The position numbers and the translations under genes are program-made. A DNA stretch of 64,000 nucleotides from Quercus robur (taxonomy: Eukaryota; Streptophyta; Magnoliopsida; Fagales; Fagaceae), in NCBI RefSeq assembly GCF_932294415.1, contig NC_065544.1, positions 19,443,351-19,507,350 of the forward strand, given 5' to 3'. Shown here one piece after another: positions 1 through 64,000 of this stretch; position 1 is the stretch's first letter, and every line of letters begins with the position of its first letter. The notes under the pieces were generated by a model that saw nothing but the letters and a program-made list of their open reading frames with translations, was not told the DNA's origin and did no database searches.

Positions 1-732
1 TTGATTATTTGTGCTGGTTTGAACTTTGAAGCCCTAATAAAATAGTTTGTATTGGCTTGGTGCTATGCTCAGATTTATTAGGTTATGAATTTGCTCTTAT
101 TTATTTTGGTGCTATTCTAATGATCAATTTAAATAAAATAAAATAAAAAATTGTCCAAGCCAAGGATCCAACCCAATCCTAGTGAGTTGGGTCAAACCTG
201 GGCCTTTGATGAGTTGTGTTGGGTTGGAATTTTTTCAACTTGACCATGGTGGGTTGGATTAAAAAATTCCTCAATCCAACTTATACACACTCCTAATTAC
301 AAATATTAGCCCAACAACATTAAGCATAGCTATTGATGGAGATTTATCATAAATGAGATTCGAAGAAAATGAAATGAAATAGTAGTAGACACACAATGCA
401 AAAGATGACTCCCATGTCATTTAGAGATCTAGAATTGAAATGGGGAAAGATAGATGCTACAAGTTAGTTTTTTCTTAAATTAATACTAGTGGCTGACCAC
501 TGCTTTGCACCGAATTTTTTTATTTGTAAATATTAGTCTTTAGGCAACTATAGTATAATTTCTTTACATAAATCTCATAAGGGGTTGAATTTCTTTACTT
601 AATATAAGTTTACATTTAAACTAAATTAGATAACGATTAAGTTAAGGTTCTCCTTCCTTAGCAAGTATGCCTTCAATTAATTGTTTTTTCCCCCATTAAG
701 AGAAAAACATTGTAGGAATAAGAACTAGATTT
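1..732. other. Intergenic, AT-rich, no gene seen
   Basis: No convincing coding region. Around 160-290 there is a patch rich in GTTGG/CCAAC words (for example GAGTTGGGTC and TGGGTTGGAT), which looks like the end of an old DNA transposon, but I cannot delimit it. The stretch ends at the GTAAC target-site copy of the LTR element. Confidence 0.4.
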
Positions 733-737
733 GTAAC

Positions 738-1415
738 TATGGGGCCCAAGAATTTGTGGTCCTGGCCCATTTTTACATTGGGGCCCAAGGCCCGAGCCGA
801 GGAGGGGTATAGCTGAGGACGTGTAATAAAAGTCCAAGTAGTCTTGAGACATAGTTGAGGATAATTCTGTCCTCGGCATATCTGAAGTCCCCCTGAAAGA
901 AAGGGCAAGAACGGTATAGGAATAGTTTTGGAAAAAATCTAAAATATCTCTGTCAATAGAGAAGGGGACGCTGGATAGTATAACGACCAAGGATAAAGGG
1001 AAAGTTGTCATTACTGCCATTGAATACTCTGCACCTGACAGAGCCATGCTTTTCAGTTTTTACAACCACCCCCCAACCACTTTGGGTATGGGCTGATGGG
1101 ACAAGTATCAGTCCTGGAAAGTCGATCCTACACGTGGACGTAGGATAAGGGATACAGGCTAATATAAAAGGAGAAACAAGCAATCCGGAGAAGGGGCTGG
1201 GAAAAAAGACCAAGAACCAGAGCCTCCCAGACCGCCTCAAGGAGAAAGACTCCTCGAGCGAACACGGTTTAATTCTGTATGAACACCACGACTAACCACC
1301 GTCCGGTGACCAAGGCCTAGCCTTTCAAACCCACGCTCTACAAATGATATTGTTTGGGCCTTTTTTACGTGCGAACCCAGTATCATTTTGGGTCGTTACA
1401 AATTGAGTCCTTACA
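738..1415 (+). repeat. 5' LTR
   Basis: Begins TATGGGGCCC and ends GAGTCCTTACA, matching the 3' copy at 4279-4957. It contains a TATA-like promoter (TATAAAAG, 1163-1170) and a U5-like end. The first bases are TA rather than the usual TG in both copies, and the TSD fixes this border. Confidence 0.92.
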
Positions 1416-1417
1416 AT

Positions 1418-1435
1418 TGGCGCCGTCTATGGGAA
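1418..1435 (+). other. Primer-binding site of the LTR element
   Basis: TGGCGCCGTCTATGGGAA lies two bases downstream of the 5' LTR. TGGCGCC is the usual start of a tRNA-derived minus-strand primer site in plant Gypsy elements. The exact tRNA was not determined. Confidence 0.75.
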
Positions 1436-1655
1436 AGACTTGTGTGTTGGCACAAGCGGTGGGTTGAGACAGTCCCCCCGTCATTTCCAACAGCCAGTTG
1501 TAGTGTTCTAGCGTAAAGTTCCACTAGGGGCTATGTTTCTTCACTAGGGGCTACGCTTTGAAGCGTCAATAGCGCGGATGGTTCTAAGGGCTTGGCCGAG
1601 GAGCTACTCCCCCTAAACCAATGTCCCACGCCATAGCCGAGGGGTTAATTCCCCC

Positions 1656-2660
1656 AACTACTTAAAAAAACTAAGTTTTGGACAGAACCAAAGTATTGCA
1701 TGGTCCTCGGACTCAAACCTATGGGGAAACCAACTACTTAAAAAAGCTAAGTTTTGGACAGAACCAAGGTATTGCATGGTCCTCCGACTCAAACCTATGG
1801 GGAAACCAACTACTTAAAAATCAAGTTTTTGACAGAACCAAGGTATTGCATGGTCCTCCGACTCAAACCTGTATTGCATGGTCCTCCGACTCAAACCTAT
1901 GGGGAAACCAACTACTTAAAAATCAAGTTTTTGACAGAACCAAGGTATTGCATGGTCCTCGGACTCAAACCTATGGGGAAACCAACTACTTAAAAAATCA
2001 AGTTTTGGACAGAACCAAGGTATTGCATGGTCCTCCAACTCAAACCTATGGGGAAACCAACTACTTAAAAAAGCTAAGTTTTGGACAGAACCAAGGTATT
2101 GCATGGTCCTCCAACTCAAACCTATGGGGAAACCAACTACTTAAAAATCAAGTTTTTGACAGAACCAAGGTATTGCATGGTCCTCGGACTCAAACCTATG
2201 GGGAAACCAACTACTTAAAAAATCAAGTTTTGGACAAAACCAAGGTATTGCATGGTCCTCGGACTCAAACCTATAAGGAAACCAACTACTTAAAAAATCA
2301 AGTTTTGGACAGAACCAAGGTATTGCATGGTCCTCGGACTCAAACCTATAGGGAAACCAACTACTTAAAAATCAAGTTTTGGACAGAACCAAAGTATTGC
2401 ATGGTCCTCGAACTCAAACCTATGGGGAAACCAACTATTTAAAAATCAAGTTTTGGACAGAACCAAGTTATTGCATGGTCCTCGGACTCAAACCTATGAG
2501 GAAACCAACTACTTAAAAAATCAAGTTTTTGACAGAACCAAGGTATTGCATAGTCCTCAAACTCAAACCTATGGGGAAACCAACTACTTAAAAAAGCTAA
2601 GTTTTGGACAGAACCAAGGTATTACATGGTCCTCCGACTCAAAAATCAGCTACTTAAGGA
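1656..2660 (+). repeat. Tandem array, about 13 copies of a 74-76 bp unit
   Basis: The word GACAGAACC recurs at 1681, 1757, 1831, 1933, 2008, 2084, 2158, (2233 as GACAAAACC), 2308, 2382, 2456, 2531 and 2607. Spacing is 74, 75 or 76 bp, the length differences coming from an A-run and an AAGCTAAG/ATCAAG alternation. One 28-bp internal duplication lies at about 1871-1898. Units contain TATTGCATGGTCCTC and CTCAAACCTATGGGGAAACC. A long open frame runs through the array only because the units carry few stops. It is not a protein gene. Confidence 0.92.
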
Positions 2661-2842
2661 GAATTCTAAGTCGCTCAGTCCTCGAACCAAATACTGGAAA
2701 AGACTAAGGCTATGAAGGTCATTAGGAAGATGGCGAAACGCCTTATTACTCAGCGACCCGCAGGGGCTGTTCATTTTGGGTTACATTTCCTCGGATGATT
2801 ATTTCCTACACAGCACCGAGCATTCAGCCATCATCTCGTTCA

Positions 2843-3145
2843 GTTTGGGGTATACAACCCTTTTTCAGGTCGGTCTTATTGTGCAAGATAGCTTCAATAA
2901 GTTCATAATAACATCTTTTTTCTTAGTAAGGGTTTCGGGCCTAAGTATCGTTTTCTTAGGTCGGCATTTTTATGCCAGACAGCTCTAATAAGCTCATAAT
3001 AACACATTTTTCTTTTTTTCTTTGTAAGGGTTTCTGCCCTAAGTATCATTTGTTCAAATCGGCATTATTATGCTGGATAGTTTCAATAAGTGCAGAGTAA
3101 GGTCTTTTTATTAATAGGGATTTCGGCCCTAAGCATCGTTCAAAG
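2843..3145 (+). repeat. Second, degenerate tandem array inside the LTR element (about 95-bp unit)
   Basis: Four diverged units share a string like GTAAGGGTTTCGGCCCTAAG (near 2843, 2925, 3022, 3113) and GGTCGGCATT...CAATAAG...CATAATAACA. They lie downstream of the 75-bp array and share no obvious sequence with it. Confidence 0.6.
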
Positions 3146-4278
3146 TATAAAAATGAAAAAAAGTCATACGGTCGTACGTCCATTCACGGCATAACCATTG
3201 CAAGAAAGAAAGAATACATAGAATAAAACAATGGAAACTTTTATTAATGTAAAGAAGTAGTACAGCGTACAATGAAGGGCTTAAACAAGCCTATATAGGA
3301 AACAAATTACAAGAACTAGAATAAAAAAATAATTAAAAAAAAAAAAAAAAGAGCAACAAAAATAAGAAGTCTTGCTGAATTCTGCTCTAGTAGCTACCAT
3401 ATTGAGAGGAGGACCTCTTTTGATGGATGAGGAGAAGAAGAGGAAGAAGGAAAAGCACCAGGATGGATCTGGTGATGGGAAAGAAGAAGAAGGGGAGGCA
3501 AAAGGAGGCATCAGTGAAGGAACAGAGGAAGAAGCAGGGATACTTAGTCCCTGCGTCAGCCCTGACTCCTAACACGCTGGTGCCATATTAGCTATGCTCA
3601 TAAGAGAGCGGCTGGTACTGATAATGGATAACCCCAGCTCAATCGCATCAAAAGCTTGATGCGACTAGCACCTGCTTCGAATTTTGGCTGAAGGAGGATG
3701 GGAAGCATCCTGAGTCTCTGCCAACCCTGCCCTGACCGAGCCATCTTAAGTTTCGGAGGGACATAACGCTTCTGAGAAGGATGTGATCTTTTCATCCCCG
3801 CTTTTTCTTCAAACGTGTCACACTGTAAGCTTTGGCTATGCTGATAAGGAAGACTTTGAGCACAGCTTAAGGTTTGAGGCTTTAGGAAGGTTAAAGAGTC
3901 TTTACACGAAGGGAGTACCCTCTCGTCTGGCTTCTTATATGGAAGGTAAATTCAGTGGTATTTAATCCGTACAGATTTCCAAGAAGATCTGCAAATGAGG
4001 TAGCGTCTGTTCAACTCCCCAATGTCATCTATAACCGTCAGATTTGATCGGCCTCGTAGTGTAAATCTATTAAAGATGCGCCTCGTACACTGAAACGATA
4101 GGAGCGCCCAGTGTGAAAATCTAGACGAATGTCTCGTAACCCAGCGCATTTACTAAATAGATGAAGGGACACCAACACTAATGAAGGTTAGAGCTGAACG
4201 AATTGTAATAAAGGCTAGGCATCGCCAAAACCCTCCTCTCCGACTAAGAGGTCGGACAGCAGGATTTTGAGGGGCTAT

Positions 4279-4957
4279 TATGGGGCCCAAGAATTTGTGG
4301 TCTTGGCCCATTTTTACATTGGGGCCCAAGGCCCGAGCCGAGGAGGGGTATAGCCGAGGACGTGTAATAAAAGTCCAAGTAGTCTTGAGACATAGTCGAG
4401 GATAATTCTGTCCTCGCCATATCCGAGGTCCCCTTGAAAGAAAAGGCAAGAACGGTATAGGAATAGTTTTGGAAAAAATCTAAAATATCTCTGTCAATAG
4501 AGAAGGGGACGCTGGATAGTATAACGACCAAGGACAAAGGGAAAGCTATCATTACTGCCATTGAATACTCTGCACCTGACAGAGCCATGCTCTTCAGCTT
4601 TTACAACCACCCCCTAACCACTTTGGGTATGGGCTGATGGGACAAGTATCAGTCTTGGAAAGTCGATCCTACACGTGGACGTAGGATAAGGGATACAGGC
4701 TAATATAAAAGTAGAAGCAAGCAATCCGGAGAAGGGGCTGGGAAAAAAGGCCAAAAACCAGAACCTCCCAGACCGCCTCAAGGAGAAAGACTCCTCGAGC
4801 GAACACGGTTTAATTCTGTATGAACACCACGATTAACCACCGCCCGATGACCAAGGCTTAGCCTTTCAAACCCACGCTCTACAAATGATATTGTTTGGAC
4901 CTTTTTTTACGTGTGAACCCAATATCATTTTGGGTCGTTACAAATTGAGTCCTTACA
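4279..4957 (+). repeat. 3' LTR
   Basis: Same termini as the 5' LTR and followed directly by the GTAAC target copy. A TATA-like box lies at about 4702-4709. Of about 27 differences from the 5' LTR, I count only two transversions. Confidence 0.92.
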
Positions 4958-4962
4958 GTAAC

Positions 4963-5200
4963 CAAATTCAAAAAAGATATATACAAGAATTGATCTCCTC
5001 GAATTGTGCCGAAGACAATTTTCTTTAGATAAAACCAGTCTATCTTTACTTTCTTATCATCTGGATCCACTATAATTGTTATCCAACTCATTAAAACCTA
5101 GTTTTCTAACCCACTCTCTACAAATTCATTGTATTGGGCTCTTTGAGCCTAGATCTTTTAATCTTTTGGGCTTAGGAAACAAATTGTGGTCTTACGGTAG
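4963..5200 (+). mobile_element. Relic of an older, related LTR flanking the intact element
   Basis: The stretch 5092-5200 (AACCTAG...TAACCCACTCTCTACAAAT...GGGCTC...CTTTTGGGCTTAGGAAACAAATTG) parallels the last 110 bp of the intact LTR (CCTAGCC...AACCCACGCTCTACAAAT...TTTGGGTCGTTACAAATTG). The bases before it (about 4990-5020, GAATTGATCTCCTCGAATTG) also resemble LTR text. I infer that the intact element inserted into or beside a decayed cousin. Confidence 0.45.
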
Positions 5201-6013
5201 TAAAATATAATTTCCATTACAATAGATTGTCATTAACCAATCATTACATGATATTAAATATACCAAAAGTTCTACTTTATTAACCAAATTTTTTAATGAT
5301 ATTAAGTATACCAAAAGTTCTACCTTAGAAACTTTAGAAGATTACAATATCAATATAGCTATTGTATTTTTATTATTTATTAGAACAAATAACAAAGTAA
5401 ATAAAGTGCTAAGTAAAAATATTAATCAAATAGAAAGATGAAATGTAAAGAACCAAGAAAATGAAACATTGCGCTAAAAAAAATGAAACAATATATGTTT
5501 ATATATATCTTAAATCATATGGTGGGTCTCAATAAAAATATATAAAATAAGAGCAAAATTTAGGTACAGTACTTAGGTGTTGTTCTTTAGGTTCCCTTTT
5601 AAAATTCTGTCATATGATTTTTTTTTCATGGGATGGAAGTATTTTTTTAGTTAAGTAGCCACATAATTGAATCTTAAGGGGGGAAACTTAAGAAATAGCA
5701 CATAAATTACTGTACTTAAATTTTGTCCATAAAATAATATGTAACCATTATTTGGGAAGTTATTCTTGCACCCACAAAAATGGAATAATAAAATTGAAAT
5801 CACATGGTAATTGAAATTTAACAGATTCAAAACCTATTAAAGATAAAAGAATAAAAATTGGCATTAATCTCAAAATAATATCAACCATTCTTAACAAATA
5901 AAATAAATCAATCAATCTTTGGCCTCAAAATCATAAAATCTCTATATGAAGAAAGCAATTCATGAAAAAAAAACATTAAACAAATTCAGAAAATGAGATT
6001 AGAAATAAATCGC

Positions 6014-6017
<4 letters not shown>

Positions 6018-6048
<31 letters not shown>
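6018..6048. repeat. (GA)n microsatellite
   Basis: About 15 uninterrupted GA units followed by GGG. Confidence 0.95.
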
Positions 6049-6053
<5 letters not shown>

Positions 6054-7049
6054 CCTTTGATGGTGGAGATAATAAATAAATAAATAGTTATATCACTTGT
6101 GAAGCAAAAAGATTTTGACGTCGTACCTTTATTGGAAATGTATATTAGAGTTAGTCCTCTATTATAATATAGTGCATGGAATTGTACGCAATTGCCTTTT
6201 AGTAAAATTGAAGTTGGGTATTAAAAATAAGGCAAAAAATATCATTTTAATTTCTATATTTTAAAGTCACTGTTAATTTGGATATATTTTTATAACTGCC
6301 GGTTTGATTTTTGTTATTTTCAACTTATAATCAATTTAGTTCATACTGTCATGAAAATTGATTACAAGTTAAAAATAACAAATTAATTGCTACCAAAATA
6401 TAAAGACCAAATCAACAATGATTCTTAAAAAAAAAAAAATTGCCTAAAAAAATTTTTTTTTTTCTTTTAATTTCCTAAAAGATTAGTAATAGTAGGTGGT
6501 TGAATAAGGGGGATTGGAATTCATAAATCTGCAATCCAACAACAAAACTTTAGTTACAATTACAAAACAGGTTGAGACTTTGCTTAAGAGAGAAGGGACA
6601 GATTGCTTAAGAGAGAAGGGAGGTTGGATTGTGGTGTATAGCTTGGAGCTTTTCTCTCAATATTGGAATTTGTATCAATGATGTTTCGGAACTTTGGTGT
6701 GTATTTCAATTTTCAAGGCATGAATTTGAGGCTTTTAAGTTCTAAAAGTCCAATACATCTTTTAAATAATGGTTGATATGGTAATCTACATCCTACCACT
6801 TGAAATCTAGTCCAATCTAGCCCTTTTCTTATGGAATAATGGTAGGGGAATTTGTTATACCTAAAATTAAAACATTCCTAGAGATAAAGCAATTTTATGC
6901 TGACTGCTGATGAACATGATGCCAATCTCGTGATTACAACTCTGCTCTGGCAAATTAGACTTCTTTATTTATTTATTTTTCTTTTCTTTATTGTGTCATG
7001 TGTGATATATAACTTATTTTAGATGTTGCTGTTTATTTGGGCTTATAAA

Positions 7050-7215
7050 ATGAGTAGTTCTAGTATCATATAAATTGTCACAACTTTTACCACAATTATC
7101 TTACGTGTCAGATTGTAATTGGATGCATGTCACTTTTACATAAAGACACAACTTTTTCTCTACTATTCACAGTCTGTCATATGGACAATTATAGCACAAG
7201 TTGTGCCATTTTATA
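7050..7215. mobile_element. MITE-like inverted-repeat element
   Basis: The left side reads GTCACAACTTTTACCACAATT and the reverse complement of the right side reads GGCACAACTTGTGCTATAATT, so the two ends are imperfect inverted repeats around a short AT-rich core. There is no coding capacity. Borders are approximate and no target duplication was confirmed. Confidence 0.5.
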
Positions 7216-7429
7216 AGGTCTTAGAATTTTTCTTTATATTTATATATATATAAATATATATATATTAATAGTCCATGTAGCATCCAGTGCGCTGGAGCTG
7301 GATAAAATACCTCATCACGTCGTTATAGGATTAAAAATTACATTGCCAATCATTTTTTATGCATATTTTTCTATAGATGTAATGACAACTGACAGCACGT
7401 TGTGTGAACTGCAAATGGAAATAAAATAC

Positions 7430-7640
7430 GAAAAATGTTACGTCTACAACCATTTTCACAACAAATCTTAAGTATTACTTGTTCTAATTTGATCTCATCA
7501 CCTGAAATTACTTTTCTAATTTGATCTCATCAACTGAAATTACTTTATTTTCCCATTAGTAACAGCCAATAACACCTGTCACTTGAAATTTATTATGAAA
7601 ATATTGTAAAAATATTATAAACACAGCATTTCTCATAAAA
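7430..7640. mobile_element. MITE-like element (ACAACATTTTCACAA family)
   Basis: The left end AAAATGTTACGTCTACAACC is matched in inverted orientation by the right end (reverse complement GAGAAATGCTGTGTTTATAA). Similar ends occur at about 55035-55175 and 54276-54436, which suggests a dispersed family. Borders are approximate. Confidence 0.5.
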
Positions 7641-8225
7641 TATTGACATATACAAACAAGAACCCTTAAACAAGCAAAGCCTCGCCACCCAAAAGAAAAA
7701 TGATAGAATGTAATGAAATGGTGACGCCATCCGCACTTTCACTTAACCATGCCCGATTGCCTAGGTGAACGGTTTCAGATCAAAGATGTGTGCGAATTGA
7801 AAAGTTCAAATTTATAAAATTTCTATAGCTTCAATATTGATTAAGGAGCCCCATTAGCATCAAAAGTCAGTACTAAAATGGCAATTGTAAATGAACCAAA
7901 TTCAGAGCCTAAACATGCTTTGAAGGTCCATACCCAGCATATTGGCTCTAACAGAACAACAGAGCATTTCTAAGATCATGATTCATAAAGCCTGCACCAT
8001 TATTTCCATCATGAAATCTAAAATATGTATTTTTCTGTTGTTTTCTTAAGAAAGGATGCACATTTTTCTTTTAATGTAGACTCTGCTGTAAGTATCAAGT
8101 ACAGTCCTCTTACCATTTTTTTTATAGGTAGACATTTTATGCATTTTATTTAAATATACAGCAACAGACATACTACTTTTTTTTTTCTTTTAACAAAGTA
8201 TAGAAATTGTATTAATAATGATAAA

Positions 8226-9050
8226 GGGAAAGAGACAAGTAAACGGGGTGTGGGTGAAGAGTGGTGTTTCAGGTCTGAGGTGGAGTTTACAGATGTGAAG
8301 GAGCTTCTGTCATGGCTGATTGCAGAAGGAAAACCACTTGAGTTATTTGCTTATATGGCTTGGATGGTGTGGACTCAAAGAAACAAAGTACGTGTCACCC
8401 AACAAGCTGTTCCGCTCCATCAATTGGCAGAACAAGCGAAGCAAAAACTGACTCAGTTTAGAGCTGATCGGCAGAATTATGAAGTGCAGGTCACGGACAG
8501 CAATATTGGAGGCTCTAGATGGTCATGTCTGCAAGGTGGTTTGGTGAAAATAAATTTTGACAGAGCTGTTTTCAGTGAATTAAATCAGTCCGAAGTTGGA
8601 GTGGTAATCAGGGACAATAACGGAGCTGTGCTGGCTTCCTGTTCAGAAAAACTTCACCAAGCATACAAACCTGACGAGGTTGAGGCACTGGCTGCTCTGA
8701 AGGCAGTCACTCTTGCGTGTGATTTGGGCTTTCGAAAAGCGATTCTTGAAGGTGATTCTCTTGGTCTAATCAAAGCATTGAAATCAACAGAGGATTGCCT
8801 TTCTCCAACAGGTCTGCTGGTAGACGATGTGAAATGGGTTGCTAGTAGTTTTGAACAATTGGTGTTTTCTCATGTTAAGAGAAACAGCAATAGGATTGCT
8901 CATAGTCTGGCAAAAATTGCTTTACGCATACCAAATTTACAAGTATGGATGGAAAATGTCTCATCCCATATTACTTTGATTTTAGATTTGAATGTAATTG
9001 TTTCAAGTTAAATAAAATAAGTCAGTTTCTTTCTCAAAAAAAAAAAAAAA
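8226..9050 (+). mobile_element. 5'-truncated L1-type LINE, RNase H end with poly(A)
   Basis: An open frame at 8250-9011 encodes the C-terminal part of a plant L1 polyprotein: a linker (WMVWTQRNKVR) and an RNase H-like (RVT_3) domain with VKINFD, EALAALKAV, LEGDS and SNRIAHSLAK motifs, roughly residues 98-235 of the frame. The glycine normally after KINFD is arginine here. Reverse transcriptase and endonuclease are missing. After the stop a short 3' UTR ends in a 14-A run (about 9037-9050). The frame is intact, but this is a dead, truncated copy rather than a host gene. It lies in opposite orientation to the ROH1-like gene. Confidence 0.85.
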
Positions 9051-9785
9051 ACTATTTATATAAATATAAATCATATAAAAATTTCTCACATGAAACACAT
9101 TATCTCAAAGTAGAAATTTTGGTGACATCTGTCAACATAACCTCCAAATTCATTCACTGTAAGCCTATTTCAAATTAACGAACCCAAGTCCATTCAATGG
9201 CAACATTGTTTCTTAATGTAAACTGATTTTGTTCATAAAAGAGGTTCCATGACCTCTTTTTTGCCATCTCCCATGGCAACTTTTTTTTTTTTGTTGTCGT
9301 TGTCTTTGGCAAGTTGCCATAGCCACCACTATTAAAAAGACTGCTTGTCAACTTAAACACTATCCTTTTATTGCATATGCATATTATCCAGAGAAGTGCT
9401 GTCAAGTTAGTGAGAAGCAATTTCAGATTTCAGACAATACTCAAACATAAGTAGATTGCAACCCAAAAAAAAAAAGGTGTATTACAAAAATGACTGGTTA
9501 GAAGTTTAACATACTTTCTCAAAATGAATGTGAGTTACCAACAGATGTGATAAAAAGAAACTGTAAAAAGTTCTAAAGCACCACCATATAGCAAAAAGAT
9601 CTTATACAAATACTATGTTCTATACAGCAAGTATAGAGATAAATACAAGATAGCTACCTGTTTAACCATTTATTGCTGCTGAACACCTCAAGTCATTCTT
9701 CCTCCTTGCAAACGGCAGACAATATATAAAAAACATACTCGCAAATGTTTACATTTGATTCTCACCGGTAATTAACCATTCTCAG
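9051..9785. other. Interval between LINE tail and ROH1-like stop; includes the ROH1 3' UTR
   Basis: AT-rich, without coding sequence that I can support. The part nearest 9785 is presumably 3' UTR of the minus-strand gene. The polyadenylation site was not located. Confidence 0.4.
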
Positions 9786-10973
9786 TTACTCCAGACTGTT
9801 TGTTTTACCCAAGAATTCGAGACCCTCATTCCGGCATTTCATAATCCTGTGAAACACTTCCCTCACTTGGCGCTCCAACGGATCCAATCCATTTTTAAAA
9901 GCTTCACAAATTAGTGACAACTCCTGCACCTCCTGCTCAACTTCCATTTTCTGTTCCTCTGCCAATGGAAACTGAACTGCTTCTACCAAGTCAGTCATGT
10001 GGCGTGCACATCTCTCAACCTGATAAATCTCCTTCAATAACCCATTAGAGTTCCGGCGCTCTCGCTTCTTAGATTCCTCTATGATGCGCTCATAAAGCAA
10101 GTGCAGTGGAGTGCCCCAAGAGAATTGCCGTGGGAATGAAAAATGAATATTGAGACTCCGATCTTGACATGGAATTGCAGCAACAAGAACCCACAAAACG
10201 AACATAAGAACAGAGCTGATGGTAAAAACAGGGACTACAAGCCCACTAGTAGCCACAATCTCATTCCCACGAGGCGGGATCAAGTTGTTTGCAATTGACT
10301 GCAGTTGCTTAGCTGCAGACCAAGTACGAGACACACTCCATGAATGAGAACGAGAATGCCCCCCTGAGGACCCCCCTGAGGACTGATGATGATGCTTAGT
10401 GTTATAACGCCCAAATGACCTGTTCCTGTGCGAAAACACTGACCCAGAGTCTTTCTCATCAAGCATTGTAAGTGCCAGATCCATCAAAGCCTTTCTTGCT
10501 CGACGGAACTGGCCTTCACCCAATGCCCTCTGGCCAGATTCCAAAGAACACAAAATAATCTCCAAATGCTTCTGCCACAGTCGAATCTTCTCAATCCCAT
10601 CACGAATTGCATTACAGATATCAAGTGCCTTCACACTCCTTTCAAAGAATTCAGCAACCGATCGGTCCAAAGGTGGTTTAGAGACTGATGCTTTGTTGTT
10701 CAGTAGAATAACCCTGAATTCCTCCTGGCAGCTAACAAACACATCCAAAAGCTTCCTAATCCACACAATTGAGAGCAACTCATCAGCACTAACAGCTGAC
10801 AAGCCATGGAAACGGTCTGTAACTTGTTTTTGGAACAATTCAAGCTCTGATTCCAGGGCACTAGACTCATGATTAACATCAATGGAATTAACCTGTTCTC
10901 GCCTTAGACTCCAAATTGAACGGCCAATTGGTGCCGAAGGCGATGAAGAACCTTGATTATCAGTAGAGGGCAT
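9786..10973 (-). CDS. ROH1: ROH1-like protein (BYPASS1-related, DUF793 family)
   Basis: A single coding exon of 395 aa, close to family size. The start MPSTDNQGSSSPSAPIGRSI is preferred over a Met five codons upstream because family members begin with this kind of N-terminus. Residues about 40-175 form the conserved helical region (ELELFQKQV, LSIVWIRKLLDVF, EFRVILLN, FFERSVKALDICNAIRDG, GQFRRARKALMDL). A Ser/Gly/His-rich linker follows (about 180-215), then a hydrophobic, possibly membrane-inserting segment (about 241-267, VVPVFTISSVLMFVLWVLVA), then a C-terminal helical or coiled-coil part (about 295-385) rich in E, K and R. In Arabidopsis ROH1 binds exocyst EXO70 subunits and influences secretion of seed-coat mucilage; the family also includes BYPASS1. 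No frameshift or stop is seen. The family call is from recalled motifs; which paralogue it is remains open. Confidence 0.9.
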   Translation of the reverse strand: MPSTDNQGSSSPSAPIGRSIWSLRREQVNSIDVNHESSALESELELFQKQVTDRFHGLSAVSADELLSIVWIRKLLDVFVSCQEEFRVILLNNKASVSKPPLDRSVAEFFERSVKALDICNAIRDGIEKIRLWQKHLEIILCSLESGQRALGEGQFRRARKALMDLALTMLDEKDSGSVFSHRNRSFGRYNTKHHHQSSGGSSGGHSRSHSWSVSRTWSAAKQLQSIANNLIPPRGNEIVATSGLVVPVFTISSVLMFVLWVLVAAIPCQDRSLNIHFSFPRQFSWGTPLHLLYERIIEESKKRERRNSNGLLKEIYQVERCARHMTDLVEAVQFPLAEEQKMEVEQEVQELSLICEAFKNGLDPLERQVREVFHRIMKCRNEGLEFLGKTNSLE

Positions 10974-11260
10974 AGTCACAAGATTCAAAAGACACCACCC
11001 TCAGGATACCCAAGAGCACACAATACACAAAATCAACAGAACCTCATCTGCAATTCAGCAAATCCCAACAACTCAGTACCAACAAATCCACCAAATCAAC
11101 AAAAACCTATCTGCAATTCAGCTGTACTCATCAAACTCAAAACAACAAAAATTCACAAAATCAAAAGAACCCCATTTGTAATTCAGTTTCATTTACGAAT
11201 CCACACCCAATATCCACAAAATTTTCAAACCCACCTAAACAATTTATATAGGTTCAAAAG

Positions 11261-11543
11261 CTGAAATGCAGAAACTTTTTACAACCCAAATCTATAAATC
11301 TCAAAAAATTAAATAAAAATAAAAATAAAAAATAAAAAATAAAAAAAAAAACCCAACAAAACGTAAAAGCAGTTATATCAAACCCAGATCCTAAAATCCC
11401 AAAAATCTCAATACCCAGATATGCAAATCCAAAACCCACAATTCCTAACACCCAGATCCACAAAAATTCTCAAAACCCAGATAAAGATTGGAAGCCAACA
11501 GTAAAAATAGAGCATTAAAAAAAACAACAACAAAAGATAGTAC
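11261..11543 (-). other. Candidate 5'-UTR intron of the ROH1-like gene
   Basis: On the minus strand there is a good donor (TAAAG|GTACTATC, exon side ending at 11544) and a good acceptor (CTGCATTTCAG|CTTTTG, exon resuming at 11260) enclosing 283 bp of T-rich sequence. It lies between a possible promoter near 11.7 kb and the ATG at 10973. There is no transcript evidence. Confidence 0.45.
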
Positions 11544-11690
11544 CTTTATACCTTACTTCATGTCAAAGTATTACGGTTCAGAATAAAACATAGAAGTGCA
11601 GAGAATCAAACACATATAAAGAGCTTTTTAGAAGGAAGAGAAAGAAAAAAGAAAAGTCTAAATACTAAAATACATACAGCAGCAACTTGA

Positions 11691-11699
11691 ACTTATACA
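11691..11699 (-). promoter_or_regulatory. Possible TATA box of the ROH1-like gene
   Basis: The minus strand reads CTGTATAAGT, about 150 bp upstream of the proposed 5'-UTR donor. It is a weak single-motif call. Confidence 0.25.
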
Positions 11700-12212
11700 G
11701 CCAACGTTGGATCTCCAAACCCAAGCGAAGGACATGAGCCCCTCGACTTGGTCGAACCCAGAGTCAAAAGACCAGAAATATTGGACTTAATCAAAACCCA
11801 AAAATAAATCAAAATATGAAATTAAAAAAATAATAATAATAATAAAACGCGTGCATTGACTTTTTGCCCTCCAAAGTGTTGATATTTGCAAATATTTCTA
11901 ATATACCTTTGAATTCTTTTCGGTTCCTTATGTGGATCGCACGTGTTTATTTCATTTATACCCCTAACTTGCTGCTTTCCTTTATTTAACGAAAGCTTTT
12001 TTAGTGGTCCCTCATCCTAATAACGCTCTCCCTCCCCCCATTTTAAAATTCTTTATTTAATATTTGATTCTACCATTTGCACTTAATTTTGCAAGAATTC
12101 AATGTGTCCTAAAGAGTGAAAGAGGTCACAAAAAGAAATAGCATTGTCGGTTCGTCCATCACATGTAGTACTCTTCTTGTCTTTCTAAAAAAAATTAATT
12201 TTTTAGGTTATG

Positions 12213-12562
12213 CATGGTTTCAAAAATCGGAACAGTCAAAGAACCGAAATAGGGATCCGTTCCCAGTCTTTTCTACTTCTTGACCAGTTTTTTCGATTTT
12301 GACCAGTTATTTACTAGTTTTCACCAAACTGGTTCTATGTATGATTAATGGTTTTAAAAACCGGACCAGCCAGTTTGATCGGTTGAACTAAGAACCAGCC
12401 ACTAGTCCGATCCAAAAAAAACACTAAAAACCAGTCAAAAAACAGATAAAACTGGGAATCGGAGGCAAATCTAGTTTTGCCCGGGTCCGATTTTTAAAAC
12501 CATGGTACGATTCTTGATTCGACTGCTTGAACTAGTTGACCCGATCCGTTTTTTAAATCGTG
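12213..12562. mobile_element. Outer MITE of a nested pair
   Basis: The left end CATGGTTTCAAAAATCGG is matched in inverted orientation by the right end (reverse complement CACGATTTAAAAAACGG). The sequence is rich in ACCAGTT/AACTGGT words. It is split by a second, better-preserved element of the same kind at 12347-12504. Outer borders are approximate. Confidence 0.5.
12347..12504. mobile_element. Inner hAT-like MITE, 158 bp
   Basis: Terminal inverted repeats are about 20 bp: left AATGGTTTTAAAAACCGGAC, right (reverse complement) CATGGTTTTAAAAATCGGAC. It is flanked by 8-bp direct repeats GTATGATT (12339-12346) and GTACGATT (12505-12512), one mismatch, which fits the 8-bp target duplications of hAT transposons. 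There is no coding capacity. Confidence 0.7.
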
Positions 12563-14971
12563 CATATATGGTCTTATTCCCTAAAGTTGTCAATTTTGTT
12601 CCAATGGCTATTCCAATCAATGCATTGAAATGACATATTTCTGAACCCATTTGTTTCAACATACCATTTCAAGGTTATAACTTATAATTAATTTTAATAC
12701 ACACACATATTATGTAGCACAAAATAAATATACCTATATTTTATAACTTTGTATAAACTCTAACTCTTAACTCAATTACTCAAATGCAAATTCAACACAA
12801 AAACCTCAGCAATTGTCACACAATAACTCAAGGTTTAAACCCAAAACCCCAAACAGCCCAACCCCCCCACACACAGATAAAATAGTGAAATACCAAACCT
12901 TAACAAAACCATTTCAAGGTCAACCAAAAAAAAAAAAAACCAAACCAAACCTAAACATAAACATATATCAATAGCACATTAATCAACCCTCAAATCTTAT
13001 TAGATTTAGTAGAAACTAGATTATGGAATTTACCTCCTAAAATCACAAGAAACCAACTCACAATAAAGAGAATCAAATATGGAACTTCTCACAATAGCGA
13101 AATAGGTCTTCCTCAAGATGACAATCAAGGGCAAGCAACAATGGGTCTTCCTCACAAGGCTTTGTTGGAATGAAAGATAAAGAGAGAGTGTGTGAGAAAG
13201 AGTGTGAGATTGGATTTGAAAAGGGGAAAAGAAATGCAGAGTTTAAGAGAAGTAAACGGGAGAAGGAAAAAGGTCTTGAAATGCGTAATGAAATTTCTCA
13301 AAATTGACCAGAATGGATGGAACCGGCCAAAATGGTCTGAAATTTAGGCTAAGGTGGAAGGTGGTGTTTTCTTTTATTACAATAAATTTCGATTGTTTTG
13401 TCTTAAATGAAACGTATTTAATAATTTTACTTGTATTTCATTGTTGTATCTTACAGACTTATACTGATAACAAGTATGTTACCTTTTTGGAGTGAAATCA
13501 CGAATTAAACTCACAATTTCACTATAAAATAATGGGTTCACCCCAATATTATGTCTACCATTATACTACAAATCCTCCACAAATCAATTATCCACAGCCC
13601 TAAAGCCAATGTAGCCTCATCAATAATTCCCAAAACCACAATGCTACCGATGGTCAAACACATACCCAAAACAACCACACCAGCCAATCAATTTTAACTC
13701 AATATAATTTCAAAGAAAAATGGGTTAAACAAAGGGATTTTCTTAGCCCAGGTAAAACCAAAAGAGAAGAAAGATTATATGGAGGCATTCAATATTGGAA
13801 TCAATTAAACTAGGAGTACCTTGGTGGAACTAATTAGACGTTAACGTTGATGAGATTCTCGAGCTCAATCTCGTTCATGTTTGATTGGGAGAACCAGGGG
13901 CTTATTGAAGTGGCATGTCAGCATGTGTCATGTCATTGTTTTTAAGTGTTTTTCTTTTTTTCTTTTTTTTTTCTTTTTTTTGGATAATTGGATAGCTGAT
14001 TAGTTATAACAATAGGAAAGAATTATTAGAATCTTGGATCCCCTAATAAATTAAAGCAAATTATGTCATTACTTGCTTAAAAATAATTGACACACATGGG
14101 AAATTGGGAATATTGACACTAATGTGGGGGTATATTGCAATACTTATTTCAAATTAGGAGTTAATCATCATATTTGACACATGGGAAATTGGGAATATTG
14201 CAAAATAGGTGATTATTAGGAATAGTGAAGTATGACCTGAATAAAATAAATTTAGAAGGAAAAAGAAAAAGGAAAATAATATCCAAGATTCCTTTCAAGC
14301 ATCAAATTAATTATACCATATTAGTACATCATTCCTATTCATCGACCAACCATCATTATTGAATTGTCACGAAATCAACCAACATCACACCATTGCATGT
14401 CTATGCCACTTGCTCCCCATCTATTACCATACTCACTATGACCACCAATTCTGCTGTTGTTTAGGGTACATAGGCACACGATTATAAATTCATGTCTCTA
14501 CATTACAGGGAGGAAAGGAAAGAAAAGGAAACCAAATATTTTACCTTTGTTCCTACTTTCGAACATTAGCTTAAAAATACAAGTCGAGGGGCTACATTCC
14601 TCGGGAAGCATTTAAATAGTGTTAAGTAGGTTTTCTCAACAAAAAAAAATAGTGTTAAGTAGGCACCAAAAGTAACCAGATGAATCAAAATCATATGCCG
14701 TTGAAATTCATAATTGATTGAGCATGAAACAAAAGAAGGTACTAAAATTTTTAGTTCACAATGCAGTAAGCCCAGTTATCAGAATAGCACCATAATTGCA
14801 AATGAGTTTTACAACAACAGAATAACATTAACAACAATTTCCTACCCTAATGACAGCAAAAGGAAAAGATACAAAGAACCACCAAGAGAAAAGGAGAAAA
14901 AAGATTGTTATTTCACTTCTCTGCTTTTTGATCCTTGCCACCCTTCAGTTTTTTGCTTCCTTTTTTAATTA

Positions 14972-17900
14972 TTATTCACAAGCCAATTTGGTGTCAAAGC
15001 TGCTCAAGCAAATTGCAAAAGCCTGAAATGCAGATAAAGGATAACGATAATCCATGGTGAACATATCTTTACCAACTTTACCAAACTGTAGAATTATCTT
15101 ATCGTGCTCTTGTGGGGCAGGCTGAGATGGTGTTGGTGCACCAGCAGCTGGCTGTGTAGCAGCAATCAGCTGAAAGTTTTTAACAGATGCTACTGTTACC
15201 CGCCCACGGAAGTTCAAGCACCAACACTGTAATTGTTCATGCCATCTAGGGGGCTTATTTTTCAGAACCAAGGGTCTAAGTTTGCCGTCCTCATCATCAT
15301 ATTGGGGTCCACCAATTTCAGAAAATCGTGCGCTGCTAAAATCAACAGAGTGATCAAGGGACTTTGAGAAGGAGATGCTACGGAATGAGTCCTCAAGAGA
15401 GCGAGGAAGAAGCTCCGGCTGGCCAGGGACACTGCCGCCTGCATCAAGTGCTGAGGCCGGGATAGAATGCATCATGCAGTGCATCCTTCGTGGGCCCCGC
15501 GTGCCTAACACATTTAGTTCATATGTTACCTGGGCAATGTTGTAGCTGCCTGTTGGAACTTTTGGGGAAACTTTTTTGGAATAAAATCTGCGGCTTGAGC
15601 GCCCTGGAGGGGGGATGTGGGCAGAAGTGTATGGAGGCTGCGTATCATATATTATAAATTTTGTGCCAAGAAAGTTTGATCTGGAACATGAAGCCAAGTA
15701 CTCGTGTTTTAGTAAATTAAAATTTGAAAGAAAAAGGGAAAAAAAATGCTGAAAAAGAACCAATAAAAGCTTCTAGCAAATATACAACCCCTTTTTTCCT
15801 AGCTGGAATAACAAAGAAAACATAATGGCAACCATTTTAAATATATAACCTAAGGATCCTCAAATGAGGATATGTGCACAGGCACATGGAGGAACAGACA
15901 CATGGGAGAAGGTCCCCAGAAAAAATATAATAATAATTGGGGGTTTGAATCCCACTAATTGTGTAACATGACAAGGTAGTAAGCTCAACTGTTCAGCATG
16001 TCATAAAGACTCCTACCACGTATAAGAGGCACTCCATGGTGCTCTTTATAGTGGATCCTCTTTTGATTCATGAAGAGGGAATTACAGATATTCAATTTGA
16101 ATGCCTCTTTTAAGCAAACCATGTCATTTCTCCAAAAAGGCTGGATGACATTTGCATTCTGAAGTAATTAGTCTTTTTTCCACTAAGAGTATTTTAGCAT
16201 TTTACTACTTACTTTCCATTAACATTCCTCTAAATGGAAGAACATCAACAGCATCCTAAACTAGAAAATCTTCTTTGAAGAGTAAAACAGAAAGTTCTTC
16301 TAGAATGAATATTATTCTAAACGCTGGTCCCAAAAGTATGGAAAAGAACAATGTTAGTGAGACTACGCTGTTTGTATGTCTATGTAACCAGTATGGATAC
16401 CAAGGGAGCTTTATCCATAATAAGTTAAAAAGGTTGTACCCAAAGCACAAGGCCCCCACTTGTGCGAGGTCTAGAAGAGGTGGCCTCATCCCCGATTATG
16501 GAGAGGCTGATTCCTAGACTCGAACCCTAGACACATTGCTTGGACAAGGGTGGTTGCAATCACACCAATGCCCAAACTCAATATAGAATAAGCCAAATGT
16601 ATCAAAAATTTGGAAGAACATAATTTTGAATTTATGAAACACGTCCTACATTTTTTAGATAGTCCAGAATTAAGTATTGAATACACCTATTGGTATAGGA
16701 ATATATTGAATGATACCCTATTGAATACACCTATTAGTCCAGAATTAAGTATAGGAATACACCTATTGAATACACCTATTAGTATAGGAATACACCTATA
16801 TATATCGGTAAATAACTTGTAAAAGGTTCAAGGACACATGTTATTGTCAATGTTACACTACTTAGTAACTTTTAACACAAAGTATATTGACAAATCCACC
16901 ATTGGATTACATGGTCTCTCCATATCCTCCACGCTTGCCAAATATCAAAATGATAAAAATTTAAGATCTACTCCATCTATAGAAATTTTGCACTTTCAAA
17001 TTTTTTATATTAAAAGAAAAAAAACACAAGTTTACGCTTCCAATAGTAAATAGAATCCAGTTAACATAAAACTTCATTTGTGTTTTAAGCATGGAGTGAA
17101 AGTAACCCGTCAATATACTTATATTACTAAAATTTATTGAGTGGCATAACGTTAAAAAAGAGTTACACCACTAAATAGCTTTTAATATAATGAAAAAATA
17201 AAAATAAAAAATAAAAATCTACTTATTAACATATCCTCACCATATCTATCCTCTATTTTATAAAATGACATATTAATAACTTGTAACAACCATATGGATG
17301 TTTCTTAGTGCACATTGTGTATGTTTATGAAGAGAAATGTAAATAGGTATTGAGCCTACCTCAGCTTGCCAATATAAGTGCTACTTGATCTAGATATGTT
17401 ATCAGCATCCATAGAGATAACATATTCTGTGCATGTGGTTCTTCGAGTCCTCTTTGCCGAAAGAAGAAATTTTCCATTTTCAACCAGCAAAGCTGCAGGA
17501 GAAGAGAATAAGTAAATGTCCAATTTATTCAAGGAAAACAGTATATACAGACTGGTTCAAACCATTCAGGCAGGACAATACATAAAAAAATAAATAAATA
17601 AATAAAATGGAATAGATTTTCATAAAGAATAAATAGAACAAGATTATAAAGAAAAAAAAAATGTTAGTTAATCTTGAGTCTTGACTTAGGTCTACAGACT
17701 AACCAAAGAAGCATGATAAAAGGTAAAGTCAAACTCACTTTTCTCACAAATGGTGCGTGAAACTTGCTGGCCAAAACGCCATCACAAGTATTTTACGGAC
17801 CATTTTAATACCTCACTCAACAGCTACAGCACATTTTACTTATTTTTATCCATTTGCTGATTTAATTCTCCCTCGCTGACCAAAGAGCATTTGACATGGA

Positions 17901-19381
17901 ATTTTGCACTTGAATCAAACTCCAAAATTTCCATATATCTTGAAAATTAAGCTCTTTCATAGCCAAGGCAAGCTGAATTGACATCCTAAATACACCAAAA
18001 CCTATGGAATCGGACTATGAAGACCTAAAGAAGCTTTTTATAGCCAACATAAGTATAAATTTGACAATGCTTGGACTACGTCAAATAAAGCGTAGCTGAA
18101 CGGTAGGGCAAGTCTAGCTCTTTTCAGTTGCTTGTTTACAATTAAAAAGCCCTCTAATCATAGGGAGGCTGAGAGTGCTCATGAAAAGGAATAAATTATA
18201 AACATATACTTTCAGCATAATGTTTTCACAAACTAAATGAAAATGTGTCTTCTATGAGTATTAAAATAGACATAAGACAGGTATCCCAAAAGAACCATCA
18301 TATTGGGAAGTTACTAACTTATTTGCACTTAAACATCAGACACCCTTTAATTCATGAATTTACAAAGCACTGGCCTTCAACAAAGCATATTAGTTATTTT
18401 TCTTCTTTGGCTACAACAAGCAACATTATTGAATTGCACCAGCCAGTGCAATAGTGAACTTTTCACAAGAAACCCAGTATGCATCATTCACATACACTAC
18501 CAATACATTTTTTATGATCATAATAACAATAATTACAACTCTTCAAAGCAGAAAATTGGTATAAATACTTTTAGATTCATGTATGCATTCCAAAAAGAAA
18601 TACACTACCAAATTAATGAAAATACTTTAATTTAAAGACATTAAATGCCTTTTTGTTGCTGGATATCAATGAATAATATAGAACCACAAACTAAGAAATT
18701 CAAAGAGATTAAAAAGGCAACTTAACACTATGAAAGGATGCTTACCAGGACTAAGACACAGAAAAAGGTGGTATGTTAAATTAGATTTATCCCTTTTTAT
18801 GAAGCACTGGATAGCTCCGTCACGTGGCCCTGGCTGAAAATTCAAACAATCAAAAACAGTCAGTGGCACCCTATAGGATGTCCAAATGTTTTAATGCAGA
18901 CGCATTACCACTATAAATGAAACAGATAGAAAATCCTGGCAACTTTAATTCCATTACCAATTTGAGTTAAGAAAAAAACTACTAATAAACGAATAATAGT
19001 ATGCAATAAAACAAATGACACAACAGAACCAACCTGCTTCAGGGACACAGGGAAGGTAAGCTTCCCACAGAACTCAGGACTCTTCACTATATCTTTGCAC
19101 ATCGTCCTCCAAGAACGGCAAACTGCTGCACATGCAACAACATGCTTACGAGAAGGCCACACACTCTCACTTTCTTCCAGCCTCCTAATTACATCAAATA
19201 GTAGCTCAGGAGGTAGGCTAGCCCATCGACTGTTCTGTATTATGATAGGCTGTTCTTGCAAATCATGTAATGAACCATGAGATTTGCCTCTGTGATGACC
19301 AGTTAGCCTGACTTCAAAACCCCGTCTAGATAAGCTCCCAAAACCATCCCTCACATCACGTACTATGCTACGGAACGACAT
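14972..19381 (-). CDS. TULP: Tubby-like F-box protein (TLP), four coding exons
   Basis: Coding exons on the minus strand: 19381-19034, 18833-18746, 17492-17360 and 15680-14972 (1,278 nt, 425 aa plus stop). Every junction is GT-AG and the phases agree. Residues 1-50 are a basic leader. Residues about 52-100 are an F-box ([19 protein letters not shown]...CAAVCRSWR). The tubby domain runs from about 117 ([17 protein letters not shown]) through [17 protein letters not shown] and [12 protein letters not shown] (191-202) to the C-terminal signature [15 protein letters not shown]. Plant TLPs of about 380-450 aa bind phosphoinositides at the plasma membrane through the tubby barrel and can act as SCF subunits. 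The basic patch AKRTRR and the Arg before SNFLGTKF sit where PIP2-contacting residues lie in animal tubby. Introns hold minor repeats only. The gene looks intact; the TLP subgroup was not resolved. Confidence 0.96.
16660..16806. repeat. Degenerate tandem repeat in the last TLP intron
   Basis: Interleaved copies of GAATACACCTATT, AGTATAGGAATA and AGTCCAGAATTAAGTAT give an irregular array of roughly 30-50 bp units inside the intron 15681-17359. Confidence 0.6.
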
Positions 19382-20248
19382 TCTACAGGTGGATCACACT
19401 ACCAGTAAAATCAAATATCTCACACGAAACTTTCTGATAAATTATATTCCACTTATTAAGTACATACAGCTGCCCATAAACAAAAAGTGCATCAGTTCCT
19501 GCCAAAAATGTCATCAACAAAAATAAAGATAGCAAGAAAATAGAATAGGAAACAAAAGTAAAAAAGAAAAGAAAAAGAAAAAGGCAGCTTCACATGGACT
19601 ACAAAGTATTCCAAATAGCCGAACCTTATTTGTTAACAACTTTTATAGGTTCTTAACTTCATGCTTTACCAAAAAGCTATAAGTCAGTTTCACTAAGCCA
19701 AGTAACATTCTATCTTAAGAGCTCATCAAAAACTCTTAACTTGCTCTCTAAAGATATAATAAAACAAATTATACAGTGAAATACTTTCTGCAGTAAAGCA
19801 TACAATCCCTCTTAAGAAAAGGAAAATCTAAACAGAGACATAAAGCTGGCTGCGTTTGAGGAAAGTCGTTCATGGAAAACCATTAGGACAAGCCAAACCC
19901 AAATCTAGAAATAGAAACTAAAGTAATTTCCTTTACTTTGTTAAATTAATTATGTCACAAACCCATACCAAAAAAATAAATAAAAACCAGATGAAAGATA
20001 AAATTTTTATCTATATAACAAAGTGAGAATTTATACCTGCTGATCATATAACAAAGCCTTTTCTATTTTCTATATAATTTCTTAATTATTTTTAATTTAA
20101 CCCAGTTTCCGCTAGATGAACACAAATTCACTAATTCCATTCCAAAAATAAAATAGTACCCCCATCTCACTTCAACAAATTCCAAAATAAAATACTTGCC
20201 TTGTGCATCTACATATACCAAAAGTAAAAAAGTGTAAGAACACAAACC

Positions 20249-20311
20249 TGGTAAGGAAGCTAAGACCGATCAAAGCAGAGCTCAATAACTTAGTCAAAAC
20301 CCATCAAAGAT
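20249..20311 (-). other. 5'-UTR exon 2 of the tubby-like gene
   Basis: Proposed non-coding exon between acceptor TTTGCAG|ATCTTTG (20311) and donor TTACCAG|GTTTGTG (20249). The next exon begins one base before the ATG after CCTGTAG (19383). The junctions are strong consensus sites. Confidence 0.55.
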
Positions 20312-20476
20312 CTGCAAAGCACAACAACATGTAAATTTTTTATTAAAAAAACCCAGAAATTTCCTCATAAAGAGAAGACTACTAGAAGAAGTTAAAGAAC
20401 CAAGATTTTCTCTGGAATTTTTTTGAAACAAAAAGGTAGATTTGAAGGTGAGTGGAAGAAAAAGAGAGATCTATAC

Positions 20477-20795
20477 CTCAACGACAAGTACCTCAACAAA
20501 GACACAAATCTTAAACTAAAATCACAAACTTTCTTTTGGTGTTTTTTTTTTTAATTTTTATCTTCACTTCTACAGTTCTATCAGGTAATATAAGGTAACA
20601 ACAACAACCAAAGCAGAAGGAGAAAAGTCGTCAAAGTCAGAATTGTAACAACAACCCTTTTTTTCTTCAGACCACTGTACCTCTCTTTAGGTCTCTCTCT
20701 CTCTCTCTCTCATCCGGACTCCAAGTCTACATTAAATTTAGTTCACGGAAGCAGCAGAGAAAAAGGTACTAGTAAATTTAATAGTATTATTATTA
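20477..20795 (-). other. 5'-UTR exon 1 of the tubby-like gene
   Basis: Ends at donor GTCGTTGAG|GTATAG (20477). The 5' end is inferred from the TATA box at 20826-20833. It contains a (GA)n tract in the sense direction (about 20693-20711), which is common in plant leader and promoter regions. Confidence 0.45.
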
Positions 20796-20825
20796 TTTTT
20801 TTTTTTTTATGTTTAGGTAGTGATG

Positions 20826-20833
20826 TATATATA
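20826..20833 (-). promoter_or_regulatory. Likely TATA box of the tubby-like gene
   Basis: The minus strand reads CTATATATAC, placing a start site near 20795 and giving a leader that joins the two UTR exons described. Upstream (20840-21060) is AT-rich. Confidence 0.45.
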
Positions 20834-21475
20834 GTATGAAATATTAATAATCTTTCCTAAAGTGCCAAGTGTGTCACAACTCTTTCTTTTTTTTTTGTTT
20901 CTTTTTTGGTGGTGATGTTTTATGAGTAGGCTGTGTTATAAACTTACCAAAAGATTTATTAGACCAAAAGGGCTTTGACCTTTTCTGTCATATCTTACAA
21001 TACAACAACGGAAGTTGCAGCGAAAGAGTTGAATTGTAACTTGTAAGATATTCACAGGCAGAAGAGAGAGAGAGATATATAAAAATGAGTTGTCACTCAC
21101 TTGTAACTTGTAAGATTGTGGAATATACTATATAGAGTCTAGACTATGCTAGGTTTTATTCCTCTACGCTAGCTCCTTCTATTTCTGGATACGTACTTGA
21201 GATTTTTCCACTTTAGACTGCCCAAATTCCTTCCTTTTCTTTTTCTTTTAATAAGGTTGTGTTTTTCAGTTTTTGTTTAGTTTCTCAACCAAAAAAAAAA
21301 AAAAAAAAGTTGTGTTTTTGTTTGGACATAAAATGTTTTAAAATACTTTCTATATTTTCGGGTATTTTACCCAACTTAAAATGTTGGTCAGAAAAGAAAT
21401 TATTTGACCAATAAAATGGGTTTTAGGAGAAGTATATGCTATTTAGTATTATGATTCTTTAGGGGGTTATTTTGA

Positions 21476-21500
21476 TTTTTTTTTTTTTTTTTTTTTTTTT
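21476..21500. repeat. T homopolymer (about 25)
   Basis: Uninterrupted T run at the upstream edge of the LINE relic. Confidence 0.9.
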
Positions 21501-21523
21501 TTGGGGAAGACAGGCTACATAGT

Positions 21524-21961
21524 CCTATGAGGAAAGCAATTTGGAAGCCTCCCCCAGATGGGTGGGTTAAGTTGAATTTTGATGCAAGAGAAGAGAAAAC
21601 TTCTTTAATTGTAGTGGGCATAGATAATAAAGGAGATTTGATTTTTGCTTGGGCTAAACAAGTTGGACCGAGGTGGGTGAAGTAAAGACAGCACTTTGTG
21701 ACATCAGAAAAGCTATTAATAAAGGAATTTCTAAAATTATTGTGGAAGGGGATGTTTAGAATGTAATAGGTCCATTTGGGAAATGCAAGAATGAAGACTC
21801 ATTGGAGTATTGCAAAGGTGATTGCAGATATTTTAGATCTTGTTAAGTGTTTTGATGTGTTTTCTTTTTCTTTTATATACAGCGAGGGCAATGCTTCAAC
21901 CCATCTTTTAGCCCCATTAGGTTGCTTTTGTAAATTGGGTAAAGCCATTACCCATCTCTAA
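21524..21961 (+). pseudogene. Decayed LINE RNase H relic
   Basis: Reads in pieces as an L1-type RNase H domain: KAIWKPPPDGWVKLNFD, then after a frameshift TALCDIRKAINKGISKIIVEGD, an in-frame stop, and a C-terminal part with stops. The domain order matches the LINE ends at 8.2 and 25.3 kb, but this copy is much older. From 21642 on, it is part of a tandem duplication. Confidence 0.7.
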
Positions 21962-22125
21962 TGTCCCTCTCCTGGTTGTTCGGGTTGTGGAAAGAGAGAT
22001 GAATCCAGACCTTCCATTCTTTTGTACTTTGATGACTATCAATATAGTAATTATTTAGCAAAAAAAATTGTCAATAATGAAAAAAAAATTATTGACATTT
22101 AACAAACAAAAAAAAAAAAAACAAA

Positions 22126-22128
<3 letters not shown>

Positions 22129-22207
<79 letters not shown>
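22129..22207. repeat. Compound (TC)n(AC)n microsatellite, copy 1
   Basis: About 32 TC units followed by about 7 AC units. The homologous site in copy 2 is 23333-23397. Confidence 0.95.
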
Positions 22208-22846
22208 AGTACAAGCAACTCCTAAAATCATCTATTATTCTTTTAGCTCTCCAGGTTTTAAACATTGATGCTTTGCGCAATTGCAATGCAAAGCCAAAGT
22301 TATAAAATAGGGTCGCGATGGTCATCATTATGCCAATGTGAGCAATCCTATATTTATGTTATTGTTGTAGATAATGCTGTCAAAATCGAGATCCTATATA
22401 CGTAGAATCATAGGAGATAGGTGGAATCGTAGATCATAAGATCCTACATTATTTGAGGAAAAAAAAAAACACACACACACACACACACACATTGGTATGT
22501 TAAATAATCACATAAATTATACATTCATTCATAATTTGCATCCATTTGATGTATTACTATACATCACTATATCCATTTGTAAGTATCATTTAAAATAGGC
22601 CAAAAATCTCAAAACGTGACACTCTATTGGGATGTTATTTTTCATTTGGTCCAATTGACATTCTATCTCTCTACATTAGAAAAGCAAAACTTGATCTTTT
22701 AGGATATTATTTTTAATTTAGGTCCAACTAAACCTTATGTCAAGTTAAAGAAAATTACAAGAAATCAGGATCATTTGGGATCATCAGAATTGTACAATCC
22801 TACCAATCCTAAACAATTGCAAAGATCCTTGAAAGATTCGGATCGT

Positions 22847-23165
22847 TTTTTGCTTGGGCTGAACAAGTAGGACCGAGGTGGGTGAAGTAAAGGCAACACT
22901 TTGTGCCATCAGAAAAGCTATTAATAAAGGAATTTCTAAAATTATTGTGGAAGGGGATGTTTAGAATGTGATAGGTCCATTTGGGAAATGCAGGAATGAA
23001 GACTCATTGGAGTATTGCAAAGGTGATTGTAGATATTTTGGATCTTGTTAAGTGTTTTGATGCATTTTCTTTTTCTTTTATATACAGAGATGGCAATGCT
23101 TCAGTCCATCTTTTAGCCCCACTGGGCTACTTTTGTAAATTAGGTAAGGCCATTACCCATCTCTA
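22847..23165 (+). pseudogene. Second copy of the decayed RNase H relic
   Basis: Same order and same in-frame stop after IIVEGDV as the first copy, so the stop predates the duplication. Confidence 0.7.
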
Positions 23166-23325
23166 ATGTCCCTCTCCTGGTTGTTTGGGTTGTGGAAAGA
23201 AAGATGATTCCAGACCTTCCATTCTTTTGTACTCTGATGACTATCAATAAAGTAATTATTTAACAAAAAAAATGTCAATAATGAAAAAAAATTATTGACA
23301 TTTAACAAACAAAAATAAATAAAAA

Positions 23326-23332
<7 letters not shown>

Positions 23333-23397
<65 letters not shown>
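23333..23397. repeat. Compound (TC)n(AC)n microsatellite, copy 2
   Basis: About 16 TC units then about 16 AC units; the proportions are altered compared with copy 1. Confidence 0.95.
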
Positions 23398-23398
<1 letters not shown>

Positions 23399-23565
23399 GT
23401 ACAAGCAACTCCTAAAATCATCTATGATTCTTTTGGCTCTCCATGTTTTAAACATTGATGCTTTGCGCAATCGCGACGCAAAGCCAAAGTTATAAAATAA
23501 GGTCGCGATGGTCATCATTATGTCAATGTGAGCAATCCTATATTTATGTTATTGTTGTAGATAAT

Positions 23566-24085
23566 GCTGTCAAAATTGAGATCCTATATACGTAGAATCG
23601 TAGGAGGTAGGTGAGATCGTGGATCATAAAATCCTACATTATTTGAGAAAAAAAACACATTGGTATGTTAGATAATCACATAAATTATACATTCATTCAT
23701 AATTTGCATCCATTTGATTTTGATGTATTATTATACATTACTATATCCATTTGTAATCATCATTTAAAAGAAGCAAAAAATTTCAAAATGTGACACTCTA
23801 TTGAGATGTTATTTTTCATTTGATCCAACTAACACTCTATCTCTCTACGTTAGAAAAGCAAAACTTGATCTATTGGGATATTATTTTTCATTTAGGTCCA
23901 ACTCAGCCTTATGTCAAGTTAAAGAAAATTACAAGAAATCAGGATCGTTTGGGATCATTAGAATTGTACAATCCTACCGATCCTGAACAATTCCAAAGAT
24001 CCTTGAAAGATTCAAATCATTTTAGGTAGGTGAGATTGTAAAATCGTAGGATTTAGATTGGGATTTTGACAACTATGATTGTAGA
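23566..24085. mobile_element. Candidate TIR element (TTGTCAAAATCGAGATC family)
   Basis: The left end CTGTCAAAATTGAGATCC is matched in inverted orientation near 24055-24085 (ATTTTGACAACTATGATT). Related ends occur at about 22374, 27200, 28330 and 29700. The interior holds many GATC/CCTAC/GTAGG words. No target duplication established. Confidence 0.45.
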
Positions 24086-24390
24086 CATCCTATTTTGTTC
24101 TATTCTATACCCAAGGACCTCAACCCCAATGACAAAGAATCCAATTGCTATTAAAATAATTAACATCGTGTGTGAAATCCAATGGTCCAAAAAGCTCAAT
24201 TCATGACCTAAAAAGAACCCAAGTTTTAGTCCAAAATTCAATTGCTAGCCTAATCCATAAAAACAGCCAGATCCACGTGTGCACCAATTTTTCGGCATAT
24301 GTCAATCTAGGATAGCAAACCTCATTTCACTTAATTTCCATCTTGTTGAGATTTTTGGTCAATCAAACTAATCAATTGACTGGCTCTCAA

Positions 24391-25824
24391 TGCCAAGGCA
24401 GGGACTAGCTCATATGCTTGGAAAAGCATTCTCAAGGGGCGGGATGTGGTAAGTAAAGGATTGCAATGGAGAGTGGGTAACGGCTCGAAGATCCATATCT
24501 ACCAGGACAATTGGCTCCCTAACCCGCACCTTAAACAAGTACTGTCTCCCCCAGATTTTCTCAACAATGATGCTAGGGTATCAGTTCTGATTAATGGTAA
24601 TAGAAGATGCTAGCTTCATGATGTGATTGACAATCTCTTCCTGCCTCACAAAGCTGGATTAATTAAATCTATTCCTCTCAGTTTGGTGGATTGCGATGAT
24701 AAAATCTATTGGCCTCTGAATTTCAATGGCGAATATTCGGTCAAAACAGGGTATAGACTTCTTATGGATCATGATGCTAGCGAAAACCCAAGTTCTTCGG
24801 ACATATCCCAGTCTAAGTAAATCTGGAAAGCGGTCTGGAATTTGAAAGTTCCAAATAGAGTGAAAACCTTAATTTGGCGGGCGGGTCTAGATGCTCTGCC
24901 TACTCAGGCAAATCTGGTGAAAAGGATGGTGTTGTGCGATCCGGTCTGTCCTAACTGTGGTCTGGGGCAGGAATCGGTCCTACATGCCCTTTGGTCTTGT
25001 TCGGCCTTATCTGAGGTTTGGGTAACCCACTTCGCGTGGCTAACCAGGCAAACCAGGTACTGTTCTAATTTCCGGGATATTATTCAAGCATGCCAATCTA
25101 GGAGCAGCCTCTTTGATTTGTTTGCAATCATCACTTCACTTATATGGGCCCATCGAAACAGATTGCGAGTTGGCGAAACAACTGTTCCGTTGCAAAGAAT
25201 CAATTCCCTAGCCCGTGACTCTCTCCAGGAATTCTAGGAAGCTAATCCTTTCCCCCGTGGCCCCTCCTCCCCTCCCATCCCTGTCAAATGGTCTCTACCT
25301 CCTGAAAACTGGGTGAAAATCAACTTCGATGGGGCTTTATTTAAGGAGGATGGCTCTGTTGGATTGGGAGTCATTATTAGAAACGACCTTGGTCTAGCAA
25401 TGGCTACCTCATCACAAATCATTCCACTGCCTACCTCGGTAGAGATGGTGGAAGTGCTAGCAGCCCGCAATGCCATCTGTTTAGCTAGGGAGCTTCAGTT
25501 TGCCAAAGTGATAGTTGAAGGTGACTCAGAACTGGTGATTAAGTCCCTGAATAGCACAAGCTACTCCTCTACCAGCTTTGGCCATATCGTTAGGGACATC
25601 AAAATTGCTTCCTCAGCTTTTAGTGAAGTGATTTTTTGTCACACCCGCAGACAAGGGAACAAAGTAGCCCATAAGATTGCTAGACGAGCTTGTAATTTTC
25701 CCTCTTTTAATGTCTGGATGGAGGATGTTCCTCCAGACATTGCTCCTGTGTATATTTCTGAATTGGTTTAATGAATCTTCCTCCCCCCTCGTCTTCTTGG
25801 GGTGGATTCTCAAAAAAAAAAAAA
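24391..25824 (+). mobile_element. 5'-truncated L1-type LINE with poly(A) tail
   Basis: One continuous frame from 24394 encodes WKSILKGRDVV, IYQDNWLPNP, the zinc-knuckle region (VPNRVKTLIWRAGLDALPT, CPNCGLGQESVLHALWSC) and an RNase H-like domain (25313-25771: VKINFDGALF, EVLAARNAICLA, VIVEGDSELVIKSL, NKVAHKIARRA). Three in-frame stops interrupt it (about 24610, 24818, 25236) with no frameshift, so the copy is fairly young but dead. Reverse transcriptase is missing by 5' truncation. It ends in ATTCTC plus 13 A at 25812-25824. Confidence 0.88.
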
Positions 25825-27183
25825 ACTCACTCCACACTTCACTTCTCTATAAACCCTTCTAAACAAATAAAAAAAAAGCACTCATTGAGGAGACTCATAT
25901 CCTTCCAAGCTAGTGACCAACAAGGGGGATTGGCCAATTCATCCTCATGCACAATTAGTCACATTCTCTCCCTACAATCGCATTCAAGTTTGCCCCCTTT
26001 GAACCGAAAGTTTTATGCAACTTGTACTAATTTACGATTATCCTAACTGCTGGGCTTGTATCTTTTGTTGATATTTTTCTGTTGAACCTATGAACATCTT
26101 TTATCGCTAGACTCATAGGAGTATTATTTCTCTTCCTTCCAATTTGAAGTTGCTTTAATTCACTGTTACTTGCCACTAGATGCGAGTTCCATTGTTGTCC
26201 TTTTACTGCTGACGTGGATTGCTATACCAGTAGTTCATTATTAAAAGCATGCTATTTTATAGGTCAAAATTGGGTTTTACCATTTTAGCCAAACTTTTTA
26301 CTAAAATATCTCTGTTTAAAACTATTTAGGAATTTGTCTTTATTTTGAAACTCGATCTGGCGAAAATTGAGTTATTTGAAAAAACCTGCATGAAACTCAA
26401 GTTCCATCAAGGGTTTTTTTTTTTTTTAGTTTGATTGCCTATAACTCAGTTTTTGCCAAATCAAGTTTTTCATTGAAACTCAATTTTCACCAAATTAAGT
26501 TTTTTATTGAAACTCAATTTTCTAAAAATCGAGTTTAAAATAGGGGCATATACCTAAATAATTTTAAACAGAAAGCATTTTACTGAAAAGTTTAACTGAA
26601 AGGAATATATCCCCACTTTGCCCTATTTTATCAAACTTTTACTGCTAGACTCACGTAATTGTATTGGCTATAAGAACTATTTTCTTTCATTTTTATCTCA
26701 CCAGTAAATGTACATTATTATTTTAACTTATCTCTGGACATGTGTTCATGCCCAACACGGGCAACATCGAGACTTGTGAACTTATAAGCACATCCAAGCA
26801 TGCATGATAAAGGTAAAAAATTAAAGATATAAAAAAAAGTCATATTTTTTACCAATCTTTTATTTATTTTTCTTTTTTATTGATTAAAATGAAAGTATTA
26901 TTAAACAATACAGTTTTCCATCATTACAATAATAAAGACAGAGGGACACGTCGACAGTTCGAATAGTGTCTAAACAATTAATGATATATAGAAATAAGTG
27001 GATTTTTTTTTTTTTTAAGATAGTTTTAACCTATGACGTATGTTTTTTATGGTAACTCTTTATTATCAAACTAATATTTTAATCGGTTTTTAGTATAGGC
27101 AAAAATTGAAACTCAAATTTTTTATTCAATAATCAAAAACTTTTTCAATTGAACTAACTAGAACTCACTAAAAAAAAATGGAC
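25825..27183. other. Intergenic, repeats only
   Basis: No gene supported. It holds the inverted-repeat element at 26250-26640 and several T-rich runs. Confidence 0.45.
26250..26640. mobile_element. Inverted-repeat MITE-like element
   Basis: The left arm (TTTACTAAAATATCTCTGTT, AAACTATTTAGG, AAACTCGAT) reappears inverted at the right (reverse complement TTCAGTAAAATGCTTTCTGT, AAATTATTTAGG, AAACTCGAT). The arms are about 110 bp, and the centre has several copies of GAAACTCAATTTT. There is no coding capacity. Borders are approximate. Confidence 0.6.
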
Positions 27184-27189
27184 TTTGAT

Positions 27190-28345
27190 AGTAATCATGA
27201 CTATGATTGTCAAAATCGTGATCTAGATTATAGAATTGCACAATTTTACAATGCCACCTTACCAAAACATTTAAGATCGCACTAAAATTGTAAAAATGGT
27301 AAGATCGTATGTAGGATTGCGTAGAATCGTACGAGATCCTACCAAAAACATAAATTTTTGGTTTTTTTTTTTTTTTTTTTTTTTTGGATAAATTCTTTGT
27401 TTTGATGAAGTTTTAAGGGTTTTTATTTTTTCTTATTGTGATGGTATGACTTTGTATTTTTTATTTTATAAAATTATATTAACCTAAGCAAATGTTTTCT
27501 AATTTCTAGTTCACTTGTAATCAAAATGAAGGAATGCTTCATCATTTTTAAATGAAGAATTTGATGTTGGCTTTACTGTCTTTTAAGCTATAATGTTGTT
27601 AAATTTGTTTAATTAATATACTAATTTGTTTTCTAATATTACTAAAATATTTTTTATATATAATTTTATTAGTTATGTTTGTATTTGTATATTGATTGAT
27701 TGATTTTTTTGAGCGTGGTCTTTAATTGTTGTTGAGTGGTATAACTTGAATAGTTAAGTGTGAAATTGTATCTTGATATCTTTTGCAGCTCTAGTATAAA
27801 AATATATAATGTCTACATAGATGATGAAATAGATGATGATGATTAAAAAATTTAGGATGGTGGTTATAAAAATCTTAGAATGAGAATAATTAAATGTTCA
27901 CCTCACCTTAAAATTCATCTTACTTTTGGATTTCATATTGTAGTTAGCTAGTTTCCATTTGCTAACTTATTTTGGATTTCAAACTTGGAACTTAGAACTT
28001 GGAAAATATTTTTCATATGTTTTGATAAAAATTTTGGTATTTGGTTGCTAATTAAACATGTATTGAACTTTTTAGATACATTAGGTCAAAACTTAAAATA
28101 TATTGTTTCGTTAGTATAGACTTAACAATGTATGACATGCAAATTACATCATATGATGCAATTTAAGTTTTTTTATGGATGAATTTATAATTTATGTGAT
28201 TATTCAACATACAAAACCATTATCAATGTGTTTATTGCTTTAAATCTGAAAATATGTATGATCTTATGATTCACGATCTGATCCTACGATGTACGATCCC
28301 ACCTACCTTCAACGATCTTACATAAGATCTCGATTTTAACAACCT
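27190..28345. mobile_element. Candidate TIR element, about 1.15 kb
   Basis: The left end ATTGTCAAAATCGTGATCT is matched inverted at the right end (reverse complement GTTGTTAAAATCGAGATCT). The subterminal parts are rich in GTAGGATCGT-type words. The 1-kb interior is AT-rich with no coding region. It may be a non-autonomous DNA transposon; the superfamily is not determined. Confidence 0.45.
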
Positions 28346-28456
28346 TGGTCATGACTCATGAGCTGCTTCATGTTGTATTCTTCCATGGTTGAAAAAAAAA
28401 TAAAAAAGGTATGCACACAAGTTTGCTTATCTTTTATTTTTTGGTAATATATAAAA

Positions 28457-29556
28457 GGGTAAATTCCAGAAAACTACCTGAGGTTTGGGGAAATACCACT
28501 CAGGTCCAACACATTTTAAAATTGACCAATTAGGTCCCTAAAAGACATATTAGTCACTAATACCCTTAACACCGTTAAACCCTCCGTCATTTTTCTTTCC
28601 CTCACTCAGAATTCTCAGTATCTTCTCTCTGGTTCCTTTCCCTCTTTCAATCCTAGCCAAAGCCATAATAAAAAAACCCAAATCTTACCACAAAACTCAA
28701 AGCCAAAAAGATATAGAAACCCTTTGAAGAAAAGAAGAAAACTAATTTGACACAATTCAAAGATCAATCATTTGCACACTCAAAAGCCAAAAATAAGATG
28801 TAAAAACAAAAACCCAGATCCAAAAACAGCTCCAAAACAAGAAACAACACAAAGATCCACTGATTATTGAAGCTGGGGTCACACGGTGGGATTTGGGGTA
28901 AGATTTGGATAGCCATCAACGCCATCCAAACCATCAAGCGAGCTCACAAGTCCTCCTCCACCACACCCGATTACTCCCCCATCCTTTCTCGCCTCCTCAA
29001 ATCCAACCTCCTCGCTACCCTACGTGAGCTCCTACGCCAAGACCACTGTGCCCTCGCTCTCCACACCTTCTTCGTCGTCCGATCTGAATACAACAATCCA
29101 GACTTGTCCCTCTACGCCGACGTGGCCCCCGCTCTTGCGAGGAACATAATGGTGGAAGATCTCAACCGTCTAATCTGTGACTTGGAGACAGATTGTGGTG
29201 GAGGTGGGATCCAGTGTGACGATAAGGGGTTCATCGGGTTGATCAAGGCGATGATTGATGTTGATAGGAGGGAATCGACGGTCAGGATTTACGAGAGTGT
29301 AGAGACGATATAGTTTTGTGGTAAGATGTGGGTTTTTTTGTTATGGCTTTGGCTGGGATTGAAAGAGGGAGAGGAACCAGAGAGAAGAGACGAGAGAGAA
29401 TTCTGAGTGAGGGAAAGAAAAGTGACGGAGTGTTTAACGGTGTTAAGGGTATTAGAGACTAATATGTCTTTTAGGGACCTAATTGGTCAATTTTGAAATG
29501 TGTTGGACTTGAGTGGTATTTCCCCAAACCTCAGGGTAGTTTTCTGGAATTTACCC
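28457..29556. mobile_element. Pack-type Mutator-like element (long TIRs, 9-bp TSD)
   Basis: An 1,100-bp element with terminal inverted repeats of about 245 bp (28457-28700 and about 29312-29556), both starting GGGTAAATTCCAGAAAACTA at the outer ends. It is flanked by the perfect 9-bp duplication TATATAAAA (28448-28456 and 29557-29565). Long TIRs and a 9-bp duplication are the hallmarks of Mutator-like elements. There is no transposase. The interior carries a PPR/THA8-like gene fragment, so it is a gene-capturing (Pack-MULE) type. The arms differ at only about a dozen positions. Confidence 0.88.
28867..29313 (+). pseudogene. Captured PPR (THA8-like) gene fragment inside the Mutator-like element
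   Basis: An intact frame of 148 codons. After an unrelated start (MKLGSHGG) it reads GKIWIAINAIQTIKRAHKSS, ILSRLLKSNLLATLRELLRQ, ALALHTFFVVRSEY, PDLSLYADVAPALARN and DDKGFIGLIKAMIDVDRRES. This matches the helical repeat pattern of short THA8-like pentatricopeptide proteins, which act in organelle RNA splicing or assembly. The stop (29311-29313) falls at the inner edge of the right TIR, so the C-terminus is cut by the element. It lies between the TIRs, is GC-rich relative to its surroundings and has no introns. Whether it is expressed or only a captured remnant cannot be told from sequence. The family call is moderate. Confidence 0.65.
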
Positions 29557-29987
29557 TATATAAAAATTTGATTACAGTAAGGTCCAACTAATAAGAATGC
29601 TAGAAATATGTAAATTATATTATTCACTTGGAGCCATTTATCGGCAAGATGCAAATATTAGGTCTTCTACGATCCCACCTACCTTCAACAATCCTACGTA
29701 GGATCTCAATTTTGACAACCTTGGTCATGACTCATGAGTTGCTTCATGTTGTGTTCTTCCATGGTTGAAAAAAAAAAAAATCTGCACACAAGTTTGCTTA
29801 TCTTTTATTTTTTGGTAATATATAAAAAATTGATTACAGTAAGGTCCAACTAATAAGAATGCTAGAAATATGTAAATTTATTCCCTTGGAGCCATTTATC
29901 GGCGAGATTCAAATATTATGTTTTCTCCACAGCTTGTTTGCTTTTTGTTAATGCATTAATCATAATTATCAACAAAATTGAATAATT

Positions 29988-30023
<36 letters not shown>

Positions 30024-32379
30024 CACTAATTGAATCATGAAGTGGATACCTTACCCTCTATCTTATTATTTTGGTGCTCAAATATTGTTTGAGCGATAGC
30101 TCAATAGGATTAAAAAATTATTAAATAAGCTATATGATCACCAAAGCCACGAATAATTTAATCTTTTCTTTTTTGTTAAGTAATTTGAAAAAGCAAGAGA
30201 ATGAAGTATATTCATTAAGCATGACTGCAAACTCACCCTTGAAAAGAAAATAATAAATATAAAAGAACTCTTCTTTTTGACCTAATTATAGATTCAATAA
30301 TATGATGGTTCGTAAGACAGTTGTGATCTGTAAATTACTAAATTATAGTAAAAAGTGGAGATTCTAGTGTAGGATCTGTTTTCATCTTGGTCAAAATTGT
30401 AAGGTTGAACTTGAACCCATTATGGCTTCTTCATCTAATATTGATTTCATTTAGAAAATATTATTTTTTTATTTATTCATGGAGAGAAAATAATAACTAA
30501 AATTAACAACTTAACTTTTAATAGTGCAAATAAAGCAAAAGTGTGTGATATATAATTATATATATTGTAAAGTCGGACTCCTCCCTTTTTGGCTTTTGGC
30601 TTGACTTTGACGACGGCCCACACAGGCTAGCTGCTGACCTTGCTTGCTCTCGAAGCTTCCCAGAACCTAAGAAGCCCTTGTCTATAATTTTTTAATGTTT
30701 TTTTTTCCCCTAAGCAAAAGCAGAACAAACGGAATGAGTAACTAAAACTAAAAATAAAAAAATAAACAAGGTAATGGGTGTATAAAACTAAGAAAATAAT
30801 ATTACATGACAGTTACTCACATGCATACATAACTTAAAGTAAATGAATCACATACACATATAAGAGTAACATTACGTATGCATATACCAATATATATATA
30901 TATATATATATGCTATTAAATTGAATAGATAATTTAATTTTAAGTCATTGCTTATCAAAACAAACACTTAGATCTCTCTCTCTCTCTCTCTCTCTCTCAC
31001 GCACGCACGCATGCATATTGTTAAACTGATCAATCTAGATACAATTCCTTTTAAAATTTTACCTAGTGGCTAGTGATGATGTAAAGAATTGGGGAGTTGC
31101 AAGTTTTGGTAGACCCACAAAGATAAATCATACATACATAGTTTGGAGTGACATCATAGCTTGGAGTGATATTGGTGTGATGTCGCGGATCAATCCTTCT
31201 CTGATGCTCAAGTTAGTACTTTAATGTAGAAAATAGTATTTATGTTATGGTTTTTCTCATACCTTCACTTTAATATAGAAAATAGTATATATGAGTTTTT
31301 TTTGGTTAAAATTTGCAGTTTTATTTGATTTATACAAGTTGTTAGACTTTTTTTTTTTTTAACACAAAATTATTGGAATACTTAATTGAGTCCAATAAAA
31401 TTACATGTCCATGAGTTTTTTTCCCCCCTCTTCTCTTTCTCCTTCAAAATTTGGTGTATATACTTGGCACTCACTTTCATATTTGCAATTTTTCTCTATG
31501 CTATGAATAATGTATTAAATGAAAATTTTATTATTTATTATTTTGTTATTATTGTTATGAGTCTAAGAAGCTAGAATGTCATTTTCATATTTATAAATTT
31601 CTTTTTCTATGCTATGAATAATGTATTAAAATGAAAATATAATTATTTTTATTTTGTTATTATTGTTATAAGTCTAAGAAGTAAGAATACCAATAAAAAA
31701 ATATAAACAAAAATTTATTAGAATAAAAAAAAAACAAACAAACAAACAAACAAAAAGAGATAGTAAATGTTGATGATGATGATGATGAAAAAAATGTCAA
31801 TGAAAACATTGACCAAGATGATTTTTTTTTTTTTTTTTGAGGGGAAAGACTTAGATGGAATTTATTAGGTGAGATGATGAAAGAAAATTATTATTTTGGT
31901 TCATAAATCATGTGTTATCACTTATGAGTTTAATCAATTTGAATGTGTATGTTATAAATATATGTTAATTTGATTTATTTAGTTAGATTTGTTAAATATT
32001 ATTACATAAGTAATAATTAAATTGGTCATTAGTTGAATATATTTTGAATTTATAATGAATATACATTTTATATATGTATATCTATAATTTTTTAATAATT
32101 TTATTAGGTGTTTGCATATCGTATGATACACGATACGATACGATACACGATACAGAAAAATAAAAAATCGATTCACGATTCACATTTTGACTACTATGAT
32201 CTCATGATTCTCATCATTTCCCCACATTTATGGGTGAATATCTCAAGTTTCATAACTATGTTTAGGAATGATGTACTCATTATGCACAAATATTGCTCGC
32301 TTGCATCAAAGATCCCACATTACCAAATGGGGATTGGGTCATCCAAATCTTATAATTTCTTCTTTGAATCCCTTTCATC

Positions 32380-32660
32380 CGGAAAAATTTGCCAGATAGC
32401 ATGATTTTAGAAAAAATTTATGAAAGCAACACACTGATGAAACTATTTTGTAAGTTAAACTATTTTTGGAACTTGAGTTTGACAAACTCTAGTTCCATTC
32501 AATATTGTTGCACATTGCTTGGAACTCGAGTTTGTCAAACTCGAGTTCTAGTCTAAACTCGAGTTCCAAAAATAATTTAACTTACAAAATAGTTTCAAAC
32601 GTGTGCTATGCACCAAAATTTTTTCTAAAAAGCTACTATTTCGCAAATTTTGCCCCTTTC
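32380..32660. mobile_element. Hairpin MITE-like element
   Basis: The arm AACTATTTTGTAAGTTAAAC and its flank TTTTAGAAAAAATTT recur inverted (TTAACTTACAAAATAGTTTC, AAATTTTTTCTAAAA). The loop carries AACTCGAGTTTGTCAAACTC-type palindromic text. The arms are about 110 bp. There is no coding capacity. Confidence 0.65.
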
Positions 32661-34068
32661 ATCCCTTGTGCATTTTTGCTTTGGACGAGAAGGACGACCT
32701 CGCTGATAGACATCTCTTTTTGTGATTATATTATCCTATAAACTTAACATATAAAGTATGAACGTCGCTTTCTTAAAAATAAAATAAAAATTCAAATCTC
32801 CTAAATCTAATTTACCATTTAATAAAGTGGGACTTCATAGCTGATAGTATTAATTAAATTATTTTATTTTACCGTTTTTTATTTCTAGAAAATGTTCAAG
32901 TCATAAAAAATTTTACAAAATTTTTAACAAACTATTGAGGTGGTGAGTGATTATCGATAAATGAAAATGTGATATCAACAATAAACCAAAAAAATCAATA
33001 AAATATTACTACAATAATAATTTATAAAAATATTATTAAGTAATTTGCCATTGTAGCATTATTATTTGTTTTTAAACACAATTTTACTATGCACTTAAAC
33101 TATTAATTGACAATTTGACACATATATACAACTTGACTTTCTATAGATTAGAAAAAGACACATAGATAGAGTGAGTAGTGAAGGAGTGGTACTTTCCACG
33201 CTTTCTTAACGCTTATTATTTAATCAACAACCAACGTGATTTGTTATCCAAATCGTAGGGTCAAATTAATTTATTGACGACTTTTTGGGAGGTGGTGGGG
33301 TCCTCTTTCTCTAGCCATCTCTTTTTGTTGTTTTGGGTTTCGGGACTGAGGTTGAGGTTGAGGTTGAGGTGTTGACTTGTGCCACCCCAACGACCCCTGT
33401 TGGTGGTCACCGGTCAGATCAGGTGGGGAAAATTATGGCTATGCCCATTCACCCACGATGGTCTCATCATTAATCAATGCATTTTTCTAAGTTGGTTTTA
33501 GAAAAAATCCAAGCTTCACAAGAGTCAGACTTGTTAAAATTGGACACAACCCTACAACTCAAAGAAAAATATGCAATTCTAACCCAAAATTTTTAACCAA
33601 TAGTAAATACAGGTTGATCGATTACCCAACTCGTTTTTCTTTTTTCTCTAGTTCAAATGACTCATGACCCAAATTTTATTATTATTATTTTATGGGATAT
33701 GTAGGGCTAAGTGTAAAAGGTGTGAGAAATTTTATATAGCAAATAATAATTCTCTTAAAATTTTATTTATTATTTAGTTATCTTTTTAGGTAATATTACT
33801 TTTTTTTTTTTTTTTAGTATAAGGATACAACTTTATTATTATTTTACATGCAACAAGAACATATGCACTTGGGAAAGTTGATAACTTGACATGGTCCACA
33901 ATATTTATTTTATTTTTGTTCTTTTATAGTAATGATATCATCAGTGAACTTTGAATTGTATAAACTTAAGAATATATGTATTATGTAACTTTTATTTTTG
34001 AGTAATGTGAACGCCCTCAGGTGGACCGCTGAGAATTGGGTTCCCCTTGAGTTTCTCCACATTGGATC

Positions 34069-34993
34069 CTGTTTGGATGATGAGTAATTGATATCTCATC
34101 ACTCATCACTCAAAAATCATCACTCAAAACTCATCGCCCTCTAGCTCATTTTTTATCACTTGAAAACCCCTAAATTATACCCAGCTCTGTTTGGCTCTTA
34201 AACTCAGTTGAGTTTTCATTCTAAAAACTCAAAAATCTCAACTTTTTGTGGGACCCACGAACTGACTTGGTGCAATGGAAACAGAACATCAAACCCAGCA
34301 CCCAACTGAAAAAACCCATCACCGTGCAAATCACAAAACATCAAACCAATCCACCATAGCATATCCGGCCATTCACACCACCAACACCTTCCACAACAAA
34401 TTACACTATAAAGCTTAGAAAGAACTAAAAGATGGAAAAAAAGAGGAGAAAAGATCGTGAAGAGTGAAGAAAGAACGAAAGAAAAAGAAGAGAACCCAAG
34501 CCAAGAAACCTAGTGAAAAAGAAAAGGAAAAAAGAAAAAAAAAAAAGAAAAAAAAAAAGAAACCAAACCCAAAAACCCAATGTGAAAAGGAAAAAAAAAA
34601 AGAAAAAAAAAAAGAAAGAAAGAAAGAAGAAGAAGACAACAACGAGGTGATGATGAAGGGCACAAAAAATCAAAGAACAAAGAAAAAAAGAAGAAGTCTG
34701 GTATGATGAGAGAGGAGAGAGGTGGGAAGTCAGGTGGGCATCGATTTGACAACACACAAAACATGGGGCCCATTAGTTGAGTAAAATTACAAAAGTGTCA
34801 CCATAACTCTGTTTTCATAACTCAAAAACACCATTTTTTTTGTTTTCATTTTCACTAACTCATAACTCAATTTAGTGAGTTTTGGGTAATGAAAACTCAT
34901 TCAAACAAGTGTAGCATGTGTGGGACCCACCAGTTTTGAGTGATGAGTGACGAGTTTAGAGTGATGAGTGATGGAAAACACAAAATCCAAACA
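34069..34993. mobile_element. TIR element with CTGTTTGGAT ends and a homopurine core
   Basis: The left end CTGTTTGGATGATGAG is mirrored by the right end (reverse complement GGTGTTTGGATTTTGTG). Subterminal ATCACTCATCACTCA-type strings occur on both sides in inverted orientation, as does GTGGGACCCAC. The middle (34430-34700) is almost pure A/G on the plus strand. No transposase. Borders are within a few bases. Confidence 0.6.
34430..34700 (+). repeat. Homopurine tract (A/G)
   Basis: About 270 bp of nearly only A and G with GAAAAAAAAAA and AAGAAAGAAAG runs. It yields spurious Lys/Glu-rich frames on plus and Phe/Ser-rich frames on minus, but it is low-complexity DNA. Confidence 0.85.
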
Positions 34994-36469
34994 CCTCCTT
35001 GGCGACTGTTAAGTGTGTGAATGTGTTACTAGGGTGAAATGTGTGTGAATCTCTTTCTTTATTTTATTTTAAGGATTCACCACCAACCATTAGTTTTGTT
35101 TTAGGTGTGATTGGTCACATATTTATCTAATTTGTTTTAGTTACCTAACTAACTAAAAACCAATTCAAGGGCTCTTAAATTAATTAAGGTAAACCATAGT
35201 CTCGAACCGAAAATTCTTAGACTTAGAAGTTCAGTTACAGCCTTATGGGTGAGGAAGGTGTCACCTTATGCGTTTAAAAGCAATATATATGCTCAAATTT
35301 ATTCTCCAAGTTTCATTTTCATGCATAAACACAACAAACTAAAATGGTTAGTGTAGGGGGAGGGGATGTGTTAGCTTGAATGTAATCCATCAATTCAATT
35401 GAGGTGAATCATGGATATGTAAAAAAGCCTCATAAAAAATTATGCTATTAAAAGGAAATTGATTGAAAACAAAAGATAGAAAAATGCCATTTATTTACGC
35501 TTGAAAAGAAGAGTATTCTTTTTTAGAAAGAAAACTTCATATGAATTTTTGGGAAAGACTTTTTTTTAAAGAGAAGTGCCAAACTTTTGGGAGAAATGCT
35601 TAAAAAAAAAAGTGTTATCTCTTAAATTTTTATGAAAAGTGGTTTTGAGGGAAGAACATAAACAAAGAGCAGTGTTAAGAAAAAGGGATTTTTATACACA
35701 TTAGAAAATCATATTCAAAATTAAAATAAAAAATATTTGAGAAAATAGTTTCCATGGTTTTATTAAAAAAATGTTTTCGGAGTGAAAATTCATGGTTTTT
35801 GTTCATCTTAAAATTTAAAAAAAAAAAAAAGAAAAAGAAAAAAAAGACGAAGTTCAAACCCTATACTCTGTAGAAGAGGGTTTTGAAAAAAGGTTTTGAG
35901 AATGACATTGATTGATGGTTTAAAAGATGCCCTATTGTAATTCCCATTTTTAAAACATGGTTTTCATCATTCTAGGACTTAAACTGGTAATCTTGACACG
36001 CTAATCGAGACTAGAAAAAACACGGTAGCAACATATATTTTGTTATTTTTGACATTAGTATTTTTTTCATTCATTCATTTATTTTTATTTTTATTTTTAT
36101 TTTTTTGGATGTGAAAATATATGGATTTGACCCATAACCAGATCAACGTAACCCACTTACAATTGTTTAGGATGACCCATTTTTTACCTTGACATGATTG
36201 ACCCGACCTGTTTGCCAGGTCTCAAGAGCCATCACTAGGAGATAAAAAAAAATCACATGAAATGAATTAAGGGGAAAGGGACAGAGAGCATAAGTAAATC
36301 ATGGAACTAGGTTTTATTACTGCACAATCGTATGCAGGATTATCCCTAACCAAACCCTTCCCTAATCAGGATTATCCCTAACCCAAACCCTTCCCTAATA
36401 ATCCTATTTGAAGTAATGAGACAGATTTATTTTACTTTATTTATTTTTAATTTTCAGGGGCATAATTTT

Positions 36470-36790
36470 TTAATAATATGGGCTGCGCTAATAGTCCATT
36501 GGGTCTTAATTTAGCTTTCTTTAAGTTTGGTTATTTAGTTAGGTTTAGTAATAAAAGCCTAAGAGTCCAATTCCAAGTCTTATTAGGGTTTTTAGAAATC
36601 TTATTTCAATTTGGAATATGTATTAGGCTTCTATTTAAAAGGCTGCAATGCTTTCTCTTGAACAATGAAGATTAAAGTTTTCAAATTTTTAGAAGCTATA
36701 AAGCTTGTTATTGGTTTGTGTAATGCAACCTAGAGGTGTGATTCTTAGGAAGTCTAGTTGTGATGCCTAGAAAGTTATATCTTCTTTAAT
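36470..36790 (+). mobile_element. Possible solo-LTR remnant
   Basis: It has the look of a promoter-bearing LTR (ATTTAAAAGGCTGCAATGC, then TTCTCTTGAACAATGAAG), but no partner copy or target duplication was found in the window. Confidence 0.25.
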
Positions 36791-37045
36791 TTTGCTGTTC
36801 ACTGCACTGGAACAGCAGCCCAAATTCTTATTTTTCTCCTTTGTTTCATCTTCAAATCCTACTAATCCTACTAATCCTTGTCCTTTTTAAAAACCCTATA
36901 ATCCCTATTATCTTCCACCTTTTCAGATTTTGTTTTTCCCCCTTGTCCTACGTCACAATATCTCTAGCTACTTAAAAAGAAGAATGTCCTCTCTGAGATA
37001 TTTATTAAGCAAGGATCACCTAGGCACAACACAGAAATGCTGACA

Positions 37046-37051
37046 TTTATT
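37046..37051 (-). terminator. Possible polyadenylation signal of the FAM135-like gene
   Basis: AATAAA on the minus strand about 380 bp after the stop codon; a motif-only call. Confidence 0.3.
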
Positions 37052-37429
37052 TTGGTTTTTTTGTACATTCATGAAATATAAGTCCTCTTAACTTCTTAAG
37101 TTCACTTCAATAACCTGTCTACCCTGAAAGTCCAGAGGCTTGAACTCGGACCTCAAACTTGATGCCCATTGCAAAGCATGTCGGACCTCAAACCTGATGC
37201 CCATTGCCAAACTCAACTACTTTAGGCTCCCATGTCAAGTGACTATTGAAGATGAACTCAGCCCCTAGAGGATATGCAACAATTTTTGAGATACTGCAGG
37301 AGTCATTTGGCTGAATCACCTATCATTGGAAATCTCAGGCCAATCACTCCAAAACAAGAGAGAATGTGCGACGAATGACAGAAGAAAGTGGAATAACAAA
37401 TAAGGCACTTAATGCAGGTTCTATCACAA

Positions 37430-40400
37430 TCAATGAAATAGATCAGCGAAAGACCACATTATGAGCCTTGCAAAAATGTCAGACTCTAGGAACTCAATAT
37501 GAGCAGCACGTCCAATAAAGGAGTTCAAGTTCCTGCCATGCAAAGAGGCATCAAAGTTGACATCACAGCGCATGAACACTCGATGCTCAGATGAAGGACT
37601 CCGTATCTGGTCCAAGCAATTATTCAGCATCTCCATGAAGACACTGCTTTTTTTCGAGTAATTCAATGAAGCTGCTGGGCACATTTCAATTCTGGCTGAA
37701 TGATATGGAACATATCCATCCTGACATGTAATCAATAACTAGCATTACATTTCTATCTATCTGCTTTGCTTTTATTATTATTATTATTTTTTCTTTTTTG
37801 GTCAGAAATCAACAAAATATTGATAGTCTTTAAATGACACGGGAAAATTGCTGGAAGTATATAAAAATTCATGTATAATCATCAAATAAGTGTAATGGTG
37901 GAATTTTAGAAACTAACAGAAATGCTAAACTATAGTTCCTACATGTTTTTCTTATAATTTGGCTTCTTCCTTTGAATGAGATGGAACATAACAAGATACT
38001 TTGAACCATTAAGAGATTGCATTGGTATCTATTATCTAGAACTCACCAAAATAAGTCTGATGTTAAAGTATTTTTCAGAAATGAGATGCTATTCTGTTTC
38101 TTTCTTTACCAGGTACAAAATTAAGACTCTAAAAATAGAAACAGCTTATTTGGTACCAAATTTTCTGGTAAATAAACATATAGATGTTCCCAATTAGAAC
38201 AGGGGCTCCTCACTAGAAGAAGGTTTTCCAATCCCAGCATGATTCTCTAAATATACTAAAGCCCATAGAACTTACAATAGATCAGTTGTGAACTGCCCAT
38301 CTAAAACATTTGTAGCTTTCTAATAGTTCTTGGAAAAGGAAAAGTTTATATGTACGCAAGCATGATATCATGAAAAAAAGTTGTACAATTTTACAAGCTG
38401 TCCTTGTCAACAAAATAAGCCTGAAAAGAGGAGTACCTGTGGTGAAGATAACAGAATTACATTTCTGAAGTTCTGCAGTGTCCTCTTCTGTGAATGGGGG
38501 AATAAAACTTGTTTTAGTATGACAGACAGATTAAAAAGATATGCATACTTCTTACATGTACAAAACTATGATTGTCCTCTTCTGTGAATGGGGGAATAAA
38601 ACTTGTTTTAGTATGACAGACAGATTAAAAAGATATGCATACTTCTTACATGTACAAAACTATGTTTAATCGTTCATATGGTTACTGTCATTTCCCTAGA
38701 ATATGTATTTCAGGATTATTTTCATTTTGGAGAGAAGGCGAACAAGACTCTATCTAAGGCCACAACTTCATGGTTGAACAGCAGAAGTGACGTAGGAAAA
38801 AACCAAAACAATGCAACAGTAAAATTAAAGAAGAAAGAAGGTTGTACCTAAGCTCTCACTTTTGCAAGTTTTGGGAGAGGTCATGGTAGGCAGCCTTTCT
38901 CTCAATTTTTTTTGAGATGCTGATTCCCAAGTAAAATTAAAGAAAAGGAAAATAAATTATAGAGAGCCTAGGAGTTAGCACCTAGGTTTGCTAAGAGTCA
39001 ACATCAAGCAAAAAAAACCGCTAGGAGTAAACACCTAGGTTTGGATGGAGCTAGCACTAGACCACTGAGACAATTTCAAGAGAAATTTTATTCATCATAA
39101 AAAATAACCCTGTCTCTACAAGAGTACATTATTGTGCTTAGATAGACTACTAAACCCTAATTCTAACTGACATAGGAAAACCTTAATTCTAATTGACTTA
39201 TAAGAACTATTTCTAAATGACTTGGAAAATGCCATTTATGGAATTAAAAAGATAACCTTGACTCTAGGACTTTCAATAAAAACACTAATAAACCTAATTA
39301 ACTACTAATACATAAATTAAAATACAATTGACTCCAGAATTAATTAAAATAGATATCTCTTTGCGCTTCCCACATCAGGAGTGAGTAATTGTTTTATATA
39401 TGCTACCAGGCCCCTCTTAAACCTTTAAACACATCTTTAGAAAGAAAAGAAAAGAAAAAAAGAGAAGAAAAAGTTATAAATAATAAATAAATAAAATGCT
39501 AGAACCACTCTGAGAAAGGCTTAGGGAAGAATAATTTGTTTCAGTACCTTGCAGAGTTTGTATAAGAAAGTGTTGTGGAGATCTGGATTATCTGTGAGAG
39601 TAAGTTGATGGATGCATTGTGCACCCTTGAGCTTCTTCAAGAGCCACAGCCCAGAGTTAAATAAAGAGTTCGAACTGTACAGATACCCCAAGTGTGGACC
39701 AGATATAGAAAGATACGTATACAAGTATCTTAGATATGGCTCCATGATGCTCTCTGCAAAAACAAAAGGCACACATCTAGCAGTAAATGCAAATTAAACG
39801 AAAATGAGGCCCTCAAAGATAAATGCATACCAGCTAATGCAGTTCTTATGATGAGGTTTCCAATGGAATGACCAACAAAGCTAAGTTTGATGCTTCTTAA
39901 ACTACCACATCTTGAGGCTTTATCAATTTTCTTTTTCAGGAAAGAAATCACTTCCTGAGCCAGCCTTAAACCCATCTCTCCCAATTCTCCAAATGTTTTG
40001 TCTTCATTTGCCTCTGACATCAGAAACTTTATTTTGGGATCTATCTGAAGCCATTGATTCCTGACAAGCCGTAGATCCAGATGATGTCCCTATTCATGTT
40101 GTAATTAGTATGTTTAAATACAATGCAAAATAAAACATGCATTAATCACTGTTCACAGACACAGAAGGTATACAGACATATGAACCTAGTACAGAAACAA
40201 AAGTTTGCAGCATAAAACACAATAAGGAAGTACAATGCAATACCAGATACATTATTTCAAATATTTGACTCCTTTAATGAAAAAAACTTACTTTGGATCT
40301 AAAAATATCACTAATATGTTCACTGAAATAAGAACAATACACACTGTCCAATTTATAAGCTTGATGAAGATCAGCACCAGTACTTCCTTTTTATTTATTT

Positions 40401-43400
40401 ATTTATTTTTAACTATCTCATGGTGGCAATGACATTGACTTCTAACCATGACAGCAATAATTTATTTATTTTTGGGTGGGGGGAAGAGTGAGCAACTTGA
40501 TAAAATAGAAATGGTCTCCCTTAGCCTAAGCCTCAGTCGTTTTGTTCATACGGTAAGTATCAGTTAGGGGTGGCTACAGCTGGGTGCCAACCAGGTGACA
40601 GCCCAATGGATCCTAACACAGTTTATTTAATAAACAAGAGGGTGAGTTGATTTAGTTGACTGTGATTCGACCTGACATCACCTTTGTTGTTGTAGTAGTT
40701 AGTGAGTTTATGCAGGTTCCAAGGCAATAGCAATGGATGTTTATGTCATAAGTTGAAGCACCTAAACGCTCCTCACAAGGTGAGTTCAACCCCACCAGAA
40801 GTCTTTATAATATCTCTTTTCATATGCAAATAGGACTGGTGATCATCTTGATAGGCTCATGTATGCTCTTTACATCAGTGCAGGAGGTAATCTTGTCACT
40901 TGGGGAATCAAGAAGCAAAAAATCTGGTGATTGGCGAAGGACAAACCAGAAAAATTCAACAACATAATTAAGAACCAGAAAAATAAAGGATTGAGAACCT
41001 AGGAGTCGGCACCTAAGCTTGCTTGGGGTCAGCTCCAAGCATGAGAAAACCCCTAGGAGTCAGCACCTAGGGTTGGTTGAAGTCGGCACCAGACCATTGG
41101 GACAATTTCAATAAAAATTTTATTCATCAAAATAACCTCCTCCCCCCCCAACCACCCCCCCCCCCCCCCCCCCCTCCCCTCTCTCTAATAGGAGTACAAG
41201 ACTTTGCTTATATTGACTACTAACCATAAATCTAACTGACATGGGAAACCCTAATTGACTCATTACAAAAATACACTTGACTTAAAATAAAAATACTAAT
41301 AAATCTACTTAAATACTAGGGTTTAAAATAAAATACAATTGACCAATAAAAACACAATTTCACAAAATAAAATAAAACTAAATTAAAATAGATATTTCTT
41401 TGAGCCTCCTACATTAGTAGCAAGTAAATAAGTGGAGCATAGGGCTAGGGTCTATACAGTGTGTGAGATGTTATGGTGGAGGGTTTTCTAGTAAATAACT
41501 GATGGAAATATTCAGTAATAATCAGGCAGCAATCTATATTAGCTGGTAATCTAGTATTACATAAGCAAACCAAACACATTAAGGTGGATTATCATTTTTG
41601 TAAGCGAGATATTTATGAGGCGGCAAAGTACATAATCTTATGTTAAATTGTCTGATCAGTTAAGAGATATTTCCTGAAGGCATTAAGCAAGAATCAATTT
41701 CTTAACCCTTATAATAAGCTGGGCATGATGATGCTTCAGCTTGAGGGGGAGTGTTAAGAGGGTTTTGTATTATTGAGGGAAATTTTGTACTCCCTCCATC
41801 TCTTGTTATATGCAGCATTAGAAATGGCAAGATTATTAATGGAAAGGTGAAGATGATGTTGATTTTACTAATATCTCCTTTACATTATATTTGAAGTGGC
41901 ACGACTTTGGATAAAAATATTTTTAAAAAATAGAAAATTAAACTTCTACTTTTGAAAAGTTTTAGTTATTAAGATACAACCCAAAGAGGAAAATCAGATT
42001 AGTTACTGAGAGCTGGAGGGAGTAATTAAGTAATGGTAGTACATTGAGAGAAGTCACTCTGTGATTGACTCTCTCATCTGTCATTCCTAATCTTATGATT
42101 TCAAGACAGTGCAGATTGTCTTTTGCTTAAATTTCCTTACAATTTATGACCTATTTGCTAAATTAGATGTTAGAACTTTATCTAATATTCAGTAAATTAT
42201 TGTTGCTCTATGAGTTACTTTTGGTCAAGTGCATATATAGGGCAAAAGGAAGGTCAATTGTTAGGCCAATTGAAGGGCAGCTATGAGGACATCTTGGGTT
42301 CAATCTAAACTGGCTTGAAAGCGGTTTGGTTAGTTATGATTATATTACCTTATTTTATTGTGCCATATTTTAAGTTTGTGGCTAGATTGGATGTTAAGAC
42401 TTCATCGCTTGCTCACTAAATTATTCTTGTTCATTGTAAAGGAGAATTTCTTTAAAAAACAATAAATAGGCAAAAAAATATATATAGTAAAGACAAGGTG
42501 CATCTGGAGAGGTAGAACATGCCTGAAACCCATGCACGAAGACAACAATTTTCAAAACAGGACCATCTTGTTGAGGGCTAGCCCTAAATGACCTGCTCAA
42601 AGCCTTAAAGCTAGGTCCAATAAGCACAGAACGAGTATCTTTTTGGTCCAAATGGTTGAAGTATGAATTTAAACTGGTAGTACGCAATGGTGCACTGATG
42701 ATATGTTCGACAATTACAATAGGCATATGCAAAGGATCTCCAAATAAATGCATGTCTTGAAGTGATTGATTGTTGATCTGCATGAAAACCATAACTTTTT
42801 ATGAACTTCAATATACAAGAAAATAAGGACATTTAAGCATTCCATAATGAGAGTAATAACTCACCCTCATACGTGCAATGCTTTGCCGATGAAGCTCAGC
42901 ACGCATAGCTGCAGCGTTGGCAGGCTGTACAGGACATTCAAAGACCATGGAGTGGATGCTTAAATGGCACTCATTCAGAAAATGTCTTATTTTCAAATAA
43001 AGCTTAGCAGAAAACCCACTATATTGTTCGTATTGACAATGAAACATGTAGGTCATAAATGAGAAGAAATATAATTACATTTACTGCATCAGTTGACTTC
43101 CGCAAACTCAAAGATTTTCCATTGACACTGTGGTAAGATGATGACTTGTGACTCATGTATTGACTAGGGCCATGTGGCATCTCAACCTTAGAGTACACCA
43201 TCCATATTGACCATTCTGCTCTCCGATCATTAGCCCATGCATCACGTAGTAATTCAAGTATCTTTGTCTTGTTAACTCTGAAGAGAATTTATGCATCAGC
43301 ACAGAAATAAGCACAAGAAAGAAGTCAATGAAGAAGAGAGTAAGCTGACTACTGAAAAAAATTATACAAGAAACAGTCTAGAAATAAAGAACTTAAAATT

Positions 43401-46400
43401 AAATCTGTCTAATATATAATTAGTGTAGAAACATTTTCACATTTTTCAGCAATATCTAACTCACATAAATCATAAAACCATGTTGATCTTCTGCGAGAGA
43501 AAATACGTTTTTTCCTGAATAGAAGCATACATGCTATTTTCATTTCTAGTAAACTGACGAATTTCTGGATCATTCAAACATCATTTCGAGTAAAAAAGAA
43601 TACCTGTGGAACTTCAAAAAAGCGTTCCATAAGAACAAAACTTGATTCCCCAGCATATAATAAAAGCTAAACAGATAATCCTGAGGCAAGGACTGGAGCA
43701 ATTTCTCACTTTGAAAGTTAATAATACCGCCTGCTTTCTGCTCAATAAAGGAATTATTATTCAGAAAAGAAAAACATTAAGACCATCAATATCAAAGAAA
43801 AAAAATCAACACTTATCCGCCACAAGAAATAAAGTGAGAACCTCAATACTATTTTGTGGCTTGCCAGAGAGTTTCTGTGAAACTTCACCAAATTCCATAT
43901 CCAGATCTGCTTGCATAATAGAACTACACAGATTTTTATTATCAAGATTGAAAATAAGATCAGTCAAATCAATTTCTTGTTCGATAGCTTTGCTAATCTT
44001 TTGTAGATCTTCAAAAAGTATATCACGAGCAGCCACCAACGCTTTTACAAGCATGATCTGTTTTAAATCTCCTGATGCTTTTTGACCTAATGCCTGATCA
44101 GTCACCAAATTTTTCTTTAATGAATAAACAACAAAGTTCAGTAATGCTAATCTTTTCTTGGTAACAGCAGAAGCATACTACAAAAAATCTTCTAAGAATT
44201 CATGTAAAGCAACTCAAAACAGTGTAGATGTTGTGATATCTTGTAATGAGGAAGTTAAGAGACAGAATCTGATTCAGGGAAAGAAAAGAATTTTATTTTA
44301 ATATAGTTTTTTATTCAATTTTAGAAGTGATTGTATTTTTCTATTGGGTCATTGGATTTTACTAGCTAACTAAGTTATTACTATTTCATTCCTTGTGTCT
44401 GTGCCTAGCATCATAGATTGTGTTTAGTATCATATATTTGTTCATAGCCAATCCCAAGCATGGGAAAGGCAGAAGGGTTATGGTAGGCTTTGCATGATTT
44501 GATGACTTCCTTGGGGAGCATCCTGACATTAGACATATTGGAGAATTTGACTACAAGTGCTTATGGTTGGTTTAGGATTTAGGAGGATTTTTAGATCTAA
44601 TGTTTAGAGTTGAAGAAGAAAGGGTTAAGGTTTAAAAAGGATAGGTTTATGAGTAGTAGTAGTAGTAGTAGTAGTTGTTGTTGTTGTTATTATTATTTAA
44701 TAGAGAAAATATGTGAGGTTTTAGGGTTTCGATAAGTAAGAGGAAGGGTGTGACTTGGGGTTGTAAGGAAGAAGGAAAAAGAAAGAAATTTATGGTGTTT
44801 AGGGGCTGTATAAGTAGTACTCATGAATTGTAGCAAAAGAAAAATAAGAAGGAAAGAGTAAATAACACATGAAGGGCAATATGTTCCAATGATCAACTCC
44901 TCTATTCTTCGATTGAGCATATATATAAGGATTCTTTCTTGTGTTAGTTGTATTAAGACTTCTAGTATGACTAGTAAACTAAAAACCTAATAAAAGGCTC
45001 ATTTGGACTCAAAGAAAATAAAACCTAAGATACTTAAAATCTCATATAAAATTCCAAACTCAATTAGATTACCAAAGTACACTTAATTTGTAAGGATTGC
45101 AGAAATTACAATGTTCCCTTGAATACAAAATCAATCAAAACTAGTTAAATAAAAACACAAATTAATTTTTTTTTTACCATAGGAAACTTTTTTTTTTATA
45201 AGTAATAAAGGTTTATTAAGAAAGAAGATCACTTCATACTCACGATGATGAACAAAAGTGTCTTAAAAATTACATCATACAGAAAAGATGAGTAAAACCC
45301 CACACTATAGACCAATCAAACAAAGTACATATTAGCACTAATTGTAGGTGCTCCTGAGACCACTCAATATCCTAAAAGGTGTGTTTATTATGTTCCTTAA
45401 ACACAATTTATATAAAATATGATGGAACAAGGTTCCAAATGTTTGACGAGTGTTTCCCAAAACAATTCCTCCAACCAAGCAATAAGGATGCTATCGTCGA
45501 AGGCAAACCCAATGAATCCCAAACATCTTAAAGATGACACTCCTCAAACTAAAAGCAACTTTGCAATAAAGCAATAGATGGCCAACTATTTCCCCACTAC
45601 ACCTACACATGCAACACCAGCTAACTAAAGAGAACCCCTTATCGATGAGATTCTCACAACTAAGGATCCTACCCCAAGCTGCTGTCCAAATGAAGAAGTC
45701 TTGAATAAACGAATTTGCGTAGTAACAAACTAATTTCCATATCCATCACATCCCCTCAATGTCATTTGTTGAATTTATAGATTTTCTTGTCTTTGGATTG
45801 TATTCTTTTGAAAGGGATAGATTCACATCTCTCGTGTGTGATCTTCCCGTTTTCTTTTCAAATAAAAGTTAAAAAAAAAAAAAAAAAAATACATGGGCAT
45901 GCTAATCAAGAAGGATAAAGGTTTTAGCTTCAAAAAAATCATTGTGACATTACGCACCTTGTTTGACCCATCGAAATCTTGACCATTATCATCTTCAACA
46001 GCCCAAGTTGCACTGTAATATATAGTTGGTAATCAATGCTGATAAAAGTTGACATATAAAAGCAGGTAATTCCAGATTAAGGGATACAATTCTGACTATG
46101 TCAGAAAGTGGAATCATGACAAACCTGGGTACCTTCAGTGGGGGGATGTAAGAACCAGTCCTCAGTAAACTGACATGTACACTTATATCAACAAGGACAG
46201 CATGGGAAGCATCAAAATGAACAGGACAATAAGAATGCATTCCCAGAAGAGCATTAGGAGGAATGCAGAATTCATGAACAGCAACAGAGCATGGTTCTAG
46301 AGAAGCCTGCAACTCAGGCCTGCAAATAGTGTGGCACAACCAGTGTTCTGGGTTCAGATAAGAGTTAAAAGGGTATTCAATTCAAGTTTGTGTGATATCA

Positions 46401-49400
46401 AGCAAGCAGTGAAAGAACAAAATGACAATTTACTTAACAGAAAAACAAAGCATACAGGGAAAGAAACATAGCTTGCAGTTTAACTTCATTTGGCTTGGAT
46501 ATTAAAGAAGTTCTGATAACTAACCTGATGTTCAATACGGGGGCATACATTAGCTCAAACTTCAAAATAACAGCAGTCGTGGATGGACCCTGAAAATAAG
46601 ATCCCAAATCAATTTCCAGAATACTTGTGAGCTCTATCAAAATCTAAATGACTAGACCTGGAAAAAAATAATAAAAAAACAAAAACTAATGGCCAATAGG
46701 AACATGCCCAGAAGAAGTAGAGACAAATTCAGCCTTTTGGAAATATTTGAAATGTTTTCCCTTCAAAACCTACTTGAGCTACTAATAGAATTACAAAATT
46801 ACTAATGCTTTGGCCCATCTAAAAGACATTCTCAAAGAAAACAGAATTTCTTGCCTTTGACTAAAGCATAAGAAGGAACACAATGTCTTGAATCTTAAAC
46901 ATACATATGTAAAAGGCAAAAATGGTAATGCCATTGTGTGAGATAGCGGAGGGCTTGGGTTTGGTCCACTCTGACAAATAAGGAGTGCTTCTTTCTTTGG
47001 ATACACAGATTCCATTAACTCAAATCCTAACCTTACCAACCTTGGAGATCCAATGTGTCTCTGAGTTTGATATTTCAATTATTTTTGTCCAGTTCTTCGT
47101 CTCTTTTGGTTATTCCTGGTTATATTGAGATTGCGTGCACTAGGAGGAGATATCCTTCACTTCTTTCAAGTAATATAGGTTGACAGCAAAAAAGAAAAAC
47201 CCTCCTAAGGGCGCCTCTATGGGCAATGTTCCACATCACTAGGAAGCGAGTTGGATATTGGTGGCTTATATGTGCCCAAGCTACCTGGGAGTCAAAGTAT
47301 TCCTCCAAGGTGCGCTTGTGTCTCATCCTTATAAGGCCTTCATCCAGACCTCCTCAACATACTCACCACCTTCCCCCCCCCCCCTCTTCCCAAACACCAA
47401 AAAAGAAAAAGAGAGATCATTACCTCATTTTTACCAAGGGCTAGGTTGAATGAGATCAAGACGGATAGAAAAACATCCTGCCTTGCATCTCTGATCAGAA
47501 AAGGCCGTGTTGAAAAGCTATTGTCTATATCATCAATCCCCCAACCTCCATTGAAATTATCAGAACTCAGTTCAGGAGCTGCAACTGGAAGAAATAACAC
47601 TATCTCTTAGCTCTTAGTTGATCTAAAAGGAATACCAATCAAGCACAACAAGCTCACTAAAAGATTAGAGTATTTTTATTTGAGAGAATATTTATTTTTT
47701 ACCTTTGAACCTAAAAAATGCAGAGCAACACAGAAAAAGTAATTAAAAAAAAATAAAAACAGCAATAGAAGATGCCTAAGAGGCTAAAAAGATCCGAAGG
47801 GATTAATAAAGACCTAGGAAACAAAAAAATTCAATAACCACAAATATTTAGCATCCAAAAAAATGAGTTATAGAATAAAAAACATAAAAATAGTTTAATC
47901 ATATAAAAAATTAATCAACATATTGGTGGGGGCAAAAGAAGATTCCATGCAGTCGCATTACATATGGAGTGGTGATTTGCCTTTGTCTATGACCTACCTA
48001 CAGCTTATCTCAGTTTTCTTTTTTGATGCGTGAAAAATTCTAGTAGAAAGGGAAAGGAGAACTGACACAAAACCTTTTCAAAGAATACAACTCACAAAGA
48101 AAGAGTGTCAATAAAATCAACAAAAGACAAATTTTCTCTTTGATCAAATGAGCAGGTCACTCAACTCCATTAAAGACCTGCCTATTTCTTTTGTACCACA
48201 GAGTCCACATAACACATAGGGGCAAGGTTCACCTCACAATAGTGGCTTTGCGGCTCTGAAATCGTCATTCTCACATACATATTTGGGCATCCAAGTTAGT
48301 CCTAGCAACATGAAAACAAAGGACCATACAGAAGTTGCCGTATGACAATGAAGAAGTAGGTAATCAATAGTCTCCCTGTTACCCTTACACATACAATACC
48401 AATCAACTATCAAAATCCAATGTCCTTCTGAACTTATCACTTGCTCATTTTGGTTTTTTTTTTTTTTTTGATAAGCAGAGTGTTGGCCCCAAGATGAGGG
48501 TAAAGGGGAGATTCAAACTAGAGTCCTCCACTTCATGACATGTGGTCCCCTAATGATTGCGCTATCCCTTAGGATTCCATTGTGGTCATCAAGTGGCATG
48601 GGCTCCTTTCCATTTGCTAATCTCTGCCCAATTAAGATCTGGCAATTGGTTCTAAGCACAGTATTTTATCATCATCATATAACAAGCTCTCTGGTTTTGG
48701 GGACAACAAAAGCTGTGTGTTTGCAAATAAATAAATAAATAAAAATAAAATCTGCAACTTCATGGTCAAAACTACAGGCCCTTATTATGAATTGTTAATG
48801 ACAATTATTTAGTTTTATCTTTGAGTGAGAACTTTAATAAATAAATAAACAAAGAAAGAAAAAAGAAGAAGAAGAAAGTATAAGCAAGGGTTCATATTAC
48901 ATCAATTATTTTAGTATACTTATCCTTTTTAAATGGGACTTTCCCTCACAAACTTTATCTTTAAAAAGAATTACTTGTAAATCACTCATTCCAGGAAATG
49001 TGCCAAATCCAGAATGGGAATGGACTACAAATATCAAACCTAGGGACATGGACTATCTCTTAATTCATTTTCCTCAGTGGTTCCTAACTGGATCCAAGTA
49101 ATAATGTCTAAGCTATGCCTATGAACAACTTTGTTCTATGGTCAATTTATGATTTTGGTCCCTAAATTATGTGTCAGTTTCAATTTTGTCCTTGAACTAT
49201 TGATTGTTCGAACACCTCAATGTTCCCTTACCCTATCTTACTGTCATTATGCAAACGAAAATTGGTAATGTGACAAAGGATTCTTGTAAACATTGTCCTT
49301 ATAATTTGTAAGTGAGAGACGTGAATTTAATATTTGAAAATCAAATAAATAGAAAATATTTGTGCTTAATCATGAGTTTGTGAGACTAGAATGTGCCCTA

Positions 49401-52400
49401 ATGTCTGATGACAACGTTTTTTCTTTTTAATGACAAGGAATCCCGGAGACCGTGCAAAGCATCGTATCTTTTTACTCAGGTAAACGCTGGAACCATGTGA
49501 CTCACCCACATCACATAGATCAGTTAAGTCATTGGCTTTGCCAATGGGACGTAGCCCCTAGAGTTGTTTGCACCCAAGGGGATTTGAACCTTAGACTTGG
49601 AGGGAGCATACCACCAAGACCAAGGCTTTGACTACTTGAGCCAACCCCTAGGGGCTAATGTTTCATGACAATGTTATAAAGAAATGTGTACGAAAAGGTC
49701 TATCACATCAGCAATTGCAGTTTGCACGGTGACGATAATGCAGGGTAAGGAACTAAGGATAGCATTGAGGCACTTTAGAACTTGAAGCAGTAAATTGGAA
49801 CAATAGATAATAATTCAAAGATGAAATTGAAAATTGAAAACTGACTTATAGTTTAGATAACAAAATCATATTTTGACCTTATTCTATTCAAATGTTAATG
49901 TCCTATAGCTTGGTATATAAGGGCTACAATCTATGATTCCTACTAAATATCAGTAGCCCTAATCTAAGGAGACCCCTGTAATAATGCAAAGTCCTTTTTA
50001 TTGATGAGTAATAACAACTTTATTAATAAAAAGGAGAATATTTCATGTACATTGGAAGTTTAGACAGAAAAATCCTAAAAAACTCACACTCCAATCAATT
50101 ACATTTGAAAAGAATGGGAATCAAGAAAATCTACAATGGAACTCATATTACTTGTGCCTATGAAATTTGCAAAGGAAATAAGGGAATTTGATCTCTTCAA
50201 ACTCTTTTGTCTCTTATCAGTAAGGATAAAAAAATTACTAGATTTGTAAAGAGGAAATGAGGACAAGGGTAACATTGAAATCCTTTTCAAATCCCGGGAT
50301 TAGGGACCAAATTTATAAGTCTTCAATTTAATTTATTGCTTTACTACCCATTGGCCCATTCACAAAAAAATTAAAAATTTTAGTGTTGTCGGCAGCATAA
50401 GCTTTTACTGTAACAAAGAAAAAAACCATTAAATCCATGAAATTTTTTTTTTTTTTTGATAAGTCATTAAATCCATGAAAATTGAAAGAAGACAAAGCAG
50501 AGGCCCTTGATAGAAAAATCTTTGCTATACAAACCATGTACTACAATGAACCCATAGCAAGGTATTTAGTATCTACAGTAGGCTAAATCCTAAATTTACA
50601 AGACTTGCAATACAAGTAGAATTAGGATTTCTTTGCTTGCACACTAAGTAGGATTGGACTAGGATTTCTTTACTTGCACACCAAGTATTTTTGGAGTTGT
50701 TCCTTGACTAGAAATTTTGCCTTGATATCTTTAACAAAATCAATGCTTAAGCTCACATAATAGCAACACAATCAAACATACAAGAATAGCAGAGCATATA
50801 CATTTTCCATATATGAGATAATCAAAATATAATAAAACATCTCAGGGGTTTTTTGAAAATCCAAATATTTTTTTTTTTTGATAAGTAAGAAAGAAGTATA
50901 TTCAAAAGGCTACCTCATGAAACAGAGGCAGAACAGACAATACAGAGAAAGAAACAAACAGAAAAAAGAAAAGAGAACAAGAAAACAACAAAAAACTAAG
51001 TACAAAGGAGAGAACAAAGGAACAAAGGGAGGGAATCACTAGAGGTGAGTCCCCAAGCCCTAGACCAATCAAATAGAGAACCACAAAAATAAGCGAGCAA
51101 CTGGTCATCGGTTTTGTCCCTGTCCTCAAAAGTACGCCAATTCCGCTCTCTCCAAATACACCACATTAGGCACAACGGAGCTAAATTCCAAATGCTAGAA
51201 GAGTGCTTTCCAAACCAGTTCCACCAACTAAAGAGCATTTCTGCAACCGATCTAGGCAAGACCCAAGAAATCCCAAAAGATCTGAAAATCAAGCTCCACA
51301 ACTTATAAGCTTTTTCACAATGGAGAAGCAAATGATTCACCGTCTCCCCATTGCAACGACACATAATACACTAGTCAACCAGATCAAAGCCTCTACACCG
51401 CAAAGTATCCCCTGTAAGAATCTTCTCCCAAGCTGCAGTCGAAACAAAGAAAGAGATGTGCATGGGGGCCTTAACCTTCCAAATACCTTTCCAAGGAAAA
51501 GTAAAAGGCAAGGGACTTCGAAGCTTGTCGTAAAAGGAGCGAATGTTGAAATCCCCCTTCCTCGACAATTTCCAAATCATGCGATCTCCTTGCTCGGAGT
51601 GAGGTAAACAAGAATCCAAGGTATGAAGAAATTCATCCACCTCTCCCATCTCCCAATCATTAGGATCCCTAAGTAAAGGAACCTTCCAGCTTCTCCGAGC
51701 CTCGGCCCCTAATCTTTCGAGAGACGAGGCCACAGAAGCCTCTCTATTAGTAGCAATCCCATACACAACCGGGAAGGAAAGATGGAGTGGAGAGTCCCCA
51801 CACCACTGATCTGTCCAAAACTTCACTCTATCCCCCACCCCTATCTCAAACCGGATAAACTTGCTAAAAACCTCCCAACCTTTTCGGATACTTCTCCATA
51901 AACCACACCCATGAACACCCCTACCCAGCTTGGAAGACCAACCCCCCCACTCTTCCCCAAACTTCAAAGCTACAACCCTCCTCCAAAGACGAGTCTCCTC
52001 AACCCCAAACTGCCATAACCACTTTCCTAGTAAGGCTTTATTAAAGGTAGTTAATTTCCTAATACCCAAGCCACCATTAACCTTAGGAGCACACACCTTA
52101 TCCCACCCCACCAAATGAACCTTCGACTCCCCCCACAGGAAGTCCCTCTGAATCTTCTCAATTTTATTAGCCACATGCGACGAGATGGTGAAAAGAGACA
52201 AATAGTAAGTAGGAAGGCTGGAAAGCGTGCTCTTGAGCAGCGTCAATCTTCCACCTTTTGACAAATACAACTTCTTTTACCCGGCCAACCTCCGATTAAT
52301 CTTCTCCAAGATAGGATTCCAAATAGAAGGGGACTTATGAGAAGCCCCCAACGGCATACCAAGATAGGTCATAGGCAAGGACCCAATCCGGCAACCCAGA

Positions 52401-53685
52401 ATCTCTGCCAAGGCATGAATATTATTAACCTCCCCTACTGGAACCATCTCACTCTTCAGGACATTAACCTTCAAACCTGTCACAGCCTGAAAACAAAGGA
52501 GAAGCATCCGCACATGAAGGATCTGCTCCACTTCCGCATCACAAAACAGAATAGTATCATCCGCAAATAGAAGACCTCACAACAAAAGCAAACGGTTAAG
52601 GTATTGGAAACGTATGGGTTTACTGCCTGACAGAGTAGATACTGGGATATTATCGGCAGACATGTCAAGATGCCACCACATTACATCGCACCAAAGTATA
52701 CTTTTTGAATATAATTTAACATAACAAATCACCACCATTATGCCATAGAAATTATGGAATGTTGAATCCATTCCTAAATAGTCATTTTCAGCATAACCTA
52801 ATGATAGATTGTTACATGGCGAAAAGGATTGTGTTGCCTGCCACAGGCTCTCCAAGTTGAGTTTTTATTTTTTGGGTCATTGACTAGAAAGCAAGCAGGT
52901 GTGCAGTTCATTATGCAAAAAAAGAAGCAAACTCCTCTCCCAGTATCACATGTAACATGAGTAAATACTTTGTACTATAGCAAGAGTAACAATTATGCCT
53001 AGGTTTGTTTGTTTGTTTGTTTTTGTGTGTGTGGATATGATGGGTTTTGAACCTATCATGTATGCTCCACGATGATTGGTTTTTAGCATCAAGGTAAGAC
53101 ATTAATCAGTTTTTGGTGCATGTGGGATTTGCCTGACCCCTTATTCGACAACGATAAACTTTACCAATTGTGCTAACTAAGCTAACTAGAATCCAAAGTA
53201 CACCTGGTACCAACACATTGTTCAAAAAAACATTAAAACCCATATGCAAGTGTATTAAAAAAAAAGTTACAAATAAACTATTACAACTTCAAGAAAGCAT
53301 GCATTACCTTCATATTGAACAACCCGTGCCGGAGTCCCCGGATAAGTGTTCTCATTGCCCTCCCATCTAACTGTTATTTTAATCCTATACCATCTACATA
53401 AATAAAATACATGAAAAGAATCACATTACCAAGTAGAAATTACCCAAACAAACAAACGCAAATTGATAACGACATATAAAGAATTATAATTTACCCTTTT
53501 TGGTAAAGGTCGAGATTGTGAAACCTATGGATGTAAATGGCGATTTCATGAGTAGCATCAAGAGTAGGCAGTTGCTGCTGCTGCTGTTGTTGTTGTGGTG
53601 GTGGTGGAGGTGGTGTTGGCAGCAACCTCTTAGCTGACCAATTTCTACAACTCAGACCAATCAACCACCTAAGTTTCCGAAACAT
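37430..53685 (-). CDS. FAM135/ZW18-like putative serine esterase (DUF676), 15 coding exons
   Basis: Exons on the minus strand: 53685-53495, 53393-53308, 47578-47424, 46589-46525, 46319-46125, 46012-45958, 44177-43842, 43737-43604, 43277-43085, 42924-42865, 42777-42523, 40089-39831, 39753-39548, 38487-38437, 37720-37430. The total is 2,532 nt, 843 aa, with every phase consistent. The start is [14 protein letters not shown]; a Pro6-Gln8 run lies at about 25-38. The N-terminal FAM135 region follows ([57 protein letters not shown]). The C-terminal hydrolase fold has [13 protein letters not shown] (about 566-578), nucleophile elbow GHSIG (Ser650), [18 protein letters not shown] and [14 protein letters not shown] (His754 a likely catalytic histidine). 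The family is a predicted lipase/esterase with unknown substrate. All introns are GT-AG except exon 11-12, which appears GC-AG. The gene looks intact despite many intronic insertions. Confidence 0.93.
38479..38664. repeat. 94-bp tandem duplication across the exon 14 splice acceptor
   Basis: TGTCCTCTTCTGTGAATGGG...CAAAACTATG occurs at 38479-38570 and again at 38573-38664, identical by eye over 92 bp. On the minus strand the unit contains the 3' splice site CCATTCACAG|AAGAGGACA and the first bases of exon 14. The copy at 38573-38664 is a decoy acceptor in the intron. Confidence 0.9.
38950..39400. repeat. Dispersed repeat copy A in intron 13 of the FAM135-like gene
   Basis: Shares with 40975-41420, in the same orientation, CCTAGGAGT..GCACCTAGG, ACAATTTCAA..AAATTTTATTCATC, AGAGTACA/GGAGTACA, CTAACTGACAT and ATAGATAT.TCTTTG.GC. 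About 450 bp, class unknown. Confidence 0.7.
40975..41420. repeat. Dispersed repeat copy B in intron 11 of the FAM135-like gene
   Basis: A diverged partner of 38950-39400. It contains a 20-base C run at 41155-41174 where copy A has a few bases. Confidence 0.7.
41790..42022. mobile_element. Stowaway-type (Tc1/mariner) MITE in intron 11
   Basis: 233 bp with termini CTCCCTCC ... GGAGGGAG, the Stowaway signature, and TA target duplications at 41788-41789 and 42023-42024. Short inverted repeats (CTCCCTCCATCTCT against CTCCCTCCAGCTCT), AT-rich core, no coding. Confidence 0.85.
44654..44698. repeat. Compound trinucleotide repeat in intron 6
   Basis: (AGT)n followed by (GTT)n and (ATT)n, about 45 bp. 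Confidence 0.9.
45185..45745 (-). mobile_element. Decayed LINE fragment in intron 6 of the FAM135-like gene
   Basis: The minus strand shows the zf-RVT region of an L1-type LINE broken by stops ([37 protein letters not shown]). The 3' end is marked by an A-run seen as T at 45184-45194. Same orientation as the host gene. Confidence 0.6.
47373..47384. repeat. C homopolymer next to exon 3 donor
   Basis: Twelve C about 40 bp inside intron 3 of the FAM135-like gene. Confidence 0.9.
48130..48450 (-). mobile_element. LINE fragment (zf-RVT end) in intron 2
   Basis: The minus strand encodes [34 protein letters not shown] and, after a frameshift, [13 protein letters not shown]. These are the zinc-binding and C-terminal parts of a plant L1 polyprotein. 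Both ends are truncated. Confidence 0.65.
48454..48577 (-). mobile_element. tRNA-derived SINE in intron 2
   Basis: Minus strand: an A-box-like GGATAGCGCAATCATTAGGG, a B-box-like AGTTTGAATCTCC, then CTGCTTATC and a 16-A tail (48454-48469). Possible target duplication CATTTTGGT/CATTGTGGT (48446-48454, 48578-48586; one mismatch). Confidence 0.65.
49420..49655 (-). mobile_element. tRNA-derived SINE, about 236 bp, in intron 2
   Basis: Minus strand: starts CCCCTAGGGG, A box TGGCTCAAGTAGT (49632-49644), B box AGGTTCAAATCCC, and ends with A-rich CATTAAAAAGAAAAA. It is flanked by imperfect direct repeats TAATGTCTGATGACAACGTT (49399-49418) and TAATGTTTCATGACAATGTT (49656-49675). Confidence 0.8.
50427..50480 (-). 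mobile_element. Ultra-short retroposon: poly(A) plus 7 bp between 16-bp TSDs
   Basis: CATTAAATCCATGAAA occurs perfectly at 50427-50442 and 50465-50480. Between them lie only 15 T and GATAAGT, that is ACTTATC plus an A tail on the minus strand. This is a target-primed insertion truncated almost to its tail. Confidence 0.85.
50867..52575 (-). mobile_element. 5'-truncated L1-type LINE in intron 2 of the FAM135-like gene
   Basis: On the minus strand it begins inside the reverse transcriptase at [10 protein letters not shown] (FADD catalytic motif, 52556-52567). It runs through [22 protein letters not shown], a stop at the usual AGW position (about 52275), [52 protein letters not shown], the zf-RVT part ([20 protein letters not shown]) and [12 protein letters not shown]. 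It ends ACTTATC plus A tail (T run near 50869-50880). Only a few disabling changes are seen. It shares the gene's orientation. Confidence 0.88.
53576..53618 (-). repeat. Triplet repeat encoding poly-Pro/poly-Gln
   Basis: CCA/CCT x6 then CAA/CAG x8 in exon 1 of the FAM135-like gene. Mixed codons suggest moderate stability. Confidence 0.9.
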
Positions 53686-54275
53686 ATGTACTACTATTTC
53701 CAATTCCGAACCCAAATCCTCAAATCTCTCATCCCATCTTCTCTTTCTATCAAAATCCTCTAAAACCCACCAATATTTCTCCAACACAAACCAAACCCAA
53801 AAAATGAAAAATAAAAATTCTGATTCTTAAATGTTATTAGAATGCAAATTGTTGTTATTGTATGTGATGCGGGTTTAAACTAAAGGGTCGAGGAAATTAA
53901 GGATAAGTTGTTGATATTAGTTTGTAATAATTGTTGGGGGAAAGCGACCACCTTGTACGGCTGAAATGAAATGCTCCAACCAACTCTCAGGTGGGTGTGG
54001 TGGGAGCCATTAATGAAACTCTCAGTAACCAACTCTCTCTCTCTCTCCTTTCAATTTAATAATTTCTTGACTTTCAGTCCAGGACATATTTTTAGAAATT
54101 ATTTATAAAAAAAATTGGCTAAATTTTTTCATAACTTTTGATATTTCGTATAAAAGTAGTATTAATAAATATTCTAGAAACATTCATTAATTAGACCTTT
54201 AATTTATAAGATTAGAATAAGTCAATCTCATCTTTATGTCTAAATAAACAAGAGTGTTGTCTCTTTATAAGAGTA

Positions 54276-54436
54276 ATACTAAGTACAACATTTTCCATAA
54301 TTGCAAACTCTGACTCTTTGTTTTTAGAACAATATTATTTTTACTTGAGTCTATCACTAACACTATTTTTATGCACTAACACAAATGGGTAATGTTAACA
54401 TTTGTGAAAAATGTCGTACCCTAAGTTTTGTTGACT
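54276..54436. mobile_element. MITE-like element
   Basis: ACTAAGTACAACATTTTCCA at the left is mirrored at the right (reverse complement ACTTAGGGTACGACATTTTT). Short, AT-rich, non-coding. Confidence 0.5.
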
Positions 54437-54779
54437 CATTATTCTAGCCACCAACCTAACAAGTCTTAAAGGGGTTTGTGAATTTCTTCGATCTTGATAA
54501 CTTGTGTGGCCTATTTAGTTAACTACGCTAGTTTGGATTGATGCACAAGTTGTGTCAATGGCAATTGGTGTTTACTCTTACATAGTGTTTGATTCAGAGA
54601 ATTTTATATGTTTTATAAATTTGTAGGTTTCAATTAGGTCAATTGGTAAAGTCTCTAATGGTTGAATAAGAGATATGGAATTTAATCCCCACCTACACCA
54701 AAAATCGATTAGTGTCTTGGTTTGATTATAAAGAGTTATCATCAGGTGAAGATGCCATAGGTTAAAACTATCTCAAAAT

Positions 54780-54816
<37 letters not shown>

Positions 54817-55034
54817 AACAATGAATTAAGTCAAATCTCTTAAAATAATAGTTTAAGATCAACAAAATAATGACAAATAATTATGTAAATTTTCATTGGT
54901 TCATAACATTTATGCCTTGTCAATCAAAATTTTTTAAATTTCTGTAGGAGACTAAAATAATTCCAAATAGTCCCGAAAAAAAAAATCCAAATAGGAGATA
55001 AAAATAAATAATTCTTTTACGAATAAAACAAATG

Positions 55035-55175
55035 CTCACAACATTTTTCACAATAAGAGGAGGTGTCAACCCACCATAAGTCAGAATAAAATTAAAAAAA
55101 AAAAAATTCTTGGACCCACCGCAACTCAAAACAAAGATGTTATGAAAATATTATGAGACTTGTATTATTCTTGTG
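55035..55175. mobile_element. MITE-like element (ACAACATTTTTCACAA ends)
   Basis: Left AATGCTCACAACATTTTTCA; the right in reverse complement reads CATAATATTTTCATAACATC. Its ends resemble those at 7430-7640. Confidence 0.45.
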
Positions 55176-56156
55176 TGATACACGACTTGATGATTCATAT
55201 GTAAGTACAAAAATTTAAAATAATTTAAAATAAATTATTAAATAAATGGTAATAATAAATTATTAAATAAGTAAATAATTTTAATAAAAAATTACTTCAA
55301 ATTCTAATTGTTTAGAGTTTAGACTTTATCAGTGTTTATCTATTTTTATATTTTAAAATTCTCTTTGTACTTTGTGTTAATTTCTTAATATAAGATATGG
55401 AATGAGTTTGATCATTACTATTTGGGTTATGTTTAATTTATGCCCTAACTAGCACAAACAATAATAAACAAAATAGTTCCTTAATACCAATTTTTTCCTA
55501 GTTATAGTCTAATTAAAAAAATCAACACACTCACAAATTAAATACAATAACCAAAACCGAAAATCAAAATATATTCAAAAGAGTTAAAGATTTGAGAATA
55601 TAAAAATAAATAAATAAAAACTTACATAAGAGAACCAAGAACTTAAATGAGTGTCCATTATTTTGCTTCTTTATAGTAAACTTCCTTTGATATAATATCA
55701 TGTACGCAAATTCAGAAGCAAAAAATAATAAGTAAGATGAATTTATTATATTAAAACATAAGCTAAAGTTGCATTTTGAAAGAAAAAATACGATAACATG
55801 GGGTGTATTGTGTGGGATTTAATTATAGGAATGACTTATTGGTTATGAAAGATTGTATTAATATTAATTTAATAGGATGCAACTTGAGGAAAAAAAACAA
55901 AAACAAAAATGTGGATTTTGTGGGATTTAAATTTAGAAATTTTTTATAATAGACTTTTTGTTTAAATAGAGTTTAAATTTGTTTTAAATTATTGTTAAAT
56001 CATGTAACTTGAGAAAAAAAACAAAACAAAAACATGGGTTGTATAGAATTTAAGATTAGAAAATTTTGATAATAGACTTTTAGTTTGAATAGAATTTAAA
56101 TTTTGTTTTAAATTATTGTTAAATCTTATGCTTTAGTCAAAAAATATATATATATT

Positions 56157-56649
56157 GTGGGTACCTAAGGCATGCTTGGCAACGTCCTAGGCATTCAAGC
56201 AACGTCCTTGGCCGACCTCAGCATGCTTTGCAACGGGGGGGGGGGGGGGGGGGGGGGTTTTCCTTCGATGTGGGACGCCTAGGTTGCAAAGCATGCCGAA
56301 GTCAACCAAGGACGTTGCAAGCATGCCGAGGACGTTGTAAAGCATGCCGAGGTCGGCCAAGGACGTTGCTTGAATGCCTAGGACGTTGCCAAGCATGCCT
56401 AAACATGCCTTAGGTACCCACAATAAAAGGATCACAGAGATGCTTGGTGGTACACTACTCCATTTGCTTCATAGCTTATAAGGCAGAAAGTGGGGGGGTT
56501 TTCTTTCGATGTGGGACGCCTAGGTTGCAAAGCATGCTGAGGTCAACCAAGGACATTGCAAGCATGCCGAGGACGTTGCCAAGCATGCCGAGGACAGCCA
56601 AGGACGTTGCTTGAATGCCTAGGACGTTGCCAAGCATGCCTTAGGTACC

Positions 56650-56652
<3 letters not shown>
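56157..56652. mobile_element. GC-rich inverted-repeat element between (TA)n tracts
   Basis: Termini GTGGGTACCTAAGGCATG and its exact reverse complement at 56635-56652. It is filled with variants of GCATGCCGAGGACGTTGC in both orientations. One hairpin arm (56158-56234) is repeated inverted at 56341-56418, and a third partial copy is direct at 56500-56652. It contains a 23-G run (56235-56257). Flanks are ATATAT on both sides. No coding capacity; class unknown. Confidence 0.65.
56235..56257 (+). repeat. G homopolymer (23)
   Basis: Uninterrupted G run. The related copy near 56491 has only seven G, so the length is unstable or partly a sequencing artefact. Confidence 0.85.
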
Positions 56653-56687
<35 letters not shown>

Positions 56688-57639
56688 AAAGAAAATGTGG
56701 TTTGTTGTGTGGGATTCAATTTTAAATTTTTTTTATAATAGACTTAGAGTTTGAATAGAATTTAAATTTGTTGAGATTTAAATGATAAATTTTTACTTAA
56801 ATTAAAGAGTTGTTAAATATTATCCCTTAATTGAGGAAATATATCCTAACAAAAAAAATATATAATTAATTTATTAATAAATCTTATCCTTAGTCAAAAC
56901 ATGCGTTGTTGTTTTTTTAAGAAAGAAAACGTGGGTTGTTGTGTAGGATTTAAGTTTATAAATTTTTTAAAATAGACTTTTAGTTTGAATAAGATTTAAA
57001 TTCATTTTAAAAATATATATAATTTAAAATTTTTGAAATTTAAGTAATAAATTTTTACCTAAATTAAACAATTGTTAAATATTATCCCTTAATTGAGGAA
57101 ATATATCCTAACAAAAAATATATATTTAATTTACTAATTAATAAAAGTAGCTTCTTGGTGCAACCACGACTTCTAAACTCAAATTTTATTATATTATATA
57201 TAATGATATGATTTTTTTGTACCCTCTGCTTTCTCAAAAATAATATACACACACTTAAAGATGAATAAGCACTATACTAGATTTTTTTTTTTTCTAATAA
57301 TTTGATAGTTACGATGCAAATGGAGGGATTTGAACTTTGAACGTCTAAATTAGAAACATAAAAAATTTTTTAAAAAAAATGTCAATCAGTTGAACTACAA
57401 GATTCTTAACCAAAATGGTTAAATTTAGTTAGTCAAATTGTATTAAATTGATGGTATAATTGTCACTTTAAAAATTTAAAAGCCATGTATATTCATGTGG
57501 ATATTAAATATATCTAAAAATAATAATTTTAGTTAGTCAAGTGGTATTGAATTAAATTAAGATTCTAAAAAAAGTATTAAATTGATTGTACAAATGTTAC
57601 TTTAAAAATAATAATAATAATAATAATAATAATTGGGAA

Positions 57640-57815
57640 ATGTTAACCGGTTTTTAAGAGCTATTTTTAGAAAAATTTTATTGAGAGAATAATAAAACAA
57701 TAAATATTGTTGACAACTTTTTATATTTCACATGAAAATAGTGTTAAAACTTTCTTATAATGATTTATTAATAATTGTCCTAAGGTCATCTATTAACATA
57801 ACTCATAATAATTTT
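57640..57815. mobile_element. Weak MITE-like element
   Basis: GGGAAATGTTAAC at the left against GGGAAAATTATTATGAGTTA in reverse complement at the right. Short imperfect inverted ends only. Confidence 0.3.
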
Positions 57816-59267
57816 CCCAAACCGTAACATCGTGAATGTTGATCTTTTTAGAAGGAAACCTAGACAAACTCCCAAAATAGAAATTTAAATTCCCTTGAAC
57901 TACCCAACTAAACGACTACTAATCAGTAATTAGAGGAAAAATAAAAATTCCCCCAAGGCTGAATGACAACCTGAATCTTTCGGGGAGTTTGGTGTTGTAG
58001 TGGCCTCACTTCATGTAAGCAATGCTCTGATTAAGATTTAAGAAAGTTGACGACGGGCTGAATTACAACATGAATCTTCTTTTTTTATAAGACTTTTTTC
58101 ATTTAAAAAATTTGATAGAACCACATTTAATATCAACAAAATTCTAATGAAATTATATCTAACGCAAATTAATATGGTATGTAAACATGATTATACTAGG
58201 TTACTAATATTACAAACTGAAAAATAAACTCAGGCTCACAGTTTTGCACAAATTTGATTCGTAATAAGAAACTCACAGGCTTGGTTTGTGCAAGTGCAAG
58301 ACTTGATAAGAAATTATGCAGTAAGACGTACCTAAAGTCTCGAGAGGGCAGTTTTACTTCCAACCAGAGAAGAATTGATCCACAGCACAACAACAAACCA
58401 ATTTGTTGAAACAATATCCTTACTATATGCCATTTTTCTCTCTTTTACCTATACTCTGCCTTCTCAAATTTCAAATGTCGCTCATTTGCAATGAGTAAAA
58501 ATCTTTAAAAAATAGAAAATGCCCAAAGAGAAACACCTGAGTTGGGATTTTTTTTTTTTTAATGGTTGTTAGGTGATGAGTAATGCACGGCAATGACTTA
58601 TCAAGAAGAACAAAAAATCACCGCACCCTATTAGCATGATGATCACTTCATAAGTATAGAGTTCTTGTGAGATAGATGAGCAAGAGCTGAGATTCAAGTC
58701 TCCAAGAAGAAACTTCACACACATATACACTTAGATTAAAATAAAGTAAAATTTCTAAAAAATGCAAGGCATTATTGTTATTGTGTGACAGACGACAGAC
58801 AACCATGGCCATGCACATCAATTTCATATGTATACAAACATCTAATGCAAAATTAGTACAGATTAGTCCAGGTTTATCAGGTCCCCCCTTCCATCAGGGT
58901 GAGGGAAACTAAATGGAATTTTTTTTAAAGTTTCTTTATACAATCTAACTTAGCAAATCCACCAGGTAACTGTCTTGGATATCCCACAAGATGTGGTTTT
59001 TAAGGACAATCATCTTCAGATTCACTTCAAGGTTTTGGCTGCACTCTGCTCCTCTTTAGTCTTTACAAATCAACTCCAACTACTCCTACGAGATAACCAG
59101 TAAGGTAAAGTAACCTGAGATTTTTTTTTCTTTAAATGAATAAACTGACACTTCCTTTTCAATTTATTTTCTCTATTTTATAGCTATAAAGTTGCCTCCC
59201 TACTTCATTCACTCCCTTTTTGCGGCTTCGATAACAGGCCACAGAAACCACAAATTAAAAAACATAT

Positions 59268-62200
59268 CTACCAGCACATAGAATTAACTCTCCGAAGAGC
59301 ACGGCGTGGTTTTCGCTTCTCCACAACTGGAATGAGATTCTGCATGAGCTGCATGTGCATTGGAAAACAACAAAAGGGAGTTAGATGAAATAACACATCA
59401 AGAAACATTCTTGTTTCAAGGGATGAAATCTATAGATTCAACTTTACAATTGCATTGCATTTTTATATTTTGGGCTAGTGATTTCAGTACATTATATTTT
59501 TAAGTAATTCGCTAAACCACCTTTTCAGTTTATTATAACTATTGAACATTACTGCTAATAGTGACACAGTACTGCTAATAGTACAAGAAAACAAGAACCT
59601 AGATCAACAAACATTAAAAGCAGCTTTATGGTATCAACAAAACCAGAAGGTAATATCACAACATGCAAATTCTTCGCAACACTATTATAATAATCACAGC
59701 CCTCCTCAAATGCATAGACTACCAATAAAGCCTAGTTTCCTATCTTTGTGAGATGTGATAGCGTCACAAATAATATGGAACCCTTTTTCCTATTATACTC
59801 TCTCCAAATATAAAATGTAGCAGGAAAAATTTAACTAAAGCAGCACACTTGAATCTAGATCCCAAGTATATATACGTGTGTGTGCATGTGTGAGAGTAAG
59901 TCTGCTAGAAACAAATAACATAAATTAGATTAAATCATCACTGGGCCAATTACGCTCAACAAGGAAAGAACAGACACCGAAAAAGCACCGAATATTTCAC
60001 ACCCAATGCCTTTTGTATTGTGGTGTTGCCCAAGTGAAGTGAATATTTGTGAGTGGGTGTGAAATATTTGTTGCATTTTTTAGGCATTTGTGGCAATACT
60101 CCAATTTTAAAGTTCTTGAATCTAGGAAAAACTATCCAACATCTTAAAAGGAAGGCAATTCACCCAAAGAAGCTGGATATATTAGAAGAAAAATTACAAT
60201 AGTTTTATTTTGTATATCCTTGATAAAAATAAAAAGGCTTATTTACCATATTCTACATGAAGCATGTTTGGCTACTGTAAACTAAAAAAGTTTTGAGTCA
60301 CTGACAAAACAGTTGACAAGTACGTTCACCAAGGCACATGTAAATTGCAGAGAAGGCAATTTTATAATTTAATGTTGATTTTCTTTTTGTAGCACATAGT
60401 AATTGTTTCAGTAACTCAACCAAATAATAATCGTTTCAGGATTCGTGGTGTTTTGTGTAGGACAGTACCATAAATTGTGGCCAACACATCTTAATTCTGG
60501 TCAAACATGCTTAAATGAGAAGGCAGAGAGCACAAAACAACCACATGCAAGTATTAAAAAATACTCCCCTACAATATGGCTTGTACTTCTCAAAAATCAT
60601 ATAAATTATTACACTTGTCAATATTAAATTAGATAGCTAAGTTAATTTAATGCACTGAGCCACCATTTTAAAGCCTCCAGTGGACCAAGAAAAAAAAAAT
60701 TCTTGGATTTGGTTATATGAACCTCAATCGTGTGCAAGTGACAAACCAAATATAAATAAACAAGAGAGTCCTAACACTAATATATTGTTTGACTTCAATT
60801 CTTAAATATGGTACCAATTTCTTATCCTGTTCAAGGGGAAAGGGTGGGTGAAAAAAGTAAAATGACAACTCTTCAAATGACCAGAAACATGATTGCACAA
60901 ATGATAATATAATAAATCGAAATTAAACAGCAAAATATGAGCACCATCTTACACAAAAACAGATTCGAGATGATATCTTTAAAAATAATTGTTTAACGTA
61001 TTTAAATCAAACATATATATAACAATTTCATGTCAGACCATCACTCTTATCATTGTCAACTTCCAAGACTTCCCTCCCATAATTGAGAAAGTTCTATATC
61101 CCCATTATGAAATTTATAGTAGGCACATAGAAACATTGAACAGTTTTGTGAGTAAAAAGGCATTTGCTTTATATTTATGAATCAAGATTACTGCTAACAA
61201 AATATTTCACAAAAATCAAGATTACTCTTAGCAAAATATTTCATCTATAAGAACAAATGAAGTATTTTAGCTATTGTGGTCCCAAAATATCTTAAGCTCT
61301 CCAATATTATTTATAGAGACGAGATCTTTAACCAAAATTTTTTTGTCAAGTAACATCTTTAACAATATGGTAAAAGATAGCTAGAAATATTAGTAAGCGA
61401 ATGGTTAACTCAAAAGTAATACTATTTACCTACCAACTTTCTTCATTTCTGAAACCAATTAAATGCATGTGTTTTGCAATTAATTAACATCATACAAATG
61501 CATGGCCCCAAATACAAAGTTTAGACATTATCTGTTGTCCATTCAACATCACAATAGCAGGATCATGATACAAGCATCAATTTGTATTTCAATCCGTTTA
61601 ACTGAGAAAGTTCCATAAATATATTAGAAAAAAAAAAAATTAATGACACAAAATGTGAGTTCCATTGTATTATCTAAAACCATTGATAATATATTGCTTT
61701 CTATTGAATTCAAGGGTTCTTGGAAAGGAAATAGACACAACTCAGTCTTTACTTTAGCCATTGACTCAACAATATCTAATTTAATACATATGTCAGATTT
61801 GCCATTCTGAAATAATTCAGTTCCATCCACCTGTAAATCATGTCAAGAATGCAAGTTGAGTTGGTATTTCTCCTCACTACATCAGACGATCTAAGCCACA
61901 TATTCATGACCAGAAGGCAGCAAGGTTCTATGTGGTTGCTTACATAATTTTTTTTAATAAGTAGGATATTTTTTGGGGTAAATTACGCCAACTTCCCTCA
62001 AGGTTTGAGGAAATGTCATAAACCTCCTCTTCTTTTTAAAAATAAAACTACACCCCTTGAGGTTTTGATTATATAGCAAACAATCCCTTTTGAACATTTC
62101 TGTCCATTAAAAAATAAGTCAAAATACATAATTTTTAAACTAAATACTCATTCAGAATACCCTCAAAATAATCCTTACTAATCAATCGGTTCTATGATAA

Positions 62201-63469
62201 GAATTTTTTTTTATATAAATAAAATATAAATATTTACCATGAGGAGGTAAGTGTCATTTTAAAAAATAGGAGGGGATTTCCGACATGACATTTCCCCAAA
62301 CCTTAAGGGAGGTTAGTGTAATTTACCATACATATTTTTTTGATAAACACATGTAAGATATTTTTAAGAAGAAAGGAAAGCTCAAAATGTCAAGCTTCCT
62401 TAAAGAATTATAAATGGACATTCATATGGTCCAAAAAATCAACTATAGAGCTAAATGATACCCCCTCAATTGTAGTACAATATTCAAACAAAGATCTCAG
62501 AAAACTATTCTTAACATCCTGCTTTGATTTCTCTTCACCTTCAAAGCTGTTTCTCTCTCTCTCTAGATGGTCCACATAAATATAGACTTCATTACTGAAA
62601 CATGGTCAAAAGCATGTGAGGGAGTTTCGTCGTTGACTGATTTCAAATCTAATTCATACAAGTGTTTTGGTTTCTGAAATGATGACTAGTTCATCTTTCA
62701 ATGTCAGTATGCCACCAACTGTATTATGGCATGGTATTGTCTCATACCATACATAAGCGATGTAGAGCCCGTGATTTCTGATTTCTGATGTAGAGCTAGT
62801 GTCCATTTGCCACGATGTTTTTCATTTAACTTATTTTGTTTATGTACAGCTTTTTCTGATTGTGATGCTGGACTGTCCATTTGGCATCAGCTTTTAGCTT
62901 TGTTTGGTTAGAATCAAAAGAAATTATTCGATTGATATTTAAATATAAAAGGTCCAACTTAAATTTATAGCCTTAGACCTCAAACTACATTGAGCCAGCT
63001 CTAAAATCTGACATAGGACAGACATGGTATTCATTTTGAGAGTAAAATCTTGGTGGACCATCCAGACTCAGTTCTTACCAAAACGTTTAAAGACTACTAA
63101 ATCTAATAAATGACAACAAACAAAGGAACTGCCATCAGAACTACTAGAGAACTCTAGAGTCCTAACAAGACAAACTTCGAAACCATATAGGAATTGAGTG
63201 ATGCAGATGTGGACATCACACAAACAAAAACCCAGAATATGCAAAATCAAAATATGCATAAAAATAATAAAAGAAAATAACAGACTTGGGAAGATATATG
63301 ATAAACTCTCTCTCACGAAAGCATGTCAAGACAAAAATGATTTTAGGCGATTTTTTTGTCAGTCTTTGTTTCATATATATCGATATCATTTTAAAATGCA
63401 TAGCTTGGAAAAGCAGACATGAAACTAGAAAATGCATACCAGCTCAAATCTCTCCTTCTGATGGTCAGC
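59268..63469 (-). CDS. Possible 3' end of an unrecognised gene (two exons, partial)
   Basis: On the minus strand a 30-nt exon (63469-63440) sits between acceptor AATGCAG|GCTGACC and donor GAGCTG|GTATGC and reads ADHQKERFEL. A terminal exon (59348-59268) follows acceptor GCACATGCAG|CTCATG and reads LMQNLIPVVEKRKPRRALRR, then VNSMCW and a stop. The joined frame stays open, is highly charged and ends in a basic tail. The intron would be about 4.1 kb and contains a MITE. The gene would continue beyond 64000. I do not recognise the family, and the call rests only on splice sites and composition. Confidence 0.3.
61977..62327. mobile_element. MITE related to the Pack-type Mutator-like element
   Basis: 351 bp. 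Left GGTAAATTACGCCAACTTCC, right (reverse complement) GGTAAATTACACTAACCTCC; both continue into AAGGTTTG.GGAAATGTCAT. The termini resemble the 28457-29556 element (GGTAAATT.C..AAACTACC, AGGTTTGGGGAAAT). Internal sequence is AT-rich and non-coding. No clean target duplication seen. Confidence 0.75.
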
Positions 63470-63721
63470 CTGCATTCAGGATTTTAATTTGTCATAAACT
63501 TCTGAACAAATGACAATCTAGTTAAAAGACACAAATCTTAACGGGAAAATCTTAAATGAAACCAGGTGTAGGTAGGGAATGAGTGATTATCAATAGTACA
63601 AATACAAACATATAAGATACCCAATTCTTAAGCAAATAAGGATTAAAATATAACAAAGTTTCTAGCATTAACTATGACATCAGAACATGAAAAGGAAAAG
63701 CAAAGGGGAAAGGAACACAAA

Positions 63722-63771
<50 letters not shown>
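63722..63771. repeat. (GA)n microsatellite
   Basis: About 23 GA units. Confidence 0.95.
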
Positions 63772-63773
<2 letters not shown>

Positions 63774-64000
63774 AACCAGCATTAATAGACTAGTGCCTGT
63801 TCTCCCCTGAAAATGGAAAACTTGGTTCAACTGGTGGAGGGGGATGGTAAGGGAAGTCTATCCTATTGCTATTTTTTTGTTAAATCTCTTTTTTTATGAG
63901 AGGGGAGGGGAGAAAGAAGATAGAAATGAAGAAATTTATTAGTGATTCCTGTTGTCATATAGGAAAACAACAAAGCCTTAGTCCCAATTTTTTTGGGGTT
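63772..64000. other. Window end, no feature recognised
   Basis: Non-coding by inspection, with a T-run near 63888. It may be intron of the partial gene. Confidence 0.3.

Follow-up and report, generated by a model that had tools for sequence, protein, structure and literature searches.

Within the 64-kb window, as we call the whole stretch of DNA analysed here, lies a non-autonomous Mutator-like element (MULE) that, judged by its anatomy, we assign with high confidence to the Pack-MULE kind. The finding is real, yet the element is an ordinary Pack-MULE, of a kind already well known, that happens to come with a convenient empty site. The element proper runs from 28457 to 29556 and measures exactly 1,100 bp, the size given in a preliminary description of this DNA; the range of 28448–29565 offered there picks out the right site but is that of the element plus both TSDs rather than of the element alone. 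It begins with GGGTAAATTCCA and ends with TGGAATTTACCC, and its long TIRs, earlier put at about 245 bp, measure 241 and 245 bp and are identical at 230 of 241 aligned bases, with 11 mismatches and 4 gap bases in the alignment. The TIRs of MULEs may differ already at insertion, and a dating of the event from their divergence (11/241) was dropped for that reason. Identical copies of TATATAAAA directly border the element on both sides, and since these repeats cannot be extended by any base on either side, the TSD is 9 bp long and, as previously described, perfect. TSDs of 9 nt have been described as typical of MULEs (PMC4486113).

Table 1. Coordinates in the window of the insertion, its internal parts, the duplicated host site and short matches to the element elsewhere
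Feature	Position	Strand	Basis
Duplication copy 1, left part	28292–28456	+	window self-comparison
Left TSD, TATATAAAA	28448–28456	.	sequence comparison
Left TIR, 241 bp	28457–28697	+	TIR alignment
A-rich subterminal stretch, 194 bp	28698–28891	+	composition (49% A, 35% GC)
Stop-to-stop open frame with TAG	28864–29313	+	frame scan; first inner ATG at 29149
17-bp patch, TTTGGGGTAAGATTTGG	28892–28908	.	16/17 match to the inner part of the left TIR, reverse complement
Captured THA8-like gene fragment	28909–29311	+	PDB-chain match, composition; borders partly inferred
Right TIR, 245 bp	29312–29556	-	TIR alignment; contributes the final two stop-codon bases
Right TSD, TATATAAAA	29557–29565	.	sequence comparison
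Duplication copy 1, right part	29557–29667	+	window self-comparison
Duplication copy 2, without insertion	29668–29926	+	window self-comparison
Single TATATAAAA of the empty site	29819–29827	+	copy comparison
Short element match, 28 bp, 86%	11328–11355		window self-comparison, E below 0.01
Short element match, 39 bp, 82%	44251–44288		window self-comparison, E below 0.01
Short element match, 38 bp, 82%	62290–62327		window self-comparison, E below 0.01

The element interrupts the first copy of a tandem duplication with a unit of about 260 bp, the second copy of which is uninterrupted (borders of both copies approximate). When the flanks of copy 1 are joined and aligned with copy 2, 245 of 259 aligned positions are identical (14 mismatches), with 18 gap bases, of which 8 stem from the second TSD that still stands in the joined flanks; once one of the two TSDs is taken out and the gap settings are changed, the copies differ at 15 of 258 positions. 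Copy 2 reads GGTAATATATAAAA and then AATTGATTACAG, and the joined flanks of copy 1 read GGTAATATATAAAA and then ATTTGATTACAG, with AATTGATTACAG following the single TATATAAAA of the empty copy versus ATTTGATTACAG in the filled one. This empty twin demonstrates both the insertion event and the borders of the element. The copy alignment thus bears out the earlier proposals that the insertion lies in copy 1 of a short tandem duplication, that copy 2 keeps one uninterrupted TATATAAAA, and that the insertion and its exact borders are thereby proven. The explanation that the element was collapsed or misplaced in assembly is extremely improbable: it is at odds with the perfect TSD and the agreeing TIR borders, with a window that contains no N, and with duplicate copies that have diverged instead of being identical. 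The substitutions between the copies were also inspected for a trace of methylation spread, in the form of a C-to-T/G-to-A bias in the filled copy, and gave no signal: among 10 transitions, the A or T stands in the filled copy six times and in the empty copy four times.

As to the order of events, the host site was most likely tandemly duplicated before the insertion, so that an empty copy survived. This order is favoured because, had the site been duplicated with the element already in it, both copies would be filled. The preliminary description took it as proven, which overstates the case, since the same picture results if an allele with the insertion and one without it undergo unequal exchange. 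An insertion that came first, with the duplication arising later through such an exchange, would leave an identical final arrangement in the single haplotype read here, and the divergence of the copies (14/259) is old enough for either order. Nevertheless, we regard this alternative as unlikely: judged by eye on the present sequence, the copies share at most 1 base at the duplication joint, an overlap more readily explained by replication slippage or an event within one chromatid than by homologous exchange, which is thereby rendered less likely. Duplication ahead of insertion hence remains our preferred order. Diverged relatives of the beginning of the duplicated host sequence occur on the minus strand at 22378–22433 and 23568–23623 (79% and 82% identity over 56 aligned columns), so that the element lies in or beside dispersed repeat DNA.

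Only one frame in the element stays open from stop to stop for 110 codons or more; it extends over 149 codons (28864–29310) to a TAG at 29311–29313. No other frame of that length is present, and on this criterion of frame length the element encodes no transposase of its own. The TAG straddles the right TIR's inner border (29312), two of its bases belonging to the TIR, in keeping with the earlier placement of the stop at the TIR edge. The translation of this frame from 28870 (147 residues) shows similarity to THA8 (PDB 4me2) with an E-value of 1.4e-7, residues 15–92 of the query aligning to chain residues 49–131 of 257, and to the Arabidopsis protein At3g46870 (4leu) with an E-value of 1.1e-5 (query residues 38–97). 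The third PDB match, with an E-value of 0.083 to an RNA polymerase chain of a poxvirus, we regard as a chance similarity. Searches of the fragment found no family and no PPR repeat in Pfam at E up to 10 and no family in NCBIfam, whose library covers bacteria and archaea, at E up to 1; its comparison with viral contigs gave 27 pattern matches, 0 of which were confirmed. Accordingly, the similarity to THA8 stands behind the earlier designation 'PPR/THA8-like', but its 'PPR' part derives solely from that similarity, as Pfam and NCBIfam give nothing. The openness of the frame says little by itself, because a frame this long or longer appears in any of the six frames of 11 of 500 base-composition shuffles of 28698–29311; it is the homology to THA8 that carries the case for a host gene fragment on the element. 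We place the left border of this fragment at the end of the adjoining patch (28909), whereas the protein alignment starts at 28912. The fragment has a GC content of 53%, with an in-frame GC3 of 66%, as compared to 28% for each of the 500-bp flanks (27948–28447 and 29928–30427).

The captured piece is, on the evidence of its sequence, most likely a truncated gene fragment with both ends missing and not a complete THA8-like protein. The missing ends are suggested by the limited part of the chain that the alignment covers (83 of 257 residues, with a looser envelope at 44–196). THA8, a small PPR protein, has been described as containing four PPR motifs and functioning in chloroplast intron splicing (PMC9497791), and measured against that description the fragment does not amount to a complete small PPR protein. 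The first ATG of the frame lies at 29149 and leaves 54 codons, codons 1–95 of the 149 being devoid of one, and the sole earlier ATG on the plus strand of the element (28798) is immediately followed by a stop codon. What was captured thus appears to be an uninterrupted part of an exon without a start of its own in the frame, and most likely not an intact gene. The earlier 'intact 148-codon frame' is correct insofar as the frame has no internal stop, but its length is 149 codons, only 54 of which follow the first ATG; 'gene-carrying', likewise, holds for a gene fragment recognized by its similarity to THA8 but not for a whole gene.

These features also bear on whether the fragment might be a functional new gene, transcribed from the TIRs and translated into a short PPR-like protein. 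The frame is unbroken across the THA8-similar region, which speaks for such a gene, but translation from the ATG at 29149, positioned past the part aligned to 4me2, would begin downstream of nearly the whole aligned region, and that from 28798 would run straight into a stop. Together with the restriction of the 4me2 alignment to residues 49–131 (envelope to 196) and the failure of the Pfam search to recover a PPR motif, this makes a functional gene very unlikely. We instead posit that any transcript of the element would be non-coding or feed small-RNA silencing. Another reading, which we consider unlikely, is that the element acts as a putative trans-regulator, in which read-through of both TIRs would yield a hairpin RNA and, with it, small RNAs that match the parental THA8-like gene; the inverted repeats of about 240 bp on both sides of the fragment would suit such a role, and sequence acquisition by Pack-MULEs is said to allow regulation of the parental gene (PMC3310237).

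Going by what is known of the superfamily, the long TIRs would be bound by a transposase of the MULE type provided in trans, and the observed TIRs, TSD and empty twin are consistent with insertion at a 9-bp staggered cut in TATATAAAA. Earlier, in an ancestor of the element, a stretch of about 400 bp would have been copied in from a GC-rich exon belonging to a THA8-like gene, reaching as far as the inner border of the right TIR, where the fragment is seen to end. This capture probably took place during gap repair, with fork-stalling template switching as an alternative route (models discussed in PMC8277862). The A-rich subterminal stretch probably belongs to the element itself. Between it and the captured piece lies the 17-bp patch (Table 1), which adjoins the latter and ends 3 bases ahead of the first codon of the THA8 alignment. 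It might be a capture scar, left as repair copied a bit of the TIR, switched to the THA8-like gene and returned at the right TIR edge. We advance this reading tentatively and deem it rather improbable: an equally good match arises somewhere in 2 of 150 dinucleotide shuffles of the interior, statistics that are weak, and the position of the patch at the junction was noticed post hoc, making it a lead only. If true, the element would preserve in this patch a trace of how it captured the exon, by gap filling or template switching. The origin of Pack-MULEs was called perplexing in 2021, and a gap-filling or fork-stalling model was deemed worth exploring for those of plants (PMC8277862).

There is no further good copy of the element within the 64-kb window, where only three other sequences match it at E below 0.01, all of them short (Table 1). 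That at 62290–62327 resembles the terminus of the element and ends in GTAATTTACC; going by this resemblance, it may be the terminus of an old MULE-like element of a different kind. Exact searches with a TIR 22-mer in viral contigs and a TIR 20-mer in prokaryote genome contigs gave 0 matches, as expected for plant DNA in these non-plant collections, and a text search of a collection of papers found no occurrence of a TIR string. By its gene content the window resembles nuclear DNA of a flowering plant. It has 26 frames that stay open from stop to stop for 110 codons or more; eight were scanned with Pfam and seven of these gave hits (ROH1-like, Tubby, F-box, DUF676, two RVT_3 and one zf-RVT), while Rfam at gathering scores gave 0 matches across the whole window. 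Other repeats are also seen. Direct repeats of about 679 bp with 96% identity lie at 738–1415 and 4279–4957, the first being followed by TTGGCGCC, which we take to resemble a primer-binding site, and the region 738–4957 resembles an LTR retrotransposon about 4.2 kb in length. Between its LTR-like repeats lies an array of mostly 75–76-bp tandem units (1654–2643) that is open in one frame for 255 codons (1675–2439). Further, two copies of about 1.2 kb are arranged head-to-tail at 21642–24023 with 89.5% identity, and a 95-bp tandem duplication with 99% identity lies at 38479–38667.

Overall, the preliminary interpretation stands in its outline of a Mutator-like element with a gene fragment and an empty site, but not in its 'intact' frame or its proof of the order of events. 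A single element of this type matters little, as plant genomes hold from tens to thousands of Pack-MULEs each, a published table giving 46 for Arabidopsis, 220 for tomato, 276 for maize and 2,853 for rice (PMC3310237). Its use lies in offering a clean case for teaching and annotation, with sharp borders and an empty twin on the same molecule. Automatic annotation might miscall the captured fragment as a PPR gene. Given the parental gene, the junction patch could in addition serve as a small test of exon pickup.

With respect to known systems, the empty twin is comparable to the RESites, in which a paralogous sequence without the insertion reveals the TSD and the insertion gap (PMC4486113). It differs from these in that the paralogue is here the directly adjoining tandem duplicate, which is convenient but introduces no new principle. 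The captured fragment is akin to THA8 and the THA8-like small PPR proteins (4me2, 4leu) over residues 15–92 and 38–97, respectively, of the 147-residue query, and differs from them in matching part of the chain, in having no ATG upstream and in showing no PPR repeat recognized by Pfam. Rice and maize Pack-MULEs prefer GC-rich sequence, and the GC-rich fragment fits this preference as described for those two plants (PMC3310237), although the element itself seems to come from neither. In all anatomical features compared, the element agrees with known Pack-MULEs: it shares with them the long TIRs, the 9-bp TSD, the small size and a GC-rich gene fragment, the captured piece being its only long frame.
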